DNA of 64,000 nt from Pseudoduganella namucuonensis. GTDB taxonomy: Bacteria; Pseudomonadota; Gammaproteobacteria; Burkholderiales; Burkholderiaceae_D. Of the stretch, positions 1 to 64,000 are shown in pieces. The translations under genes were made by a program, and so were the position numbers. The stretch spans positions 124,001 through 188,000 of the forward strand of contig NZ_FPBO01000003.1 of the NCBI RefSeq assembly GCF_900116645.1, given 5' to 3'. Each line of letters opens with the position of its first letter. Position 1 is the stretch's first letter. The notes under the pieces are model-generated. The model made no database searches. It saw only the letters and a program-made list of their open reading frames with translations, and was not told the origin of the DNA.

Positions 1-1415
1 CGGCCTGCGTCGCCAGGCTGGCCGGCCAGGGCGGCGAGACGGACGGCGCGCGCCGCTTCGCGCGGACGGTCAGCGAGGAGATCGACGCCATCATGATCGG
101 CGCGGCCGAGACCTCGTATTTCGTCGATTCAGTCAAGAAGAAGATCGAAAGCGACGTGCGCACGGCCAGCGAGATCGTCACCAGTTCCGGCCAGAACGCC
201 CACACCACCGAGAAAATCGCCGCCAACGCCGAGCGCGCCGCCAAGGTCGCCGCCCGCGTGCGCTCCGAGACGGAGGCCGGCCGCGCCGAGGCCGACCAGG
301 GCCTGGCGCGCATCAGCCGCGCCAGCGACGACGCGCGCCAGGCCGCCGCCGTCATGGCCGACCTGCAGGACAAGGCGCGCCGCATCTACGGCTTCACCGA
401 GGCCATCACCGAGATCTCCGCGCGCACCAACCTGTTGGCCCTGAACGCCGCGATCGAGGCGGCGCGCGCGGGCGAGCAGGGGCGCGGCTTCGCGGTTGTC
501 GCGGGCGAGGTGAGACAACTGGCTCAGCGGACCAAGGAAGCCACGGACGAGATCAGCGCCATGGTGCGCGGCATCAACGAGCAGGCGGAGAAGGCCAGCA
601 AGGGGATGAATTCGCTGTCCGGCGTGGTGGCCGAGGCCGCGAAGAACGTCGAGACGGTGCACGGGCTGCTCAGCAGCATCGAGCAATCGTCGGGCGTGTC
701 CGAAAACGAGATCGGGCAAATCGCCCGCGCCTCGCGCGAGCATGTCGAAACGACACAGGTGATCGCCGACTCGATTGCTCAAATTCGGGACAGTATGTTG
801 AGTACCGACGCAGAACTGCCGCGCGCGACCGGATCGGCGATGGCGCTGGCCGAGCGCGCCGAGGTGATCACGGCGGCGCTGGGCGCCTCCGAGGTGCCGA
901 CCGCGCACGACGAGATACGGATCGCGGCCCAGACCGCGGCGAAGGAGGTCGGCCGCATCTTCGAGGCCGCCATCGCCGCCGGCAGGATATCGCGCGACGC
1001 GCTGTTCGACCGCCGCTACGTGCCCATCCCGGACACCGACCCGCCCAAGCACAGCACGCGTTTCGACGGCTTCACCGACCGCGTGCTGCCCGAGCTGCAG
1101 GAAGGGCTGCTGGCGCGGATGCCGAATCTGGCGTACGCGGGCGCTGTGGACAACAATGGATATTTCCCCACCCACAACAAAAAGTTCTCCCAGCCGCTGA
1201 CGGGCGACTACGACGTCGACATCGTCAACAACCGCACCAAGCGCATCTTCAGCGACCGCACGGGCAAGCGCTGCGGCGCCAACACCCAGCCCTTCCTGCT
1301 GCAGACCTACAAGCGCGACACGGGCGAGGTCATGCACGACCTGTCCGCCCCGATCTACGTGAACGGCCAGCACTGGGGCGGCTTCCGCATCGGCTACCGC
1401 TCCGCCGGCCACTAA
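1..1415 (+). CDS. Methyl-accepting chemotaxis protein, 3' part
   Basis: The frame is open to the left edge, so the start and any N-terminal membrane region lie outside the window. The visible part is a long helical signalling domain with the conserved hairpin tip ([17 protein letters not shown] followed by [17 protein letters not shown]), which contacts CheA and CheW. After it come about 130 residues rich in aromatic and charged positions ([34 protein letters not shown]). I read these as a Cache-like sensor placed C-terminal to the signalling domain, a layout found in some soluble or short betaproteobacterial receptors. The stop codon is followed within two bases by a REP-like palindrome. The family call is certain; the ligand is unknown. 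Confidence 0.93.
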
Positions 1416-1416
1416 C

Positions 1417-1501
1417 AAATAGCCCAGGGCGTTTTTTCCCGCACAGAAAAAAGCGCCCAGGGCTATTTTTCCCTCACAGCAATAAGCGCCCAGGGCTATT
1501 T
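1417..1501. repeat. REP-like palindromes, left flank of RAYT gene
   Basis: Three copies of a short element with core GCCCAGGGC and A/T-rich arms lie here: about 1418-1437, 1449-1470 and 1481-1501. The first two face each other (AAATAGCCCAGGGCG versus GCGCCCAGGGCTATTT), forming a hairpin-pair (BIME-like) arrangement. The third repeats the orientation of the second. The same element recurs on the other side of the transposase gene in the opposite orientation. This is the expected substrate of a REP-associated tyrosine transposase, and the array may also act as a transcription terminator for the chemotaxis gene. Confidence 0.85.
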
Positions 1502-1568
1502 TCGGGTAAGCAGCTTGATCCTTGCGATAGCGCACAGTTCGCTCGTGAGGGCTGTCTAAGCTGGCGGA

Positions 1569-2258
1569 ATGCCTGCGAACCCTAGAATCCATCCGCCCGG
1601 ATACCCTCTGCACATTGTTCAGCGTGGACACAACCACGCCCCATGCTTTCTCGATGGTGAAGATTTCGATACCTATCTGCGCATGCTGAATGTTGCGTTG
1701 GAAAAGACCGGATGCCGGCTACACGCTTACGTGCTGATGAAAAATCATGTTCACCTCTTGCTGACCCCGTCAGAACCAGGCGCGGTCGCCAAGCTGTTCA
1801 TGTCGCTGGGCGGCTCCTACGTTCCTTACTTCAATCGAAAATATGGTCGCTCCGGCACGTTGTGGGAACGCCGCTACTACTCGTCGGTGATCGACAGTGA
1901 GGAATATCTGCTGTGCTGCTACCGCTACATCGAGATGAACCCGGTGCGCGCCGCCATCGTCGATGATCCCGCCTTCTATCGCTACAGCAGCTACCGCGCG
2001 AACGCGTTGGGAGAGCCGTGCAAGCTCATCACTCCGCACGAGTCATACATGGGCATGGCTTCCGACGCGTACGAGCGTCGCCTAGCCTACCAGGCACTGT
2101 TCCGTGAGCAACTCGAACCTGGGGTAATGGCCGCGATCCGGGCCTCACTGCATCAGAGCAAGCCTGTGGGCAATTCCAAATTTATCAACAAGGTGGCCGA
2201 AATCACCCGGCAGAAATGCGAGATCGTGCCTCGAGGAAGACCGCAGGCCGATAAATAG
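1569..2258 (+). CDS. REP-associated tyrosine transposase (RAYT, Y1/IS200-like)
   Basis: This 229-residue protein belongs to the Y1 single-strand nuclease family related to IS200/IS605 TnpA. The HUH-type motif is visible as KNHVHLLLTP near residue 58, with YSSYRANALG and YRYIEMNPVRAAI further on, both typical of RAYTs. RAYTs are domesticated, normally single-copy enzymes that process REP hairpins and do not move as classical insertion sequences. The family fits the setting: six REP-like palindromes flank the gene and its own TAG stop lies inside the first downstream copy. The C-terminal tail (RGRPQADK) is basic and may help bind hairpins. No intact IS ends or target duplication are seen. Confidence 0.9.
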   Translation: MPANPRIHPPGYPLHIVQRGHNHAPCFLDGEDFDTYLRMLNVALEKTGCRLHAYVLMKNHVHLLLTPSEPGAVAKLFMSLGGSYVPYFNRKYGRSGTLWERRYYSSVIDSEEYLLCCYRYIEMNPVRAAIVDDPAFYRYSSYRANALGEPCKLITPHESYMGMASDAYERRLAYQALFREQLEPGVMAAIRASLHQSKPVGNSKFINKVAEITRQKCEIVPRGRPQADK

Positions 2259-2329
2259 CCCTGGGCGCTTATTTCTGGGAAGGAATAATCGCCCAGGGCG
2301 CTTTTCGTAAATAGCCCTGGGCGCTTTTT
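2253..2329. repeat. REP-like palindromes, right flank of RAYT gene
   Basis: Three further copies lie at about 2253-2274 (AAATAGCCCTGGGCGCTT), 2287-2305 and 2309-2329. The outer two are inverted relative to the second and third copies on the left flank, so the RAYT gene sits between oppositely oriented arrays. The RAYT stop codon lies in the first copy and the mtnN stop codon (2328-2330, minus strand) overlaps the end of the last. The array fills the whole space between two convergent genes and probably ends transcription from both sides. Confidence 0.85.
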
Positions 2330-3035
2330 AGCGGGCGCAGAAGTTTTTGAGGACGCCGAAGGCGTAGCGGGAGGCGACGGTCTGCACGAAGTGCATGAAG
2401 TCGACCGCGGCGTCTTCGTTGGCGTTGTCGGAAATCGTGCGGATGACGCCGAACGGGATGCCGAACTCGAAACACACTTGCGCGACCGCCGCGCCTTCCA
2501 TTTCCACCGCCAGCAAATCCGGCAACGCGTCTTTCAGGGCGCTGATCTGCGACCGTTTGTTGATGAACTGGTCGCCACTGGCGATCAGTCCGCGGTGCAT
2601 TTGCGGCGCCAGCGCCTCGTTTTCCAGGAATTCGCGGGCAGCCACCGCCAGGCGGCGGGTCAGCTCGCGGTCGGTGGCGATGTGGGACTGGCCGGTCAGC
2701 GGGATGTCGAATCGGGGAAACAGGGGACTGGCGTCCATGTCGTGCTGAACCAGCGATTCGGCCACCACGATGTCGCCAACCCGCACCCCGAGGTCGCCAC
2801 TGCCGGCGACGCCGGTAAAGATGATGTGGGTAACTCCGAACTTTTCCACAAGGATGCTGGCCGTCATCGCGGCGGCGACCTTGCCTATACGCGACAGGAC
2901 GCACACAGCGTCGATTTCCCACAGCTTGCCCGCCGTGTACTCACGCATGCCATGGATGAGCTTGGCGGGGCCCTGCATGGCTTCTATCAGCCCGTATTGC
3001 TCTTCAGCGAGTGCGCTGATGATCCCTAAACGCAT
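2328..3035 (-). CDS. mtnN: 5'-methylthioadenosine/S-adenosylhomocysteine nucleosidase
   Basis: The enzyme hydrolyses methylthioadenosine and S-adenosylhomocysteine to adenine plus a thioribose sugar, recycling by-products of methylation and polyamine synthesis. The 235-residue length is usual. Family marks are the N-terminal IISALAEEQ with the catalytic Glu, GVAGSGDLGVRVGDIVVAES, the nucleoside-binding VEMEGAAVAQVC and the catalytic Asp in RTISDNAN. A GGGGGA ribosome site precedes the ATG. The gene points away from the DnaA-box modules, so module A forms its upstream region. It is cytosolic. Polyamine genes at 39-44 kb would generate its substrate but are not linked to it. Confidence 0.95.
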   Translation of the reverse strand: MRLGIISALAEEQYGLIEAMQGPAKLIHGMREYTAGKLWEIDAVCVLSRIGKVAAAMTASILVEKFGVTHIIFTGVAGSGDLGVRVGDIVVAESLVQHDMDASPLFPRFDIPLTGQSHIATDRELTRRLAVAAREFLENEALAPQMHRGLIASGDQFINKRSQISALKDALPDLLAVEMEGAAVAQVCFEFGIPFGVIRTISDNANEDAAVDFMHFVQTVASRYAFGVLKNFCAR

Positions 3036-3094
3036 TTTTCCCCCGGTTTTTGCTGTTTTTGCCTTGCCGCGTTTTTCGCTTCAAGGTTCTACAG

Positions 3095-3317
3095 GTTTAC
3101 AAAAGATATATATAAAAACATAGTAGTAGATAGTAAACGGACGATTTTTTTGTGGATAAGTCTGTTAACAACCAAAAAATCAGTGGTTTACGACGCTTAA
3201 AACGTGCTGAACAAGCATTGTATCCAGCCAGGACGACTTCTGGACAAGAAAAAAACCGTCCCCAACTCCACCGCTTTCCCACAACTCATCCTGTGGATAT
3301 GCATGAGCTTATCCACA
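3095..3317. repeat. DnaA-box module A (origin-like repeat, copy 1 of 3)
   Basis: In order: GTTTAC 3095-3100; an A/T-rich run; DnaA-trio-like TAGTAGTAGATAGTA 3121-3135; GTAAAC 3133-3138; a perfect DnaA box TGTGGATAA 3151-3159; GTTAAC 3164-3169; GTTTAC 3186-3191; and a closing inverted pair of boxes, TGTGGATAT 3292-3300 and TTATCCACA 3309-3317. Read away from the first box, the tract gives 3'-AAT and GAT triplets. Copies B and C keep the same order and nearly the same distances. This module is the upstream region of mtnN. It could be part of a replication origin or a DnaA-binding reservoir. Confidence 0.75.
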
Positions 3318-3383
3318 ATCGCCCTTTTTCCCGATTTCTGGCCTCCAGGCTTTTCGCTTGCGGACACGCGTCTTCCTTAGCTT

Positions 3384-3603
3384 GTTAACTAGAGCTTTAT
3401 ATAAGAATGATAGTAATAGTAAACGTCGCGACTTCTGTGGATAAGCACGTTAACCACAGCGAAATCAGGGATTTAGGAAAAAGATAAGCGACTGGACAAG
3501 GCTTGTACCAGCGCAGGGGCAAAAACTGGATAAAATTTCAGCTGTGTAGTATTCAGTGGTTTACTCACACGCCGTCCTGTGGATATCCATGGACTTATCA
3601 ACA
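3384..3603. repeat. DnaA-box module B (origin-like repeat, copy 2 of 3)
   Basis: In order: GTTAAC 3384-3389, trio-like TAGTAATAGTAA 3411-3422, GTAAAC 3419-3424, a perfect DnaA box TGTGGATAA 3436-3444, GTTAAC 3449-3454, GTTTAC 3559-3564, and the closing pair TGTGGATAT 3578-3586 and TTATCAACA 3595-3603. The distance from first box to closing pair is 142 bases and the two closing boxes start 17 bases apart, matching the other copies. The right end overlaps the last codons and stop of the GGDEF-EAL gene. Sequence between the boxes has diverged from copy A without net insertion or deletion up to the ACAAG position 60 bases after the first box. Confidence 0.75.
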
Positions 3604-6600
3604 GACCCCATCAGACTTGCCAATTCCTCCCCCGACAGGGGCCTGGAAAACAGGTAGCCCTGGCCGAAATCGCAGCCGGCGTCCCGCAAAGTCCTCATGT
3701 TGGCGGCCGTTTCCAGCCCCTCGGCGATGATCTGGATGCCCATTTTGTGCGCCAGCCCCACCATCGCCGCGCAAATCGCGCCGCCATCGGCGCCGTCGGC
3801 CAGATTGGTAAAGAAGGCGGGGTCGATTTTGAGGAAATCGAGGTTGTAGCGCTTGAGGAAGGCCACCGAGCAGTAGCCGGTGCCGAAGTCGTCCAGCGAG
3901 AGCTGGATTTCCGCCTCGTGCAGGGCTTGCAGCTTGCGGCCGACCTCGTGATTGGCCTCCAGCAGCAGGCTTTCCTTGACTTCGATGATGACGCTGCGCG
4001 GATGGAGCTGTATCTCGTCGAGGAAATCCAGCCATTCGCCGAAGTTGCTGCCGCCCTCGCGGAACTGCCAGGCCGAATTGTTCACCGCGACCTGGAAATC
4101 CGGGTCGTGCAACTGCTGCATGCGCTTGGCGTGGCGGGCGGCTTGGCGGAACACCCAGTCGCCGATGCCGACGATGGCGCCGGTGTGCTCGGCGATAGTG
4201 ATGAAATCCGCCGGTCCGAGCAGGCCGCGCGTCGGATGTTGCCAGCGCACCAGCGCCTCGGCCTTGCGGATGCGGCCGCTGTCGAGTTCGACGATGGGCT
4301 GGAACAGCACCCGCAGCTGGTCGCCGCACAGCGCGTCGCGCAATTCATTGGCCAGCGCCACCCGCGCCCGGCTGGCTTCCTGCATGAAGGGCGCGAAGTA
4401 GTTGAAACGGTCGCGGCCCTGCTGCTTGGCGGCGTACATGGCCTGGTCGGCGTTTTTCACCAGCGTCTCGGCGTCGTGGGCGTCGTCCGGATACAGCGTG
4501 ATGCCGATGCTGGCGGAGATGTGGACAACTTCATTGCCCAGCTGGAAGGGCGTGGCCGAGGCCTTGAGGATGTCCTGGGCGATGCGCAGCACGTCGGCCG
4601 GATCGCGCAGCTCGCCCAGGATGACGGTGAACTCGTCGCCGCCGAGACGGGCCACGGTGTCGGTGCTGCGCACGCTTTGCAGCAGCCGCCGCGCCACGTC
4701 CTTGAGCAGGATGTCGCCGGTGTCGTGGCCCAGCGTGTCGTTGACCTCCTTGAAACCGTCCAGGTCGATGAACACCAGCGCCATCGGCAGGTGGGCGCGG
4801 TCCGATTTGCGCATTTCCTGCCGTAGCCGTTCCTGGAACATGCGCCGGTTCGGCAAGCCGGTCAGCGCGTCGAAGTTGGCTTGCTTCCAGATCAGTTCCT
4901 CGTTGGCCTTTTTCTTGGTGATGTCGGAGAACAGGGCGACGCGCCGGTAGGCCACGCCGTGCTTGTCGAACACGGCGTTGAAGCGCAGCGAGACCAGGTA
5001 GTGTTCGCCGTGCTTGTTCTGGTGCCAGACTTCGCCCTCCCACTGGCCGGTGTGGATGATGGCGTGCCGCATCTTGTGGAAAAACTCGTAATCCTGGCGG
5101 CCCGAGGTCAGTTCGTAGGCCCAGTGGCCTTTGACTTCCTCTTCGCTGTAGCCGCTGATGCGGGAAAAGGCGGGATTGACCGACAGGATCAGGCCGTCGA
5201 AGTCGGTCACCATCATGCCTTCGCTGCTGTTTTCGTACATCAGCGCGGCCAGCTTCATGCTTTCCTCGCCGGCCCGGCGCTCGGTGATGTTTTCCGCCAT
5301 CACGATCAGGCCGCGCACCTGGCCGTCGGCGCCGACGTCGGGCACATAGGTGATCGCGTCCCAGCGCTCGCCGGCGCGCGTGGTCAGCGGACGCTCGAAA
5401 CTGACGATCTCGCCCGCCAGCGCCTTGCGCAGGTATGGCTCGGACAGGGCGTAGGCGTTGCGGCCGATGACCTGCGCGACGTCGAGGCCGAGCGCCGTGC
5501 CCGGGAGCAGGTCGAAGGCCTGTTCGAAACGCTGGTTGGTGAAGGTGTAGCGTTCGTCGCGGTCGACATAGGTGATGACGATGGGCAGGTTGTCGGCGAT
5601 CAGCCGCAGCCGCTGCTCGCTGGCGGACAGTTTTTCCTCCGTGTCCCGGCTGGAGACGTAGAGCTGGCGGTAGCGCGCCTCGCGTTCCTCCACCTTGGCG
5701 TAGGAGCGCAGCGCGAAATGGCCGCTGACGACCATCAGCACCAGCAACAGCGCGAGTCCGGGCACGCCGACCATGAAGGCCGGACCGGAGAACCACACGG
5801 CGTCCAGGTCGGAACTGCCGACCGCGACCACCAGCGGCAGCTTGTCCATGGAGCGGTAGCTGAAAATGCGCGGTAATTTGTCGATTTTGCTGACGGTCCG
5901 ATAGCTGCCGGACGGGCTTTTCGCCAGGCTCTCGAACAAAATCGTCTTGCTCAGGTCGAAATTGAACGCGGTGTCGAAGTTCGGCGCGCGGGCGATCACC
6001 CGGCCGTTCTTGTGCACCAGGGCGATCGACACGTCCTGCGCGATGCGCGAGTTTTCAAACACGGTGGCGAAGCGGGTCGCGTCCAGCGGGGCGACGATGA
6101 CGCCGAGGAACTCTCCGTTGGCCGATTCGATCCTGCGGCTAAGGAAGAACAGCTTTTGTCCGGAAACGCGGCCCAGGCCGGGTCCGCCGATGAACAAGCC
6201 CTGGATGACGCCGTTCTTGTGGGCCTGGAAATAGTCGCGGTCCGAGTAGTCGGTTCCGGCGACCGCCAAATCGGTGGAGGTGGCGACGGCCTTGCCCCGC
6301 GCGTCGAGGATGGTGATCCAGAAATCATGGGTGAACGAGGAGCCGTGCGAGGACAGCATCGCGTTCAGTGTTTCCGGGGAGCGGCTTTGTTCGGGCGGCA
6401 GCACCTTGATGGCGTTGGCGTAGCCGATCAGCGACAGGTCGACGAACTGGATCGCATACATGACATGCGCTTCCATCGCGCGAACGAATTGTTCGGTCTG
6501 GCGTTGCAGGGCGGCTTGGCGTTCCAGCGCGGAAGAGCGGATTTGCCATCCGACCAGGGCGCTCGCCAGCAAAGCCATGGCGATCAGGCCGGCCAGCAAT

Positions 6601-6671
6601 CGTCCGCGAAAGCGCAGGTAGGCTTGGGACCGGGCTGATTTCGTTGTTGTCGTTGGTCGTGCCACAGTCAC
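3561..6671 (-). CDS. Membrane Cache-PAS-PAS-GGDEF-EAL cyclic-di-GMP protein
   Basis: This 1036-residue signalling protein probably makes and/or degrades cyclic di-GMP. A first membrane helix lies near residues 25-44 (AGLIAMALLASALVGW), followed by an extracytoplasmic Cache-type sensor to about 290 (DSRDYFQAHKNG region) and a second helix near 298-320. Two PAS domains follow (about 350-470 and 480-600; the second has SVNPAFSRISGYSEEEVKG). The GGDEF domain has an intact RLGGDEF near 674-680, and the EAL domain an intact EALVRWQHP near 804, so both activities are possible. Its last 14 codons lie inside DnaA-box module B, and module C lies beyond its start. The signal sensed is unknown. Confidence 0.93.
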   Translation of the reverse strand: MTVARPTTTTKSARSQAYLRFRGRLLAGLIAMALLASALVGWQIRSSALERQAALQRQTEQFVRAMEAHVMYAIQFVDLSLIGYANAIKVLPPEQSRSPETLNAMLSSHGSSFTHDFWITILDARGKAVATSTDLAVAGTDYSDRDYFQAHKNGVIQGLFIGGPGLGRVSGQKLFFLSRRIESANGEFLGVIVAPLDATRFATVFENSRIAQDVSIALVHKNGRVIARAPNFDTAFNFDLSKTILFESLAKSPSGSYRTVSKIDKLPRIFSYRSMDKLPLVVAVGSSDLDAVWFSGPAFMVGVPGLALLLVLMVVSGHFALRSYAKVEEREARYRQLYVSSRDTEEKLSASEQRLRLIADNLPIVITYVDRDERYTFTNQRFEQAFDLLPGTALGLDVAQVIGRNAYALSEPYLRKALAGEIVSFERPLTTRAGERWDAITYVPDVGADGQVRGLIVMAENITERRAGEESMKLAALMYENSSEGMMVTDFDGLILSVNPAFSRISGYSEEEVKGHWAYELTSGRQDYEFFHKMRHAIIHTGQWEGEVWHQNKHGEHYLVSLRFNAVFDKHGVAYRRVALFSDITKKKANEELIWKQANFDALTGLPNRRMFQERLRQEMRKSDRAHLPMALVFIDLDGFKEVNDTLGHDTGDILLKDVARRLLQSVRSTDTVARLGGDEFTVILGELRDPADVLRIAQDILKASATPFQLGNEVVHISASIGITLYPDDAHDAETLVKNADQAMYAAKQQGRDRFNYFAPFMQEASRARVALANELRDALCGDQLRVLFQPIVELDSGRIRKAEALVRWQHPTRGLLGPADFITIAEHTGAIVGIGDWVFRQAARHAKRMQQLHDPDFQVAVNNSAWQFREGGSNFGEWLDFLDEIQLHPRSVIIEVKESLLLEANHEVGRKLQALHEAEIQLSLDDFGTGYCSVAFLKRYNLDFLKIDPAFFTNLADGADGGAICAAMVGLAHKMGIQIIAEGLETAANMRTLRDAGCDFGQGYLFSRPLSGEELASLMGSVDKSMDIHRTACE

Positions 6672-6774
6672 CCCGGTATGTCGGCTGTGTTGTCTCGACC
6701 AGTATAGGGGAAGCGGCAGGCGTTTTGTTGCCGAGTGTGTGGTTTTGCCGTCAGCACCGGGTAAGTCGCCTTTG

Positions 6775-7001
6775 GTTTACTTTAAAAAGACGTGTATACA
6801 AAATAGTAGTAATTGTTAACGTAGCCACATTTCTGTGGATAACCGCGTTTACTGGATTAGAATCAGTTGTTTGCGAACTGCATAAGCGGGCGCGCAAGCG
6901 GTGTACTGGCGAGGGACGGTATCTGGACAATAAAACGCGTTCCGGTTTACCTTTTGCTTACTCACAATTCGTGCCTGTGGATATCCAATGAGTTATCAAC
7001 A
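6775..7001. repeat. DnaA-box module C (origin-like repeat, copy 3 of 3)
   Basis: In order: GTTTAC 6775-6780, an A/T-rich run, trio-like TAGTAGTAA 6804-6812, GTTAAC 6815-6820, a perfect DnaA box TGTGGATAA 6834-6842, GTTTAC 6847-6852, GTTTAC 6945-6950, and the closing pair TGTGGATAT 6976-6984 and TTATCAACA 6993-7001. First box to closing pair is again 142 bases. It occupies most of the gap of about 350 bases between the divergent GGDEF-EAL and nitronate monooxygenase genes and ends just before the ribosome site of the latter. Copies B and C therefore bracket the GGDEF-EAL gene. Confidence 0.75.
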
Positions 7002-7021
7002 GGCCTGACGGAGGGTTGCCC

Positions 7022-8059
7022 ATGGAGTTGCTATCGCTTTTTCCGCATCCCATCATCCAGGGACCGACCGCCGGCGGCGCCAACACGCCGGCGCAGGTGG
7101 CCGCCGTGTCGAACGCCGGCGCGCTTGGTTCGCTGGCCGGCTCACTGTTGACGCCGGACACGCTGCGCGCCCAGGTCGACGCCATCCGCGCGCTGACCAA
7201 GGCGCCCTTCCTGCTCAATTTCTTCGTCCAGAACACGCCGTCGCCCTCCGCGGATGAGTTGGCGCGCGCCGTGGAACTGCTCAAGCCGGTATGGACGGAA
7301 CTGGGCTGGGACGCCTTGCCCATGCCCGCCAAATGGTGCGAGGACTTCGCCGCCCAGTTCGAGGCGCTGCTGGCGCTGCGTCCGGCCGTGGCCAGCTTCA
7401 CCTTCGACCAGTTGAACGCGGTGCAGGTGGCCCGCTTGCACGAGGCCGGCATCGCCGTGGCCGGCACCGTGACCACGGTGGACGAGGCGCTCGCCTGGCA
7501 GGCCGTGGGCGCGGACGCCGTGATCGCCTCGGGCGTGGAGGCCGGAGGCCACCGCGGCACCTTCATCGGCGCCCAAACCGACGCGACGCTGGCCGCCGCG
7601 GAACTGCTGCCGGCCGTGGTGGCCGCCGTGAAGATCCCCGTCGTCGCGGCCGGCGGCATCATGGACGGCGCGGACATCAACCGCATGCTGGCGCTGGGCG
7701 CCCGCGCGGTGCAAATGGGCACGGCGTTCCTGGTGACGGACGAATCGGCCATCCACCCGGCCTACAAGCGGCGGCTGCTGACGGCCGGCGACCAGCCCAC
7801 GCGCCAGACCCGCGCCATTTCCGGCCGTTACGCGCGGGGCCTGGAGAACCGCTTCATCCGCGAACTGGCGGCGGTGCAGGAGCAAGTGCCCGCCTATCCG
7901 GTGCAAAACGCGCTGACCGGCGCCATCCGGGCGGAGGCCGCCAAGCGCGGCGACACGGAATGGATGTCGCTGTGGTGCGGCACGGGAGTGGGGCGCGCGC
8001 GCGCCATGCCGGCCGCGGCCCTGGTGGAAACGTTGTTGAGGGAAATGCGGGCGGGTTGA
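7022..8059 (+). CDS. Nitronate monooxygenase family protein
   Basis: A flavoprotein of the NMO / 2-nitropropane dioxygenase family, 345 residues, which oxidises nitronates with FMN and oxygen. Family features are the N-terminal PIIQGPTAGG, the NAGALGSL segment, FLLNFFVQ, GVEAGGHRGTF and the FMN-phosphate region IPVVAAGGIMDG with LGARAVQMGTAFL. I chose ATG 7022 because GAGGG sits six bases upstream; an in-frame TTG at 7016 would overlap that site. No signal peptide is present. The next gene is a GMC dehydrogenase after about 30 bases, so the two may be cotranscribed. The true substrate cannot be told from sequence. Confidence 0.88.
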   Translation: MELLSLFPHPIIQGPTAGGANTPAQVAAVSNAGALGSLAGSLLTPDTLRAQVDAIRALTKAPFLLNFFVQNTPSPSADELARAVELLKPVWTELGWDALPMPAKWCEDFAAQFEALLALRPAVASFTFDQLNAVQVARLHEAGIAVAGTVTTVDEALAWQAVGADAVIASGVEAGGHRGTFIGAQTDATLAAAELLPAVVAAVKIPVVAAGGIMDGADINRMLALGARAVQMGTAFLVTDESAIHPAYKRRLLTAGDQPTRQTRAISGRYARGLENRFIRELAAVQEQVPAYPVQNALTGAIRAEAAKRGDTEWMSLWCGTGVGRARAMPAAALVETLLREMRAG

Positions 8060-8091
8060 ACAATAAATCAGTCAACACTAAGGAGTCGTCT

Positions 8092-9717
8092 TTGGAATCA
8101 GCGGGACAGTTCGACTACATCATCATCGGTGCCGGCACCGCCGGCTGCGTGCTCGCCAACCGGCTCACCCGCGACAAGGACGCCTCGGTATTGCTGATCG
8201 AGGCGGGCGGCAAGGACGACTACGTGTGGATCCACATCCCCGTCGGCTACCTGCACTGCATCGACAATCCCCGCACGGACTGGCTGTACCGCACCGAGGC
8301 CGATCCCGGCCTGGGCGGGCGCAGCCTGCTGTATCCGCGCGGCAAAGTGCTGGGTGGCAGCTCCTCCATCAACGGCATGATCTACATGCGCGGCCAGTCC
8401 GGCGACTACGAGCGCTGGGCCGACGCCTGCGGCGACGACGGCTGGCGCTGGAACGCGGTGCTGCCGCTGTTCCGGCAGAGCGAGGATCACCACGGCGGCG
8501 CCTCCGAGTTCCACGGCGCGGGCGGCGAATGGCGGGTGGAGAAGCAGCGCCTGTCGTGGAAGATCCTGGACGCCTTCCGCGACGCGGCCGAGCAGACCGG
8601 CATTCCCAAGGTCGACGATTTCAACCGGGGCGACAACCTGGGCTGCGGCTATTTCGAGGTCAACCAGAAACGCGGCATACGCTGGAACACGGCCAAGGCC
8701 TTCCTGAAAACGGCGGCGGCCCGGGGCAACCTCACCATCATGACGGGCTGCCATGTGGAAAAGCTGCTGATTGTCCACAGCGAGCTCGGACCGGTTTGCC
8801 GCGGCGTGCAATTCACCGGCGGCGGCACGCGCTACACGGCGGACGCGGCGCGCGAAACCATCCTCGCCGCGGGCGCAATCGGTTCGCCGCAGCTGCTGCA
8901 GCTGTCGGGCATCGGTCCGGCCGGCCTGCTGCGGGAACACGGCATCGAACCGCTGGCGGACCTGCCCGGCGTGGGCGGCAACCTGCAGGACCATTTGCAG
9001 TTGCGCATGGTGTTCAAGGTGAGCGGGGCGCCGACCTTGAACATCCTGGCCGGCAACTTGTTCGGCAAGATGCGCATCGGCCTGGAATACGCGATGTTCC
9101 GCAGCGGGCCGATGTCGATGGCGCCGTCGCAGCTGGGCGCGTTCGCCCGCTCGGACCCGGGCCAGCCGGCGCCGAATCTGGAATACCACGTGCAGCCGCT
9201 GTCGCTGGAAAAGTTCGGCGATCCGCTGCACGCGTTTCCCGCGTTCACGGCCAGCGTGTGCAACCTGCGGCCGACCTCGCGCGGCCATGTGCGCATCGGC
9301 TCGGCCGACGCGTACGCGCCGCCGAAGATCTCGCCCATGTACCTGAACACGCCGGAGGACCGCAAGGTGGCCGCCGACGCGCTGGGCTTGACGCGCAGGA
9401 TCGCCGCCGCGCCCGCGCTGGCCAGGTACAAACCGGAGGAATACCGCCCCGGCCTCCAGTACCGGACGGAGGAGGAACTGGCCCGCGCGGCGGCCGATAT
9501 CGGCACCACCATCTTCCATCCGGTGGGCACTTGCAAAATGGGACGCGCCGACGATGCGACAAGTGTTGTTGACAGTGAACTCAAAGTGCGCGGTGTAACT
9601 GGACTACGCGTGGTGGACGCCTCCATCATGCCGTTCATCACCTCCGGCAACACCAACTCCCCCACCATCATGATCGCTGAGAAAGCGGCGCAGATGATCC
9701 ATAAAGCCTGGAGTTAG
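8092..9717 (+). CDS. GMC-family FAD dehydrogenase (choline dehydrogenase-like)
   Basis: A glucose-methanol-choline oxidoreductase of 541 residues, the usual length. The N-terminal dinucleotide fold is IIIGAGTAGCVLANRL. GMC signatures are GKVLGGSSSINGMIYMRG and GAIGSPQLLQLSGIGP, and the C-terminal catalytic region has FHPVGTCKMG and SGNTNSPTIMIAEKAA. The frame is open far upstream, but the folded domain begins right after TTG 8092, which has AGGAG six bases before it, so TTG is taken as the start. The substrate is probably an alcohol; choline is only a homology label, and no betaine aldehyde dehydrogenase gene lies nearby. Confidence 0.88.
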   Translation: MESAGQFDYIIIGAGTAGCVLANRLTRDKDASVLLIEAGGKDDYVWIHIPVGYLHCIDNPRTDWLYRTEADPGLGGRSLLYPRGKVLGGSSSINGMIYMRGQSGDYERWADACGDDGWRWNAVLPLFRQSEDHHGGASEFHGAGGEWRVEKQRLSWKILDAFRDAAEQTGIPKVDDFNRGDNLGCGYFEVNQKRGIRWNTAKAFLKTAAARGNLTIMTGCHVEKLLIVHSELGPVCRGVQFTGGGTRYTADAARETILAAGAIGSPQLLQLSGIGPAGLLREHGIEPLADLPGVGGNLQDHLQLRMVFKVSGAPTLNILAGNLFGKMRIGLEYAMFRSGPMSMAPSQLGAFARSDPGQPAPNLEYHVQPLSLEKFGDPLHAFPAFTASVCNLRPTSRGHVRIGSADAYAPPKISPMYLNTPEDRKVAADALGLTRRIAAAPALARYKPEEYRPGLQYRTEEELARAAADIGTTIFHPVGTCKMGRADDATSVVDSELKVRGVTGLRVVDASIMPFITSGNTNSPTIMIAEKAAQMIHKAWS

Positions 9718-9799
9718 CCTCAGAAGATGTCCGTTTTGAGATAAATCATGGCGCTTGATTTGTGGCAAAAAATCCAAAGTTAACGGTAGTTATACTGTA

Positions 9800-9828
9800 T
9801 TGTTCATCATTTCCAAGCTGTGTATGAT
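9800..9828 (+). promoter_or_regulatory. Candidate sigma70 promoter of the liv operon
   Basis: TTGTTC (9800-9805) and TATGAT (9823-9828) are separated by 17 bases in an A/T-rich gap of 155 bases ahead of livG. An alternative -10, TATACT, lies at 9791-9796. Read from sequence only. Confidence 0.4.
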
Positions 9829-9872
9829 TTGTTGATAATTTGGCAGTTCCTTAAGAATAACCAGGAGACGCG

Positions 9873-10643
9873 ATGTCAAACTTTATCTTGGAAACAAGAA
9901 ATTTGACCAAAGAGTTCAAGGGATTCACTGCTGTAAACGACGTGAACTTGAAGGTCCAGCGAGGCCATATTCACGCCTTGATCGGCCCCAACGGCGCCGG
10001 CAAGACCACCTGCTTCAACCTGCTGACCAAGTTCCTGGTGCCCACCTCGGGCCAGATCCTGTTCAACGGCAACGACATCACGGCCGCCAAACCGGCCCAG
10101 ATCGCCCGCATGGGGGTGATCCGCTCGTTCCAGATCTCCGCCGTGTTTCCCCATCTGACCGTGCTGCAGAACGTGCGCATCGGCTTGCAGCGCCAGCTGG
10201 GCGGCACCTTCCAGTTCTGGAAAAGCGAGCGCGTGCTGGACAAGCTCAACGCGCGGGCCATGGAGCTGCTGGCGGAGGTGGACCTGACCGAGTTCGCCGA
10301 CACGGTCACGGTGGACATGCCCTACGGCCGCAAGCGCGCGCTGGAAATCGCCACCACCCTGGCGATGGAGCCGGAGCTGATGCTGCTGGACGAGCCGACC
10401 CAGGGCATGGGCCACGAGGACGTGCACCGCGTGACCGAACTCATTAAAAAAGTGTCGGCCGGCCGCACCATCCTGATGGTCGAGCACAATATGAACGTGG
10501 TGTCCGGCATTTGCGACAAGATTTCCGTGCTGCAGCGCGGCGCCATGCTGGCCGAGGGCAGCTACGCCGAGGTGTCCAGGAATCCGCAGGTGATGGAAGC
10601 CTATATGGGCACCGAGGCGACCGAACTGGTGGGAGCGCATTGA
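9873..10643 (+). CDS. livG: Branched-chain amino acid-type ABC transporter ATPase LivG
   Basis: First ATPase of a HAAT-family importer, 256 residues. It has Walker A GPNGAGKTT near residue 38, the LivG-specific region FQISAVFPHLTVLQNVRIG, Walker B LMLLDEPTQGM and the switch His in MVEHNMNVV. The ABC signature is degenerate (MPYGRKRALEIA in place of LSGGQ). An AGGAGA ribosome site precedes the ATG. Its TGA overlaps the livF ATG by one base, indicating translational coupling. The operon continues with livF, a binding protein, livH and livM, so the importer is complete. The cargo may be a branched-chain amino acid, or an amide or acid taken up by related systems. Confidence 0.92.
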   Translation: MSNFILETRNLTKEFKGFTAVNDVNLKVQRGHIHALIGPNGAGKTTCFNLLTKFLVPTSGQILFNGNDITAAKPAQIARMGVIRSFQISAVFPHLTVLQNVRIGLQRQLGGTFQFWKSERVLDKLNARAMELLAEVDLTEFADTVTVDMPYGRKRALEIATTLAMEPELMLLDEPTQGMGHEDVHRVTELIKKVSAGRTILMVEHNMNVVSGICDKISVLQRGAMLAEGSYAEVSRNPQVMEAYMGTEATELVGAH

Positions 10644-11362
10644 TGAACATGAAAGCGAACGCGGCGCTCGAAATCAGCCACCTGCAGGCCTGGTACGGCG
10701 AATCGCACATCCTGCACAACGTGAACATCCTGGTGCAGCCGGGCGAGGTGGTGACCTTGCTGGGCCGTAACGGCGCCGGCCGCACCACCACGCTGCGCGC
10801 CATCATGGGCCTGACGGGCGCGCGCAAGGGCTCGATCAAGGTCAACGGCGTGGAGGCGATAGGGTTGCCCACGCACAAGATCGCCCACCTCGGCGTCGGC
10901 TATTGTCCCGAGGAGCGCGGCATCTTCTCGTCGCTGTCGACCGAGGAGAACCTGATGCTGCCGCCGCAACTGGCCACGGGGGAGAAGGGCATGTCGGTGG
11001 AGGAGATCTACCAGATGTTCCCCAACCTCGAGGAGCGCAAGCACAGCCAGGGCACCCGCCTGTCCGGCGGCGAGCAGCAGATGCTGGCGGTGGCGCGCAT
11101 CCTGCGCACCGGCGCCCGGCTGCTGCTGCTGGACGAGATCTCGGAGGGCCTGGCCCCGGTCATCGTGCAGGGGCTGGCGCGCATGATCACGACCTTGAAG
11201 GCGAAGGGCTACACCATCGTCATGGTGGAGCAGAATTTCCGTTTCGCCGCTCCGTTGGCGGACCGGTTTTACGTGGTGGAGCACGGTCAGATCGTCGAGA
11301 CTTTTGCTGCATCGGAGTTGGGCGCCAAGATGCCGGTGTTGACCGAGCTGCTGGGCGTGTGA
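10643..11362 (+). CDS. livF: Branched-chain amino acid-type ABC transporter ATPase LivF
   Basis: Second ATPase of the importer, 239 residues from an ATG overlapping the livG stop. The signature LSGGEQQMLAVARIL and Walker B LLLLDEISEGLAP are canonical, and the switch residue is Gln (MVEQNFRF), as commonly in LivF. The P-loop reads GRNGAGRTTT: the usual Walker A lysine is arginine. Combined with the degenerate signature in LivG, this suggests one good and one degenerate ATP site in the heterodimer. A longer frame opens upstream within livG, but the overlapping ATG is the sensible start. Confidence 0.92.
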   Translation: MNMKANAALEISHLQAWYGESHILHNVNILVQPGEVVTLLGRNGAGRTTTLRAIMGLTGARKGSIKVNGVEAIGLPTHKIAHLGVGYCPEERGIFSSLSTEENLMLPPQLATGEKGMSVEEIYQMFPNLEERKHSQGTRLSGGEQQMLAVARILRTGARLLLLDEISEGLAPVIVQGLARMITTLKAKGYTIVMVEQNFRFAAPLADRFYVVEHGQIVETFAASELGAKMPVLTELLGV

Positions 11363-11399
11363 GTTGGGCAAGACCTACAAATCCTTTGACGGAGACAAC

Positions 11400-12608
11400 A
11401 TGAAACTGAAAACTATCGCCACCGCTACCGCCGCCATCTGCGCCTTCGGCCTGACTTGCACCGCCCAGGCCCAGGTTTCCGGGGACACCATCAAGATCGG
11501 CTTCATCACCGATATGTCCGGCCTGTACTCCGATATCGACGGCCTGGGCGGCGCGGAGGCGATCAAGATGGCGATCGCAGATTCCGGCGTCGTCATCGCC
11601 GGCAAGAAGGTCGAATTCATCTCCGCCGACCACCAGAACAAGGCCGACATCGCCGCCTCCAAGGCGCGCGAATGGTTCGACCAGCAGGGCGTGGACCTGC
11701 TGATCGGCGGCACCAATTCCGGCGCCAACCTGGCCATGGCCAAGGTCGCGTCCGAGAAGAAAAAGGTCTTCATCTCGATCGGCGCCGGTTCGGCCCGCCT
11801 GACCAACGAGGAGTGCACCCCGTACACCGTGCACTACGCCTACGACACGGTGGCGCTGGCGCGCGGCACCGGCGGCGCGATCGCCAAGCAGGGCGGCAAG
11901 AACTGGTACTTCATGACCGCCGACTACGCCTTCGGCCAGTCGCTGGAGAAGGACACGGCGGACGTGGTGAAGGCGTCCGGCGGCAAGGTGCTGGGCAGCG
12001 TCAAGCACCCGCTGTCGGCGTCCGACTTCTCGTCCTTCCTGCTGCAGGCGCAATCGTCCGGCGCGCAGATCCTGGGCCTGGCCAACGCGGGCGGCGACGC
12101 GATCAACTCGATCAAGGCGGCCAACGAGTTCGGCATCACCAAGAAGATGAAGCTGGCCGGCCTGCTGATCTTCATCAACGACGTGCACTCGCTGGGGTTG
12201 AACACCACCCAGGGCATGTACCTGACCGACGGCTGGTACTGGGACCTGAACGCGGACACCCGCGCCTGGGCCAAGCGCTATTTCGACAAGATGAAAAAGG
12301 AGCCGTCGATGCTGCAGGCGGCCGACTACTCGGCCACGCTGAACTACCTGAAGGCCGTGAAGGCGGTCGGCACCGACGACGCCGACAAGGTCATGGCGCA
12401 GCTGAAGAAAACGCCGGTCAACGACATGTTCGCCAAGAACGGCGTGATCCGCCCGGACGGCCGCATGGTGCACGACATGTACCTGATGGAGGTCAAGAAG
12501 CCGTCCGAGTCGAAATACCCGTGGGACTACTACAAGGTGGTGGCCACCATCCCCGGCGACCAGGCCTATGTGACCAAGGCGGAAACCAAGTGTTCGCTGT
12601 GGAAGTAA
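11400..12608 (+). CDS. Periplasmic binding protein of the liv-type transporter
   Basis: A 402-residue type I periplasmic binding protein (LivK / Peripla_BP_6 family). It starts with a cleavable signal peptide (MKLKTIATATAAICAFG, cut after AQA) and continues IKIGFITDMSGLYSDIDG, a typical family opening, with VDLLIGGTNSGANLAMAKVA in the ligand cleft region. The ATG at 11400 has GGAG seven bases upstream; a longer frame from 11364 would place the signal peptide internally and is rejected. It lies between livF and livH and should deliver ligand to LivHM. The ligand is not recognisable. Confidence 0.9.
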   Translation: MKLKTIATATAAICAFGLTCTAQAQVSGDTIKIGFITDMSGLYSDIDGLGGAEAIKMAIADSGVVIAGKKVEFISADHQNKADIAASKAREWFDQQGVDLLIGGTNSGANLAMAKVASEKKKVFISIGAGSARLTNEECTPYTVHYAYDTVALARGTGGAIAKQGGKNWYFMTADYAFGQSLEKDTADVVKASGGKVLGSVKHPLSASDFSSFLLQAQSSGAQILGLANAGGDAINSIKAANEFGITKKMKLAGLLIFINDVHSLGLNTTQGMYLTDGWYWDLNADTRAWAKRYFDKMKKEPSMLQAADYSATLNYLKAVKAVGTDDADKVMAQLKKTPVNDMFAKNGVIRPDGRMVHDMYLMEVKKPSESKYPWDYYKVVATIPGDQAYVTKAETKCSLWK

Positions 12609-12623
12609 CGTCGTAGCCACTTC

Positions 12624-12651
12624 CGTCGTCCCCGCCCGCGCGGGGACGACG
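12624..12651 (+). terminator. Hairpin between binding-protein gene and livH
   Basis: A perfect 12-base stem (CGTCGTCCCCGC at 12624-12635 with its complement at 12640-12651) has a four-base loop and is followed by a T/C-rich run. It probably reduces read-through so that binding protein exceeds permease, a common arrangement in importer operons. Confidence 0.7.
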
Positions 12652-12683
12652 TCTTATTTCCCCCTCTTTTTTCTAGCGTAGCC

Positions 12684-13568
12684 ATGGATATATTCGGCGT
12701 TCCCCTGCCCGCAATGTTGAGCCAGCTGCTGCTGGGCCTCGTCAACGGTTCCTTCTATGCCATGTTGTCGCTCGGCCTGGCGGTCATCTTCGGCTTGCTG
12801 AACGTGATCAATTTTTCCCACGGCGCCCTGTACATGGTGGGCGCCTTCGTGGCCTGGATAGGCATGACCTACCTCGGCCTCAACTACTGGGCCATGCTGC
12901 TGCTGGCGCCGCTGCTGGTGGGCGTGTTCGGCGTCGTCATCGAAAAGACCATGCTGCGCTGGCTGTACAAGCTGGATCACCTGTACGGCCTGCTGCTGAC
13001 CTTCGGCATCACGCTGGTGCTGGAGGGCGTGTTCCGCTCCTTCTACGGCGTTTCCGGCCAGCCGTTCGAGACGCCCGAGCTGCTGCAGGGCGCGACCGAC
13101 CTCGGCTTCATGATCCTGCCGAACTACCGCGCCTGGGTGGTGGTGGCCTCGCTGGTGGTGTGCCTGGCCACCTGGTACGTGATCGAAAAAACCAAGCTCG
13201 GCTCCTACCTGCGGGCCGGCACCGAGAACCCGAAACTGGTGGAGGCGTTCGGCATCAACGTGCCGCTGATGGTCACCCTGACCTACGGCTTCGGCGTGGC
13301 GCTGGCGGGCTTCGCCGGCGTGCTGGCCGCGCCCATCATCCAGGTCTCGCCGCTGATGGGCTCCAACCTCATCATCGTGGTGTTCGCCGTGGTGGTGATC
13401 GGCGGCATGGGTTCCATCATGGGCTCCATCCTCACCGGCCTGGGCCTGGGCGTGATCGAGGGCCTGACCCGCGTGTTCTACCCCGAGGGCTCGGCCGTGG
13501 TGGTCTTCGTGGTGATGGTGATCGTGCTGCTGCTGCGTCCCGCCGGCCTGTTCGGCAAAGAGAAATAG
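12684..13568 (+). CDS. livH: Branched-chain amino acid-type ABC permease LivH
   Basis: A 294-residue inner-membrane permease with about eight hydrophobic helices. It shows family features LLGLVNGSFYAMLSLGLAVIFG at the N-terminus (given as 12724-12790 in DNA), VINFSHGALYMVGAF, and the EAA-like loop around RAGTENPKLVEAFGINV that contacts the ATPases. It ends RPAGLFGKEK, typical of LivH. It follows the binding-protein gene after an intergenic hairpin and precedes livM by 12 bases. It forms the channel with LivM. Confidence 0.92.
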   Translation: MDIFGVPLPAMLSQLLLGLVNGSFYAMLSLGLAVIFGLLNVINFSHGALYMVGAFVAWIGMTYLGLNYWAMLLLAPLLVGVFGVVIEKTMLRWLYKLDHLYGLLLTFGITLVLEGVFRSFYGVSGQPFETPELLQGATDLGFMILPNYRAWVVVASLVVCLATWYVIEKTKLGSYLRAGTENPKLVEAFGINVPLMVTLTYGFGVALAGFAGVLAAPIIQVSPLMGSNLIIVVFAVVVIGGMGSIMGSILTGLGLGVIEGLTRVFYPEGSAVVVFVVMVIVLLLRPAGLFGKEK

Positions 13569-13580
13569 GAGAGGGTTCAG

Positions 13581-14552
13581 ATGAATAAAAACATAGGCTA
13601 CGGGATCGCGCTGGCGGTGGCGCTGGCGGCGCCGTTCTTCGGTTACCCGGTGTTCCTGATGAAGCTGCTGTGCTTCTCGCTGTTCGCCTGCGCCTTCAAC
13701 CTGCTGATCGGCTTCACCGGCCTGCTGTCCTTCGGCCACGCGGCCTTCTTCGGCGGCGCCGGCTACGCGGCCGGTCACGCGCTGAAGGTGTGGGGCCTGC
13801 CGTTCGAGCTGGGCGTGCTGGCCGGCGTGCTGGCGGCCGCGCTGATCGGCCTGGTGATGGGCGGCCTGGCGATCCGCCGGCAGGGCATCTACTTCTCCAT
13901 GATCACGCTGGCGCTGGCGCAGATGGTGTACTTCGGCGCGTTGCGCGCGCCGTTCACCGGCGGCGAGGACGGCCTGCAGAGTGTTCCACGTGGAAAGCTG
14001 CTGGGCGCGCTGGACCTGGGCAACGACGTCACCCTGTACTACGTGGTGCTGGCCATCGCCGTCGCCGGCTTCGCGCTGATCGTGCGCACCGTGCACTCGC
14101 CGTTCGGCCAGGTGCTGAAGGCGATCAAGGAGAACGAACCGCGCGCCATCTCCCTCGGCTACGACGTCGACCGCTACAAGCTGATGGCCTTCGTGCTGTC
14201 GGCCGCGCTGGCGGGCCTGGCGGGCGCCACCAAGACCGTGGTGCTGGGCTTCGAGACGCTGACCGACGTGCACTGGGCCATGTCCGGCCTGGTGATCCTG
14301 ATGACCCTGGTGGGCGGCATGGGCACCCTGGCCGGCCCCATCCTGGGCGCGATGATCATCATCGTGCTGGAGAACAAGCTGGGCGACATCGGCGAGTTCC
14401 TGGGCGCGGCCACCGGCGTCCAGTGGTTCAACACCCTGGGCGAGGCGGTCAGCATGGTGACGGGGCTGATCTTCGTGGCCTGCGTGCTGTTGTTCAGGCG
14501 CGGAATAGTCGGAGAAATCATGGGGCGCCTACCCGCGAGGAAAGCGGCCTGA
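13581..14552 (+). CDS. livM: Branched-chain amino acid-type ABC permease LivM
   Basis: A 323-residue permease partner of LivH, with LLIGFTGLLSFGHAAFFG and GLAIRRQGIYFSMITLALAQ as LivM marks and the ATPase-contact loop KAIKENEPRAISLGYDV. AGGAG lies upstream of the ATG. It is the last gene of the liv operon; a strong terminator follows. A parS-like 16-mer (13982-13997) lies inside the coding sequence, encoding part of QSVPRGK, so the gene may also serve as a ParB loading point. The C-terminal tail (RLPARKAA) is short. Confidence 0.92.
   Translation: MNKNIGYGIALAVALAAPFFGYPVFLMKLLCFSLFACAFNLLIGFTGLLSFGHAAFFGGAGYAAGHALKVWGLPFELGVLAGVLAAALIGLVMGGLAIRRQGIYFSMITLALAQMVYFGALRAPFTGGEDGLQSVPRGKLLGALDLGNDVTLYYVVLAIAVAGFALIVRTVHSPFGQVLKAIKENEPRAISLGYDVDRYKLMAFVLSAALAGLAGATKTVVLGFETLTDVHWAMSGLVILMTLVGGMGTLAGPILGAMIIIVLENKLGDIGEFLGAATGVQWFNTLGEAVSMVTGLIFVACVLLFRRGIVGEIMGRLPARKAA
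13982..13997. other. Candidate parS site inside livM
   Basis: TGTTCCACGTGGAAAG matches the palindrome TGTTCCACGTGGAACA seen at 18934 in 14 of 16 positions. It is intragenic, as many chromosomal parS sites are, and lies about 8 kb from parA. Confidence 0.6.
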
Positions 14553-14561
14553 CAAGCAAGA

Positions 14562-14586
14562 AAAACGCCGGCCAGTCCGGCGTTTT
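14562..14586 (+). terminator. Rho-independent terminator after livM
   Basis: The stem AAAACGCCGG (14562-14571) pairs with CCGGCGTTTT (14577-14586) around a five-base loop, with the T-run in the stem, just after the livM stop. It closes the liv operon. Confidence 0.85.
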
Positions 14587-14625
14587 GCATTTTTGGACAA
14601 CTACTAAGTAGAAAGTGGAGATCTC

Positions 14626-16698
14626 ATGAAATTGCCCGCACACATAGCCAAGCTGAGCCTGTTGGCTTCCGCCGCCGCCCTCGCCGGTTGCGGCGACCAC
14701 AACAACGAGCCGGAGGAATTGAACGCCGTGCCGTCCTATCTGGGGGCGATCACCACCACCAGCTACGACGGGACCAGCGACGACCTGTTGACGGCCGGCC
14801 TAGGCAAAACCGGCCTGGGCGCCGCCGCCGCGCCGGCCTATGTCGATCCGCTCAATCCCACCGCCAAGGAACTGCGCCGCAACGCGATCTTCGCCAATTA
14901 CCGCGCCGTGCTCGACATCAACCCCAACAGCGGCTATGGCACCCTGTACGGCCCCAACGTCAACGCCGTCGGCGTGGCGGGCGCGGGGGAGGGGATGGTG
15001 GCCGGCACCGAGTACATGGCGTACGCGGACGACGGCAGCGGCAAGATGAACGTGACGCTGATGGTGCAGGTGCCGGCCGGCTTCGACCCGGTCAACCCCT
15101 GCATCGTCACCGGCACCTCCAGCGGCTCGCGCGGCATTTACGGCGCCATCGGCAGCGCCGGGGAATGGGGCCTGAAGAACAACTGCGCGGTGGCCTACGC
15201 GGACAAGGGCAGCGGCACCGGCCTGTACACCTTCGACGACGACGGCGTGAACCTGCAGAACGGCCTGCTCGCCACGCGCACGGCGGCCGGCAAGAACGCC
15301 AGCTTCGCCCCCGCCGTCACCGAGGCGGAGCGCGCCGCGTACAACGCCAGCTACCCGGGCCGCGTCGCCTTCAAGCACGCGCACTCGCAGCTGAACCCGG
15401 AGAAGGACTGGGGCAAGGTGACCCTGCAGGCGGTCGAGTTCGCCTACTACGTGCTGAACGAGAAATACGGCACCCTGGCCTCCGACGGCAAGAGCCACAT
15501 CGTGCGCCTGACGCCGAAGAACACGGTGGCGATCGCCTCCAGCATCTCCAACGGCGCCGGCTCCGCGCTGCTGGCCGCCGAACAGGACACCAAGGGCCTT
15601 ATCAGCGCCGTGGCGGCCACGGAGCCGCAGATCCAGCCCAAGGCCGCCACCGGCTACACGGTGCGCCAGGGAGGCTCTGCCGTGGCCGCGCAGGGCAGGG
15701 CGCTGTTCGACTACTCGACCTACGCGGCGCTGTACCAGCCCTGCGCGGCCGGCGGCGCCACCGGTCTGGCGCGCTGCGCCTCGCTGGCCGCCAAGGGGCT
15801 GCTGACGGGCGCCAACGCCGCCGAGCAGCAGGCGAACGCCTTGACCAGGCTGAAAGCCTATGGCTGGACCGCCGACTCGGATGTGCTGCAGGGCCTGCAC
15901 GCCGGCACCAACATCCTGGTGGCGGTGACCTACGCCTACGCCTACGGCAAGTTCGCCGTCACCGACAAGGTCTGCGGCTTCAGCTTCGCGCCGACCGACG
16001 CGACCGGCGCGGTGCTGCCATTCACCGCCGCGCAAAAGGCCGGCAGCTTCGCCACCCAGAACGGCATCATCGGCAACGTGGTGTACGAGGATTCGGTGGG
16101 CGGCGCCAGGCAGTACGCGTTCGGCGTGTCGTCCTCGACCGGGCAGGCCGATCAGTCGCTGGACGGCTTCCTGTGCCTGCGTTCATTGGCCACCGGCGTC
16201 GACACGGTCACGGGCACGGCGCTGACGGGTGCGCTGGCGGCGCAAAGCGCGCGCGTGAAAACCGGCATCGCCGAGGTGCAGGCGACCGGCAATCTGAAGG
16301 GCAAACCGGCGATCATCGTGTCCGGCCGCAGCGACGCGCTGATCCCGGTCAACCACGCTTCGCGCGCCTATCTGGGCATGAACGCGGCGGCGGAGGGCGG
16401 CGCCAGCAAGCTGCGCTACATCGAGGTGACCAACGCCAACCACTTCGACTCCTTCAGCTCGGCGCTGCCGGGGCAGATCGTGCCGCTGCACGTCTACCTG
16501 TTCCGCGCGCTGGACGCCGTGTACGCCAATCTGAAGAACAGCACCGCCTCGCCGCTGCCGCCGTCGCAGGTGGTGCGGACGGTGACGCGGGCCAGCGCCA
16601 CGGTGCCGATCACGGTGGCCAACGTGCCGCCGATCGCGGCGACCGCCGGCGCCAACGCCATCACCGTGAGCGGCACCGTGGTGGACGTGCCCAACTAG
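14626..16698 (+). CDS. D-(-)-3-hydroxybutyrate oligomer hydrolase, lipoprotein
   Basis: A 690-residue 3HB-oligomer hydrolase, which splits short 3-hydroxybutyrate oligomers released by PHB depolymerases into monomers. The N-terminus is a lipoprotein signal with lipobox LAGC (about residues 19-22), so it is probably anchored in the cell envelope. Family features include GTLYGPNVNAVGVAGAGEGMVAG (DNA about 14938-15006), the nucleophile region ASSISNGAGSALLAAEQ with Ser before Asn-Gly, SGRSDALIPVNHASR with an Asp, and ITNANH-type VTNANHFDSF with the probable catalytic His. GTGGAG ribosome site upstream. A PHB-depolymerase-like gene lies at 53.4 kb, not linked. Confidence 0.88.
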   Translation: MKLPAHIAKLSLLASAAALAGCGDHNNEPEELNAVPSYLGAITTTSYDGTSDDLLTAGLGKTGLGAAAAPAYVDPLNPTAKELRRNAIFANYRAVLDINPNSGYGTLYGPNVNAVGVAGAGEGMVAGTEYMAYADDGSGKMNVTLMVQVPAGFDPVNPCIVTGTSSGSRGIYGAIGSAGEWGLKNNCAVAYADKGSGTGLYTFDDDGVNLQNGLLATRTAAGKNASFAPAVTEAERAAYNASYPGRVAFKHAHSQLNPEKDWGKVTLQAVEFAYYVLNEKYGTLASDGKSHIVRLTPKNTVAIASSISNGAGSALLAAEQDTKGLISAVAATEPQIQPKAATGYTVRQGGSAVAAQGRALFDYSTYAALYQPCAAGGATGLARCASLAAKGLLTGANAAEQQANALTRLKAYGWTADSDVLQGLHAGTNILVAVTYAYAYGKFAVTDKVCGFSFAPTDATGAVLPFTAAQKAGSFATQNGIIGNVVYEDSVGGARQYAFGVSSSTGQADQSLDGFLCLRSLATGVDTVTGTALTGALAAQSARVKTGIAEVQATGNLKGKPAIIVSGRSDALIPVNHASRAYLGMNAAAEGGASKLRYIEVTNANHFDSFSSALPGQIVPLHVYLFRALDAVYANLKNSTASPLPPSQVVRTVTRASATVPITVANVPPIAATAGANAITVSGTVVDVPN

Positions 16699-16777
16699 GC
16701 CGCCATCCCCGCGCCGCGAGCGCAAGGCGGGGATGCGGCAGGGGAAACGGTTGGGGACGCGGACGGGCCCGCCCGGG

Positions 16778-17935
16778 CTACAAGGCCGCCGCGTAGATGG
16801 CCCGGGCATCCTCCCGGCTCATCTCGCGCGGGTTGTTGCCCAGCAGCCTGGTCTGCAACATCGCGTCATCCGCCAGCCGGTCCAGATCGCGCTCCGCGAT
16901 CCCGACTTGCTGCAGCGTCCGTTCTATCCCCGTCACGATGGCGATCTGCTGCATCGCCACCACCAGCGCCTCCGCCCTCGCCTCCGCCGTGCCCGTCGCG
17001 TGCGGCACCACGATGCCCGCCAGTTCCGCGTACAGCTCGGCCGCGGCCGGCGCGTTGAAGCGCATCACATGCGGCAGCACCAGCGAGTTCGACAAGCCAT
17101 GCGGCACGTGGAAAATGCCGCCTATGGGGTAGGCCAGCGCGTGCACGGCCGCCACCGGCGCGTTGGAGAAGGCCTGTCCCGCCAGCATCGCCCCCAGCAG
17201 CATGGATTGCCGCGCCGCCAAGTCCTTGCCGTTTTCGCAGACGCGCAGCAGGTTCGCAGACAGCAGCGACAGCGCCTGCCGCGCCAGCATGTCCGACAAG
17301 GGATTCTTTTTATGGCGGCTGGTGTAGGCCTCGATCGCGTGCACCATGGCGTCGATGCCGGTGGCGGCCGTCACCATGGGCGGCAGGCCGACGGTCAGTT
17401 CCGCATCCAGCACCGCCAGGTCGGCGTACAGCTGCGGCGCCACCACGCCCATCTTGGTGGTCTCGCCGGTGGTCACGATGGCGATGTTGGTGACCTCCGA
17501 GCCGGTGCCGGCGGTGGTGGGCACCTGCACCAGCGGCAGGCGCGCGCCGCGCACGTTGCCGATGCCGTAGATGTCGCCCAGCGCCTGCCCGCCGCCAGCC
17601 AGCACGGCGATCAGTTTCGCCACGTCCATCGAGCTGCCGCCGCCCAGGCCGATGACGATGTCGGCCTGGTGCGCGTGCGCCGCGTCCACGGCGGCCAGCA
17701 CCACCGGTTCGGGCGGATCGGCGACCACGTCGGAGAAGATTTTCACGTGGAACCCGGCGCCCTCCAGGCTGTCCAGCGGCGCCTGCACCAGTCCGGTTTT
17801 CAGGAACCCCGGGTCGGTCACCAGCAGGACGCGTTGAGCGGAAGGGAAGCGCAGGTGCACGTGCGTCCCTAGTTTGCGGGCCGCGCCCAGTTCGGAAACG
17901 ATGTGAGCGACGGTGCTGAAGGCGAAGTCATTCAT
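16778..17935 (-). CDS. Iron-containing alcohol dehydrogenase
   Basis: A 385-residue group III alcohol dehydrogenase using NAD(P) and iron. Visible marks are the GGGSSMDVAK nucleotide-binding motif, PTTAGTGSEVTNIAIVT, and the metal-binding HALAYPIGG and HVPHGLSNSLVLP histidines. It is cytosolic, with no signal peptide. It stands alone on the minus strand between the oligomer hydrolase and the divergent TSUP gene. The substrate may be a short-chain alcohol or hydroxyacid; a link with 3-hydroxybutyrate use is suggested only by the neighbour. A parS-like core lies inside it at 17741-17753. Confidence 0.9.
   Translation of the reverse strand: MNDFAFSTVAHIVSELGAARKLGTHVHLRFPSAQRVLLVTDPGFLKTGLVQAPLDSLEGAGFHVKIFSDVVADPPEPVVLAAVDAAHAHQADIVIGLGGGSSMDVAKLIAVLAGGGQALGDIYGIGNVRGARLPLVQVPTTAGTGSEVTNIAIVTTGETTKMGVVAPQLYADLAVLDAELTVGLPPMVTAATGIDAMVHAIEAYTSRHKKNPLSDMLARQALSLLSANLLRVCENGKDLAARQSMLLGAMLAGQAFSNAPVAAVHALAYPIGGIFHVPHGLSNSLVLPHVMRFNAPAAAELYAELAGIVVPHATGTAEARAEALVVAMQQIAIVTGIERTLQQVGIAERDLDRLADDAMLQTRLLGNNPREMSREDARAIYAAAL
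17739..17754. other. Weak parS-like site inside alcohol dehydrogenase gene
   Basis: The core TTTCACGTGGAAC (17741-17753) equals the central part of the stronger site at 18852; three outer positions of the 16-mer differ. It may be a low-affinity ParB site or chance. Confidence 0.35.
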
Positions 17936-18067
17936 GGCGGTTTCGGAGTCGTATAGGGCCTTTCAGCTTACACCAAAACATCTCGGCTTCGGGCGGGCGG
18001 GGGGCTTCTTCCGTACAATGTCGGCTTCGCTTTTTGGCCGCCGTTTCGCGCGTGTTGTGGAATTCAT

Positions 18068-18838
18068 ATGGTTGATTATTTGCTGCTCGGTGTGGCGGCT
18101 TTCTCCGCGGGGCTGGTGGACGCGGTGGTCGGGGGCGGCGGACTGATACAGATCCCCGTCATGTTTTCGGTCTTTCCCAATATGGCGCCGGCCACGCTGC
18201 TCGGCACCAACAAGCTGGCGGCGATCTTCGGCACCGCCGCCGCGGCGGTGAACTATGCGCGGCGCGTCAGCATCGCCTGGTCGACCGCCGCGCCCGCGTC
18301 GATGGCGGCGCTGATGTTCTCCTTCATCGGCGCCTACACGGTCACCAGGATACCGGCGGACTTCATGCGCGCCTTGCTGCCGGTGGTGCTGGTGGCCGTC
18401 GCCGTCTACACCTTCCGCCGCAAGGACCTGGGCAGCGTACACAAGCCCCTCTTCACGGGCTTCCAGGAAAAGGCGTGGGCGGTCGGCGTCGGCGCGCTGA
18501 TCGGGTTCTATGACGGCTTCTTCGGCCCCGGCACCGGCAGCTTCCTGGTGTTCATGTTCGTGCGCTTCTTCGGCTTCGACTTCCTGGCCGCGTCGGCGGT
18601 GTCGAAAGTCGTCAACGTCGCGTGCAACTTCGCCGCGCTGTTGTGGTTCGGCTACAGCGGGCACCTGCTCTGGCAACTGGGTTTGATGATGGCGGTGTGC
18701 CAGGTGACCGGATCCATCCTCGGCACCAAGCTGGCGCTGAAGCACGGCAGCGGCTTCGTGCGCCGGCTGTTCCTGGTGGTGGTCACCATCCTCATCGTGA
18801 AGTCCGCCTACGACGCGTGGGCGCGCTGGCAGATGTGA
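18068..18838 (+). CDS. TSUP (TauE/SafE) family membrane transporter
   Basis: A 256-residue integral membrane protein of the TauE/SafE (TSUP) family, which moves sulfite, sulfoacetate or other small organosulfur anions. It has about eight hydrophobic segments and the twin family motifs GLVDAVVGGGGLIQIPV near the N-terminus and GFYDGFFGPGTGSFLVFMFV in the second half. TLLGTNKLAA matches the family loop. It diverges from the alcohol dehydrogenase across 130 bases and is followed by a terminator. Nothing nearby indicates the substrate. Confidence 0.88.
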   Translation: MVDYLLLGVAAFSAGLVDAVVGGGGLIQIPVMFSVFPNMAPATLLGTNKLAAIFGTAAAAVNYARRVSIAWSTAAPASMAALMFSFIGAYTVTRIPADFMRALLPVVLVAVAVYTFRRKDLGSVHKPLFTGFQEKAWAVGVGALIGFYDGFFGPGTGSFLVFMFVRFFGFDFLAASAVSKVVNVACNFAALLWFGYSGHLLWQLGLMMAVCQVTGSILGTKLALKHGSGFVRRLFLVVVTILIVKSAYDAWARWQM

Positions 18839-18851
18839 TGCCGGCGGTGAT

Positions 18852-18867
18852 TGTTTCACGTGGAACA
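18852..18867. other. parS: parS site, centromere-like ParB binding site
   Basis: TGTTTCACGTGGAACA is close to the well-known chromosomal parS palindrome TGTTTCACGTGAAACA (15 of 16). It lies between the TSUP gene and mnmG, about 3 kb before parAB. Confidence 0.88.
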
Positions 18868-18874
18868 TCGGAGA

Positions 18875-18897
18875 GGGCGCTTGCGGCGCCCTTTTTT
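18875..18897 (+). terminator. Rho-independent terminator after TSUP gene
   Basis: GGGCGC (18875-18880) pairs with GCGCCC (18886-18891), followed by six T residues. It lies between the two parS sites. Confidence 0.85.
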
Positions 18898-18933
18898 ACG
18901 TCCATACACTTGCCATGAGCCGGGCTCACGCGA

Positions 18934-18949
18934 TGTTCCACGTGGAACA
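18934..18949. other. parS: parS site, perfect 16-base palindrome
   Basis: TGTTCCACGTGGAACA is a perfect palindrome, a standard chromosomal parS variant. Together with the site at 18852 it makes a pair 82 bases apart just upstream of mnmG-rsmG-parAB. Confidence 0.88.
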
Positions 18950-18997
18950 ATCCACCTAATATTTTTGCCTAAAAAAGTCGCAGCACGGAAAAGACTC

Positions 18998-19003
18998 TAT
19001 AAT
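18998..19003 (+). promoter_or_regulatory. Candidate -10 box for mnmG
   Basis: TATAAT lies 37 bases before the mnmG ATG in an A/T-rich stretch. No good -35 box is found at the normal distance. Confidence 0.4.
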
Positions 19004-19040
19004 CTGGCTTCATATCCTCGCTTTCTACACAAATCCCAAC

Positions 19041-20972
19041 ATGTTATTTCCTACTGAATTCGACGTTATCGTTGTCGGCGGCGGTCACGCCGGTACGGAA
19101 GCCGCGCTGGCCGCGGCCCGTATGGGGCAGAAGACCCTGCTGCTGACGCACAACATCGAGACCCTGGGCCAGATGTCCTGCAACCCGTCCATCGGCGGCA
19201 TCGGCAAGGGCCACTTGGTCAAAGAAGTCGACGCCATGGGCGGCGCGATGGCCATCGCCACCGACGAGTCCGGCATCCAGTTCCGCATCTTGAATTCCTC
19301 GAAAGGCCCCGCCGTGCGCGCCACCCGCGCCCAGGCAGACCGCATGCTGTACAAGCAGGCCATCCGCTCGCGCCTGGAAAACCAGCCCAATCTGTGGCTG
19401 TTCCAGCAGGCGGTGGACGACCTGATGGTGGAGGGCGACCGCGTGGTCGGCGCCGTCACCCAGATCGGCCTGAAGTTCCTGGCGCCCGCCGTGGTGTTGA
19501 CCGCCGGCACTTTCCTCGACGGCAAGATCCACGTGGGCCTGCAGAACTACTCGGCCGGCCGCGCCGGCGATCCGCCCGCCATCTCGCTGTCCGCGCGCCT
19601 GAAGGAACTGAAGCTGCCGCAGGGCCGGCTGAAGACCGGCACGCCGCCGCGCATTGACGGCCGCAGCATCGACCTGTCCGCCATGACCGAACAGCCGGGC
19701 GACCTGGATCCGGTGCCGGTGTTCTCCGTCATGGGCAACACCGCCATGCATCCGCGCCAGCTGCCGTGCTGGGTGACGCACACCAACGCCCGCACGCACG
19801 ACATCATCCGCGCCGGCCTGGACCGCAGCCCAATGTATACCGGCGTGATCGAGGGCGTCGGCCCGCGCTACTGCCCGTCCATCGAGGACAAGATCCACCG
19901 CTTCTCGTCCAAGGAGTCGCACCAGATCTTCCTGGAACCGGAAGGCTTGACCACCAACGAGTTCTACCCCAACGGCATCTCCACCAGCCTGCCGTTCGAC
20001 GTGCAGATCGAGCTGGTGCGGTCGATGAAGGGCATGGAAAACGCCCACATCCTGCGCCCCGGCTACGCCATCGAGTACGACTATTTCGACCCGCGCGGCC
20101 TGAAGGCCTCGCTGGAAACCAAGGCCGTGGGCGGCCTGTATTTCGCCGGCCAGATCAACGGCACCACCGGCTACGAGGAGGCGGCGGCGCAGGGTATGCT
20201 GGCCGGCATCAACGCCGCGCTGCAGACCCAGGGCAGGGAAGCCTGGACCCCGGCGCGCTCGGAGGCCTACCTGGGCGTGCTGGTCGACGACCTGGTCACG
20301 CAGGGCGTGCAGGAGCCCTACCGCATGTTCACCAGCCGCGCCGAGTACCGCTTGAGCCTGCGCGAGGACAACGCCGACATGCGCTTGACCGAGATCGGCC
20401 GCAAGCTGGGCTGCGTCGGCGACGCGCAGTGGGAGTCCTTCGAGCGCAAGCGCGAATCGGTCGCGCTGGAGCTGGAGCGCCTGCGTTCCACGTGGGTGAA
20501 TCCGCGCATCCTGGCCGCCGCCGAGTCCGAGCGCGTGGTGGGGCAGGCCATCGAGCGCGAGTACTCGCTGGCCGATCTGCTGCGCCGTCCCGGCGTGGAA
20601 TATGAGACCCTGATGACCTTGTCCGGCATGGAAGGGCAGGCCCTGGCCGGTCCCGGCGTGGCCGATCCGGCGGTCAAGGAACAGGTGGAGATCCAGCTGA
20701 AATACGCCGGCTACATCGAGCGCCAGAGCAAGGAAGTGGAGCGCCACGAGCACTACGAGAACCTGAAACTGCCGGAGGGCTACAACTATCTGGACATCAC
20801 GGCGCTGTCGGTCGAGGTGCGCCAGAAGCTGCACAAGCAGCGCCCGGAGACGCTGGGCCAGGCCTCGCGCATCTCGGGCGTGACCCCGGCGGCGATCTCG
20901 CTGCTGCTGGTGCACCTGAAGAAGAGCGGTTTCGGCGGCTTCGCGAACCTGAAAGACGAGGCCGTGCAATGA
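19041..20972 (+). CDS. mnmG: tRNA uridine 5-carboxymethylaminomethyl modification enzyme MnmG (GidA)
   Basis: A 643-residue FAD enzyme that with MnmE installs the cmnm5 group on wobble U34 of several tRNAs. Marks are the FAD fold [22 protein letters not shown], cited here by region 19059-19124, then [30 protein letters not shown], the catalytic Cys region [13 protein letters not shown] and [16 protein letters not shown]. The length is standard. It is the first gene of an mnmG-rsmG-parA-parB row, an order often found near the chromosomal origin. The rsmG ATG overlaps its stop by four bases. Confidence 0.97.
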
Positions 20973-21625
20973 AGTTCTTCGACCGGACTGCGTTGGCCGA
21001 GGTATTGAATCAAGGCGTGGCGGCGCTGAAGCTGGAGCTGTCCGCCGCGCAAAAAGAGAAGCTGCTGGACTACCTGGCGCTGCTGAACAAGTGGAACGGC
21101 GTGTACAACCTGACGTCGGTGCGCGATCCCATGCAGATGATGACCTTGCACCTGCTGGACTCGCTGGCCGCCGTGCCGGCCTTCCAGGGCGCGAAGAGCG
21201 TACTGGACGTGGGCGCAGGCGGCGGCCTGCCGGGCGTGGTGCTGGCCATCGCGCTGCCGGACACGAAAGTGGCCATGATCGACACGGTCCACAAGAAAAC
21301 CGCCTTCCTGACGCAGGTGAAGGCCGAGTTGGGCCTGGCCAACGTGACGGTGTACACGAAGAAGGTGCAGGAACTGGAGGCGCGGGAGCCGTTCGACGTG
21401 ATCAGCTCCCGGGCCTTCGCCGACCTGTCGGATTTCGTCACCTGGTCCGGGCACCTGCTGGCCGAGGGCGGCCGCTTCATCGCGCTCAAGGGAACGGCCC
21501 CGGCGGAGGAGCGGGAGCGCCTGCCGGCGCCATGGAAAGTGAGCGGTTTACAACCCCTGGAAGTGCCGGGGCTGGACGCGGAACGGCACCTGGTGTTCAT
21601 AGAAAAATCGATCGAAATTCAGTAA
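20969..21625 (+). CDS. rsmG: 16S rRNA (guanine-527-N7) methyltransferase RsmG (GidB)
   Basis: A 218-residue SAM-dependent methyltransferase acting on G527 of 16S rRNA, whose loss gives low-level streptomycin resistance in other bacteria. Visible motifs are [17 protein letters not shown], the SAM site [30 protein letters not shown] and [10 protein letters not shown]. The ATG overlaps the mnmG TGA (ATGA). Its TAA is followed at once by the A/T-rich repeat region upstream of parA. Confidence 0.96.
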
Positions 21626-21720
21626 CGGTATAAATGGTATAAACCATTTATACCGTATAAACCGTATAAACCGAATAAACAATATAAACCATTTATACCG
21701 TATAAACCGTATAGACCATA
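21626..21720. repeat. A/T-rich repeat array upstream of parA
   Basis: The gap between rsmG and parA is almost filled by iterations of ACCGTATAA/ACCATTTATA-like units. A perfect 13-base inverted repeat (CGGTATAAATGGT at 21626-21638 and its complement at 21643-21655) is followed by two identical 28-base direct repeats at 21641-21668 and 21686-21713. The composition contrasts sharply with the GC-rich surroundings. It is a likely operator or promoter region for parAB, or a simple-sequence expansion. Confidence 0.75.
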
Positions 21721-21728
21721 AGAGATTC

Positions 21729-22499
21729 ATGGCCAAAATATTTTGTGTAGCAAACCAAAAGGGCGGCGTGGGCAAGACCACCACCACAGTCAACCTCTCC
21801 GCCGGACTGGCCAAACTGAACCAGCGCGTGCTGCTGGTCGACCTGGATCCCCAAGGCAACGCGACCATGGGCGCCGGCATCAACAAGGCGGGCCTGGCCG
21901 CGTCCACCTATGAGGTGCTGCTGGGCCAGTCGGACGTGGCCACGGCGCGCCAGCGCTCGGAGGCGGGGCGCTTCGACGTGCTGCCGTCCAACCGCGAGCT
22001 GGCCGGCGCCGAGGTCGAGATGGTGGAGCTGGACAACCGCGAGCGCCGCCTGAAGGACGCGCTGGCCTCGGTCGACAAGGAATACGACTTCATCCTGATC
22101 GACTGCCCGCCGGCGCTGTCGATGCTGACCCTGAACGGCCTGTGCGCCGCCAACGGCGTCATCATCCCGATGCAGTGCGAGTACTACGCGCTCGAGGGCC
22201 TGTCGGACCTGGTCAACACCATCAAGAAGGTGCACGCCAACCTGAACCCGGACCTGAAGATCATCGGCCTGCTACGGGTGATGTTCGATCCGCGCATGAC
22301 GCTGTCGCAGCAGGTCTCGGCCCAGCTGGAGCAGCACTTCGGCGACAAGGTCTTCAAGACCATCATCCCGCGCAACGTGCGCCTGGCCGAAGCGCCGTCC
22401 TACGGCATTCCCGGCGTGACCTTCGATCCCGCCTCGAAAGGGGCGCAAGCCTATATCGCGTTCGGCGCCGAAATGGTGAAACGCATTAAGAAGATGTAA
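21729..22499 (+). CDS. parA: Chromosome partitioning ATPase ParA (Soj)
   Basis: A 256-residue Walker-type ATPase that moves ParB-parS complexes by forming nucleoid-bound dimers. It has the deviant Walker A KGGVGKTTTTVNL near residue 10, DLDPQGNATMGAG, the Walker B region FILIDCPPALSMLTLNGL and NVRLAEAPSYGIPG. No N-terminal helix-turn-helix extension exists, so it is the chromosomal Soj type. It precedes parB by 80 bases, and parS sites lie 3 kb upstream. Expression is likely governed from the repeat-rich region directly before the ATG. Confidence 0.96.
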   Translation: MAKIFCVANQKGGVGKTTTTVNLSAGLAKLNQRVLLVDLDPQGNATMGAGINKAGLAASTYEVLLGQSDVATARQRSEAGRFDVLPSNRELAGAEVEMVELDNRERRLKDALASVDKEYDFILIDCPPALSMLTLNGLCAANGVIIPMQCEYYALEGLSDLVNTIKKVHANLNPDLKIIGLLRVMFDPRMTLSQQVSAQLEQHFGDKVFKTIIPRNVRLAEAPSYGIPGVTFDPASKGAQAYIAFGAEMVKRIKKM

Positions 22500-22515
22500 A
22501 CCAACTGCAAAGGCC

Positions 22516-22544
22516 GGGGTCAGACCCCTTGGGGGTCTGACCCC
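22516..22544. repeat. GGGGTCAGACCCC inverted repeat between parA and parB
   Basis: GGGGTCAGACCCC (22516-22528) and its complement GGGGTCTGACCCC (22532-22544) form a perfect hairpin with a three-base loop. This is a REP-like element of a second family, different from that around the RAYT gene; a related GGGGTCAGG element occurs at 39.3 kb. It could attenuate parB expression. Confidence 0.75.
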
Positions 22545-22579
22545 ATGGGTTGCATCTGGGTTTGGCATAGGAAATATAA

Positions 22580-23476
22580 ATGGCAACGAAAAAACTGAAA
22601 GGCCTCGGTCGCGGCCTGGACGCCCTGCTGGGCGGCGACGGCGATCCCTCCAATCCGGCGTCGAACCCGGCCGCGCAGGCGCCGGGCGAACTGGCGATCT
22701 CGCAGATGCAGGCGGGCAAGTACCAGCCGCGCACCCGCATGGACGAGAGCGGCCTTTCCGAGCTGGCCGCGTCCATCAAGGCGCAGGGCATCATGCAGCC
22801 CATCCTGGTGCGGCCGATCGCCGCCGCCAAGGGCGACACGCTGGCTCGCTACGAGATCATCGCCGGCGAGCGACGCTTCCGCGCCGCGCAGATGGCCGGC
22901 CTGGAACAGGTGCCGGTGCTGGTGCGCGACGTGGACGACCGCGCCGCCGCCGCCATGGCGCTGATCGAGAACATCCAGCGCGAGGACCTCAATCCGCTCG
23001 AGGAGGCGCAGGGCATCCACCGCCTGATCACCGAGTTCACGTTCACGCACGAGCAGGCGGCCAGCGCGGTCGGCCGTTCGCGCAGCGCCGTGTCCAATCT
23101 GCTAAGGCTGATGAACCTGGCCGCGCCGGTGCAAACCATGCTGATGGCCGGCGACATCGACATGGGCCACGCCCGCGCGCTGCTGGCGGTCGACGCCGCC
23201 ACGCAGATCACGCTGGCCAATGTTGTTGTGGCAAAACGACTGTCGGTGCGAGAAACGGAAAAACTCGTGCAGCGCGCCCAGGAGGAGCAATCCGAGCAGG
23301 CCGAGCGCAAACCGAAGGAGAAATCCGGGGACATCCTGCGCCTGGAGGAGGAGCTTTCCGACGCGCTGGCCACGCCGGTGGTGTTCAAGATGGGCGCCAA
23401 GGGCAAGGGACAGATGGTGATCGACTTCGCCGACCTGGACGTGCTGGACGGCCTGCTGACCCGCCTCAGGGGCTGA
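22580..23476 (+). CDS. parB: Chromosome partitioning protein ParB (Spo0J)
   Basis: A 298-residue parS-binding CTPase clamp. It opens with the family's GLGRGLDALLGG, then IMQPILVRP and the CTP-binding EIIAGERRFRAAQMAGL, followed by ENIQREDLNPLEEAQ and the helix-turn-helix around TFTHEQAASAVGRSRSAVSN that reads parS. The C-terminal dimerisation domain ends GLLTRLRG. Length is standard. It partners ParA and should load at the 18852 and 18934 sites. A weak hairpin follows the stop. Confidence 0.96.
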   Translation: MATKKLKGLGRGLDALLGGDGDPSNPASNPAAQAPGELAISQMQAGKYQPRTRMDESGLSELAASIKAQGIMQPILVRPIAAAKGDTLARYEIIAGERRFRAAQMAGLEQVPVLVRDVDDRAAAAMALIENIQREDLNPLEEAQGIHRLITEFTFTHEQAASAVGRSRSAVSNLLRLMNLAAPVQTMLMAGDIDMGHARALLAVDAATQITLANVVVAKRLSVRETEKLVQRAQEEQSEQAERKPKEKSGDILRLEEELSDALATPVVFKMGAKGKGQMVIDFADLDVLDGLLTRLRG

Positions 23477-23489
23477 CGCCCCCAAACAA

Positions 23490-23525
23490 CGGTCCGCCGG
23501 GGTGTTTCCCGCGCCGGGCGGACCG
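23490..23525 (+). terminator. Possible terminator hairpin after parB
   Basis: CGGTCCGCC (23490-23498) pairs with GGCGGACCG (23517-23525) with an 18-base loop, 13 bases after the parB stop. There is no clear T-run, so this call is weak. The rest of the gap up to the atp promoter shows nothing else recognisable. Confidence 0.45.
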
Positions 23526-23691
23526 GCCGCGTCCCCCTATGGGAAACACTTAATCTGTTGCGAATATACCCGGTTATCGCTTGCGGGATGATAGCGCTGA
23601 CATCGGTCGCTATCTTGGTGCAACTCCTCCAAATCCGCCGCAAAAACGTCGCTTTCAAGCAGCAACTGCCCCGGGATGGTGCGAACGATGT

Positions 23692-23721
23692 TTGACCAAA
23701 GTGGCGAATTCCTAATATAAT
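23692..23721 (+). promoter_or_regulatory. Sigma70 promoter of the ATP synthase operon
   Basis: TTGACC (23692-23697) and TATAAT (23716-23721) with an 18-base spacer, just upstream of atpI. The near-consensus boxes fit a strong housekeeping operon. Confidence 0.8.
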
Positions 23722-23764
23722 CCCGTGTCTTTAGTTGTATACGCTTTCTCTGGGAACCTGGCAA

Positions 23765-24133
23765 GTGAGTGATTTTACGCAAACTGTAGCCCGTCCCGTG
23801 TTTAAAGTAGTTGCCTTGCAGTTCACAATCGCCGTCTTTTTCTCCGCCGCCACCGCATATTTTGGCAGCCTGGGGAACGGCTGGTCTGCCGCCATGGGCG
23901 GAGCGATCGCGGTCATCGGAAGTCTGGTGTACGCGATTATTGTCGCGCGCGGAACTAATGACGCTAAGCAAGCCTTCCGGACGCACTTCCGCGCCGAGAT
24001 GGTGAAAGTATTCTTGACAGCCGTGCTGTTCGTTTGCGCACTCGTGCTGTTCCCGTCGGCCGCCTATTTGTGGCTGATTCTAGGTTTTGCGGTGGCGACC
24101 CTCGCGTATTGGTTCGCGCTGCTAGCAGTTTAA
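23765..24133 (+). CDS. atpI: ATP synthase accessory protein I
   Basis: A small membrane protein of 122 residues from GTG 23765 (VSDFTQTVARPVFKVVALQF), with four hydrophobic helices, the usual AtpI architecture. AtpI helps c-ring assembly and is not part of the final enzyme. A TTG at 23735 would add ten residues; neither start has a good ribosome site, and GTG is chosen because the family sequence begins there. It lies directly after the strong promoter and 19 bases before atpB. Confidence 0.82.
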   Translation: MSDFTQTVARPVFKVVALQFTIAVFFSAATAYFGSLGNGWSAAMGGAIAVIGSLVYAIIVARGTNDAKQAFRTHFRAEMVKVFLTAVLFVCALVLFPSAAYLWLILGFAVATLAYWFALLAV

Positions 24134-24137
24134 TTAA

Positions 24138-25300
<1,163 letters not shown>

Positions 25301-25338
25301 TCAACGCTCCAACCAGGGAAACTTTTTAGGAGCAAGGC

Positions 25339-25809
25339 ATGGACATTAATTCGTCCCTCATCGGCCAGATGATCACCTTCGCGGTGCTCGTTTGGTTCTC
25401 GATGAAGTTTGTATTCCCGGCGCTGAATTCGGCGCTGGATGAGCGCGAAAAGCGCATCGCCGCAGGTCTGGCCGCCGCCGACCAAGGCCAGGAAGCAATG
25501 AAGGTCGCTGAGAAGCGCGCCGCCGAGGCCCTGTCGTCCGCCCGTGACGAAGCCGCCCAGCGCGTGTCGGACGCCGAAAAGCGTGCGCAGCTGGTCGCCG
25601 AGGAAATCAAGGCCAACGCCAAAGCCGAAGCGGACCGCATCATCGCGCAAGCCAAGGCCGAAGCCGAGCAGCAAGTCACCCAGGCCCGCGAAGCACTGCG
25701 CGCCCAGGTCGCCGACCTGGCCGTCAAGGGCGCCGAGCAGATCCTGAAGCGCGAAGTCACCGCGTCGGCCCACGCCGATCTGCTGACCCGTCTCGCGACC
25801 GAGCTGTAA
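25339..25809 (+). CDS. atpF: ATP synthase Fo subunit b
   Basis: The 156-residue peripheral stalk subunit. An N-terminal membrane helix ([16 protein letters not shown]) is followed by a long charged coiled coil rich in Ala, Glu and Lys that dimerises and binds delta. Length equals that of the E. coli protein. Its stop lies two bases before the atpH ATG. Confidence 0.96.
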
Positions 25810-25811
25810 TC

Positions 25812-26345
25812 ATGGCTGAACTCGCAACCGTCGCCCGTCCCTACGCGGAAGCCCTCTTCCGCGTAGCTCAAACCGGCAACCTCGCGCAGTGGTCCGACCT
25901 GGTGTCAGAAATGACCCAGGTCGGCGGCCATGCCGACGTGCTGGCCTACGCGCGCAATCCGAAAGTCTCGGATAGCGATGTCGCCGCCACCATTCAGTCT
26001 CTGCTGAAATCGCCGCTGAACGCGGAAGCCAAGAACTTCCTCGACATGCTGGTTGCCAACGGCCGTATCGAATTGCTGCCGGAAATCGGCGCCCAATTCC
26101 AGCTGTTGAAAAACAGCGCGGAAGGTGCGGCGGATGCCGAGATCTCGAGCGCATTCGAGTTGAGCGCCGCCCAGGTTACTGAGCTGGTCGCTACGCTGGA
26201 AAAGAAATTCAACCGCAAGCTCAATCCGAGCGTAACCGTGGATCCATCGCTGATCGGTGGCGTGCGCGTGGTGGTCGGAGACGAAGTGCTCGACACTTCG
26301 GTACGCGCCAAGCTGCAGCAGATGCGCACCGCGCTGGTTCAATAA
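25812..26345 (+). CDS. atpH: ATP synthase F1 subunit delta
   Basis: The 177-residue stator protein linking subunit b to the top of F1. The N-terminal helical domain begins [16 protein letters not shown], and the C-terminal part has the family region [18 protein letters not shown]. It is almost joined to atpF. An 81-base spacer with a GGAG site separates it from atpA. Confidence 0.96.
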
Positions 26346-26426
26346 GAACCGTGCAGTGACGCCGGCGGCAGCGGCAGACCCCATATACCCTCGCGCAAGC
26401 GGAGAGAACTACATTTAGGAGTTAGT

Positions 26427-27968
26427 ATGCAACTCAACCCATCTGAAATCAGCGAGCTGATCAAGAGCCGGATCCAAGGCATTGACGGCGGCGCTGAAGT
26501 GCGCAATCAAGGCACGGTTATTTCCGTAGCCGACGGTATCTGCCGCATCCACGGCCTGTCCGACGTGATGCAAGGCGAGATGCTGGAATTCCCGGGCAAC
26601 ACCTTCGGCCTGGCGATGAACCTGGAGCGCGACTCGGTCGGCGCCGTTATTCTGGGTGCTTACGAGCACATCTCGGAAGGCGACACCGTCAAGTGCACCG
26701 GCCGTATTCTGGAAGTGCCGGTCGGCCCCGAACTGCGCGGCCGCGTGGTCAACGCGCTGGGCCAGCCGATCGACGGCAAAGGTCCGATCGACGCCAAGCT
26801 GACCTCCCCTATCGAAAAGATCGCACCGGGCGTTATCGCCCGCGAGTCCGTGTCGCAGCCCATGCAGACCGGCCTGAAGTCGATCGACGCGATGGTGCCG
26901 ATCGGCCGTGGCCAGCGTGAGCTGATCATTGGCGACCGCCAGACCGGTAAATCGGCCGTCGCCGTCGACGCGATCATCAACCAAAAAGGCCAGGGCATGA
27001 CGTGTATCTACGTCGCCATCGGCCAAAAAGCCTCGACCATCAAAAACATCGTGCGTTCCCTGGAACAGCACGGCGCGATGGAGTACACCATCGTCGTGGC
27101 CGCGACCGCTTCCGAGTCCGCCGCGATGCAGTACATCTCGGCCTACTCCGGCTGCACCATGGGCGAGTTCTTCCGCGACCGCGGCGAAGACGCCCTGATC
27201 GTGTACGATGACTTGTCGAAGCAAGCGGTTGCCTACCGTCAGATCTCCCTGCTGCTGCGCCGCCCACCGGGCCGCGAAGCGTATCCAGGCGACGTGTTCT
27301 ACCTGCACAGCCGCCTGCTGGAACGCGCGGCCCGCGTCAACGCCGACTACGTCGAAGCCTTCACCGGCGGCGCAGTCAAAGGCAAGACCGGCTCGCTGAC
27401 CGCCCTGCCGATCATCGAAACCCAGGCCGGCGACGTTTCCGCCTTCGTTCCAACCAACGTGATTTCGATCACCGACGGTCAGATCTTCCTGGAAACCTCG
27501 CTGTTCAACTCCGGCATCCGTCCCGCGATCAACGCCGGTATCTCGGTGTCGCGCGTTGGTGGCGCCGCCCAGACCAAGGTCATCAAAAACCTGTCCGGCG
27601 GTATCCGTACCGACTTGGCGCAGTACCGTGAGCTGGCCGCGTTCGCGCAGTTCGCCTCCGACCTGGACGAATCGACCCGCAAGCAGCTGGACCGCGGCGC
27701 GCGCGTGACCGAACTGCTGAAGCAGGCCCAGTACTCGCCGCTGTCGATCTCCCTGATGGGCGCCTCGCTGTTCGCGGTGAACAAGGGCTACCTGGACGAC
27801 GTGCCGGTCAAGAAGGTGCTGCCGTTCGAAGCCGGCCTGCACTCGTACCTGAAGACCAAGCAAGCTGCCCTGCTGTCCAAGATCGAAGAAACCAAGCAAC
27901 TGGACAAGGACGGCGAAGCCGCCCTGTCGGCCGCCATTGCTGATTTCAAGAAATCCGGCGCATTTTAA
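26427..27968 (+). CDS. atpA: ATP synthase F1 subunit alpha
   Basis: The 513-residue non-catalytic nucleotide-binding subunit of F1. The P-loop is [13 protein letters not shown] near residue 170, with the arginine finger region [16 protein letters not shown] and the N-terminal [15 protein letters not shown]. Length and motifs are standard. Codons here are biased toward those of a highly expressed gene. Confidence 0.97.
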
Positions 27969-28029
27969 GCGGCTCGGCGGCTCCCACCCAGGTGGCGAGC
28001 CGCCATTAGCGCAGAAGGAGTAAGGACTC

Positions 28030-28905
28030 ATGGCAGTAGGCAAAGAGATACGTGGCAAGATCAAAAGCGTAGAAAATACGAAAAAGATCACCAAGGCGAT
28101 GGAAATGGTCGCCGCATCGAAAATGCGCAAGGCGCAGGATCGCATGCGCGCCGCCCGTCCCTACAGTGACAAGGTTCGTAACATCGCCGCCAACCTGGCG
28201 TCCGCCAATCCGGAATACACCCACCCGTTCCTGGCGCAAGCCCAGGGCGACGAGGCGAAGGCCGTTGGTTTCATCATCGTCACGACCGACAAGGGTCTGT
28301 GCGGTGGCCTGAACACCAACGTGCTGCGGATGGTGACGGCCAAGACGCGCGAGCTGGAAACGGCCGGCGTCAAGGTGGAAGCGGTAGCGATCGGTAACAA
28401 AGGTTTGGGGTTCTTGAATCGGGTTGGCGTTCCTGTCGTCGCGCAAGCGACGCAGATCGGCGACACGCCGCATCTGGACAAGCTGATTGGACCTGTCAAG
28501 GTCATGCTTGAGAAGTTCCAGGAAGGCAAACTCGACGCAGTGTACCTGTGCTATACCAAGTTCATCAACACGATGAAGCAGGAGCCGCAAGTGCAGCAGT
28601 TGCTGCCGCTGACGGCCGACAAAGTCCAGGCGGACAAAGGTAGCCTCAAGTGGGACTACATCTACGAGCCGGACGCTGCGACCGTGATTGACGAGCTGCT
28701 GGAGCGCTATGTTGAGGCGCTGGTATACCAGGCGGTGGCGGAAAACCTGGCGTCCGAGCAATCGGCGCGCATGGTGGCGATGAAAGCCGCCAGCGACAAC
28801 GCGGGTAGCGTCATCGGTGAACTGAAGCTGATCTATAACAAGACGCGTCAGGCTGCGATTACCAAAGAACTCTCCGAAATCGTCGCCGGTGCGGCCGCGG
28901 TTTAA
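28030..28905 (+). CDS. atpG: ATP synthase F1 subunit gamma
   Basis: The 291-residue rotor shaft. The N-terminal helix has [28 protein letters not shown] (28039-28122) and the C-terminal helix [31 protein letters not shown] (28789-28881), both diagnostic. [11 protein letters not shown] marks the central Rossmann-like domain. GGAG lies upstream of the ATG. Confidence 0.97.
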
Positions 28906-30336
<1,431 letters not shown>

Positions 30337-30396
30337 TCGCTGAGTTTGGCGCGGTTCCGCCGGAAGGTGGGGCCGCTCACCCCCGATAGGACACAC

Positions 30397-30819
30397 ATGG
30401 CAAATACCATACACGTAGACGTGGTCTCCGCCGAAGAGCTGATCTTCTCCGGCGAAGCCACTTTCGTCGCGTTGCCTGGTGAGCAGGGCGAGCTGGGCAT
30501 CTACCCCAAGCACACCCCGCTGATCACCCGTATTCGTCCGGGCGCGGTGCGCATCCAGGTGGCAGGCAAGGCCGAGGAAGAGTTCGTCTTCGTCGCCGGC
30601 GGCCTGCTGGAAGTGCAGCCGAACGCCGTGACGGTACTGGCGGACACCGCGATCCGTGGCAAGGACCTGGATGAAGCCAAAGCCCAATCCGCCAAGAAAC
30701 TGGCGGAAGAGGCGCTGGCCAACAACACCGGCAGCATCGACTACGCGAAAGCGCAAGCCGAACTGGCGGCGGCGATCGGCCAGCTGGCCGCCATCGCCAA
30801 ACTGCGCGCCAAGCACTAA
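30397..30819 (+). CDS. atpC: ATP synthase F1 subunit epsilon, copy 1
   Basis: The 140-residue epsilon subunit, a beta-sandwich ([38 protein letters not shown]) plus a C-terminal helical hairpin that can inhibit ATP hydrolysis. Start is ATG 30397 after an AGGACA site; the frame opens earlier but the family begins with [10 protein letters not shown]. It is the normal last gene of the operon, followed by a strong terminator. A second copy lies just beyond. Confidence 0.95.
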
Positions 30820-30836
30820 GCTGCGTCGCGGTGAAC

Positions 30837-30864
30837 AAAAAAGGCAGCTTCGGCTGCCTTTTTT
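30837..30864 (+). terminator. Rho-independent terminator between the two atpC copies
   Basis: AAAAAAGGCAGC (30837-30848), a stable TTCG tetraloop and GCTGCCTTTTTT (30853-30864). It lies 17 bases after the first atpC stop and should end most atp transcription. Confidence 0.92.
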
Positions 30865-30903
30865 GTTTTACATTATGCCAACCCCCATCAGATCACCATC
30901 AAC

Positions 30904-31326
30904 ATGGCAAACACTATCCAGGTAGACGTGGTTTCCGCCGAAGGCCAGCTGTTTTCGGGCCAGGCCACTTTTGTCGTGCTGCCGGGCGTGGAGGGCGAAC
31001 TGGGCATTTATCCCCGGCACACGCCGCTGATCACCCGCATCAGTCCCGGCGCGGTGCGCATCCAGGTGGTGGGTAAGGAGGAAGAAGAGTTCATCTTCGT
31101 CGCGGGCGGCATCCTGGAGGTGCAGCCCAATGCCGTCACGGTGTTGGCGGACTCCGCCATCCGCGGCAAGGATCTGGATGAAACCAAGGCGGAGGCCGCC
31201 AGAAAGCTGGCCGAAGAGGCGCTGGCCCACACCACCGGCAAAATCGATTACGCCAAAGCCCAGGCCGAACTGGCCACCGCGGTCGCCCAACTGGCGGCGA
31301 TCGCCAAACTGCGGCATAAGCGCTAA
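30904..31326 (+). CDS. ATP synthase F1 subunit epsilon, copy 2 (tandem duplicate)
   Basis: A second full-length epsilon subunit, 140 residues, about 80 percent identical to copy 1 by hand alignment with no gaps. Changes cluster at SAEGQLFSG, the KEEEEF loop and the C-terminal helices ([23 protein letters not shown]). All structural motifs are kept, so it looks functional. It sits behind the terminator that follows copy 1, has no clear ribosome site, and uses fewer of the codons typical of the operon, all suggesting low or conditional expression. It ends 14 bases from a convergent lipoprotein gene. Confidence 0.9.
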
Positions 31327-31340
31327 ATCAGTTATACCCG

Positions 31341-31892
31341 TCAGGTGCACATGCCGTAGGTTTTGCGGTCCTCGAAATAGCGGTAGGTGAATGTCCGCAC
31401 GGGATAACGCTCGCGTTTGATCACCATGGTCGGCGGGGTGAAATCGAAACGCTGCGGCAGTTTCCCCTTGAATTGCAGGCGATAGCGGAATTGCGTGGCG
31501 TCGGAAGTGGCGACGGCCGCCATCATGACCGGCACCTTTTCAAGCACTTCCACGATCTCCGCGCGCTGATTCGTGCCGCGCTGGTAAATACTCGCCACTT
31601 CCGCTGTCATGATGGCCGGGCCTTTGGGCTCCCCTATCTTGAACGAGCGGCTGGTGAATTGAATCTGGGTGCCGCGGGGCAGCATATAAACCAGCCCGAT
31701 TTCAACGCCGCCGTCCGGCAATGGCGTGGGCGCCGTCGCGCCAACCGTGATTCCCTCGGGAAGCACGAATGTCGATTCATCCGCCCAATTCCTGCAATCC
31801 GGCGTCGTCGCCTGATACAGATTGACGGGCGTGTATTTGTCGCCGCAAGCGGAAACCAATAAAAGCAAGGCTAGCGGTGCGATACGGCGCAT
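31341..31892 (-). CDS. Putative lipoprotein of unknown function
   Basis: A 183-residue protein beginning MRRIAPLALLLLVSACGDKY, a clear lipoprotein signal with lipobox VSAC. I start it at 31892 because that ATG opens the signal peptide; the frame extends further upstream. The mature part is mostly beta-type with PLPDGGVEIGLVYMLPRGTQIQFTS and no recognised domain. It converges with the second atpC gene and is followed upstream by a VOC protein on the same strand. Function not recognised. Confidence 0.75.
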   Translation of the reverse strand: MRRIAPLALLLLVSACGDKYTPVNLYQATTPDCRNWADESTFVLPEGITVGATAPTPLPDGGVEIGLVYMLPRGTQIQFTSRSFKIGEPKGPAIMTAEVASIYQRGTNQRAEIVEVLEKVPVMMAAVATSDATQFRYRLQFKGKLPQRFDFTPPTMVIKRERYPVRTFTYRYFEDRKTYGMCT

Positions 31893-31930
31893 GGGATTGA
31901 CTCTCGACCTGAAATACAAATTATACCTCG

Positions 31931-32296
31931 TTATCGTTTCTCTTCCATCAGCGCCAGCAAATGGCCATCCGGATCGCGGAAGAATGCCATCCATAATTCA
32001 TGGTCGGGCATTTTCGCTATTAAATGCGGCTCGCCATCGAAAGCGACACCTTTCTTTTTCAACTCCGTCACCACGGTTTCAATGGCCTCGGCATAAAAAT
32101 AATGGCATATGCCCGCCGCCGGCTGAACGGTTTTGGACGAGCCTTCCAGCATCAGGCGCACGCCGGCGCAATCGAGGAAAACCAGGTCGCCGAAACGGAA
32201 CAGTTTCTTCAAACCCAGGGTCTCGGCATAAAAAGCCTCCGACCTATCGGCATTGGAAACGGGCAGGGCGATCTGGCCTATGCGGGATAACGCCAT
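31931..32296 (-). CDS. VOC-family (glyoxalase/dioxygenase fold) protein
   Basis: A 121-residue single-domain vicinal oxygen chelate protein: IGQIALPVSNADRSEAFYAETLGL at the N-terminus (32216-32287) and AFFRDPDGHLLALME at the C-terminus, where Asp-Pro-Asp-Gly and the final Glu are family marks. The first metal-ligand position appears to be Gln in GQIAL, not His. Members range from glyoxalases to resistance proteins, so no substrate is assigned. Confidence 0.82.
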   Translation of the reverse strand: MALSRIGQIALPVSNADRSEAFYAETLGLKKLFRFGDLVFLDCAGVRLMLEGSSKTVQPAAGICHYFYAEAIETVVTELKKKGVAFDGEPHLIAKMPDHELWMAFFRDPDGHLLALMEEKR

Positions 32297-32480
32297 GTTT
32301 TCCTCCGATTGTTATTGGCAGACACCAAGCGTAGTCGCTTTCGCCTCCCCGCTCAAGTGCCTCATGGGCGGTATGTACCAGAAACCGGCATGATCGCGCC
32401 AGATATTGGCATAAAACGCCCGACGGCGGCGCCGTGCAGCCCGGCGGCGCTTATGCCGCCAGCGCCGTCGGGCCTATACC

Positions 32481-33530
32481 TTAGCCGCGCTTGTCGCGGT
32501 TGCGGGCCGAGGCCGCCTTATGGATCACTTTCCACCGGGAGCGTTCGGCTATCCGCTCCAATGGGGTTTGCTGGCTGCGCTGTATATCGCGCATCAGCTT
32601 GCGGTAATTGAACAGGCGATCCGGATCGATATTGTCCCGTACCGCGCAGCCGGGTTCCAGTTCGTGTTTGCAATCGCGGAATTGGCATTGCGCCGCCAAT
32701 GAATCGATATCGTCGAAGGCCGCCGCGATACTGTCCTCCCCGCCATCCGGTCTTAAAGTACGCAGGCCGGGCGCATCGATAATGCACGCGCCCGTCGCGC
32801 AAATATGCATGGAACGGAATGTCGTGGTATGCCTTCCCCTGCTATCGCCTTCACGTATTACCCCTGTTTCCTGATGCGCGGCGCTCAAGGTATTGGTCAG
32901 TGTCGATTTTCCCGCGCCGGACGAGCCGAGCAGGCATAAAGTCTGTCCATATCCCAACCAAGGATCCAAGGCCGAAACCGAAGCGGCATCCAGGGCGTTT
33001 ACCGCGACGATGGGATAGCGCGCCGGTATGCGGCGCCTTAATTCATCCACACGCTGATGAATATCATGGCCGATATCGCATTTCGTCAGAACGATCAATG
33101 CCGAAACCTCGGAGGCCTCGGTCAATGCGATATAGCGTTCCAGCCTGCGCACATTGAAATCATGATCCAGGCCCATGACCAACAGGGCAGTGTCGATATT
33201 GCTGGCGATGGCTTGGCGGCGTCCGTCATAAGATCTGCGGCTGATATGGTTGACTGGGGATAAACGCTGGCTTATCCACAGTTCTCCGTGGGCCATATTG
33301 TCAACCACCACCCAGTCGCCGACGGCGAGCACATATTCCCCGTGCAATTTGGCGAGCGCGCGGGCTTTTAACTCGCGGACCCCGTCGTGGACTGTCAGCC
33401 ATTCACGCTGGACTTCCGTGATGCGCATGAGCCGCGCGTCATCGGCGACTGGCTCGAGCAGGCCCAATTGGCCGGCGATTAACTGCTTGAATCCGATATG
33501 GCGTAATTGTTCAAAATTGAAAGCTATCAT
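32481..33530 (-). CDS. rsgA: Small ribosomal subunit biogenesis GTPase RsgA
   Basis: A 349-residue circularly permuted GTPase acting late in 30S assembly. An N-terminal OB-fold comes first (VGDWVVVDNMAHGELWISQRL, 33270-33332). The permuted G motifs follow: TKCDIG (G4), then GSSGAGKSTLTNTL (G1), RGRHTTTFRSMH (G2) and DAPGLRTL (G3). A zinc knuckle CQFRDCKHELEPGCAV follows. ATG 33530 is preferred; a longer frame to 33590 adds a basic leader unlike the family. Its slightly long form resembles the second RsgA type found in many proteobacteria. Confidence 0.9.
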   Translation of the reverse strand: MIAFNFEQLRHIGFKQLIAGQLGLLEPVADDARLMRITEVQREWLTVHDGVRELKARALAKLHGEYVLAVGDWVVVDNMAHGELWISQRLSPVNHISRRSYDGRRQAIASNIDTALLVMGLDHDFNVRRLERYIALTEASEVSALIVLTKCDIGHDIHQRVDELRRRIPARYPIVAVNALDAASVSALDPWLGYGQTLCLLGSSGAGKSTLTNTLSAAHQETGVIREGDSRGRHTTTFRSMHICATGACIIDAPGLRTLRPDGGEDSIAAAFDDIDSLAAQCQFRDCKHELEPGCAVRDNIDPDRLFNYRKLMRDIQRSQQTPLERIAERSRWKVIHKAASARNRDKRG

Positions 33531-33871
33531 GATGAGCTGTATTTCCCGTGTTCCGGTACGCTCGCGGCGCGCGCGAGCACAGCCATCCACTGAATAAGGG
33601 ATGGCACGAATTGAAAACGGAAGGTCGGCGCGCGATCAGGCGCGGCGCGGAACTAGCTCAACAAGCTGGAGCGGCGCGGAAGATCAGGCAGCCGACAGGA
33701 TGGCAATATCCAAGATACGCATGGTTTAGTCTCCTGTGGTGGTTGATGGAGTGGCAAGTGTCGCACCGATGGCGCCGACGGTCAATCTGTAACCCTGCCA
33801 GCCGGGGTAGGCCTGCGTCTCCAGCTATGTGATTTGGGTATATGTTTTGATTGATTCTTCATATTTCCATG
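33531..33871. other. Intergenic region upstream of rsgA with a possible short leader ORF
   Basis: Between the divergent rsgA and GH35 genes I see no supported gene. On the minus strand an AGGAG site precedes a 12-codon frame (ATG at 33720-33722, stop at 33684-33686, MRILDIAILSAA), which could be a leader peptide of rsgA or chance. A plus-strand frame of 94 codons at 33548-33832 has no family features and is considered spurious. Confidence 0.35.
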
Positions 33872-33903
33872 TTGACAACGCCACTTAGACTCCGTGCTTA
33901 TAA
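33872..33903 (+). promoter_or_regulatory. Candidate promoter of the GH35 gene
   Basis: A consensus -35 TTGACA (33872-33877) is followed 17-20 bases later by TGCTTATAA, from which a -10 box can be chosen. It is about 30 bases before the GGAG ribosome site of the GH35 gene. Confidence 0.5.
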
Positions 33904-33927
33904 CCAAAATATCCATACGGAGAAAAA

Positions 33928-36375
33928 ATGAACCGGACTATCACCTTCGCGCCCTTGCTGGCCGCGATGCTGGCCAGCGGCATGGCCTCAGGCCAGACCC
34001 TGTTGAAGATCGACGCCAGCGCGCCAGTCAAGGCGCCTTTGGAAAACCAGTTGCGGATGGGCGCCGCCGTCTCGCCCTCCGGCGAACGCCTCGGCGTCAA
34101 CAGCCAGTACCTGACCCGCAACGGTAAGCCGTGGATGCCCGTGATGGGCGAATTCCATTACAGCCGCACCCCGCCCGACGAATGGGAAACCGAATTGCGC
34201 AAGATGAAGGCGGCCGGCATCGACATCCTGGCCACCTATGTGATGTGGAACCACCACGAGGAGCGCGAGGGCAAGTTCGATTGGAGCGGCCAGCGCGACC
34301 TGCGCCGCTTCGTGCAACTGGCGGCGAAGGCCGGGCTGGAGGTGGTTGTGCGCATGGGCCCGTGGGTGCACGCGGAGGTGCGCTACGGCGGCATCCCGGA
34401 CTGGGTGGTGAACGCCATGCCGACCCGCAAGGACGACCCGCAATACCTGCGCCACGTCGAGCGCCTGTATACGGAAACCGGCCGCCAGCTCAAGGGCCTG
34501 CTGTGGAAGGATGGCGGCCCCGTCATCGGCGCGCAGATCGAAAACGAATACAACCTGGACGGCCCGGGCGAGGGCGCCGGCCACATCTCCACCCTGAAGG
34601 GCCTGGCGAGGAAGGCCGGCGTGGACGTGCCGATGTACACCGTCACCGGCTGGGACCAGACCGTCTACCCGTCCGGCGAGGTCACCCCCGTGTTCGGCGG
34701 CTACCCGGACGAGCCGTGGGCGCGCGGCACCACGGAGCTGCCGCCGAAGGAAACCTACGCCTTCCGCTTCGACAGCCGCGTCAGCGGCGACCTGGGTGCG
34801 CAGACCGTCGGCAAGGGCAAGGGCACGGCCGACAGCGACATCGAGAAGACGCCGTTCCTGGGCGCCGAGTACGGCGCCGGCCTGCCGTTCATGTACCGCC
34901 GCCGCCCGGTGGTGTCGCCGGACGACATCGCCTCCATGCTGCCGGTGCAGCTGGGTTCCGGCGTCAACCTGGTCGGCTATTACATGTTCCACGGCGGCCG
35001 CAACCCCATGGACCTGACCTCGCTGGAGGAAAGCACGCTGAGCGGCGGCTACAACGACACGCCGATGATCAGCTACGACTTCCAGGCCCCGCTCGGGCCG
35101 GACGGCCAGCAGCGTCCGGTGCTGGCCAAGCTGCGCCCCTACCACCTGTTCATGCGCGACTTCGGCGACCGCCTGGCGCCGATGACGGTGCGCAAGCCGG
35201 ACGTGGTGCCCACCGGTCCGGAAGACCTGGCCACGCCGCGCTACTCGGTGCGCGCCAAGGGCGACAGCGCCTTCCTGTTCTTCAGCAACCACGTGCGCCA
35301 GTATCCGATGCCGGCCCAGCGCCAGCTGCGCTTCTCGGTCAAGCTGCCGGGCGGCGACAAGGTCTTCCCGCGCCAGCCGGTGGACGTGGCCGACGGCGGC
35401 TACTTCGTCTGGCCGGTGAACTTCGACCTGGACGGCACCCGCCTGTCCTACGCCACGGCGCAGCCGGTGGCGCGCCTGGACACCAGGGAGGGCATCGTCT
35501 ACGTGTTCGCCGCCAGCGACGGCATCCCGGTCGAACTGGGCTTTGAGTCCGGCGCGGAGGCCTACCTGCTGGCGCCGGGCGCGCGCGTGTCCAAGGCCGA
35601 CGCGGCCGGCGGCGACGTGGTGGTGGACGGCATCCAGCCGGGCACCGGCGCGGCCGTCACGCTGCGCCGCGCCGCCGGCCGTCCGGTCACCGTGATGGTG
35701 CTCACGGCCGAGCAGGCCCGGCAGCTGACGGTCGGCCAGCTGGCCGGCCAGCGCCGCTTGGTGCTGAGCGCGCAGCAGACCTGGTTCGCCGACGGCGGCC
35801 TGCGCCTGCGCTCGAACGGCGACCCGGCCTTCCGCTTCGCGGTCTATCCGCCGCTGGCCAAGGCGCCGAAATCGGCCGGCGCGCTGCGCGCCGGCAGCGA
35901 CGGCCTGTTCCAGGCCTTCGACACCGCGCTGCCCGAGCGCCGCCTGCGGGCCACCATCACGCCGGTGCGTGCCGCCCAGCCGGTGGCGCCCGTCATGACT
36001 GGCGGGCTGGCGAAGGCGGCCATCCAGCCGGTGCCGGAAAGCTTCCGCAACGCGGCCGCCTGGCGCATCGACATCCCGCGCGAAGCGGGCGGCAAGCAGG
36101 ACGCGCTGATCGACCTCGACTTCGTCGGCGACATCGGCCGCCTGTTCAACGGCACCCGCATGCTGGACGACTGGTACTACAGCGGCTACGGCTGGCAGTA
36201 CCCGCTCAAGCACGCCGGCGCCGGCGCGCTGACGCTGTCCGTGCTGCCGCTGCGCGCCGACGCGCCGGTCTACATCCCGAAAGAGGGCCGTCCGGACTTC
36301 GGCGGCAAGCCGCAAGTGGCCGAACTGCGCGGCGTGAGGGTGACACCGGTCTACCACCTCAGCGTGCGGCCATGA
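33928..36375 (+). CDS. Secreted glycoside hydrolase family 35 beta-galactosidase
   Basis: An 815-residue GH35 enzyme with signal peptide MNRTITFAPLLAAMLASGMA cut near SGQ. The TIM-barrel begins near residue 55 (MPVMGEFHYSRTPPDEW) with VVVRMGPWVHAEVRYGG. The acid/base Glu is in GAQIENEYN and the nucleophile Glu in FLGAEYGAGLPF. Beta-sandwich domains fill the C-terminal half. It should release terminal beta-galactose from plant or bacterial polysaccharides in the periplasm or outside. GGAG lies before the ATG, and two hairpins and a TonB receptor gene follow, making a small glycan-utilisation locus. Confidence 0.9.
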   Translation: MNRTITFAPLLAAMLASGMASGQTLLKIDASAPVKAPLENQLRMGAAVSPSGERLGVNSQYLTRNGKPWMPVMGEFHYSRTPPDEWETELRKMKAAGIDILATYVMWNHHEEREGKFDWSGQRDLRRFVQLAAKAGLEVVVRMGPWVHAEVRYGGIPDWVVNAMPTRKDDPQYLRHVERLYTETGRQLKGLLWKDGGPVIGAQIENEYNLDGPGEGAGHISTLKGLARKAGVDVPMYTVTGWDQTVYPSGEVTPVFGGYPDEPWARGTTELPPKETYAFRFDSRVSGDLGAQTVGKGKGTADSDIEKTPFLGAEYGAGLPFMYRRRPVVSPDDIASMLPVQLGSGVNLVGYYMFHGGRNPMDLTSLEESTLSGGYNDTPMISYDFQAPLGPDGQQRPVLAKLRPYHLFMRDFGDRLAPMTVRKPDVVPTGPEDLATPRYSVRAKGDSAFLFFSNHVRQYPMPAQRQLRFSVKLPGGDKVFPRQPVDVADGGYFVWPVNFDLDGTRLSYATAQPVARLDTREGIVYVFAASDGIPVELGFESGAEAYLLAPGARVSKADAAGGDVVVDGIQPGTGAAVTLRRAAGRPVTVMVLTAEQARQLTVGQLAGQRRLVLSAQQTWFADGGLRLRSNGDPAFRFAVYPPLAKAPKSAGALRAGSDGLFQAFDTALPERRLRATITPVRAAQPVAPVMTGGLAKAAIQPVPESFRNAAAWRIDIPREAGGKQDALIDLDFVGDIGRLFNGTRMLDDWYYSGYGWQYPLKHAGAGALTLSVLPLRADAPVYIPKEGRPDFGGKPQVAELRGVRVTPVYHLSVRP

Positions 36376-36384
36376 CGCGGCCCG

Positions 36385-36410
36385 GCCCTGTGGCGCCTCC
36401 GCCACAGGGC
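36385..36410 (+). terminator. Hairpin after GH35 gene
   Basis: GCCCTGTGGCG (36385-36395) pairs with CGCCACAGGGC (36400-36410) around a four-base loop; a short T-run (CTTTT) follows within four bases. Confidence 0.75.
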
Positions 36411-36440
36411 GGCTTTTAGCCCGACCCGACAGCCATATCC

Positions 36441-36471
36441 GCCCGCCCGGCGCCCACCGCGCCGGGCGGGC
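36441..36471. repeat. Perfect 13-base GC hairpin between GH35 and TonB receptor genes
   Basis: GCCCGCCCGGCGC (36441-36453) pairs perfectly with 36459-36471 around a five-base loop. No T-run follows. It may add to termination or shape the leader of the receptor mRNA. Confidence 0.6.
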
Positions 36472-36664
36472 TTGGCCGTGCGCGCGCCATAGCACGGTCA
36501 TGCTATTCGCGGGGTTGTCAAGCTGATCAGCTATACAAATTGCTCATAGGTATGAGCGAATTCGATATTGGTTTGCAAAGAGTCCGGTCCCGTAGGATGA
36601 ATTCGGCGGCAAATTTAGTATTTACACAACGACCGCACAACAACACAAAAGAGGGAGACTACCC

Positions 36665-39247
36665 ATGAAAAAGAAACAACTCAGCTGGCTGATCGCCGGC
36701 ATCTTCACCGTGCCCGCCGCCGGCGTCGCGCAGGCCCAGACCTCCGCCGTCAAGGCGGAGGAAGTCCAGCAAGTGACCGTGTCCGGCATCCGCGCCTCGG
36801 TGCGCAACGCGCTGGCCGTCAAGGAAGCGTCCAACAGCATGGTCGAAGTGATCGCCTCGGAAGACATCGGCAAGCTGCCGGACACCACCATCGCCGAATC
36901 GCTTGCGCGCCTGCCCGGCTTGTCGTCCGGCCTGGACCGCGGCAACGCCAGCCAGGTGGTGGCGCGCGGCCTCGGCCCGCGCTTCATCGGCGCCACGCTG
37001 AACGGCCGCGAGCTGGCATCCGCCGAACCCAACCGCGCGGTGCGTTTCGAGCAATTCCCGTCCGAGTCGGTCAGCGGCGCCATGGTCTACAAGACGCAGT
37101 CGGCGGAACTGGTGGAGGGCGGCATCGCCACCACCATCGATCTGCAAACCGTGTCGCCGCTGAAGTACAGCGGCCGCCAGGCTTCGGTGAAGGCCGACGC
37201 GCTGTACTACGCGATGTCCAAGGATGTGCCTGGCGCCAAGAAGACCGCGCCCCGCCTTGGCGGCATCTACATCGACCAGTTCGACGACCGCAAGCTGGGT
37301 GTGGCGCTGGCCTTCAGCTACCAGGACCAGCCGTCGGTGGAAAAGAACGTCAAGCACTTCGGCTTCAACGAGGACCATTCCGGCGACCTGAACGGCGACG
37401 GCAAGGTGGACAAGACCCCATGGGGCTGGCAGGACGGCATCAAGCGCGGCACCAACGAGCGCTCCAGCGTGCTGGGCAAGGTGGAGTGGAAGCCGAACGC
37501 GGACGCCCTCGTCACCGGCGACGCCTACTTCGCCCGCGCCAAGATCAAGGAACCGGGCCTGCAGCACTGGAGCGGCGACATCGGCAACTGGGACGGCTGG
37601 CAGAAGGGCAATTACACCAGCCATGACATCCGCGACGGCTACGTGGTGGGCGGCACCGTCAAGGACGTGGGCCTGACCACCAACGACACCTTGTGGACGC
37701 AGGACATGGACACCTTCGCCACCGGCGTGAACGGCAAGTTCAACGCGGGCGACTGGAAGCTGGAAGCCGACCTGTCCAGCTCGCGTTCCGGCCGCGACAG
37801 CGCCTGGCGCGACCTGCGCCAGTTCGCCAAGAGCGGCGCCACCGTCAGCTGGTCCTTCACCGGCAACGAGCACCAGCAATACAGTTATGGCCAGGACACC
37901 GGCAACCCCGCCAACTTCGGTCCCGCCACCTTGTACGTGGACACCGACGGCCACCTGCGCGACCGCCTGGACGCGATCCATCTGTCCGCCGCGCATCCGC
38001 TGGAACTGGGTCCGATCAACCGCGTGAAGTTCGGCGCGCGTGTCAGCGACCGCGAGAAGAAGTACCACCAGACCACCTGGAGCCTGAGCCCGACCGGCGC
38101 CATCGCGGACTCGGACTATGAGCGCGTCACCATCGCCGGCATGGCCGCGCCATTCATCGCGCTCAAGGACTTCATGGGCACCACCACCAAGGTCTTCGGC
38201 GCCAACCCCTGCAACGCCGACGGCCGCGCACCGACGCAGAACGACCTGCTATCGGGCTGGCGCGTGAAGGAACGCAGCTCCTCGCTGTATGCGCAGGGCG
38301 ACATGGAAGGCGAAGTGGGCGGCCGCGGCTACCGCGGCAACGTCGGCCTGCGCGTGGTGCACACCAGCCAGACCGGCGAAGGCATGCAGTCGCTGAACGG
38401 CGCCGCGCCCACGGCGGTCAGCGGCGGCGCCAGCTACACCGAGTTCCTGCCCAGCCTGAACCTGATCTTCAACATGGACGAGCAGCAGGAACGCCAAGTG
38501 CGCTTCAGCGTGGCCCGCGCCATGTCGCGCGCGCCACTGGACGAGATGCGCGGCTCGCGCAACCTGAACGTGGACCCGAACCCGGTGCAGCCGCTGACCG
38601 GCAGCGCGGGCAATCCGGAACTGAAGCCGATGATGGCCAACCAGGTCGACCTGGCCTACCAGTGGTACTTCGGCAAGGGTTCGCTGCTGTCCGCGGGCGC
38701 GTTCTACAAGAAGCTCAGCCGTTACATCGGCATCACCGGCGACACCACCACCATCAACGGCCGCGGCGCCGTGATCACGCGCTCGGTGAACGGCGAGGGC
38801 GGCAACGTGCGCGGCGTCGAACTGGTGTACCAGCAATCGTTCGACAACGGCTTCGGCGTCTTCGGCAACTATTCGTACACCAGCAGCGACATCAAGGAGA
38901 ACTTCCCGACCGCGAGCCCGTTCCCGATCGAGGGCTTGATGAAGCACAACGGCGGCGTCACGCTGTGGTACGAGAACAGCGGCTATGAAGGCCGCCTGTC
39001 GGCCAACTACCACAGCGCCTTCGTGCGCAACCCGACCTGGGGCGCGGGCCAGCTGATCAACAACGAAGCGGAAACCTATGTGACGCTGAACTTGTCCAAG
39101 CAGTTGACCAAGAGCCTGCAAGTGCGCTTCGGCATCGACAACCTGACCAACCAGAAAGTCGTCTACACCACCGCCAAGAACCCGTTCCAGCAAGAGGTCA
39201 CCGAGTTCGGCCGCCGCTTCAACCTGGGGCTGTCGTACAAGCTGTAA
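36665..39247 (+). CDS. TonB-dependent outer-membrane receptor
   Basis: An 860-residue receptor of the type common in Xanthomonas and Caulobacter carbohydrate loci. A signal peptide (MKKKQLSWLIAGIFTVPAAG, cut after AQA) is followed by a TonB-box-like EVQQVTVSGIRAS. The plug domain runs from about 50 to 180 (LPDTTIAESLARLPGL, ARGLGPRFIGATLNGRE) and the rest is a beta-barrel ending in YKL, with a terminal aromatic region RRFNLGLSY. AGGGAG precedes the ATG. Placement after a secreted GH35 enzyme suggests uptake of galactosides. No ExbBD or TonB genes are present here. Confidence 0.92.
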   Translation: MKKKQLSWLIAGIFTVPAAGVAQAQTSAVKAEEVQQVTVSGIRASVRNALAVKEASNSMVEVIASEDIGKLPDTTIAESLARLPGLSSGLDRGNASQVVARGLGPRFIGATLNGRELASAEPNRAVRFEQFPSESVSGAMVYKTQSAELVEGGIATTIDLQTVSPLKYSGRQASVKADALYYAMSKDVPGAKKTAPRLGGIYIDQFDDRKLGVALAFSYQDQPSVEKNVKHFGFNEDHSGDLNGDGKVDKTPWGWQDGIKRGTNERSSVLGKVEWKPNADALVTGDAYFARAKIKEPGLQHWSGDIGNWDGWQKGNYTSHDIRDGYVVGGTVKDVGLTTNDTLWTQDMDTFATGVNGKFNAGDWKLEADLSSSRSGRDSAWRDLRQFAKSGATVSWSFTGNEHQQYSYGQDTGNPANFGPATLYVDTDGHLRDRLDAIHLSAAHPLELGPINRVKFGARVSDREKKYHQTTWSLSPTGAIADSDYERVTIAGMAAPFIALKDFMGTTTKVFGANPCNADGRAPTQNDLLSGWRVKERSSSLYAQGDMEGEVGGRGYRGNVGLRVVHTSQTGEGMQSLNGAAPTAVSGGASYTEFLPSLNLIFNMDEQQERQVRFSVARAMSRAPLDEMRGSRNLNVDPNPVQPLTGSAGNPELKPMMANQVDLAYQWYFGKGSLLSAGAFYKKLSRYIGITGDTTTINGRGAVITRSVNGEGGNVRGVELVYQQSFDNGFGVFGNYSYTSSDIKENFPTASPFPIEGLMKHNGGVTLWYENSGYEGRLSANYHSAFVRNPTWGAGQLINNEAETYVTLNLSKQLTKSLQVRFGIDNLTNQKVVYTTAKNPFQQEVTEFGRRFNLGLSYKL

Positions 39248-39263
39248 GAGGGAATGGCGTCAA

Positions 39264-39340
39264 AAAAAGGGGTCAGGTTCGGTATTTTTAAAAAAGGGGT
39301 CAGGTTCGGTATTTTTTAATACCGAACCTGACCCCTTTTT
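39264..39340. repeat. REP-like GGGGTCAGGTTCGGTATT triplet, bidirectional terminator
   Basis: Two direct copies (about 39264-39289 and 39291-39317) are followed by an inverted copy (39318-39340). The second and third form a perfect stem of more than 20 base pairs with A- and T-runs at the two ends. The element fills the gap between the convergent TonB receptor and speD genes and touches the speD stop codon at 39341. Its GGGGTC/GACCCC core resembles the element between parA and parB. Confidence 0.85.
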
Positions 39341-39745
39341 TTATTCCGCGTTCCGCTGGCCGCAATGCGGCGCGCGGCGGATGGTGTGCAGTTCGCACGA
39401 CCGCGGCGCCAGCGCCTCGCGGATGATGTCCAGCGCCAGTTGCGGCCGGGCGGCGCCGCACATGAAGATGTCGGCCGCCGCATAGCCGTTTTCGGGCCAG
39501 GTGTGGATGGAGATGTGGGACTCGGCCAGCAGCACCACGCCGGTCACGCCCAGGCCCTCGCCGAAGCCGTGGAACTGGCTGTACAGCACGTGCGCGCCGG
39601 CCGCCTCGGCGGCCGCGCGCAGCAGGCGCTCGATGCCGGCGCAGCCGGTCAGCCGCTCGGGCGCGATGCCGGCCATGTCGGCCAGCAGGTGCGTGCCCGC
39701 CGGCTGGTGGACGCGCGGCGCGGGCGTGCCGGCCATCGCCGTCAC
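39341..39745 (-). CDS. speD: S-adenosylmethionine decarboxylase proenzyme
   Basis: A 134-residue class 1b AdoMet decarboxylase. The self-cleavage site is AESHISIHTWPE; the Ser before IHTWPE becomes the pyruvoyl cofactor. DIFMCGAARPQLALDIIREAL follows (39402-39464), with the Cys of the active site. It makes decarboxylated AdoMet, the aminopropyl donor for the aminopropyltransferase at 42913. Start is GTG 39745, whose bases overlap the TGA of the upstream Gly-rich gene (GTGA), so it is translationally coupled as the last gene of the five-gene minus-strand operon. Confidence 0.92.
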   Translation of the reverse strand: MTAMAGTPAPRVHQPAGTHLLADMAGIAPERLTGCAGIERLLRAAAEAAGAHVLYSQFHGFGEGLGVTGVVLLAESHISIHTWPENGYAAADIFMCGAARPQLALDIIREALAPRSCELHTIRRAPHCGQRNAE

Positions 39746-39921
39746 TTGTGGCCCCCGCCGCCGGAGCCGCCGCCATAGCTGCCGCCCCCGCCGCCGGTGT
39801 GCGAACTCCAGCTGGAGCCGCCGCCGCCGCCGCCGCCGCCCGGGCCGGTCGCCATGCCGATCCAGCTGGTGCAGCTGCTCACCAGGGTCACGAACAGCGC
39901 GTAGAAGAAGTATTTGATCAC
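39742..39921 (-). CDS. Gly-rich membrane or lipoprotein-like microprotein
   Basis: A 59-residue protein. The N-terminal half is one hydrophobic helix with a possible lipobox (MIKYFFYALFVTLVSSCTSW, Cys17). The C-terminal half is nearly all Gly with Ser, His, Tyr and Trp. Start is GTG 39921, overlapping the TGA of the DUF4178 gene; its own TGA overlaps the GTG of speD. This double coupling is the main evidence that it is real. Gly-rich tails of this kind also end many DUF4178- and TPM-type membrane proteins. Function unknown. Confidence 0.75.
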   Translation of the reverse strand: MIKYFFYALFVTLVSSCTSWIGMATGPGGGGGGGGSSWSSHTGGGGGSYGGGSGGGGHK

Positions 39922-41393
39922 GTGTCGTCCTTGTCGGTGAAGTCCAGGAATAGCGCCGGCAGGTAGACCGCCAGCGCGCCCAGCAGCGTGGGGACGAAGG
40001 CGCTCCTGAAGGCGAACAGCACCGGGATCGCGTTCAGCACCAGCATGATCATGATGAATTTCTTCGCCATGATGCCGTAGCGGCCCTTCACCCAGACCTC
40101 CTTGGGCGTGGCCGGCGACAGCTCGCCATGGAAGGCGGCGCCGAACCAGGCCTTCACCTGGTCCGTGGGGATGGGCGTGGAGCGCGACCACGTCAGTTCC
40201 TCGCCCGTCAGCTCGGCCGACAGGCGCACCTGGTTGTGCTTGAACTCGTACACGCGCGCGCTGTCGCCCACGGCGACGCGCCAGTTGAAGGCGCCCGCCG
40301 CGTGGACCACGGTGGCGCGGTAGTCGTACAGCTTTTCGTAGGCGACCTTGTCGAACGTCGCCGTGTCCGCGCCGGTCCAGTGCCAGTCCGGCCACTCCTC
40401 CATCACGTTGGCGCGGAACCAGCCCTCCTCGGTCTCCACCAGCCAGGAGAAACCCGAGCGCGCGCCGTGCAGCAGGTATTCGGTCCACCGCGCGCCCTCG
40501 TCGTCGCGGCGCACCATGAAGCCGATCACGCGGTATTCCTGCTTGTTCAAGCTCGCCACCGCGCCCAGTTCCAGCGAGGTGGGCACCGCCGCGGCCTTTT
40601 CGCCCGCCGCCAGCACCCGCGCCTCGGGACCCGCCGCGTCGATCCGCGTGCGGCAGGCGGGGCACAGCAGGTTGGCCGTCATGCCGGGCAGGTACTTGAT
40701 CGGGCCGCCGCAGGCCGGGCAGTCCAGCGCGGACAGCTTGCCGCGGTAGCGGCCCGCGCTGCGCTGGATCTGGTCCTCGTCGCGCAGCAGCTGGAACTTC
40801 AGGCCGTCCAGCGTGACGGACAGGCCGTTGTAGACGGCGGGCGCCGGGCCGTCCGAGTAGTCGAGCGTGACGAAGCTCGCGCCGCGCCGGAAGTCGGCCA
40901 CCTTGGCCTGCCAGCCTTCGCCCACCTTGAACGGCAGCTCGCCCTGGCCGCCGACGCATTGCGCGGTGCGCAGCTCGGACGTCATGAAGCGCTCGGCGCC
41001 GATCGATTCCATGCGGCCCGGTTCCAGCGCGTCGAACGAGGGCAGGGGGCCGCCGGCGTCGCGCGCCGTGGTGATGGTGTACAGGCCGGAGGAGTCGCCC
41101 AGCCACGCGGTCTGGCCGTCGTCGAACAGCAGATACCACTCGTTCCACACGCCGGCCGCGTAGCGCAGCTGGATGCGGCCCACCACGCTGAATTGCCGGC
41201 CGCCGAAGACGCCGGAGGCGCCGATCTGGATCGGCGAGTAGTCCTCCAGCACGGAGGACATCCTGCCCAGGTCCTGGACCGCGTCCACGTCCTTCAGCAC
41301 GCTCGTGTTGCAGTACTCGCACACGGCCATGACGGAGGCGTGCGAGCGGAACTTGACCTCCGCGCCGCAGCTGGGACAGGAAACGGTTTGCAT
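39918..41393 (-). CDS. DUF4178 protein with zinc ribbons and C-terminal membrane helices
   Basis: A 491-residue protein. The N-terminus is a zinc ribbon (CPSCGAEVKF and CEYCNTSVL); a second lies near residue 225 (CPACGGPIKYLPG and CPACRTRID). Each is followed by a DUF4178 beta domain (YSPIQIGASGVFGGRQFSVVG; LGAVASLNKQEYRVIGFM). About 100 residues later a hydrophobic pair of helices (FIMIMLVLNAIPVLFAF, LLGALAVYLPALFLDF) anchors it. DUF4178 proteins occur with SPFH, DUF350 and aminopropyltransferase genes in many bacteria, as here; no biochemical role is established to my knowledge. It follows the SPFH gene by 10 bases. Confidence 0.85.
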   Translation of the reverse strand: MQTVSCPSCGAEVKFRSHASVMAVCEYCNTSVLKDVDAVQDLGRMSSVLEDYSPIQIGASGVFGGRQFSVVGRIQLRYAAGVWNEWYLLFDDGQTAWLGDSSGLYTITTARDAGGPLPSFDALEPGRMESIGAERFMTSELRTAQCVGGQGELPFKVGEGWQAKVADFRRGASFVTLDYSDGPAPAVYNGLSVTLDGLKFQLLRDEDQIQRSAGRYRGKLSALDCPACGGPIKYLPGMTANLLCPACRTRIDAAGPEARVLAAGEKAAAVPTSLELGAVASLNKQEYRVIGFMVRRDDEGARWTEYLLHGARSGFSWLVETEEGWFRANVMEEWPDWHWTGADTATFDKVAYEKLYDYRATVVHAAGAFNWRVAVGDSARVYEFKHNQVRLSAELTGEELTWSRSTPIPTDQVKAWFGAAFHGELSPATPKEVWVKGRYGIMAKKFIMIMLVLNAIPVLFAFRSAFVPTLLGALAVYLPALFLDFTDKDDT

Positions 41394-41403
41394 GTACGCG
41401 GGC

Positions 41404-42444
41404 TTAGCCTATCAGTTTCTTCAGCAGCTCGGACTTGGCGCTGTCGTAGTCGGCGGCGGAGATCAGGCCCTTGTCCAGCAGGCCTTTCAGCTTTTCCAGG
41501 CGCGCCTCGATGCCGTCGTCGGCGGGGGCGGCGGGGGCGCCGGCCGGTTGCGGCGCGCCCACCGGGGTCAGGGTGGAGCCCACCGCCTGGCCCATGGCCT
41601 GGCCCAGCATCACGCCCGCGCCCAGGCCGGCGCCGATGCCGGCGATGCCGCCCTCGTTCTGCGCCGCCAGCGGGATCGCGCTGGCCACCTGGAACTTGGT
41701 GTAGCCGCTCATCTTGTCGGCGCCCAGGCCGCCCTTCATGCCGGCCGAGATGCGCTCGTCGAGCGCCGCCTGCAGTTCCTCCGGCAGGCTGACGCTGGCC
41801 ACGTTGAATTCGTCCAGGCCGATGCCGTAGCGGGCGAAGGCGTCCGCCAGGTCGCCGCGCACCTGCTGCGCCATCAGCGCCTGGTTGGCCGCCATGTCCA
41901 GGAAGGCCACGTTGGCGCCGCCCAGCGAGCTGGCCATGGTCGCCATCAGGATGCCGCGCAGCTGGTCCTCGACGTTGTCGCGCGTGTATTGCTCGCGCGT
42001 GCCGCTCAGCTCCGTGTGGAACTTGCGCGGGTCCGCCACGCGGTAGGAATACATGCCGAAGGCGCGCACGCGGATCATGTCGAAATCCTTGTCGCGGATG
42101 GTGATCGGCTGCTGCGTGCCCCATTTGCGGCCGGTCTGCACGCGGGTGCTGAAGAAATACACGTCCGACTTGAAGGGCGCGTCGAACAGCTTGTCCCAGT
42201 TTTTCAGGTTGGTCAGCAGGGGCAGGGTCTGGGTGCTCAGCTTGTGGGTGCCGGGGCCGAACACGTCGGCGATCTGGCCCTCGTTGACGAACACCGCCAT
42301 CTGCGACTCGCGCACCACCAGCACGCCGCCGTTCTGGATCTCCATGTCCTCCATCGGGTAGCGCCAGGCCAGCACGCCCTCGGTGTCCTCCGTCCATTGC
42401 AGGACGTCGATAAACTGTTTCTTGATGAAGCTGCCGATGCTCAT
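41404..42444 (-). CDS. SPFH (band 7) domain protein with SHOCT tail
   Basis: A 346-residue member of the YdjI / virion-core-like SPFH group. MSIGSFIKKQFIDVLQW opens it, then LAWRYPMEDMEIQNGGVLVV and the SPFH fold to about residue 250 (PITIRDKDFDMIRVRAFGMYSYRV, DNVEDQLRGILM). A Gly/Ala/Pro linker leads to a final helical pair DDGIEARLEKLKGLLDKGLI...LLKKLIG, a SHOCT-type domain. No membrane helix is present, so it is probably a peripheral scaffold. Start is ATG 42444 after a GGGGGA site; the frame runs on upstream without coding features. It lies between DUF350 and DUF4178. Confidence 0.88.
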   Translation of the reverse strand: MSIGSFIKKQFIDVLQWTEDTEGVLAWRYPMEDMEIQNGGVLVVRESQMAVFVNEGQIADVFGPGTHKLSTQTLPLLTNLKNWDKLFDAPFKSDVYFFSTRVQTGRKWGTQQPITIRDKDFDMIRVRAFGMYSYRVADPRKFHTELSGTREQYTRDNVEDQLRGILMATMASSLGGANVAFLDMAANQALMAQQVRGDLADAFARYGIGLDEFNVASVSLPEELQAALDERISAGMKGGLGADKMSGYTKFQVASAIPLAAQNEGGIAGIGAGLGAGVMLGQAMGQAVGSTLTPVGAPQPAGAPAAPADDGIEARLEKLKGLLDKGLISAADYDSAKSELLKKLIG

Positions 42445-42464
42445 GGTCTTGTCCCCCGAGGTGT

Positions 42465-42851
42465 TTAGGATATGCAGGCGGCGTTGATCGCGCCTATCGC
42501 CAGCGAGATGGCGCCCAGCAGGCCGCCGAAGGCGGCGTTGCCCGATTCGATATGGTCGCGCGACATGCGCAGCATGCGCGTGGTGCAGAAGTAGGCCAGC
42601 ACCTGCACCGCCATGGCGCCGAAGGCCCACAGGAAGAACTGCTGGTAGTCGGCCGTGTGCATCAGGCTGGAGGCCACCGTCATCGAGAAGCCCAGCAGCG
42701 CGCCGCCCAGCGACAGCGCTGCGGCGGCGTTGCCCTGGCGGATCAGCAGCACCTCGTTGTAGGGCGTGAGCCGGGTGTAGATCATGAAGAACATGATCAG
42801 CAGCAGGGCCGCCAGGAACAGGTGGATCAGATAATTTAGGATGGGCGGCAC
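42465..42851 (-). CDS. DUF350 (UPF0719) membrane protein
   Basis: A 128-residue protein of four membrane helices in two pairs (HLFLAALLLIMFFMIYTRL, LGGALLGFSMTVASSL, FFLWAFGAMAVQVLAYF, GLLGAISLAIGAINAACI), the usual DUF350 layout. It is the first gene of the minus-strand operon. DUF350 proteins often sit beside PspA-, SPFH- or polyamine-related genes in envelope-stress loci. Only 61 bases separate it from the divergent aminopropyltransferase, so the two promoters overlap or face each other. Confidence 0.85.
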   Translation of the reverse strand: MPPILNYLIHLFLAALLLIMFFMIYTRLTPYNEVLLIRQGNAAAALSLGGALLGFSMTVASSLMHTADYQQFFLWAFGAMAVQVLAYFCTTRMLRMSRDHIESGNAAFGGLLGAISLAIGAINAACIS

Positions 42852-42912
42852 GGCGATCCTCGGTTAAAGTGGCTATCCTGATAATGCCGCATATTAGATC
42901 ATAAGCACGCCC

Positions 42913-44424
42913 ATGAACAAAAAGATTCTGATCCTGTCCGTTTTCGTTGTCGCCTCCTGCGGACTGGCTTATGAACTGATCGCCGGCGCGCTGTCCAGCT
43001 ACCTGCTGGGCGACTCCATCCTGCAGTTCTCCACCATCATCGGCTGCTACCTGTTCGCCATGGGCGTGGGCGCCCACCTCTCCAAGTACGTCAGGGACGA
43101 GGACGTGCTGGCCCGCTTCATCGACATCGAACTGGCCGTCGGCCTGGTGGGCGGCGTGTCGGCCGCCGTGCTGTTCCTGACCTACTCGTGGATGACCACG
43201 CCCTTCCGCGCGCTGCTGTACGTGATGGTGTTCCTGATCGGCGCCTTCGTCGGCATGGAGGTGCCGCTGGTGATGCGCGCGCTGAACGAGCGCAAGACCG
43301 AGTTCAATGAACTGGTCAGCCGCGTGCTGACTTTCGACTACCTGGGCGCGCTGGCCGTGTCGCTGCTGTTCCCGCTGGTGCTGGCGCCCTATCTCGGCCT
43401 GGTGCGCACCGGTTTCCTGTTCGGCATGCTCAACGTGGGCGTCGCCTTCTGGACCATCCACGTGTTCCGCCATGAACTGGGCAACATGGTGGGCCGGGTG
43501 TTGCGCGCCTCGGCCGTCATGTGCGTGCTGCTGTTCGGTTTCGCCACGGCGGACCGCATGACGCACTGGGGCGAACAGGGCCTGTTCGGCGACGACATCG
43601 TGTACTCCACCACCACGCCCTACCAGCGCCTGGTGATCACGCGCTGGAAGGACGACCTGCGCCTCTACATCAACGGCAACCTGCAGTTCTCCTCGCGCGA
43701 CGAGTACCGCTACCACGAGGCGCTGGTGCATCCGGTGATGGAGGCGCTGCCGTGGGCGCGCCGGGTGCTGGTGCTGGGCGGCGGCGACGGCCTGGCGCTG
43801 CGCGAGATCCTGCGCTACCCGAACGTCGAGCACGTGACGGTGGTGGACCTGGACCCCGCCATGACGGGCGCCTTCACCACCCGCGACGAACTGGTGAAGC
43901 TGAACGGCGGCGCCTTCCGCGACAAGCGCGCCCGCGTCGTCAACGCCGACGCCGCCATGTGGCTGAAGGACACCGACGAGATGTTCGACGCCGTCATCAT
44001 CGACTTCCCCGACCCGTCCAGTTTCGCGCTGGGCAAGCTGTACTCGGTGCCCTTCTACGGCATGGTGAGGAAGCACCTGGCCGCCAACGGCCTGATGACG
44101 GTGCAATCGACCTCGCCCTTCTTCGCGCCGCACGCCTACTGGACCATCGACGCCACCCTACGCGACGTGGGCCTGCGCACCTGGCCCTACCACGCCTACG
44201 TGCCCTCGTTCGGCGAATGGGGCTTCATCCTGGCCTCGCCGCAGCTGGACTACAAGCCGCCCACGGCCTACCGGCTGCCGATGCGCTACCTGGACGCGGA
44301 CACCACGCGCGAGATGTTCATCTTCCCGCCCGACATGCGGCGGCTGGACATGGCGCCCAACCGCCTCAACACCCAGTCGCTGGTGCATGAATTCGAGCAG
44401 GACTGGCGGCGGGTGATACGCTGA
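42913..44424 (+). CDS. Membrane-anchored polyamine aminopropyltransferase
   Basis: A 503-residue spermidine-synthase-type protein. The first 210 residues hold about seven membrane helices (ILSVFVVASCGLAYELIAGA, GCYLFAMGVGAHLS), and the rest is the Rossmann catalytic domain: YQRLVITRW, LYINGNLQFSSRDEYRYHEALVHP, LGGGDGLALREILRYP, VDLDPAMTG and DAVIIDFPDPSS. It would transfer aminopropyl groups from decarboxylated AdoMet (made by SpeD) to an amine; being membrane bound, the acceptor may differ from cytosolic putrescine. Its TGA overlaps the ATG of the next gene by one base. Confidence 0.9.
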   Translation: MNKKILILSVFVVASCGLAYELIAGALSSYLLGDSILQFSTIIGCYLFAMGVGAHLSKYVRDEDVLARFIDIELAVGLVGGVSAAVLFLTYSWMTTPFRALLYVMVFLIGAFVGMEVPLVMRALNERKTEFNELVSRVLTFDYLGALAVSLLFPLVLAPYLGLVRTGFLFGMLNVGVAFWTIHVFRHELGNMVGRVLRASAVMCVLLFGFATADRMTHWGEQGLFGDDIVYSTTTPYQRLVITRWKDDLRLYINGNLQFSSRDEYRYHEALVHPVMEALPWARRVLVLGGGDGLALREILRYPNVEHVTVVDLDPAMTGAFTTRDELVKLNGGAFRDKRARVVNADAAMWLKDTDEMFDAVIIDFPDPSSFALGKLYSVPFYGMVRKHLAANGLMTVQSTSPFFAPHAYWTIDATLRDVGLRTWPYHAYVPSFGEWGFILASPQLDYKPPTAYRLPMRYLDADTTREMFIFPPDMRRLDMAPNRLNTQSLVHEFEQDWRRVIR

Positions 44425-46067
44425 TGCTGCGCCGCTCCTTCCTGGTGTGGGCCGCCGGCAGCGGCCTGGCCGCCGCCGGCAGCGTGGCCGGCTTCCAGCG
44501 CTGGCGGGAGATCACGCCCAGGGTCCACTACCCCGGCCGCGCCGAGGGCCATTACCTGCGCGACCGCAAGGCCCTGCCGCCGCCGTCGACGGTGATCGAG
44601 ACCGACATCGCCATCCTCGGCTCGGGCATCGCCGGCCTGTCCGCCGCCTGGAAGCTGCGCAAACTGGGACACGGCGCGGGGCCGGGGCGCGTGTTGATGA
44701 TAGACGGCCCCCAGCCCCACGGCAACGCGGCCGGCGGCCGCTTCGGCGACCTGGAATACCCCACCGGCGGCCACTACCTGCCGCTGCCGTCGCCGGAGTC
44801 CGCGCACGTGCGCGAGATCCTGGCCGACATCGGCGTCATCCAGAAGGACCCGTACGGCGACAAGCCGACCTACGACGAGCGCTTCCTGCTGCACGCGCCG
44901 GAGGAGCGCCTGCTGTACCAGGGCAAGTGGCAGGAAGGCTTCATCCCCACCGAGGGCGTGGCGCCGGAGGAGCTGGCGGAACACAAGCGCTTTTTCGCCG
45001 AGGTCGAGCGCCTGCGCCAGACGCGCGGCGCCGACGGCAGGCGGATTTTCGTGTTCCCCACCGTGTTGTCGTCGGAGGACCCCGAGTGGCGCAAGCTGGA
45101 CGACATCACCCTCAAGCGGTGGCTGGAACAAAACGGCTACCGCTCGCCCACCCTGCACTGGTACCTGAACTACTGCTGCCGCGACGACTACGGCACCCGC
45201 TACGACCAGGTGTCCGCCTGGGCCGGGCTGCACTACTACTGCAGCCGCTGGGGCGAGGCCGCCAACGCGGCGCCCGGCGCCTGGCTGACCTGGCCCGGCG
45301 GCCTGCAGCCGGTGGCGTCGGCCATGGAAAAATCGGCCGGCGTCGAGCGCATGGCCGGCGCCGCCGTCAGCGTGCGCCACACGGCGGCCGGCGTGGAAAC
45401 GCTGTGCTTCGCGCTGGAGGACGGGCCCAGCGGTCCCCGGCCGCGCACCTGGCTGGTGAAATCCCGCAAGGCCATCTGCGCGATGCCGCTGTACGTGGCG
45501 GCGCGCGTGGTGGAGGGCATGGAGCGCCACGGCTTCGACGCTGAGCGCCACACGCCGCTGTACGCGCCCTGGCTGGTGGCCAATTTCCTGCTCAAGCGCT
45601 TCCCCCTGGAGCCGCAGGGGCGGGGCGACGCGCCGCTGTGCTGGGACAACGTGGTGTACCAGGAGCCGGGCCTCGGTTACGTGGTGTCCACCCACCAGGA
45701 CATCCGAGTGCGTCCGCCGGAGAAAACCGTGTTCAGCGCCTACGTGGCGCTGTCGGACCGCAATCCGTCGGCGGCGCGGCGCTGGCTCGCCAGCGCCACC
45801 CCGGCCGAGCTGCTGGCGCTGGCCGGCGCCGACCTGCACACGGCCTACGGCGCCGAGTTCGCCTCCTGCGTGGAACGGGTCGACATCACGCTGCGCGGCC
45901 ACGCCATGGCGGCGCCGCTGCCCGGTTTCCGGAGCAACGCGGGGCTCAAGGCGCTGCGCGAGCTGGACGGCCCCATCCTGTTCGCGCACGCCGATTTGTC
46001 CGGCTTTTCCGTGTTCGAGGAGGCCGCCTGGTGGGGATGCCGGGCGGCCGCGCTGGCGGCGGCCTGA
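44424..46067 (+). CDS. Tat-type FAD-dependent oxidoreductase (amine-oxidase-like)
   Basis: A 547-residue flavoprotein with an N-terminal twin-arginine-like signal (MLRRSFLVWAAGSGLAAAG), pointing to folded export. The FAD fold is DIAILGSGIAGLSAAWKLRKLG (44605-44670). GGRFGDLEYPTGGHYLPLPS matches the FAD-proximal region of amine oxidase-like enzymes, and DGPILFAHADLSGFSVFEEA gives the C-terminal FAD motif. It is coupled to the aminopropyltransferase by a TGATG overlap, so a polyamine-derived product could be its substrate. That is inference from context. Confidence 0.82.
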   Translation: MLRRSFLVWAAGSGLAAAGSVAGFQRWREITPRVHYPGRAEGHYLRDRKALPPPSTVIETDIAILGSGIAGLSAAWKLRKLGHGAGPGRVLMIDGPQPHGNAAGGRFGDLEYPTGGHYLPLPSPESAHVREILADIGVIQKDPYGDKPTYDERFLLHAPEERLLYQGKWQEGFIPTEGVAPEELAEHKRFFAEVERLRQTRGADGRRIFVFPTVLSSEDPEWRKLDDITLKRWLEQNGYRSPTLHWYLNYCCRDDYGTRYDQVSAWAGLHYYCSRWGEAANAAPGAWLTWPGGLQPVASAMEKSAGVERMAGAAVSVRHTAAGVETLCFALEDGPSGPRPRTWLVKSRKAICAMPLYVAARVVEGMERHGFDAERHTPLYAPWLVANFLLKRFPLEPQGRGDAPLCWDNVVYQEPGLGYVVSTHQDIRVRPPEKTVFSAYVALSDRNPSAARRWLASATPAELLALAGADLHTAYGAEFASCVERVDITLRGHAMAAPLPGFRSNAGLKALRELDGPILFAHADLSGFSVFEEAAWWGCRAAALAAA

Positions 46068-46173
46068 TCCGTTTACCTATTCCAATTCAATATAGGTTTT
46101 GGCAAAAGAAGCATATTCCTGAAGTAGCTGGTGGCTTTAGACTGGCTGGCATCACTTACACAGATGACCCGCC

Positions 46174-47322
46174 ATGAAAATCACCAAGCTGACCACTTAC
46201 CGCGTTCCACCCCGTTGGATGTTGCTGAAAATCGAGACCGACGAGGGCGTCGTCGGCTGGGGCGAGCCCGTCATCGAGGGCAAGGCCCGCACGGTGGAAG
46301 CCGCCGTCCACGAATACTCCCAGTACCTGATCGGCCAGGATCCCCGCAACATCAACGACCTGTGGCAAGTCATGTACCGCGGCGGTTTCTACCGCGGCGG
46401 CGCCATCCTGATGAGCGCCATGGCCGGCATCGACCAGGCGCTGTGGGACATCAAGGGCAAGGCCCTGGGCGTGCCCGTGTATGAGCTGCTGGGCGGCTGC
46501 GTGCGCGACAAGATGAAGACCTACAGCTGGGTGGGCGGCGACCGTCCGTCCGACGTGATCGAAGGCATCCGCACGCTGCGCGCGGCCGGCTTCGACACCT
46601 TCAAGATGAACGGCACCGAGGAACTGGGCTTCATCGACAGCGCCAAGGCCATCGACGCCGCCGTGGCCCGCATCGCCGAGATCCGCGGCGCCTTCGGCAA
46701 CGACATCGAATTCGGCATCGACTTCCATGGCCGCGTGGCCGCGCCGATGGCCAAGGTGCTGATGAAGGAACTGGAGCCCTACCGTCCGCTGTTCATCGAG
46801 GAGCCGGTGCTGGCCGAGCAGGCCGAGTACTACCCGCGCCTGGCCGAGTCGACCTCGATCCCGATCGCCGCCGGCGAGCGCATGTACTCGCGCTTCGAGT
46901 TCAAGAACGTGTTCCACGCCGGCGGCCTGTCCATCGTGCAGCCGGACCTGTCGCACGCCGGCGGCATCACCGAGTGCCTGAAGATCGCCGCCATGGCCGA
47001 GGCCTACGACATCGCGCTGGCGCCGCACTGCCCGCTGGGCCCCGTCGCGCTGGCGGCCTGCCTGCACGTGGACTTCGTGTCGTACAACGCCGTGCTGCAG
47101 GAGCAGAGCATGGGCATCCACTACAACAAGGGCGCCGAAGTGCTGGATTACGTCACCAACAAGGAGGACTTCCGCATCGAGAACGGCTACATCAAGCCGC
47201 TGCCGAAGCCGGGCCTGGGCGTGGTGATCGACGAGCAGCGCGTGATCGAGGCCAGCCGCAACGCGCCCGACTGGGCCAACCCGCTGTGGCGCCACGCCGA
47301 CGGCAGCGTCGCGGAGTGGTAA
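46174..47322 (+). CDS. dgoD: D-galactonate dehydratase
   Basis: A 382-residue enolase-superfamily enzyme converting D-galactonate to 2-dehydro-3-deoxygalactonate. [20 protein letters not shown] is almost diagnostic. Metal ligands are visible in GIDFHGRV (Asp), [10 protein letters not shown] (Glu) and [12 protein letters not shown] (Glu); the catalytic His is in [14 protein letters not shown]. It opens a dgoD-dgoK-dgoA operon (De Ley-Doudoroff pathway). The 106-base gap upstream probably holds the promoter. Confidence 0.95.
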
Positions 47323-47324
47323 GC

Positions 47325-48305
47325 ATGGAAAACCGGGCGGATGGACAGGCCGATGAGCGGCGGGCGCTGGCCCTGGCCAGCCTGATCGGCGTCGACTGGG
47401 GCAGCACCGGCCTGCGCGCCTTCCTGGTGGGGACGGACGGGCTGGCGCTGGCCGAACGCGCCACCTCGCGCGGCGCCTCCACCCTGTCCGGCAAGGAGGC
47501 CTTCGCCGAAGTGCTGGAGCAGGTGGCCGGCGACTGGATGCGCGCCCGGCCCGACCTCAAGGTGCTGGCCTGCGGCATGGTCGGCAGCCTGCACGGCTGG
47601 CTGGACGTGCCGTACGCGGTCTGCCCGGCCAACGCCCCGGCGCTGGCGGCCGGCGTCGCCGTCACCCCGAACGGCGAGGCCCACATCGTGCCCGGCCTGC
47701 TGTACGACGACGGCGAACTGCCGCCGGACGTGATGCGCGGCGAGGAGACGCAAATCCTGGGCGCGCTGGCGCTGCGGCCCGAATTGCAGGGCGCGTCCTG
47801 CATCGTCCTGCCCGGCACCCATTCGAAATGGGCGCAGGTGCGCGACGGCGAGGTGCAGCGCTTCGCCACCCACATGACGGGCGAGCTGTACGCCGTGCTG
47901 CGCCAGCACTCGGTGCTGGGCCGCCTGATGGAGAGCGGCGGCGGGTTCGACGAGGCCGCCTTCAACGACGGCATCGACGCCGCGCGCGTGAACGGCCACC
48001 TGGGCGTGGGCCACCAGATGTTCGCGGCCCGCACCCTGGGCGTGACGGGCAGGCTGCCCGCCGCCGCGCTGGCGGACTACCTGTCCGGCCTGCTGATCGG
48101 CCATGAACTGCGCGCCGGCCTGGCCTGGCGCGGCGAGGCCGGGCTGGACCAGGCGCCGCTGGCGCTGGTGGGCAGCCGCGAACTGTGCCGCCGCTACGAA
48201 CTGGCGCTGCGGCGCTACGGCGACGTGCCGTCGCTGGCGCTGGACAACACGGCCCCGGCCGGCCTGCTGACGCTGGCGCGCGCCGCCGGCCTCGCCCCCA
48301 ACTGA
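47325..48305 (+). CDS. dgoK: 2-dehydro-3-deoxygalactonokinase
   Basis: A 326-residue kinase phosphorylating 2-dehydro-3-deoxygalactonate. The ATPase-fold motif IGVDWGSTGLRAFLV is near the N-terminus, with ACGMVGSLHGWLDVPY, RGEETQILGAL and LPGTHSKWAQVRDGEV typical of DgoK. It starts two bases after dgoD. The first 20 residues are polar and a little longer than usual. dgoA follows after 14 bases. Confidence 0.92.
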   Translation: MENRADGQADERRALALASLIGVDWGSTGLRAFLVGTDGLALAERATSRGASTLSGKEAFAEVLEQVAGDWMRARPDLKVLACGMVGSLHGWLDVPYAVCPANAPALAAGVAVTPNGEAHIVPGLLYDDGELPPDVMRGEETQILGALALRPELQGASCIVLPGTHSKWAQVRDGEVQRFATHMTGELYAVLRQHSVLGRLMESGGGFDEAAFNDGIDAARVNGHLGVGHQMFAARTLGVTGRLPAAALADYLSGLLIGHELRAGLAWRGEAGLDQAPLALVGSRELCRRYELALRRYGDVPSLALDNTAPAGLLTLARAAGLAPN

Positions 48306-48319
48306 ATCCCGGAGCCATT

Positions 48320-48955
48320 ATGAGCAACGAAGCACTGTTTGAGAACGCCTTCCAGGCGCTGCCCCTGGTCGCCATCCTGCGCGGCCTGCGTCCCGAGGAG
48401 GCGGTGGACATCGGCGCCGTCCTGTACGAGGCGGGCTTCCGCATGATCGAGGTGCCGATGAATTCGCCGCAGCCGCTGGAGTCCATCAAGCGGCTGGCCG
48501 CCAGCCTGCCGCCGGACGCGGTGCTGGGCGCCGGCACGGTGCTGAGCACCGAGGTGGTGCACGCCGTGCGCGACGCGGGCGGGCGCCTGATCGTGATGCC
48601 GCACGCGGACACCGAGGTGATCCGCGCCGCCAAGGCGGCCGGCATGTACTGCGTGCCCGGCGCGGCCACGCCGACCGAGGCCTTCGCCGCCGTGAAGGCG
48701 GGCGCGGACGCGGTCAAGCTGTTCCCGGCCGAGCTGGTGACGCCGCCGCTGGTGCGCGCCATGCGCGCCGTGCTGCCGCCGGAGCTGCGCCTGCTGCCGG
48801 TGGGCGGCATCACCCCGACCAACATGGGCGAATACCGCGCCGCCGGCGTGGCCGGCTTCGGCCTGGGTTCGGCGCTGTACAAGCCGGGCATGAGCGCCGC
48901 CGCCGTGGCCGACAACGCGCGCGCCTTCGTGCGCGGCTGGCGCGGCGAGTCGTAG
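48320..48955 (+). CDS. dgoA: 2-dehydro-3-deoxy-6-phosphogalactonate aldolase
   Basis: A 211-residue KDPG-type class I aldolase yielding pyruvate and glyceraldehyde 3-phosphate. Marks are LVAILRGLRPEEA with the catalytic Glu region, VLGAGTVLS, GADAVKLFPAELV with the Schiff-base Lys, and LLPVGGITPTNMGEY. A CGGAGCC site precedes ATG 48320. It completes the galactonate pathway with dgoD and dgoK. Confidence 0.95.
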   Translation: MSNEALFENAFQALPLVAILRGLRPEEAVDIGAVLYEAGFRMIEVPMNSPQPLESIKRLAASLPPDAVLGAGTVLSTEVVHAVRDAGGRLIVMPHADTEVIRAAKAAGMYCVPGAATPTEAFAAVKAGADAVKLFPAELVTPPLVRAMRAVLPPELRLLPVGGITPTNMGEYRAAGVAGFGLGSALYKPGMSAAAVADNARAFVRGWRGES

Positions 48956-49001
48956 GCATGGCGCCGCGCCAGCCGGACGCCGCGCGCGCGGGAGCGGCGC
49001 G

Positions 49002-49964
49002 ATGATGGCCGGCGCGGAGCGGGACGGCCCCGTCCCGGCTGACGCCGCCCCGCGTTCCCTGCGTACGGCCGGCCATGTGGACGGCCTGCGCTGGCACGGC
49101 GGCCACTGGTGGTGGACCGATCCCGACGGCGCCGCGCTGCACCTGTGGGACGGCCTGCGACTGGACGAGCACAGCAAGCCGCTGCGCTGCCGCCTGCCGG
49201 ACCGCGTGGCCGGCTTCGCCTTCTGCCGGTCCGGTCGCGTGCTGCTGGGCCTGGCCAAATGGCTGTGCTTCGTGGACCCGGCTCCGCCGCCGGCCGCGGG
49301 TCTGGGCCGGCGCGCGCCGCAGCCCGGCGTGGCGGTCGATCCCGCCGAACCGCGCACCAGCATCAGCGACGGCGCCACCGACCGCCACGGCAACTTCGTC
49401 TTCGGCACCCGCAACGTCACCGCCGAGGCGCGCCAGATCGGCAGCTATTACCAGTATTCGCAGGCCCAGGGACTGCGCCGGCTGGCCCTGCCCGCCGCCT
49501 CGGCCGCGTACAGCATCGCCTTCAGCGTGGACGGGCGCACCATGTACTTCAGCGACGCCGCCACCCGCCAGATCATGCAGTGCGACTACGACCCCGACAC
49601 GGCGCGGGTGGACAATGTGCGCCTGTTCGCCGACGTGCCGGACGCGCAGCCGCGCGGCGCCGTGCTGGACGAGGAGGGCTGCCTGTGGAGCGCCCAGGGC
49701 GGCGCGGCCCGCGTGGTGCGCTACGCGCCGGACGGCGCCGTGCTGCGCAGCGTGGCGCTGCCGGTGGCGCATCCCACCCGGCCCGCCTTCGGCGGCCCGC
49801 TGCTGGACCGCTTGATGGTGGGCGCCATGCCGCAGCCGGGCGCCACGGGCGGCGTTCACCTGCTCGACGCGGCAGGCGTGCGCGGCCTGCGCGACGTTTT
49901 GTTCGATGATGGTCCCTCCGCCACCGCGGCGATCGCGAGTGCCAACCGAAGGAGACCAAAATGA
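49002..49964 (+). CDS. SMP-30/gluconolactonase family sugar lactonase
   Basis: A 320-residue beta-propeller of the SMP-30 family. Metal-site regions are GLRWHGGHWWWTDPDG, ISDGATDRHGNFVFGT (Asn/Asp ligands) and AYSIAFSVDGRTMYFSDA. By context it probably opens galactono-lactone to galactonate, feeding DgoD, but arabino- or other lactones are possible given the arabinose-type binding protein that follows. ATGs at 49002 and 49005 are equivalent starts. Its TGA overlaps the next ATG by four bases. Confidence 0.85.
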   Translation: MMAGAERDGPVPADAAPRSLRTAGHVDGLRWHGGHWWWTDPDGAALHLWDGLRLDEHSKPLRCRLPDRVAGFAFCRSGRVLLGLAKWLCFVDPAPPPAAGLGRRAPQPGVAVDPAEPRTSISDGATDRHGNFVFGTRNVTAEARQIGSYYQYSQAQGLRRLALPAASAAYSIAFSVDGRTMYFSDAATRQIMQCDYDPDTARVDNVRLFADVPDAQPRGAVLDEEGCLWSAQGGAARVVRYAPDGAVLRSVALPVAHPTRPAFGGPLLDRLMVGAMPQPGATGGVHLLDAAGVRGLRDVLFDDGPSATAAIASANRRRPK

Positions 49965-50956
49965 AGCCCAAGCTTTCCCTTGTCCTGTCGTTGTCGTGCC
50001 TGGCCCTGGGCGCGCTCGCCCTGCCCGGCGCCGTGTCCGCCGCCGACCCCGTCAAGATCGGTTTCCTCGTCAAGCAGGCCGAGGAGCCGTGGTTCCAGGA
50101 CGAATGGCGCTACGCCGAACAGGCGGCCAAGGAGAAGGGCTTCACGCTGGTCAAGATCGGCGTGCCCAACGGCGAGAAGATGATGTCGGCGATCGACAGC
50201 CTGGCCGCGCAGAAGGCGCAAGGCTTCATCATCTGCGCGCCGGACGTGAAACTGGGCGCCGCCGTCGAGCGCCTGGCCAGGCGCCACAAGCTGAAGGTGA
50301 TGTCGGTCGACGACCGCCTGGTGGACGGCGCCGGCAAGCCCATCGCCAGCATTCCGCACATGGGCATCTCGGGCCACGAGATCGGCCGCCAGGTCGGCAT
50401 CGGCCTGGCCGAGGAAATGAAGGCGCGCGGCTGGAACATGGCCGAGGTGGGCGCGCTGCGCGTGGCCTACGACCGGCTGCCGACGGCGCGCGAGCGCGCC
50501 CAGGGCGCGGTGGAGGCGCTCAAGGAGGCCGGCTTCCCGGCGGCCAACGTGGTGGACGCGCCGCAGACCAGGACCGACACCGGGAGCGCCTTCGACGCCG
50601 CCGGCGTCGCGCTGGCCAGGCAGGCCCGCTTCAAGCGCTGGGTGGCCTTCGGCCTGAACGACGAGGCGGTGCTGGGCGCGGTGCGCGCCGCCGAGGCCCG
50701 CGGCGTCAAGGCCGACGACATGATAGGCATCGGCATCGGCGGCAGCAAGACGGCGCTCAACGAGTTCGTCAAACCCGCGCCCACCGGCTTCCACGGCACG
50801 GTGCAGATCAGCCCCAAGCGCCACGGCTACGAGACCGCGCTGATGATGCACCAGTGGATCACCGCCAACCAGGCGCCGCCGGCGCTGACCCTGACCTCGG
50901 GGGCGCTGAGGACCCGCAAGAACCAGGCGGAGCCGCAGGCCCGGGCCGGGGATTGA
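49961..50956 (+). CDS. Arabinose-type periplasmic sugar-binding protein (orphan)
   Basis: A 331-residue AraF-like type I binding protein with signal peptide (LSLVLSLSCLALGALAL, cut after VSA). PVKIGFLVKQAEEPWFQDEW and GFGINDEA-like WVAFGLNDEAVLG are typical of L-arabinose-binding proteins, which can also bind galactose or fucose. It is coupled to the lactonase gene (ATGA). No AraG or AraH gene follows, so it must use a distant transporter or act as a sensor partner. The last 25 residues (KNQAEPQARAGD) are an unusual polar tail. Confidence 0.88.
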   Translation: MKPKLSLVLSLSCLALGALALPGAVSAADPVKIGFLVKQAEEPWFQDEWRYAEQAAKEKGFTLVKIGVPNGEKMMSAIDSLAAQKAQGFIICAPDVKLGAAVERLARRHKLKVMSVDDRLVDGAGKPIASIPHMGISGHEIGRQVGIGLAEEMKARGWNMAEVGALRVAYDRLPTARERAQGAVEALKEAGFPAANVVDAPQTRTDTGSAFDAAGVALARQARFKRWVAFGLNDEAVLGAVRAAEARGVKADDMIGIGIGGSKTALNEFVKPAPTGFHGTVQISPKRHGYETALMMHQWITANQAPPALTLTSGALRTRKNQAEPQARAGD

Positions 50957-51036
50957 CAGGTCCACCCGCCCGCGGTTCGGGGCGGCCGGCGGGGCGGCCG
51001 GCGAGGCGCGTTTCATTAATGCAACAGACATCCCGA

Positions 51037-51065
51037 TTGACGGTGGCGGGTCCCAGCCCTATCAT
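51037..51065 (+). promoter_or_regulatory. Candidate sigma70 promoter of the LysR gene
   Basis: TTGACG (51037-51042) and TATCAT (51060-51065) with a 17-base spacer lie just upstream of the LysR-type gene. This suggests the regulator has its own promoter although it reads in the operon direction. Confidence 0.6.
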
Positions 51066-51093
51066 GTTTAACAAACTCTAGCGTCAGCCCCGC

Positions 51094-52047
51094 ATGCCCG
51101 ATCCACGATCAGACCGTTTTGTCCGCTCCCACCTCAAGACGCGCCACCTTGTTCTACTTGTGGAACTGGGCCGGCACGGCTCCATCCTGCACGCGGCGCA
51201 GGCGGCCAACCTGACCCAGCCCGCCGCCTCCAAGCTGCTGGCCGAGCTGGAACACGCCCTCAACGTGCAACTGTTCGAGCGCCTGCCGCGCGGCGTGGTG
51301 CCGACCTGGTACGGCGAGGTGATGATACGCCGCGCCGGCGCCGCCTTGGCCGAGATGGATTCGGCCCACCAGGAGGTGATGGAGCTGCTGTCCGGCCTGA
51401 GTGGCCGGGTCTCGATCGGCACGGTGCTGACGCCGTCCGCCGGCCTGGTGACGGACGCCGTCAAGCTGATCAAATCGCGCAACGCGCGGCTGCAGGTGTC
51501 GATCAGCGTGGACACCAGCAAGCTGCTGACCGAGCGCCTGCGCGCGGGCGAACTGGACCTGGTGATCGGCCGCATCCTGGACAGCACGCTGGCCGCCGAG
51601 CTCCATTTCGAGCCGCTGACCGACGAGCCGCACAGCCTGATCGCCGGCGCCGGCCATCCGCTGGCGGGCCGGAACGACCTGACCCTGGCCGACCTGGCGA
51701 GCACGCCGTGGGTGTTGCCGCCGGCCGGCAGCATCCTGCGCGACCGGCTCACCACGCTGTTCCTGTCGCAGGGGCTGGAGCCGCCGGTGGAGACCATCGA
51801 GACCTTGGCGCTGCCGGTGGTGACCAGCCTGCTGACCGGCAGCCGCATGGTGGCCGCGCTGCCGGAGGAGCTGGTGCGGCCCTACCTGGACGCGGGCCTG
51901 CTGATCGTGCTGCCCTACGAGCTGGGCCTGCGCATGGACATGTACGGCATCATCACGCGCCGGCAGCACCGCCTGTCGCCGGGCGCCGAGGCCATGCACG
52001 CCACGCTGCGCGAAGTGGCGGCCCGGCGCTACCCGGCGGCGCGCTAG
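51094..52047 (+). CDS. LysR-family transcriptional regulator (galactose/galactonate locus)
   Basis: A 317-residue LysR regulator. The winged helix is HLVLLVELGRHGSILHAAQAANLTQPAASKLLAELE (51148-51255) and the effector domain follows from about residue 100 (VSIGTVLTPSAGLV). It resembles the GbpR group that controls galactose- or arabinose-binding-protein operons. It lies at the 3' end of the dgo cluster on the same strand, so it probably governs that operon in response to a sugar acid or sugar. Confidence 0.88.
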   Translation: MPDPRSDRFVRSHLKTRHLVLLVELGRHGSILHAAQAANLTQPAASKLLAELEHALNVQLFERLPRGVVPTWYGEVMIRRAGAALAEMDSAHQEVMELLSGLSGRVSIGTVLTPSAGLVTDAVKLIKSRNARLQVSISVDTSKLLTERLRAGELDLVIGRILDSTLAAELHFEPLTDEPHSLIAGAGHPLAGRNDLTLADLASTPWVLPPAGSILRDRLTTLFLSQGLEPPVETIETLALPVVTSLLTGSRMVAALPEELVRPYLDAGLLIVLPYELGLRMDMYGIITRRQHRLSPGAEAMHATLREVAARRYPAAR

Positions 52048-52111
52048 GAGCGCGCGCCGGAGCGCGGCCGTATCTGCTACGCTGGGCCATCGCCCACCAC
52101 CGGTCCGCGCC

Positions 52112-52918
52112 ATGAAAGCCACCGCACTGTTACGCGCCCCCTCCAAGCTCAAGCTGCGCGAATCGGACGCCGCCAGGCGGCCGCTGGACGACGGCGACAA
52201 GGCGGCGGTCAAGGACAGGACGGAGAAGCTGCTGGAGCGCGTGGCGGAACTGCAGCCCATGCTGCACGCGCAGCGCCGGCACAAGGTGCTGCTGGTGTTG
52301 CAAGGCATGGACGCGTCCGGCAAGGACGGCGCCATCCGCACGCTGTTCGGCCAGATCAACCCGGTCGGCATCCGCGCCGAATGGTTCCAGGCGCCCACCG
52401 CCGTCGAGGCCGCGCACGACTACCTGTGGCGGGTGCACCGGAAGGTGCCCGGGCTGGGCGAGCTCACCGTGTTCAACCGCAGCCATTACGAGGACGTGCT
52501 GGTCGCGCGCGTGCTGGGCACGGTGGACGCCAGGGAGGCCGGGCGGCGCCTGGCGCAGATCCGCGACTTCGAGCGCATGCTGGCGGAAACCGGCACCACC
52601 ATCCTGAAAGTGTTCCTGCACATTTCCAAGGACGAGCAGCGCGAGCGGCTGCAGGCCCGCATCGACGACCCGGAAAAGCAATGGAAGTTCGACCCTTCGG
52701 ACATCGCGCAACGCGCGAAGTGGAACACCTTCCAGCGCCTGTACGAGGAGGTGATCGCCGCCACCGACGCCGACCACGCGCCCTGGTACGTGGTGCCGGC
52801 CGATTCGAAGCCGCACCGCGACCTCGCCATCGCCGCCCTGCTGCTGGAGACGCTGAAGGGGCTGAAGCCGCGTTGGCCCAAGCCCCATCCCATGGTCAAG
52901 GACCTGAAGATCAGGTAG
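52112..52918 (+). CDS. Polyphosphate kinase 2 family protein
   Basis: A 268-residue PPK2 that uses polyphosphate to phosphorylate nucleotides. Walker A is GMDASGKDGAIR, followed by NPVGIRAEWFQAPTAVEAAHDYLWRVH (52366-52440), the lid region NRSHYEDVLVARV and KQWKFDPSDIAQRAKW. The single-domain length fits the class that acts on AMP or ADP; class cannot be fixed by eye. It stands alone, and no ppk1 or ppx lies near. Confidence 0.9.
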   Translation: MKATALLRAPSKLKLRESDAARRPLDDGDKAAVKDRTEKLLERVAELQPMLHAQRRHKVLLVLQGMDASGKDGAIRTLFGQINPVGIRAEWFQAPTAVEAAHDYLWRVHRKVPGLGELTVFNRSHYEDVLVARVLGTVDAREAGRRLAQIRDFERMLAETGTTILKVFLHISKDEQRERLQARIDDPEKQWKFDPSDIAQRAKWNTFQRLYEEVIAATDADHAPWYVVPADSKPHRDLAIAALLLETLKGLKPRWPKPHPMVKDLKIR

Positions 52919-52948
52919 GGCGGATTCCTGGTCCGCCTTGCGCGCGTC

Positions 52949-53350
52949 TCACCGCGGCGCGGCCAGCAGCGGCAGCAGCCGCTCGCTGAGCCGGGCGAAG
53001 CGTTCGCCGTCCTGCCGCCGCAGCGTGTCCAGGTAGGCCGCGATGCGCTCGCCCGCCTGGCCCTGCTTTTCGATCTTCAGCAGTTCGATGTCCGCGCTGG
53101 CCAGGCGCAGCTTGCCCAGCGCGCTGTCGTCGTCCGCGGGGGTGTTCCTCGTCAACTCCAGCAGCACTTCCGTGATCCAGCCCAGCTGGCTGCCGTAGGA
53201 GGCGCGCTTGAACGCCGCGTATTCGATGCCGCCGTCGCCGGACGAGCGCGGGATGGCGTTGAAAAAGCGCTCCAGCGCGATTTCCTGGGTGACGCTGCCG
53301 CTCCAGGGCAGGAAGAATTGCGGCGACCACAGCCAAAGGAAGGGAAACAT
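52949..53350 (-). CDS. Hypothetical protein, paired with PHB-depolymerase-like gene
   Basis: A 133-residue protein of unknown function, starting three bases after the stop of the depolymerase-like gene, so probably cotranscribed. MFPFLWLWSPQFFLPWSGSV is strongly hydrophobic and Trp/Pro-rich; the rest is helical and charged (LGKLRLASADIELLKIEKQG). The opening resembles short polyhydroxyalkanoate-associated (phasin-like) proteins only in general character. No domain recognised. Confidence 0.65.
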   Translation of the reverse strand: MFPFLWLWSPQFFLPWSGSVTQEIALERFFNAIPRSSGDGGIEYAAFKRASYGSQLGWITEVLLELTRNTPADDDSALGKLRLASADIELLKIEKQGQAGERIAAYLDTLRRQDGERFARLSERLLPLLAAPR

Positions 53351-53353
53351 GGC

Positions 53354-54460
53354 TCAGCTCCCCGACGCCGGCGCCGCGGCGGGCCGGGCGCCGCCGGTCA
53401 GCCGGTCGACCATGGCCTTGACGGCGGCCATCTGGCGGCCGTTCTTGCGCGCGTGCCTCGGATCGCCGAAGTTCTGCCAGTCGCCGCAGGCGGACGCCCC
53501 GGCCTGGCGCGGCGCCGCCTGCGGGTACAGCACCATGATGCGGTTGGTGTCGGCCCAGGCGTTGTAGCCGGCGTTGCGGATGAACTTGTCGCCGATGGCG
53601 CGCGCGTTCTGGCCGCAGCCGTGGAAGGCCACGTGCAGCCGGCAGCCCTCGCCCCGGCTGGCCTCGCAATCGGGCGGCAGGTACAGGTAGCCGGTGGCGG
53701 CCATGCCGTGGCGGGCGGGCTGGCGCAGGAAGCGGGCCTGGTCGAAGGCGATGAAGCGGCCGGCCGGGGGCGCCGCGCTCTTCATGTCCAGCCCGCCGTA
53801 GATCCAGTCCAGCAGTTCGCCGGCGGCGTCGAAGGCGCAGTTGTTGAGGTAGGGCGGGGCCAGCACGGCGCAGGGCGGGCCGTAGCCGTCGGTCGGCATC
53901 GCGTGCTGGGCGGCGATGTCGTTGCGGTAGACGATGGCCTCGGTGTAGCGCGCGTAATAGTGCCGCAGGTCGTTGACCACGGGCTCGGGCACCAGCGTGT
54001 CGGCCGAGCCCGAGAACAGCCAGATGCGGTGCGCCGCCAGGTTGGCGGTCGGGTCGATGGCGCCCTGTTCGGCGTAGCGCTCGGTGGCGGCGGCCAGTTC
54101 CTGCACATTGGTGCCGCCGGGCTGCACGCGGCAGGGCGCCGGGCCGGCGCAGCCGCACACGGTGGCCGCCCGCTCGGCCCGGCCGCGCGCGCAATCGTAG
54201 GGGGCGCCCGCGATGACGCCGGCGCCCTTGACGGTGGCGGAATAGGCGATGTCGAACTGCACCGCCATGTCGCCGCCGGAGGCCAGCCCGGACACCGACA
54301 CGTCGGCCGCGCGCATGGCCGGCAGGCTGGCTGGCGTGGTTTGCGCGCTCGCCGGCAGCAGCACCGACGCCAGGGCGATCAGGCCGCACAACGTCAGCAC
54401 GTGGTACAGGCGCGCATGGTAGTGGCGGCGGATCCGATATAAACGGCCAGGTTGCGGCAT
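53354..54460 (-). CDS. Extracellular PHB depolymerase-like protein
   Basis: A 368-residue protein with an N-terminal secretion signal (LYHVLTLCGLIALASVLLPA). The domain begins VSVSGLASGGDMAVQFDIAYS; relatives have GLSSG there, a GxSxG lipase box. Here the central Ser is Ala, so the nucleophile seems absent. Other marks remain: Cys-rich CARGRAERAATVCGCAG, SGSADTLVPE with the Asp, LHVAFHGCGQ and YPQAAP. It may be inactive, a binding protein, or use the neighbouring Ser. The 3HB oligomer hydrolase at 14.6 kb would act on products of such an enzyme. Confidence 0.82.
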   Translation of the reverse strand: MPQPGRLYRIRRHYHARLYHVLTLCGLIALASVLLPASAQTTPASLPAMRAADVSVSGLASGGDMAVQFDIAYSATVKGAGVIAGAPYDCARGRAERAATVCGCAGPAPCRVQPGGTNVQELAAATERYAEQGAIDPTANLAAHRIWLFSGSADTLVPEPVVNDLRHYYARYTEAIVYRNDIAAQHAMPTDGYGPPCAVLAPPYLNNCAFDAAGELLDWIYGGLDMKSAAPPAGRFIAFDQARFLRQPARHGMAATGYLYLPPDCEASRGEGCRLHVAFHGCGQNARAIGDKFIRNAGYNAWADTNRIMVLYPQAAPRQAGASACGDWQNFGDPRHARKNGRQMAAVKAMVDRLTGGARPAAAPASGS

Positions 54461-54594
54461 CGCGGGCTCCAGAATGACATGGTGGGAAAACCATTGTGCT
54501 CTGGCAAGAATGGCGGAGTTTAATCTGGATCAAATGTGTGGCGGAGCGCCGGCTTGGCATAGAATGGGTTTTTTCACCATATTGCGCCCACGCC

Positions 54595-55185
54595 ATGTCC
54601 ATGAAACTCGCCACGCTCGCCCTCGTGTCCACCCTCGCCATGCTGGGCGGCGCGCCCGCCGCCCACGCGCAGGCCGCCGCGCCCGCCGCCGCCGCCCCGG
54701 CGGCCTGCCCGGCCATTCTGAAACAGTCCTTCACCCGCCTGCAGGACGAGGCGCCGCAGGACCTGTGCCAGTACGCCGGCAAGGTGATCCTGGTGGTGAA
54801 CACGGCCAGCTACTGCGGCTACACCAAGCAGTACGAGGGCCTGGAGGCGCTGTACGCGAAATACGGCGCCAAGGGCCTGGTGGTGCTGGGTTTCCCGTCG
54901 AACGACTTCGGCAAGCAGGAGCCGGGCTCGGCCAAGGAAATCGCCGACCTGTGCTACAACACCTACGGCGTGAAGTTCCCCATGTTCTCCAAGACCGTGG
55001 TGTCGGGCGCCGCGCCCAACCCCTTCTACGCCAGCCTGATCAAGGCCACCGGCAAGACGCCGGCCTGGAACTTCCACAAATACCTGATCGACCGCAACGG
55101 CAAGGTGCTGGAAAGCTTCCCCAGCAAGGTGACGCCGGAGGACAGGCAGCTGGTCGGCGCGGTGGAAAAAGCGCTGGCGGGCTAG
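54595..55185 (+). CDS. Periplasmic glutathione peroxidase-family protein
   Basis: A 196-residue thiol peroxidase with signal peptide (LATLALVSTLAMLGG, cut after AHA). The peroxidatic Cys is in NTASYCGYTKQY. The second catalytic motif reads GFPSNDFGKQEPGS; the usual Gln of NQFG is Asp. WNFHKYLIDRNG supplies the Trp and Asn. A further Cys in ADLCYNTYG may resolve the oxidised form. It probably reduces organic peroxides using thioredoxin-like partners. ATG 54595 opens the signal peptide; an earlier frame is ignored. Confidence 0.88.
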   Translation: MSMKLATLALVSTLAMLGGAPAAHAQAAAPAAAAPAACPAILKQSFTRLQDEAPQDLCQYAGKVILVVNTASYCGYTKQYEGLEALYAKYGAKGLVVLGFPSNDFGKQEPGSAKEIADLCYNTYGVKFPMFSKTVVSGAAPNPFYASLIKATGKTPAWNFHKYLIDRNGKVLESFPSKVTPEDRQLVGAVEKALAG

Positions 55186-55198
55186 GGGGGCGGCCGCG

Positions 55199-56371
55199 AT
55201 GCCCCGCAAAATCCCGCGCGCGGCGGAACTGGCCGGCGTCGCGCGCCTCGCCACCGGCGCCGTGCAGGGCGTGACGGACCTGGCCGAGGCGGTCCACCTG
55301 AACATCCTCGGCGGCATGCCGGCGGCGGTGGGCGAGCCGCTGGCGCGCGCCACGTCGCTGGTGTACGGCGGCGTGCGCGGCGTGGCGGGCCTCGCGGGTG
55401 GCGGCCTGGACCGCATGCTGGCGCTGCTGCAGCCCTTCCTGGGCGAGCACGGCGGCGGCGAGCGGCGCGAGGCGCTGGTGGCGGCGTTGAACGGCGTGGT
55501 GGGCGATCACCTGGCGCGCAGCGGCAATCCGCTGGCGGTGGACATGCGGCTGCGACAGGACGGCGCGCCGCTGGCCATGGGCGGCAAGCCGGTCTCCGGC
55601 CGCGTGGCGGTGCTGGTGCACGGCCTGTGCATGAACGACCTGCAATGGCGGCGCAACCATCACGACCATGGCGAACTGCTGGCGCGCGAGCGCGGCTACA
55701 CGCCGGTCTATCTGCATTACAACAGCGGCCGCCACATCTCCGAAAACGGCCGCGAATTCTCGCGGCAGCTCGAGGGGCTCGTGGCGTCGTGGCCGGTGCC
55801 GGTGGAGGAACTGGTGATCGTCGGCCACAGCATGGGCGGCCTGGTGGCGCGCAGCGCCTGCCACGACGGCGCCTTGCTGGGACGCGCGTGGCTGGGACGC
55901 TTGAAGCAGCTGGTGTTCCTGGGTTCGCCGCACCATGGCGCGCCGCTGGAGCGCGGCGGCAACTGGGTCCACGTGCTGACGGACATGACGCCCTACAGCG
56001 CGCCGTTCACGCGCCTGGCCAAACTGCGCAGCGCCGGCATCACGGACTTGCGCCACGGCAGCCTGGTGGACGGCGACTGGCAAGGGCGCGACCGCTTCGC
56101 GCATGGCGCCGCGCCGCCCGAGGTGGTGCCGCTGCCGGCGGGCGTGCGGTGCCGCGCGGTGGCCGCGTCCATCGCCAGCAGCCCGGGCGCGCTGGCCGGC
56201 AAGCTCGCCGGCGACGGCCTGGTGCCGCTGGACAGCGCGCTGGGCCGGCATGCCGACCCCGCGCGCAGCCTGGCGTTCGACGAGGACAGCCAGGCCACGG
56301 TCTACGGCGTCAACCACATGGCGCTGCTCGACTCGCCGCAAGTGGCCGGCCTGCTGCTGCGCTGGCTATAG
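55199..56371 (+). CDS. Alpha/beta-hydrolase, lipase-like
   Basis: A 390-residue serine hydrolase. The first 140 residues are helical (LAEAVHLNILGGMPAAVGEP). The alpha/beta fold then starts with VAVLVHGLCMNDLQW (oxyanion HG), and the nucleophile elbow is IVGHSMGGLVARSA. VFLGSPHHGAPLERGG is typical of PGAP1- and triacylglycerol-lipase-like enzymes; the His is probably in YGVNHMALLDSP. No signal peptide is seen. It begins 13 bases after the peroxidase gene. Confidence 0.85.
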   Translation: MPRKIPRAAELAGVARLATGAVQGVTDLAEAVHLNILGGMPAAVGEPLARATSLVYGGVRGVAGLAGGGLDRMLALLQPFLGEHGGGERREALVAALNGVVGDHLARSGNPLAVDMRLRQDGAPLAMGGKPVSGRVAVLVHGLCMNDLQWRRNHHDHGELLARERGYTPVYLHYNSGRHISENGREFSRQLEGLVASWPVPVEELVIVGHSMGGLVARSACHDGALLGRAWLGRLKQLVFLGSPHHGAPLERGGNWVHVLTDMTPYSAPFTRLAKLRSAGITDLRHGSLVDGDWQGRDRFAHGAAPPEVVPLPAGVRCRAVAASIASSPGALAGKLAGDGLVPLDSALGRHADPARSLAFDEDSQATVYGVNHMALLDSPQVAGLLLRWL

Positions 56372-56403
56372 TCGGCCATTGCCGACGCCGCTTCCCCGCG
56401 GCA

Positions 56404-56808
56404 TTACGCGGCGGCGGCCGTTTTCTCCAGCGCGAAGCCCTCGTCCAGCCAGCCGGTGATCCCGCCCGGCATCACCTTGACCGGCCGCCCCAGCCTGGCC
56501 AGGCGGACCGCCGCGCGCGCCGCGCCGTTGCAGTGCGGCCCCGCGCAATACACGACGAACAGCGTGCCCTCCGGGTAGGCCGCGATCCGCGAGCCGATGA
56601 TCTTGCGGTGCGCCAGGTCCAGCGCGCCCGGCACGTGGCCGGCCGCGTATTTCTCGCTGCCGCGCACGTCCAGCAGCACGAAGTCCTGCCGGCCCGTGCC
56701 CAGCGCGTCGTGCACGTCCCAGCAGTCCGTTTCAAAGGTGAACGCGGCCTCGAAGTGGGCCAGGGCGGCCGCGCTTGGCGCCGCTGCGATGTCGGTGACG
56801 AGGGACAT
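56404..56808 (-). CDS. Rhodanese-domain protein
   Basis: A 134-residue single rhodanese domain (sulfurtransferase fold). FVLLDVRGSEKYAAGHVPGA gives the CH2A-like start and the active-site loop is VVYCAGPHCNGA, with the cysteine in YCAG. It is divergent from the FtrA-type regulator, from which it is separated by about 95 bases; rhodanese and FtrA genes are commonly paired. A sulfur donor is not indicated. Confidence 0.9.
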   Translation of the reverse strand: MSLVTDIAAAPSAAALAHFEAAFTFETDCWDVHDALGTGRQDFVLLDVRGSEKYAAGHVPGALDLAHRKIIGSRIAAYPEGTLFVVYCAGPHCNGAARAAVRLARLGRPVKVMPGGITGWLDEGFALEKTAAAA

Positions 56809-56904
56809 GGGATGCTCCTGTGCTTGGTTGGGGAGACGCCATTATCGGGCCGCCGTTCGGGACGCCACAGTGGCGTCCATGCCGATATGCGTTAAGATCG
56901 CGCC

Positions 56905-57861
56905 ATGAACAAACATCTCGTCGTCGCCCTGGCCTACGACCGCCTCTGCACCTTCGAATTCGGCTGCGTGGTGGAACTGTTCGCGCTGGAGCGGCCGGAG
57001 CTGGGCGTGGACTGGTACGACTTCAAGGTCTGCGCCGTCGAGCCCGGCCCCATCCGCGCGGCGGGCGGGATCACGCTGCAGGCGCCGTACGAGCCCGGGC
57101 TGCTGGCGCTGGCCGACACCATCGTCATCCCCGGCTGGCGCGACGCGGACGAACCGCCGCCGCCGGCGCTGCTGGAGGCGATCCGCGCCGCCCACGCGCG
57201 CGGCGCGCGCCTGTGCTCGATCTGTTCCGGCGTGTTCGTGCTGGCGGCGGCGGGCGTGCTGGACCACAAGCGCGCCACCACCCACTGGCGCTACACGGAG
57301 CGGCTGGCGCGGCGCCATCCGCGCGTGATCGTGCGGCCGGACGATTTGTACGTGGACGAGGGCCAGGTCATCACCTCGGCCGGCTCCGCCGCCGGCATCG
57401 ACATGCTGCTGCACCTGGTGCGGCGCGACCACGGCGCGCGGGTCGGCAACCTGGTGGCGCAGCGCCTGGTGGTGGCGCCGCACCGCGAGGGCGGCCAGGC
57501 CCAGTTCCTGCCGAGGCCGATGGCGCCCGGCGAGCGGGGCCGCTTGTCGGGCCTGATGGAATGGCTGCGCGCCCATCCGGCCGAGGCGCACACCGTCAAG
57601 AGCATGGCCGGGCGCGCCGCGATGAGCCCGCGCACCCTGCAGCGCCGGTTCCAGGAGGCCACCGGCATGGGGCCGGTCGAATGGCTGACGCGCGAGCGCG
57701 TCGCGCTGGTGAAGGACCTGCTGGAGACGGCCGACATCCCGCTGGCGCAGGTGGCGCAGCGCGCCGGCTTCGGCTCCGAGGAATCCTTGCGCCACCATTT
57801 CCGCCGCCTCGCCGCCACCAGCCCCGGCGCCTACCGCCGCCGGTTTTCCGGCCCGGCCTGA
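56905..57861 (+). CDS. ftrA: FtrA/GlxA-type AraC transcriptional regulator
   Basis: A 318-residue regulator: an N-terminal DJ-1/PfpI-like domain (VIPGWRDADEPPPPALLEAI, SICSGVFVLAAAGVLDHKRAT at 57217-57279, with the Cys of the nucleophile elbow) and a C-terminal double helix-turn-helix (MAGRAAMSPRTLQRRFQEATG, FGSEESLRHHFRR). It probably controls the divergent rhodanese gene and itself. Confidence 0.88.
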   Translation: MNKHLVVALAYDRLCTFEFGCVVELFALERPELGVDWYDFKVCAVEPGPIRAAGGITLQAPYEPGLLALADTIVIPGWRDADEPPPPALLEAIRAAHARGARLCSICSGVFVLAAAGVLDHKRATTHWRYTERLARRHPRVIVRPDDLYVDEGQVITSAGSAAGIDMLLHLVRRDHGARVGNLVAQRLVVAPHREGGQAQFLPRPMAPGERGRLSGLMEWLRAHPAEAHTVKSMAGRAAMSPRTLQRRFQEATGMGPVEWLTRERVALVKDLLETADIPLAQVAQRAGFGSEESLRHHFRRLAATSPGAYRRRFSGPA

Positions 57862-57959
57862 GAGGCTGAGGGCGCCGGCCGGGAATCGTGCGGCGCTTGC
57901 GCGCGCGCCGGAGTTGACCTACCCTGAACGCCCACAATCACAACCCGAAGGAGTACGCC

Positions 57960-58319
57960 ATGCCGTATGTCGATGGATTTGTGTTGCCGCTGCCTACCAA
58001 GAACCTGGAGGCGTACAAGAAAATGTCCCATGCCTGTGGCGCCGTCTGGAAGGAGTACGGCGCGCTGGAGTACCGCGAGTGCATCAGCGACGACGTCAAG
58101 CCCGGCGAGCACACCTCGTTCCCGCAGGCCGTCAAACTGGAGGAGGGCGAGTCGGTGGTGTTCGCGTGGATCGTCTACGAGTCGCGCGCCAAGCGCGACG
58201 AGGTGAACGAGAAGGTGATGAAGGATCCCCGTCTGGCCGGCTTCATGAAGCCGGAGGAACTGCCGTTCGACGGCAAGCGCATGTTCTGGGGCGGTTTCGA
58301 GATGATCGTCGACCTGTGA
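57960..58319 (+). CDS. DUF1428 family protein
   Basis: A 119-residue protein of the YbaA-like DUF1428 family (dimeric ferredoxin-like fold): MPYVDGFVLPLPTKNLEAYK at the start and KRMFWGGFEMIVDL at the end are characteristic. GAAGGAG ribosome site lies before the ATG. It converges with a kinase gene; its stop and that of the kinase abut. Function in the family is unknown. Confidence 0.9.
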   Translation: MPYVDGFVLPLPTKNLEAYKKMSHACGAVWKEYGALEYRECISDDVKPGEHTSFPQAVKLEEGESVVFAWIVYESRAKRDEVNEKVMKDPRLAGFMKPEELPFDGKRMFWGGFEMIVDL

Positions 58320-59542
<1,223 letters not shown>

Positions 59543-59546
<4 letters not shown>

Positions 59547-61720
59547 GGCTGTGCGCTGCGCTCCAGGTGGTGGCTGGCCAGTTCCAGCAGGGCGCGCGAC
59601 TGGTAGCCCTCGGCCAGTAGACGCAGCTTGTCGGCGAAGGGACGGTAGCGCGGGTCGCGTTCGCCCAGCTCGGCGGCGTAGTCGCGGATGCTGCGCATAT
59701 TGCCCGCCATCGCCAGCGCGTGCAGCCGTTCGATGTCGGCCGGCGGCGGCGGCAACAGCGGCGCGGGTTCGGCGCCGCCGGGCGCGGGCGTCTCGTCCAT
59801 CACCCAGCGCAGCCCCAGGTATTCCCCGATCTTGCGCAGCAGCGCCTCCTGGTTGATGGGCTTGGCCAGGAAGGCGTTGGCGCCGGCCACCAGGCTGGCC
59901 GCCTCGTCGGTTTGCGACACGCTGGCCGACACCGCGATGATGGGCAGGCCGGCGAAGCGCGGCAGCGCGCGCAGGCGGCGTATGGCCTCCATGCCGTCCA
60001 TGCGCGGCATGGCGATGTCGGTGAGGATCAGGTCCGGCATGTCGCGCTGCGCGCTGGCGAGGCCCTCCACGCCGTCGCGGGCCAGGCGTGTGACGAAGCC
60101 CAGCCCGTCCAGCAGGTCGGCCAGCATGGCGCGGTTCGGCTCCAGGTCGTCCACGATCAGGATGCTGCGGCGCGGCCCATGGTAGCCGACGATGGCCGGC
60201 GCGCCGCGCGCCGGCCGCGCTTCGGCCCGCGCCAGCGGCGGCGCCAGGTCGAACCAGAAACGGCTGCCCGCGCCCGGCTGACTGCGCACCTCGATCCGGC
60301 TGTCCATCATTTGCACGATCTGCGCGCTGATCGCCAGGCCCAGGCCGGTGCCACCGGCGCGCCGCGCCGCGTCGCCGGCCTGTTCGAAGGGCCGGAACAC
60401 GCGCACCAGCTCGGCCGGCCGCATGCCCACGCCGCTGTCCTCCACGGTGAAGCGCAGGCGCGCGGCGCGCTCGTCCCGTTCCAGCAGCTCCACCCGGAAG
60501 CCGACCTGGCCGGCCTCGGTGAACTTGATGGCGTTGCCCAGCAGGTTGAGCAGCACCTGGCGCAGCCGCTTCTCGTCCAGCAGCACGGCGCGCGGCAGGC
60601 CGGCGTCGGCCTGGCAGGTGAACCGCAGCTGTTTTTCCTCCGCCTTCACGCGGACCAGGTCGCCGATCTCCTCGACGAACGCCGCCAGGTTCACCGCGTG
60701 CGGCGCCAGCGTGAACTTGCGGGCCTCGATCTTGGACAGGTCCAGCACGTCGTTGATCAGCGCCAGCAGGTGGGCGCCGCTGCGCTCGATGGTGGCGACG
60801 CCGCGGCGCTGGCGCTCGCTCAGCGTGTGCTCGCGCATCAGGATCTGGGCGTAGCCGAGGATGGCGTTGAGGGGCGTGCGCAGCTCGTGGCTCATATTGG
60901 CCAGGAACTGGCTCTTGGCCTGCGTGGCGCTCTCGGCCTCGCGGCGCGCGCTCTGCACCTCGGCGTTCAGGCGCTGCAACTCCAGGTTTTGCTGGCGCAG
61001 GCTGTCGGTGCGCGCCGCCACTTGGTTTTCCAGGAAGCGGTCGGCCGAGGCCAGCAGGGCCTCCATGGAGGAATCGGCGTGGCGGTCCAGCTTCACGTGC
61101 AGGCCGGTCTCGGTGCGCCGCGCGCCCGCCTCGGCCAGCGCCTGCGAGAGCCGGGTCAGCGGCCGGGTCAGCGTGTAGTAGAACACCACGCTGACGGCCA
61201 GCGCCAGGGCCATGGCCTCGAGGAAGCCGAACAGCAGCGTCAGGCCGGCCCGGCGCAGCACGCCGGACGCGATCACGGTGGCGTCCACCCGCACGGTCAT
61301 CGCGCCCACCTCGAGGGCGCTGCCGTCCGCCCGCAGGGGCAGCGTGAATTCGCTTTCACCCTTGGTCAGCCAGCCGGCCAGCCAGGCCATGCCGCCGGGC
61401 GCGGGCGCGCGGCTGCGCTGGGCCAGCATCTGGCCGGTCTCGGTGCGGATCGCCACCTGGTAGATGGGCTGGTACTTGAGCAGGCTGTCGGCCACCCCCT
61501 CGGCCAGGTAGGGGCTGACGGTGAACGCGGCCTGGCTGGCCGGGCCGCGCAGGCCCTCCAGCACCTGCGCGATGGTGGCGCGCACGCTGTCGCGCTCGCT
61601 GCGCAGGTCGGCGCCGATCTGCACAGCGCTGAACAGCAGGCCCAGCGCGACCGCGACCGCCATCACGCGCGCGGCCTGGCGCACGTGCAGGTGGTTCAGG
61701 AAGTCGGCCTTGGCGTTCAT
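59543..61720 (-). CDS. Membrane hybrid sensor histidine kinase
   Basis: A 725-residue kinase. Two membrane helices (near 20-40 and 160-185) enclose a short periplasmic sensor. A HAMP-like linker and coiled coil follow. The H-box is FLANMSHELRTPLNAILGYAQ (60844-60906), with ATP motifs NLLGNAIKFTEAG and GGTGLGLAISAQIVQ. A receiver follows (ILIVDDLEPNRAMLADLL, LILTDIAMPRMDGMEA, AKPINQ). The tail is helical and could contain a divergent phosphotransfer segment. ATG 61720 is preferred; a longer frame has no family features. It is coupled to the downstream REC-HK gene. Confidence 0.9.
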
Positions 61721-61877
61721 TGCCTGCCCGCCCCCATGGCGCCGCGCCGCGCGAAGGCTGTGGATCGTGCCGGCATGCCCATTCCCTCCAGAATTGAAAG
61801 CAAGCAACATCGCTATGCGAACGTCCTGTCGCAGGGCAATTGTAATCCAGTGGCGCCGGCGCAGGGTGGTAAAAGCG

Positions 61878-63749
61878 TCAGACCAGCGTGGCCCGCAGCG
61901 GCCCGCGCAGGGCGTTGCACAGGACGATCGCGTCGGCCCGCGCCAGCATGTCGCGCGTGACGACGGCCTCGCTGGCGCCCCAGGCGGGATCGTCCAGCAG
62001 CATGGCGCGCATCACGCCCGGCAACAGGCCGGAGGACAGCGGCGGCGTGAGCCAGCGGCCGTCCAGCCGCACGAACACGCTGCTGCGGCCGCCCTCGGTC
62101 AGTTCGCCGCGCTCGTTGAAGAACAGCGTGTCGAACGCGCCCCGCGCCTCGGCGGCGCGCCAGGCGGCGTCGTAGCGGGTGCGGATGGTGGTCTTGTGGC
62201 GCAGGAACAGCTCGTCCGCGCTGGTGGCGTCCGCGGCCAGCAGCGCGCGCACCGGCTCGGCGAGCGGCGCCAGCGCGCCCTGCTGCGCCGAGTAGGCGCC
62301 GGCCTGGTTCAGGGCCAGGCGCAGGCGCGTGGGAGTGGCCGGCGCCATCGCCGCGACGGCCAGGGCGACGTGGGCGCGCGCCGCCGCCTCGTCGTGGGCG
62401 TAGCCGAAGTAGCGCGCGGACGCGGCCAGCCGCGCGAGATGGCGCTCCAGGTGGCGCACGCCGTCCTCGCGGGTGGCGTACATGGTTTCGAACAGCTCGA
62501 AGTCGTTGGACAGGCCGGTGAGGAAGCGCGCCTTCAGCGCGCATTCGGCGTATTCGTCCCGCGGGTCGCTGTCGTGGACGATGCCGGCGCCCACGCCCAT
62601 CTCGCCCCGGCGCACGCCGCCGCGCGGCGGCCGCAGGGCCAGCGTGCGGATGGGGACGGACATGCAGAAGTCGCCGATGGCCTCGCCCTCCGCCGGCGGG
62701 TCGAACCAGCCGATGGCGCCCGTGTACAGGCCGCGCGGCGCCGGTTCCAGTTCGGCGATGATTTCCATGGTGCGGCGCTTGGGCGCGCCGGTGATGGAGC
62801 CGCAGGGATAGAGCGCGTGGAAGATGCCGGCCAGCGTGACGTCCGGACGCAGCCTGGCGCGCACGGTGGAAGTCATCTGCAGCACGCTGCTGTAGCGCCG
62901 CACCTCGAACAGCGCCGGCACCTCCACGCTGCCGGTGCGCGCGACGCGGCCGATGTCGTTGCGCAGCAGGTCCACGATCATCAGGTTTTCCGCGCGGTTC
63001 TTGGGGTCCGCCGCCAGCGCGGCGGCGCGGCGCTGGTTTTCGGCCTCCTCGCCGGCGGCGGCGGCGGGGGCGGTGCCCTTCATCGGGCGCGCGGTCAGCT
63101 CGCCGCCCGCGTGGCGCACGAACAGCTCGGGCGACAGCGACAGCACGCCGCCGCCGTCGTCCAGCGCGACCAGCGCGCCGTACGGCACCGGCTGGCGCGC
63201 GCGCAGGCGCCGGTACAGCGCGGGCAGGGAGCCGAAGGCGTCGAAGCGCAGGCGGTAGGTGTAGTTGACCTGGTAGGTGTCGCCGGCGGCGATGTAGTCG
63301 CGGATGCGCCGGATGGCGTCCGTGAACGTGGCCTCGTCGACATTCGCGCGCACGGCGGCGATGCCGGCCGGGGCGTCGTCCCCGGCCCCAGCGCGCGCCG
63401 CCAGCCAGGCGGCCACCTGGTCATGGGACAGGATGTCGCGGCGATCGAAGATCAGCACCTGGGCCAGCGGCGGGGCGTCGGCTTCCGCGTCCGCGTCCGC
63501 GTCGCCGTCCGCGTCGCTGTGCGCGCGCGGCGGCAAGCCCACGATGTGCGCGCCCAGCTCGTAGCCGCACAGCGCGACGGCGAACCGGCCGCGCGCCAGC
63601 GCCGCCTGCATTTGCTCCAGCACCCGTGTCCATCCCGCCAGGTCGTGGCAGCGCAGGGTGGCGGCGTGGCCCGTGTACAGGCGCGAGCGGGAGGCCGCCC
63701 GGCCGTCCGGGCTGGCGTCGTCCAGCAGGGCGTAACAGCGGTCGCTCAT
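61878..63749 (-). CDS. pabBC: Fused aminodeoxychorismate synthase component I and lyase (PabB-PabC)
   Basis: A 623-residue fusion for p-aminobenzoate, a folate precursor. Residues to about 420 are the chorismate-binding PabB part (YQVNYTYRLRFDAFG, PELFVRHAGGELTARPMKGTAP, LLRNDIGRVA, YPCGSITGAPKRR, GVGAGIVHDSDP). The rest is a class IV PLP lyase (FELFETMYAT, FFNERGELTEGGRSSVFV). An Asp/Ala run near residue 80 (DADGDADADAEADA) is encoded by a GTCCGC-type hexanucleotide repeat. It starts one base after the slmA stop. No glutaminase pabA gene is in the window. Confidence 0.92.
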   Translation of the reverse strand: MSDRCYALLDDASPDGRAASRSRLYTGHAATLRCHDLAGWTRVLEQMQAALARGRFAVALCGYELGAHIVGLPPRAHSDADGDADADAEADAPPLAQVLIFDRRDILSHDQVAAWLAARAGAGDDAPAGIAAVRANVDEATFTDAIRRIRDYIAAGDTYQVNYTYRLRFDAFGSLPALYRRLRARQPVPYGALVALDDGGGVLSLSPELFVRHAGGELTARPMKGTAPAAAAGEEAENQRRAAALAADPKNRAENLMIVDLLRNDIGRVARTGSVEVPALFEVRRYSSVLQMTSTVRARLRPDVTLAGIFHALYPCGSITGAPKRRTMEIIAELEPAPRGLYTGAIGWFDPPAEGEAIGDFCMSVPIRTLALRPPRGGVRRGEMGVGAGIVHDSDPRDEYAECALKARFLTGLSNDFELFETMYATREDGVRHLERHLARLAASARYFGYAHDEAAARAHVALAVAAMAPATPTRLRLALNQAGAYSAQQGALAPLAEPVRALLAADATSADELFLRHKTTIRTRYDAAWRAAEARGAFDTLFFNERGELTEGGRSSVFVRLDGRWLTPPLSSGLLPGVMRAMLLDDPAWGASEAVVTRDMLARADAIVLCNALRGPLRATLV

Positions 63750-63750
63750 G

Positions 63751-64000
63751 TCAGTTCAGCAGCATGGCGATCTGCAGGGCGGCGTCCTGCGCGGGATTGA
63801 GTTTGAAGCCGCTCTTGGCGTAGCGGTGCCAGCGTCCCAGCACGAAAGCGAGCAGCATGGCGGCGCGCGCGGCCACGTCGTCCTCGTGGCCGTGGCCCTC
63901 GGTGGCGGCCAGGCGCAGCGACTGCTTCAGCGCCAGTTCCACGCGGTCGTGCAGCTGGTTCATGCGCGATTGCAGGCGCTCGTCCTCGTTCACCAGCGCG
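63751..64000 (-). CDS. slmA: Nucleoid occlusion factor SlmA, 3' part
   Basis: The last 80-plus codons of a TetR-fold protein whose 5' end lies beyond the right edge; the frame is open to the boundary. LVNEDERLQSRMNQLHDRVE and LLAFVLGRWHRYAKSGFKLNP match the C-terminal region of SlmA, which binds DNA over the nucleoid and blocks FtsZ assembly there. The N-terminal DNA-binding part is not visible. The stop is one base from the pabBC start, suggesting one operon. Confidence 0.8.
   Translation of the reverse strand, partial: ALVNEDERLQSRMNQLHDRVELALKQSLRLAATEGHGHEDDVAARAAMLLAFVLGRWHRYAKSGFKLNPAQDAALQIAMLLN

Follow-up and report, generated by a model that had tools for sequence, protein, structure and literature searches.

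Three diverged sequence modules of the soil bacterium Pseudoduganella namucuonensis together very probably form its chromosomal replication origin (oriC), an origin of known kind but in a new form. They lie in the window, a stretch of 64,000 nucleotides taken from contig C39 (bases 124001-188000) of the 8.49-Mb draft genome. Each of the three measures about 225 b and contains, in order, an A/T-rich run, trio-like repeats, a first DnaA box TGTGGATAA, and an inverted DnaA-box pair. A previous sequence-only reading had proposed that the locus is either an oriC or a datA/DARS-like site, and this proposal is supported, with oriC favoured by the conserved geometry and copies, by GC skew in those relatives where it can be resolved, and by a register between first box and IHF-like site known from Escherichia coli oriC. 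Two points absent from that reading are added here, namely the IHF-like site and the link to GTWWAC methylation. On a bolder reading, which we hold less likely than not, the two or three units of this single origin would each be a complete oriC, descended from an ancient duplication and preserved in its own right, and each would open DNA and load helicase; GTWWAC methylation would license them jointly, such that an orphan methylase and a putative hemimethylation reader take the place of the Dam/GATC/SeqA clock.

Architecture of the modules

Positions in the window, strand, and identity of the features are as follows:

3095..3317, + strand: putative origin module 1 (direct reading; module profile match in L196)
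3105..3136, + strand: A/T-rich region of module 1, with the trio-like tract TAGTAGTAGATAGTAA at 3121-3136 (direct reading; trio test over 129 modules)
3151..3159, - strand: first DnaA box of module 1, R1-like, TGTGGATAA when read on the + strand
3178..3190, + strand: IHF-like site WATCARNNNNTTR of module 1, at +27 from the first box
3292..3317, + strand: inverted DnaA-box pair of module 1, boxes starting at 3292 and 3309, 17 b apart
3095, 3133, 3164, 3186: GTWWAC starts in module 1, the second site (3133..3138) lying between trio and first box
3384..3603, + strand: putative origin module 2 (direct reading; module profile match)
3411..3422, + strand: trio-like tract TAGTAATAGTAA of module 2 (direct reading)
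3436..3444, - strand: first DnaA box of module 2 (box pattern match)
3463..3475, + strand: IHF-like site of module 2 (direct reading; R1-IHF register match)
3578..3603, + strand: inverted DnaA-box pair of module 2, boxes starting at 3578 and 3595
3384, 3419, 3449, 3559: GTWWAC starts in module 2
3561..6671, - strand: GGDEF-EAL gene between modules 2 and 3, the 3' end of its open frame overlapping the module 2 pair
6775..7001, + strand: putative origin module 3 (direct reading; module profile match)
6804..6812, + strand: trio-like tract TAGTAGTAA of module 3 (direct reading)
6834..6842, - strand: first DnaA box of module 3 (box pattern match)
6861..6873, + strand: IHF-like site of module 3 (direct reading; R1-IHF register match)
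6976..7001, + strand: inverted DnaA-box pair of module 3, boxes starting at 6976 and 6993
6775, 6794, 6815, 6847, 6945: GTWWAC starts in module 3
18852..18951, no strand given: two parS-like sites, starting at about 18852 and about 18934
19041..20972, + strand: mnmG (gidA), TIGR00136
21729-22499, + strand: parA
22580-23476, + strand: parB

The spacings claimed in the sequence-only reading were recovered exactly, as the first box precedes the pair by 141, 142 and 142 b (first boxes at 3151, 3436 and 6834) and the two boxes of a pair start 17 b apart in all three modules. Its account of GTWWAC holds for the hexamer placed exactly 13 b after each first-box start (3164, 3449, 6847), but not for a uniform count of four per module, as module 3 has five. 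Likewise, inverted pairs are present in all three modules with TGTGGATAT always as the left box, but a perfect right box is confined to module 1, modules 2 and 3 having TTATCAACA there. The parS sites, mnmG, parA and parB lie where they had been placed. Just left of the modules, window positions 1418-2330 harbour a REP-associated tyrosine transposase-like gene (1569-2258), which scores below the curated cut-off of its family and is flanked by repeated AATAGCCC(T/A)GGGCG elements, and a lone perfect DnaA box, TTATCCACAG, is found at 33272, right of the atp genes.

Within 360 kb of the own contig, clusters of at least four near-consensus DnaA boxes occur only at modules 1-2 (7 boxes, 127.15-127.60 kb) and in an array upstream of the modules; module 3 has three such boxes. 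For comparison we used relatives from one sampled family (f1), presumably, like the own genome, Oxalobacteraceae to judge by their names (Massilia, Duganella, Pseudoduganella, Janthinobacterium, Rugamonas and Undibacterium among the matches listed). In the loci examined, 129 of 178 distinct pair hits were preceded by a perfect first box at 140-143 b and constitute the study set; the 49 without such a box were set aside, many of them being chance matches in unrelated taxa and some being Oxalobacteraceae with an imperfect first box (e.g. L034, L036, L098, L111). Mean A+T of the 129 modules reaches 0.75 between -60 and -15 of the first box, and 71 of them contain strict trio repeats, where about 2 are expected in shuffles. 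An A/T-rich element with a DnaA-trio adjoining a DnaA box is therefore discernible, and is predicted to be the site of unwinding.

Outside the boxes used for selection, among the columns invariant in the 129 modules are +30/+31 (C, A) and +37/+38 (T, T), counted from the first box, which form the core of the IHF-like site WATCARNNNNTTR starting at +27; the full IHF consensus fits only 65 of the 129. The corresponding register, R1-N19-ATCA-N5-TT, was detected in 86 of 145 genomes and 27 of 44 genera of the family (reversed control, 0), and in 25 of 399 genomes across the order, with one reversed match. In the entire 8.49-Mb own genome it has three matches only, which are the three modules. Among the family hits, at least three (G101, G123, G182) resemble, by eye, one conserved coding sequence and not an origin.

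This layout is shared with E. coli oriC, in which an A/T-rich region is likewise followed by TGTGGATAA in the same orientation and then by ATCA at +28 from the box start, which in E. coli is part of the IHF site. Furthermore, both end in a box of opposite orientation and share a clustering of adenine-methylation sites, one of which is at +13. The modules thus display the fixed E. coli register between the first box and a predicted IHF site, and the IHF site of E. coli itself fits the strict consensus only with two mismatches. On the other hand, E. coli oriC terminates in R4 alone, with 181 b from first to last box, whereas the modules terminate in an inverted pair, with about 159 b from first to last box; unlike E. 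coli oriC, they also come as three copies in series, in a genome in which no SeqA was found. E. coli oriC adjoins mnmG, and the modules are also near mnmG but 12 kb away.

Conservation and ancestry of the copies

The sequence-only reading had suggested a search for the same spacing in relatives, and this search revealed that geometry and copy layout are conserved across genera. The strict pair pattern TGTGGATAT-N8-TTATCMACA has three matches in the 8.49-Mb own genome, all at the modules, and none in the reversed-pattern control. It is present in 24 of 25 same-genus genomes (own included), each time on one contig and within <4 kb, the sole genome without it being 83% complete; none of 16 genomes from other families has it. 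A looser pair pattern matched 41 of the 145 sampled family genomes, with no match for its reversed control, and the long-distance pattern matched 7 of 300 genomes of the order, one of which (G331) lies outside the family and is probably a chance match. A chance origin of the modules is rejected by the reversed-pattern controls and the GTWWAC counts.

Modules with this layout are shared among Oxalobacteraceae such as Massilia, Duganella and Janthinobacterium, frequently as 2-3 copies, and a module profile search also yielded two or three copies in many loci. Among 54 named loci, which were chosen for at least two visible modules and hence exclude one-module loci (matches counted above 80 bits), 30 have three copies and 24 have two. 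Of the 86 genomes matched by the strict first-box/IHF pattern, which misses imperfect copies, 46 gave a single copy, 37 gave two, and 3 gave three. Several loci are arranged in their own ways. Those of the Duganella type (L047, L073, L101) show two visible modules about 3.1 kb apart, like modules 2 and 3 flanking the GGDEF-EAL gene here, and in four genomes R1-IHF units face opposite ways, 0.7-2.9 kb apart (G154:C1:221841/224742, G167:C1:4057355/4060259, G166:C1:245936/247086, G179:C10:228236/228927). In L041, from a Luteibacter MAG (supposedly a gammaproteobacterium), pair-pattern matches at 2205 and 3552, 1.3 kb apart, occur without a first box and without a module-profile match.

Inside one three-copy genome, the copies are only 51-80% identical to each other. 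When position was counted from the downstream end in the 54 chosen loci, the best match of a copy was the same-position copy of another species in 130 of 138 cases, and a copy of the same genome in only 2. Many of these nearest neighbours are congeners, and three-copy loci were therefore also matched between groups, where a third of the matches would be expected to fall on the same position. Same-position matches amounted to 18/21 for Janthinobacterium copies against Massilia-type loci, 14/21 for Janthinobacterium copies against the own/Pseudoduganella group, and 38/60 for Massilia-type copies against the own/Pseudoduganella group, the matching being good for copies 1 and 3 and poorer for copy 2. 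This between-genus test is weaker evidence than the nearest-neighbour count. As judged from sequence similarity, the module series is thus probably older than the divergence of the Janthinobacterium, Massilia-type, and own/Pseudoduganella groups, with less certainty for copy 2.

As a variant of the oriC reading, to which we give a little short of even chances, just one of the modules may work as origin, while the rest assist it as DnaA loading platforms or timing sinks, or are kept as spares. Bacterial origins usually have a single unwinding site, and such a division would suit this practice, the two modules, not three, seen in 24 of the 54 chosen loci within the stretch examined, and the weaker between-genus matching of copy 2; yet every own copy keeps its first box, IHF-like register, pair, and GTWWAC sites, and the closeness of nearly all copies (130/138) to the same-position copy of another species is what would be expected if each was separately constrained.

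GTWWAC clustering and a candidate methylase

The 670 b of the modules comprise 13 GTWWAC sites, where 0.07 would be predicted from the rest of the 360 kb of contig analysed, an enrichment of about 180-fold, and 250-b windows with at least three GTWWAC are found in these 360 kb only at the modules. Averaged over the 129 modules there are 4.3 GTWWAC per 290 b, compared to 0.42 expected under a first-order model, and the next of 16 palindrome classes is less than one quarter as frequent. In 128 of 129 modules, one site falls at the trio end, between -17 and -19 relative to the first box. Furthermore, when all 129 hits of the R1-N19-ATCA-N5-TT family search are counted, GTWWAC falls within the 19-b spacer that separates first box and ATCA in 54 of them, where 2.5 are expected, and 46 of these 54 have it at +13. 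E. coli oriC, in contrast, contains 11 GATC and 0 GTWWAC, whereas GATC averages 0.6 per module and shows no E. coli-like clustering. A search for the SeqA family gave 0 matches in the own genome, while a control search recovered SeqA in E. coli. The E. coli-type combination of clustered GATC and SeqA was thus not found here.

The own genome encodes one full-length N6_N4 methylase, next to one short partial match. The methylase gene (L289:1429-2376, G000:C63) lies between frames that read by eye as hisD and hisC; a blast search with the own genes recovered the same hisD-MTase-hisC arrangement in 4 of 5 relatives checked, whereas the fifth has only hisD next to the methylase. On the own contig, a Dam-like hit at C39:115.9 kb was set aside, as its open frame reads by eye like the rRNA methylase RsmD, and two further MethyltransfD12 hits cover only the end of the profile. 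Orthologues of the methylase occur in 118 of the 145 family genomes; outside the family, 4 of 15 genomes have one, these four being Burkholderiaceae-like, with 64-68% identity and with the gene between TrpB- and TrpA-like frames (named by eye). The gene seems to have switched operon (trp versus his) while staying among amino-acid biosynthesis genes.

According to the accessible parts of the respective reports, orphan adenine methylases act on GTWWAC both in Ralstonia solanacearum (PMC5390034) and in Burkholderia cenocepacia, where the gene, BCAM0992, is located between trpB and trpA (PMC7364216). Methylated GTWWAC was reported near the B. cenocepacia origins, and exponential growth of the mutants was unchanged (PMC7364216, same parts), which argues against an essential role of the methylase in that species. 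By orthology to the four Burkholderiaceae-like genes, the own methylase appears to belong to the BCAM0992/RSc1982 family, and may well methylate the module sites in P. namucuonensis.

Probable location of the origin with respect to dnaA

dnaA and the modules share a contig in 16 of 17 genomes, at a distance of about 275-440 kb in 14 of them; in G103 they are 156 kb apart, and in G041 dnaA lies 719 kb away, on the other side. GC skew, a check already named in the sequence-only reading, was sampled in six genomes, from each of which 20 stretches of 20 kb were taken. The log-likelihood of a switch at the module minus that of a switch at dnaA was +7.0 in G088, +7.2 in G041, +1.8 in G058, +0.6 in G023, +0.2 in G110, and -0.7 in G145 (sum, +16.1). 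The switch at the modules is hence clear in G088 and G041 and weaker in G058, and in G041 it falls at the modules though dnaA is 719 kb away. For G023, G110 and G145, the best change point coincides with neither the modules nor dnaA, and G145 leans slightly to dnaA. The outcome of the check was therefore mixed: in resolvable relatives the switch follows the modules and not dnaA, but the window and 360 kb of the own contig exhibit weak, mixed skew with no clear switch, so that no support comes from the own genome. Gene-strand bias between dnaA and the modules is about 0.5, which is consistent with an origin somewhere in the region and does not separate the two. An origin next to dnaA was rejected, as the 1 kb upstream of the own dnaA contains only two boxes with at most one mismatch and no GTWWAC.

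Published cases agree that origins of this order can sit away from dnaA. As far as the accessible parts of these reports go, the skew switch and candidate origin of Cupriavidus metallidurans CHR1 are about 90 kb from dnaA (PMC2864759), the candidate origin of Ralstonia pickettii is next to hemE, with a double origin in DoriC (PMC4403523), and the exact origin of B. cenocepacia chromosome 1 is called uncertain (PMC4948915). Like the modules, the candidate origins of C. metallidurans CHR1 and R. pickettii have a DnaA-box cluster off dnaA; unlike them, they are described in those parts without serial copies, IHF register or GTWWAC geometry (PMC2864759, PMC4403523).

The upstream array is the second DnaA-box cluster in the 360 kb of the own contig. 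At C39:112.42-112.90 kb (112420-112900), about 14 kb upstream of the modules and 11.1-11.6 kb left of the window, DnaA boxes follow each other head to tail in the same orientation, often 11-12 b apart, and adjoin a frame reading by eye like an Lrp/AsnC regulator. Five genomes have an array at this distance of about 14 kb upstream, namely the own, G088 (L161:4313-4872), G023, G145, and G041, in the last of which it points the other way and has further clusters close by. Arrays are located elsewhere in G110 and G058; the array-like cluster of G058, 63 kb from its modules, is the only one of its kind in 108 other sampled stretches. Such recurrence and close box spacing could indicate that the array is the origin, or that array and modules form one bipartite origin, but we consider this unlikely: the DNA that separates array and modules still carries left-arm skew in G088 and G041, which places the switch at the modules rather than the array; in G058 the skew is already positive between the distant cluster and the modules; and the array is devoid of GTWWAC in 6 of 7 genomes. 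Instead, the array is a candidate DnaA reservoir or origin enhancer, and looks more reservoir-like than the modules.

A datA/DARS reservoir is defined by DnaA boxes and an IHF site, without an unwinding element and away from the skew switch. That the modules are such a titration or reactivation locus, which would bind DnaA with IHF in order to time an initiation starting elsewhere, e.g. at dnaA, is very unlikely, since their strong boxes and IHF-like site, several copies, distance from dnaA, and the slight lean of G145 are outweighed by A/T-rich regions, many with strict trio repeats, by a skew switch that coincides with the modules in G088 and G041 and, more weakly, in G058, and by the sparse boxes and missing GTWWAC upstream of the own dnaA.

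Proposed mode of action and implications

If the modules together are the oriC, as is very probable, DnaA would fill the strong first box and the inverted pair of a module, IHF would bend the DNA between the two, and a DnaA filament would then spread onto the trios and open the A/T-rich strand for helicase loading. The orphan methylase would methylate the GTWWAC adenines, and a passing fork would leave them hemimethylated, as a mark of an origin that has just fired, like GATC in E. coli, with a different enzyme and a putative reader. Modules in series could raise the chance of opening, let two helicases load at different modules, or serve as a loading platform for one another.

This model is reminiscent of the bipartite origins of Bacillus subtilis and Helicobacter pylori, which also have more than one DnaA-box cluster in the origin region. 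However, their two parts flank dnaA, whereas here whole modules are repeated and dnaA is far away. A serial origin like this one was not found described in a literature search, whose coverage extended to few subscription papers and to no bioRxiv preprints. The origin of B. cenocepacia chromosome 1 is similar in that it is near parAB and is reported to include an IHF site and an A/T-rich block besides DnaA boxes, and in that GTWWAC, the target of BCAM0992, is reported as methylated near the origins; in contrast to the modules, its elements are described as dispersed, and the accessible parts of the reports describe no repeated module of fixed spacing (PMC4948915, PMC7364216).

To date, many betaproteobacterial origins have been placed at dnaA by convention or left uncertain, as in print for B. 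cenocepacia (PMC4948915, accessible part), and the modules would provide a precise and recognisable origin for a large family. They suggest, furthermore, that the E. coli layout of a box followed by an IHF-like site in register is not tied to control by GATC. As a natural serial origin, the locus offers a system for asking why a cell keeps several units. Finally, the GTWWAC pattern points to a candidate function for a conserved methylase whose purpose is unclear, namely the marking of the origin after firing.
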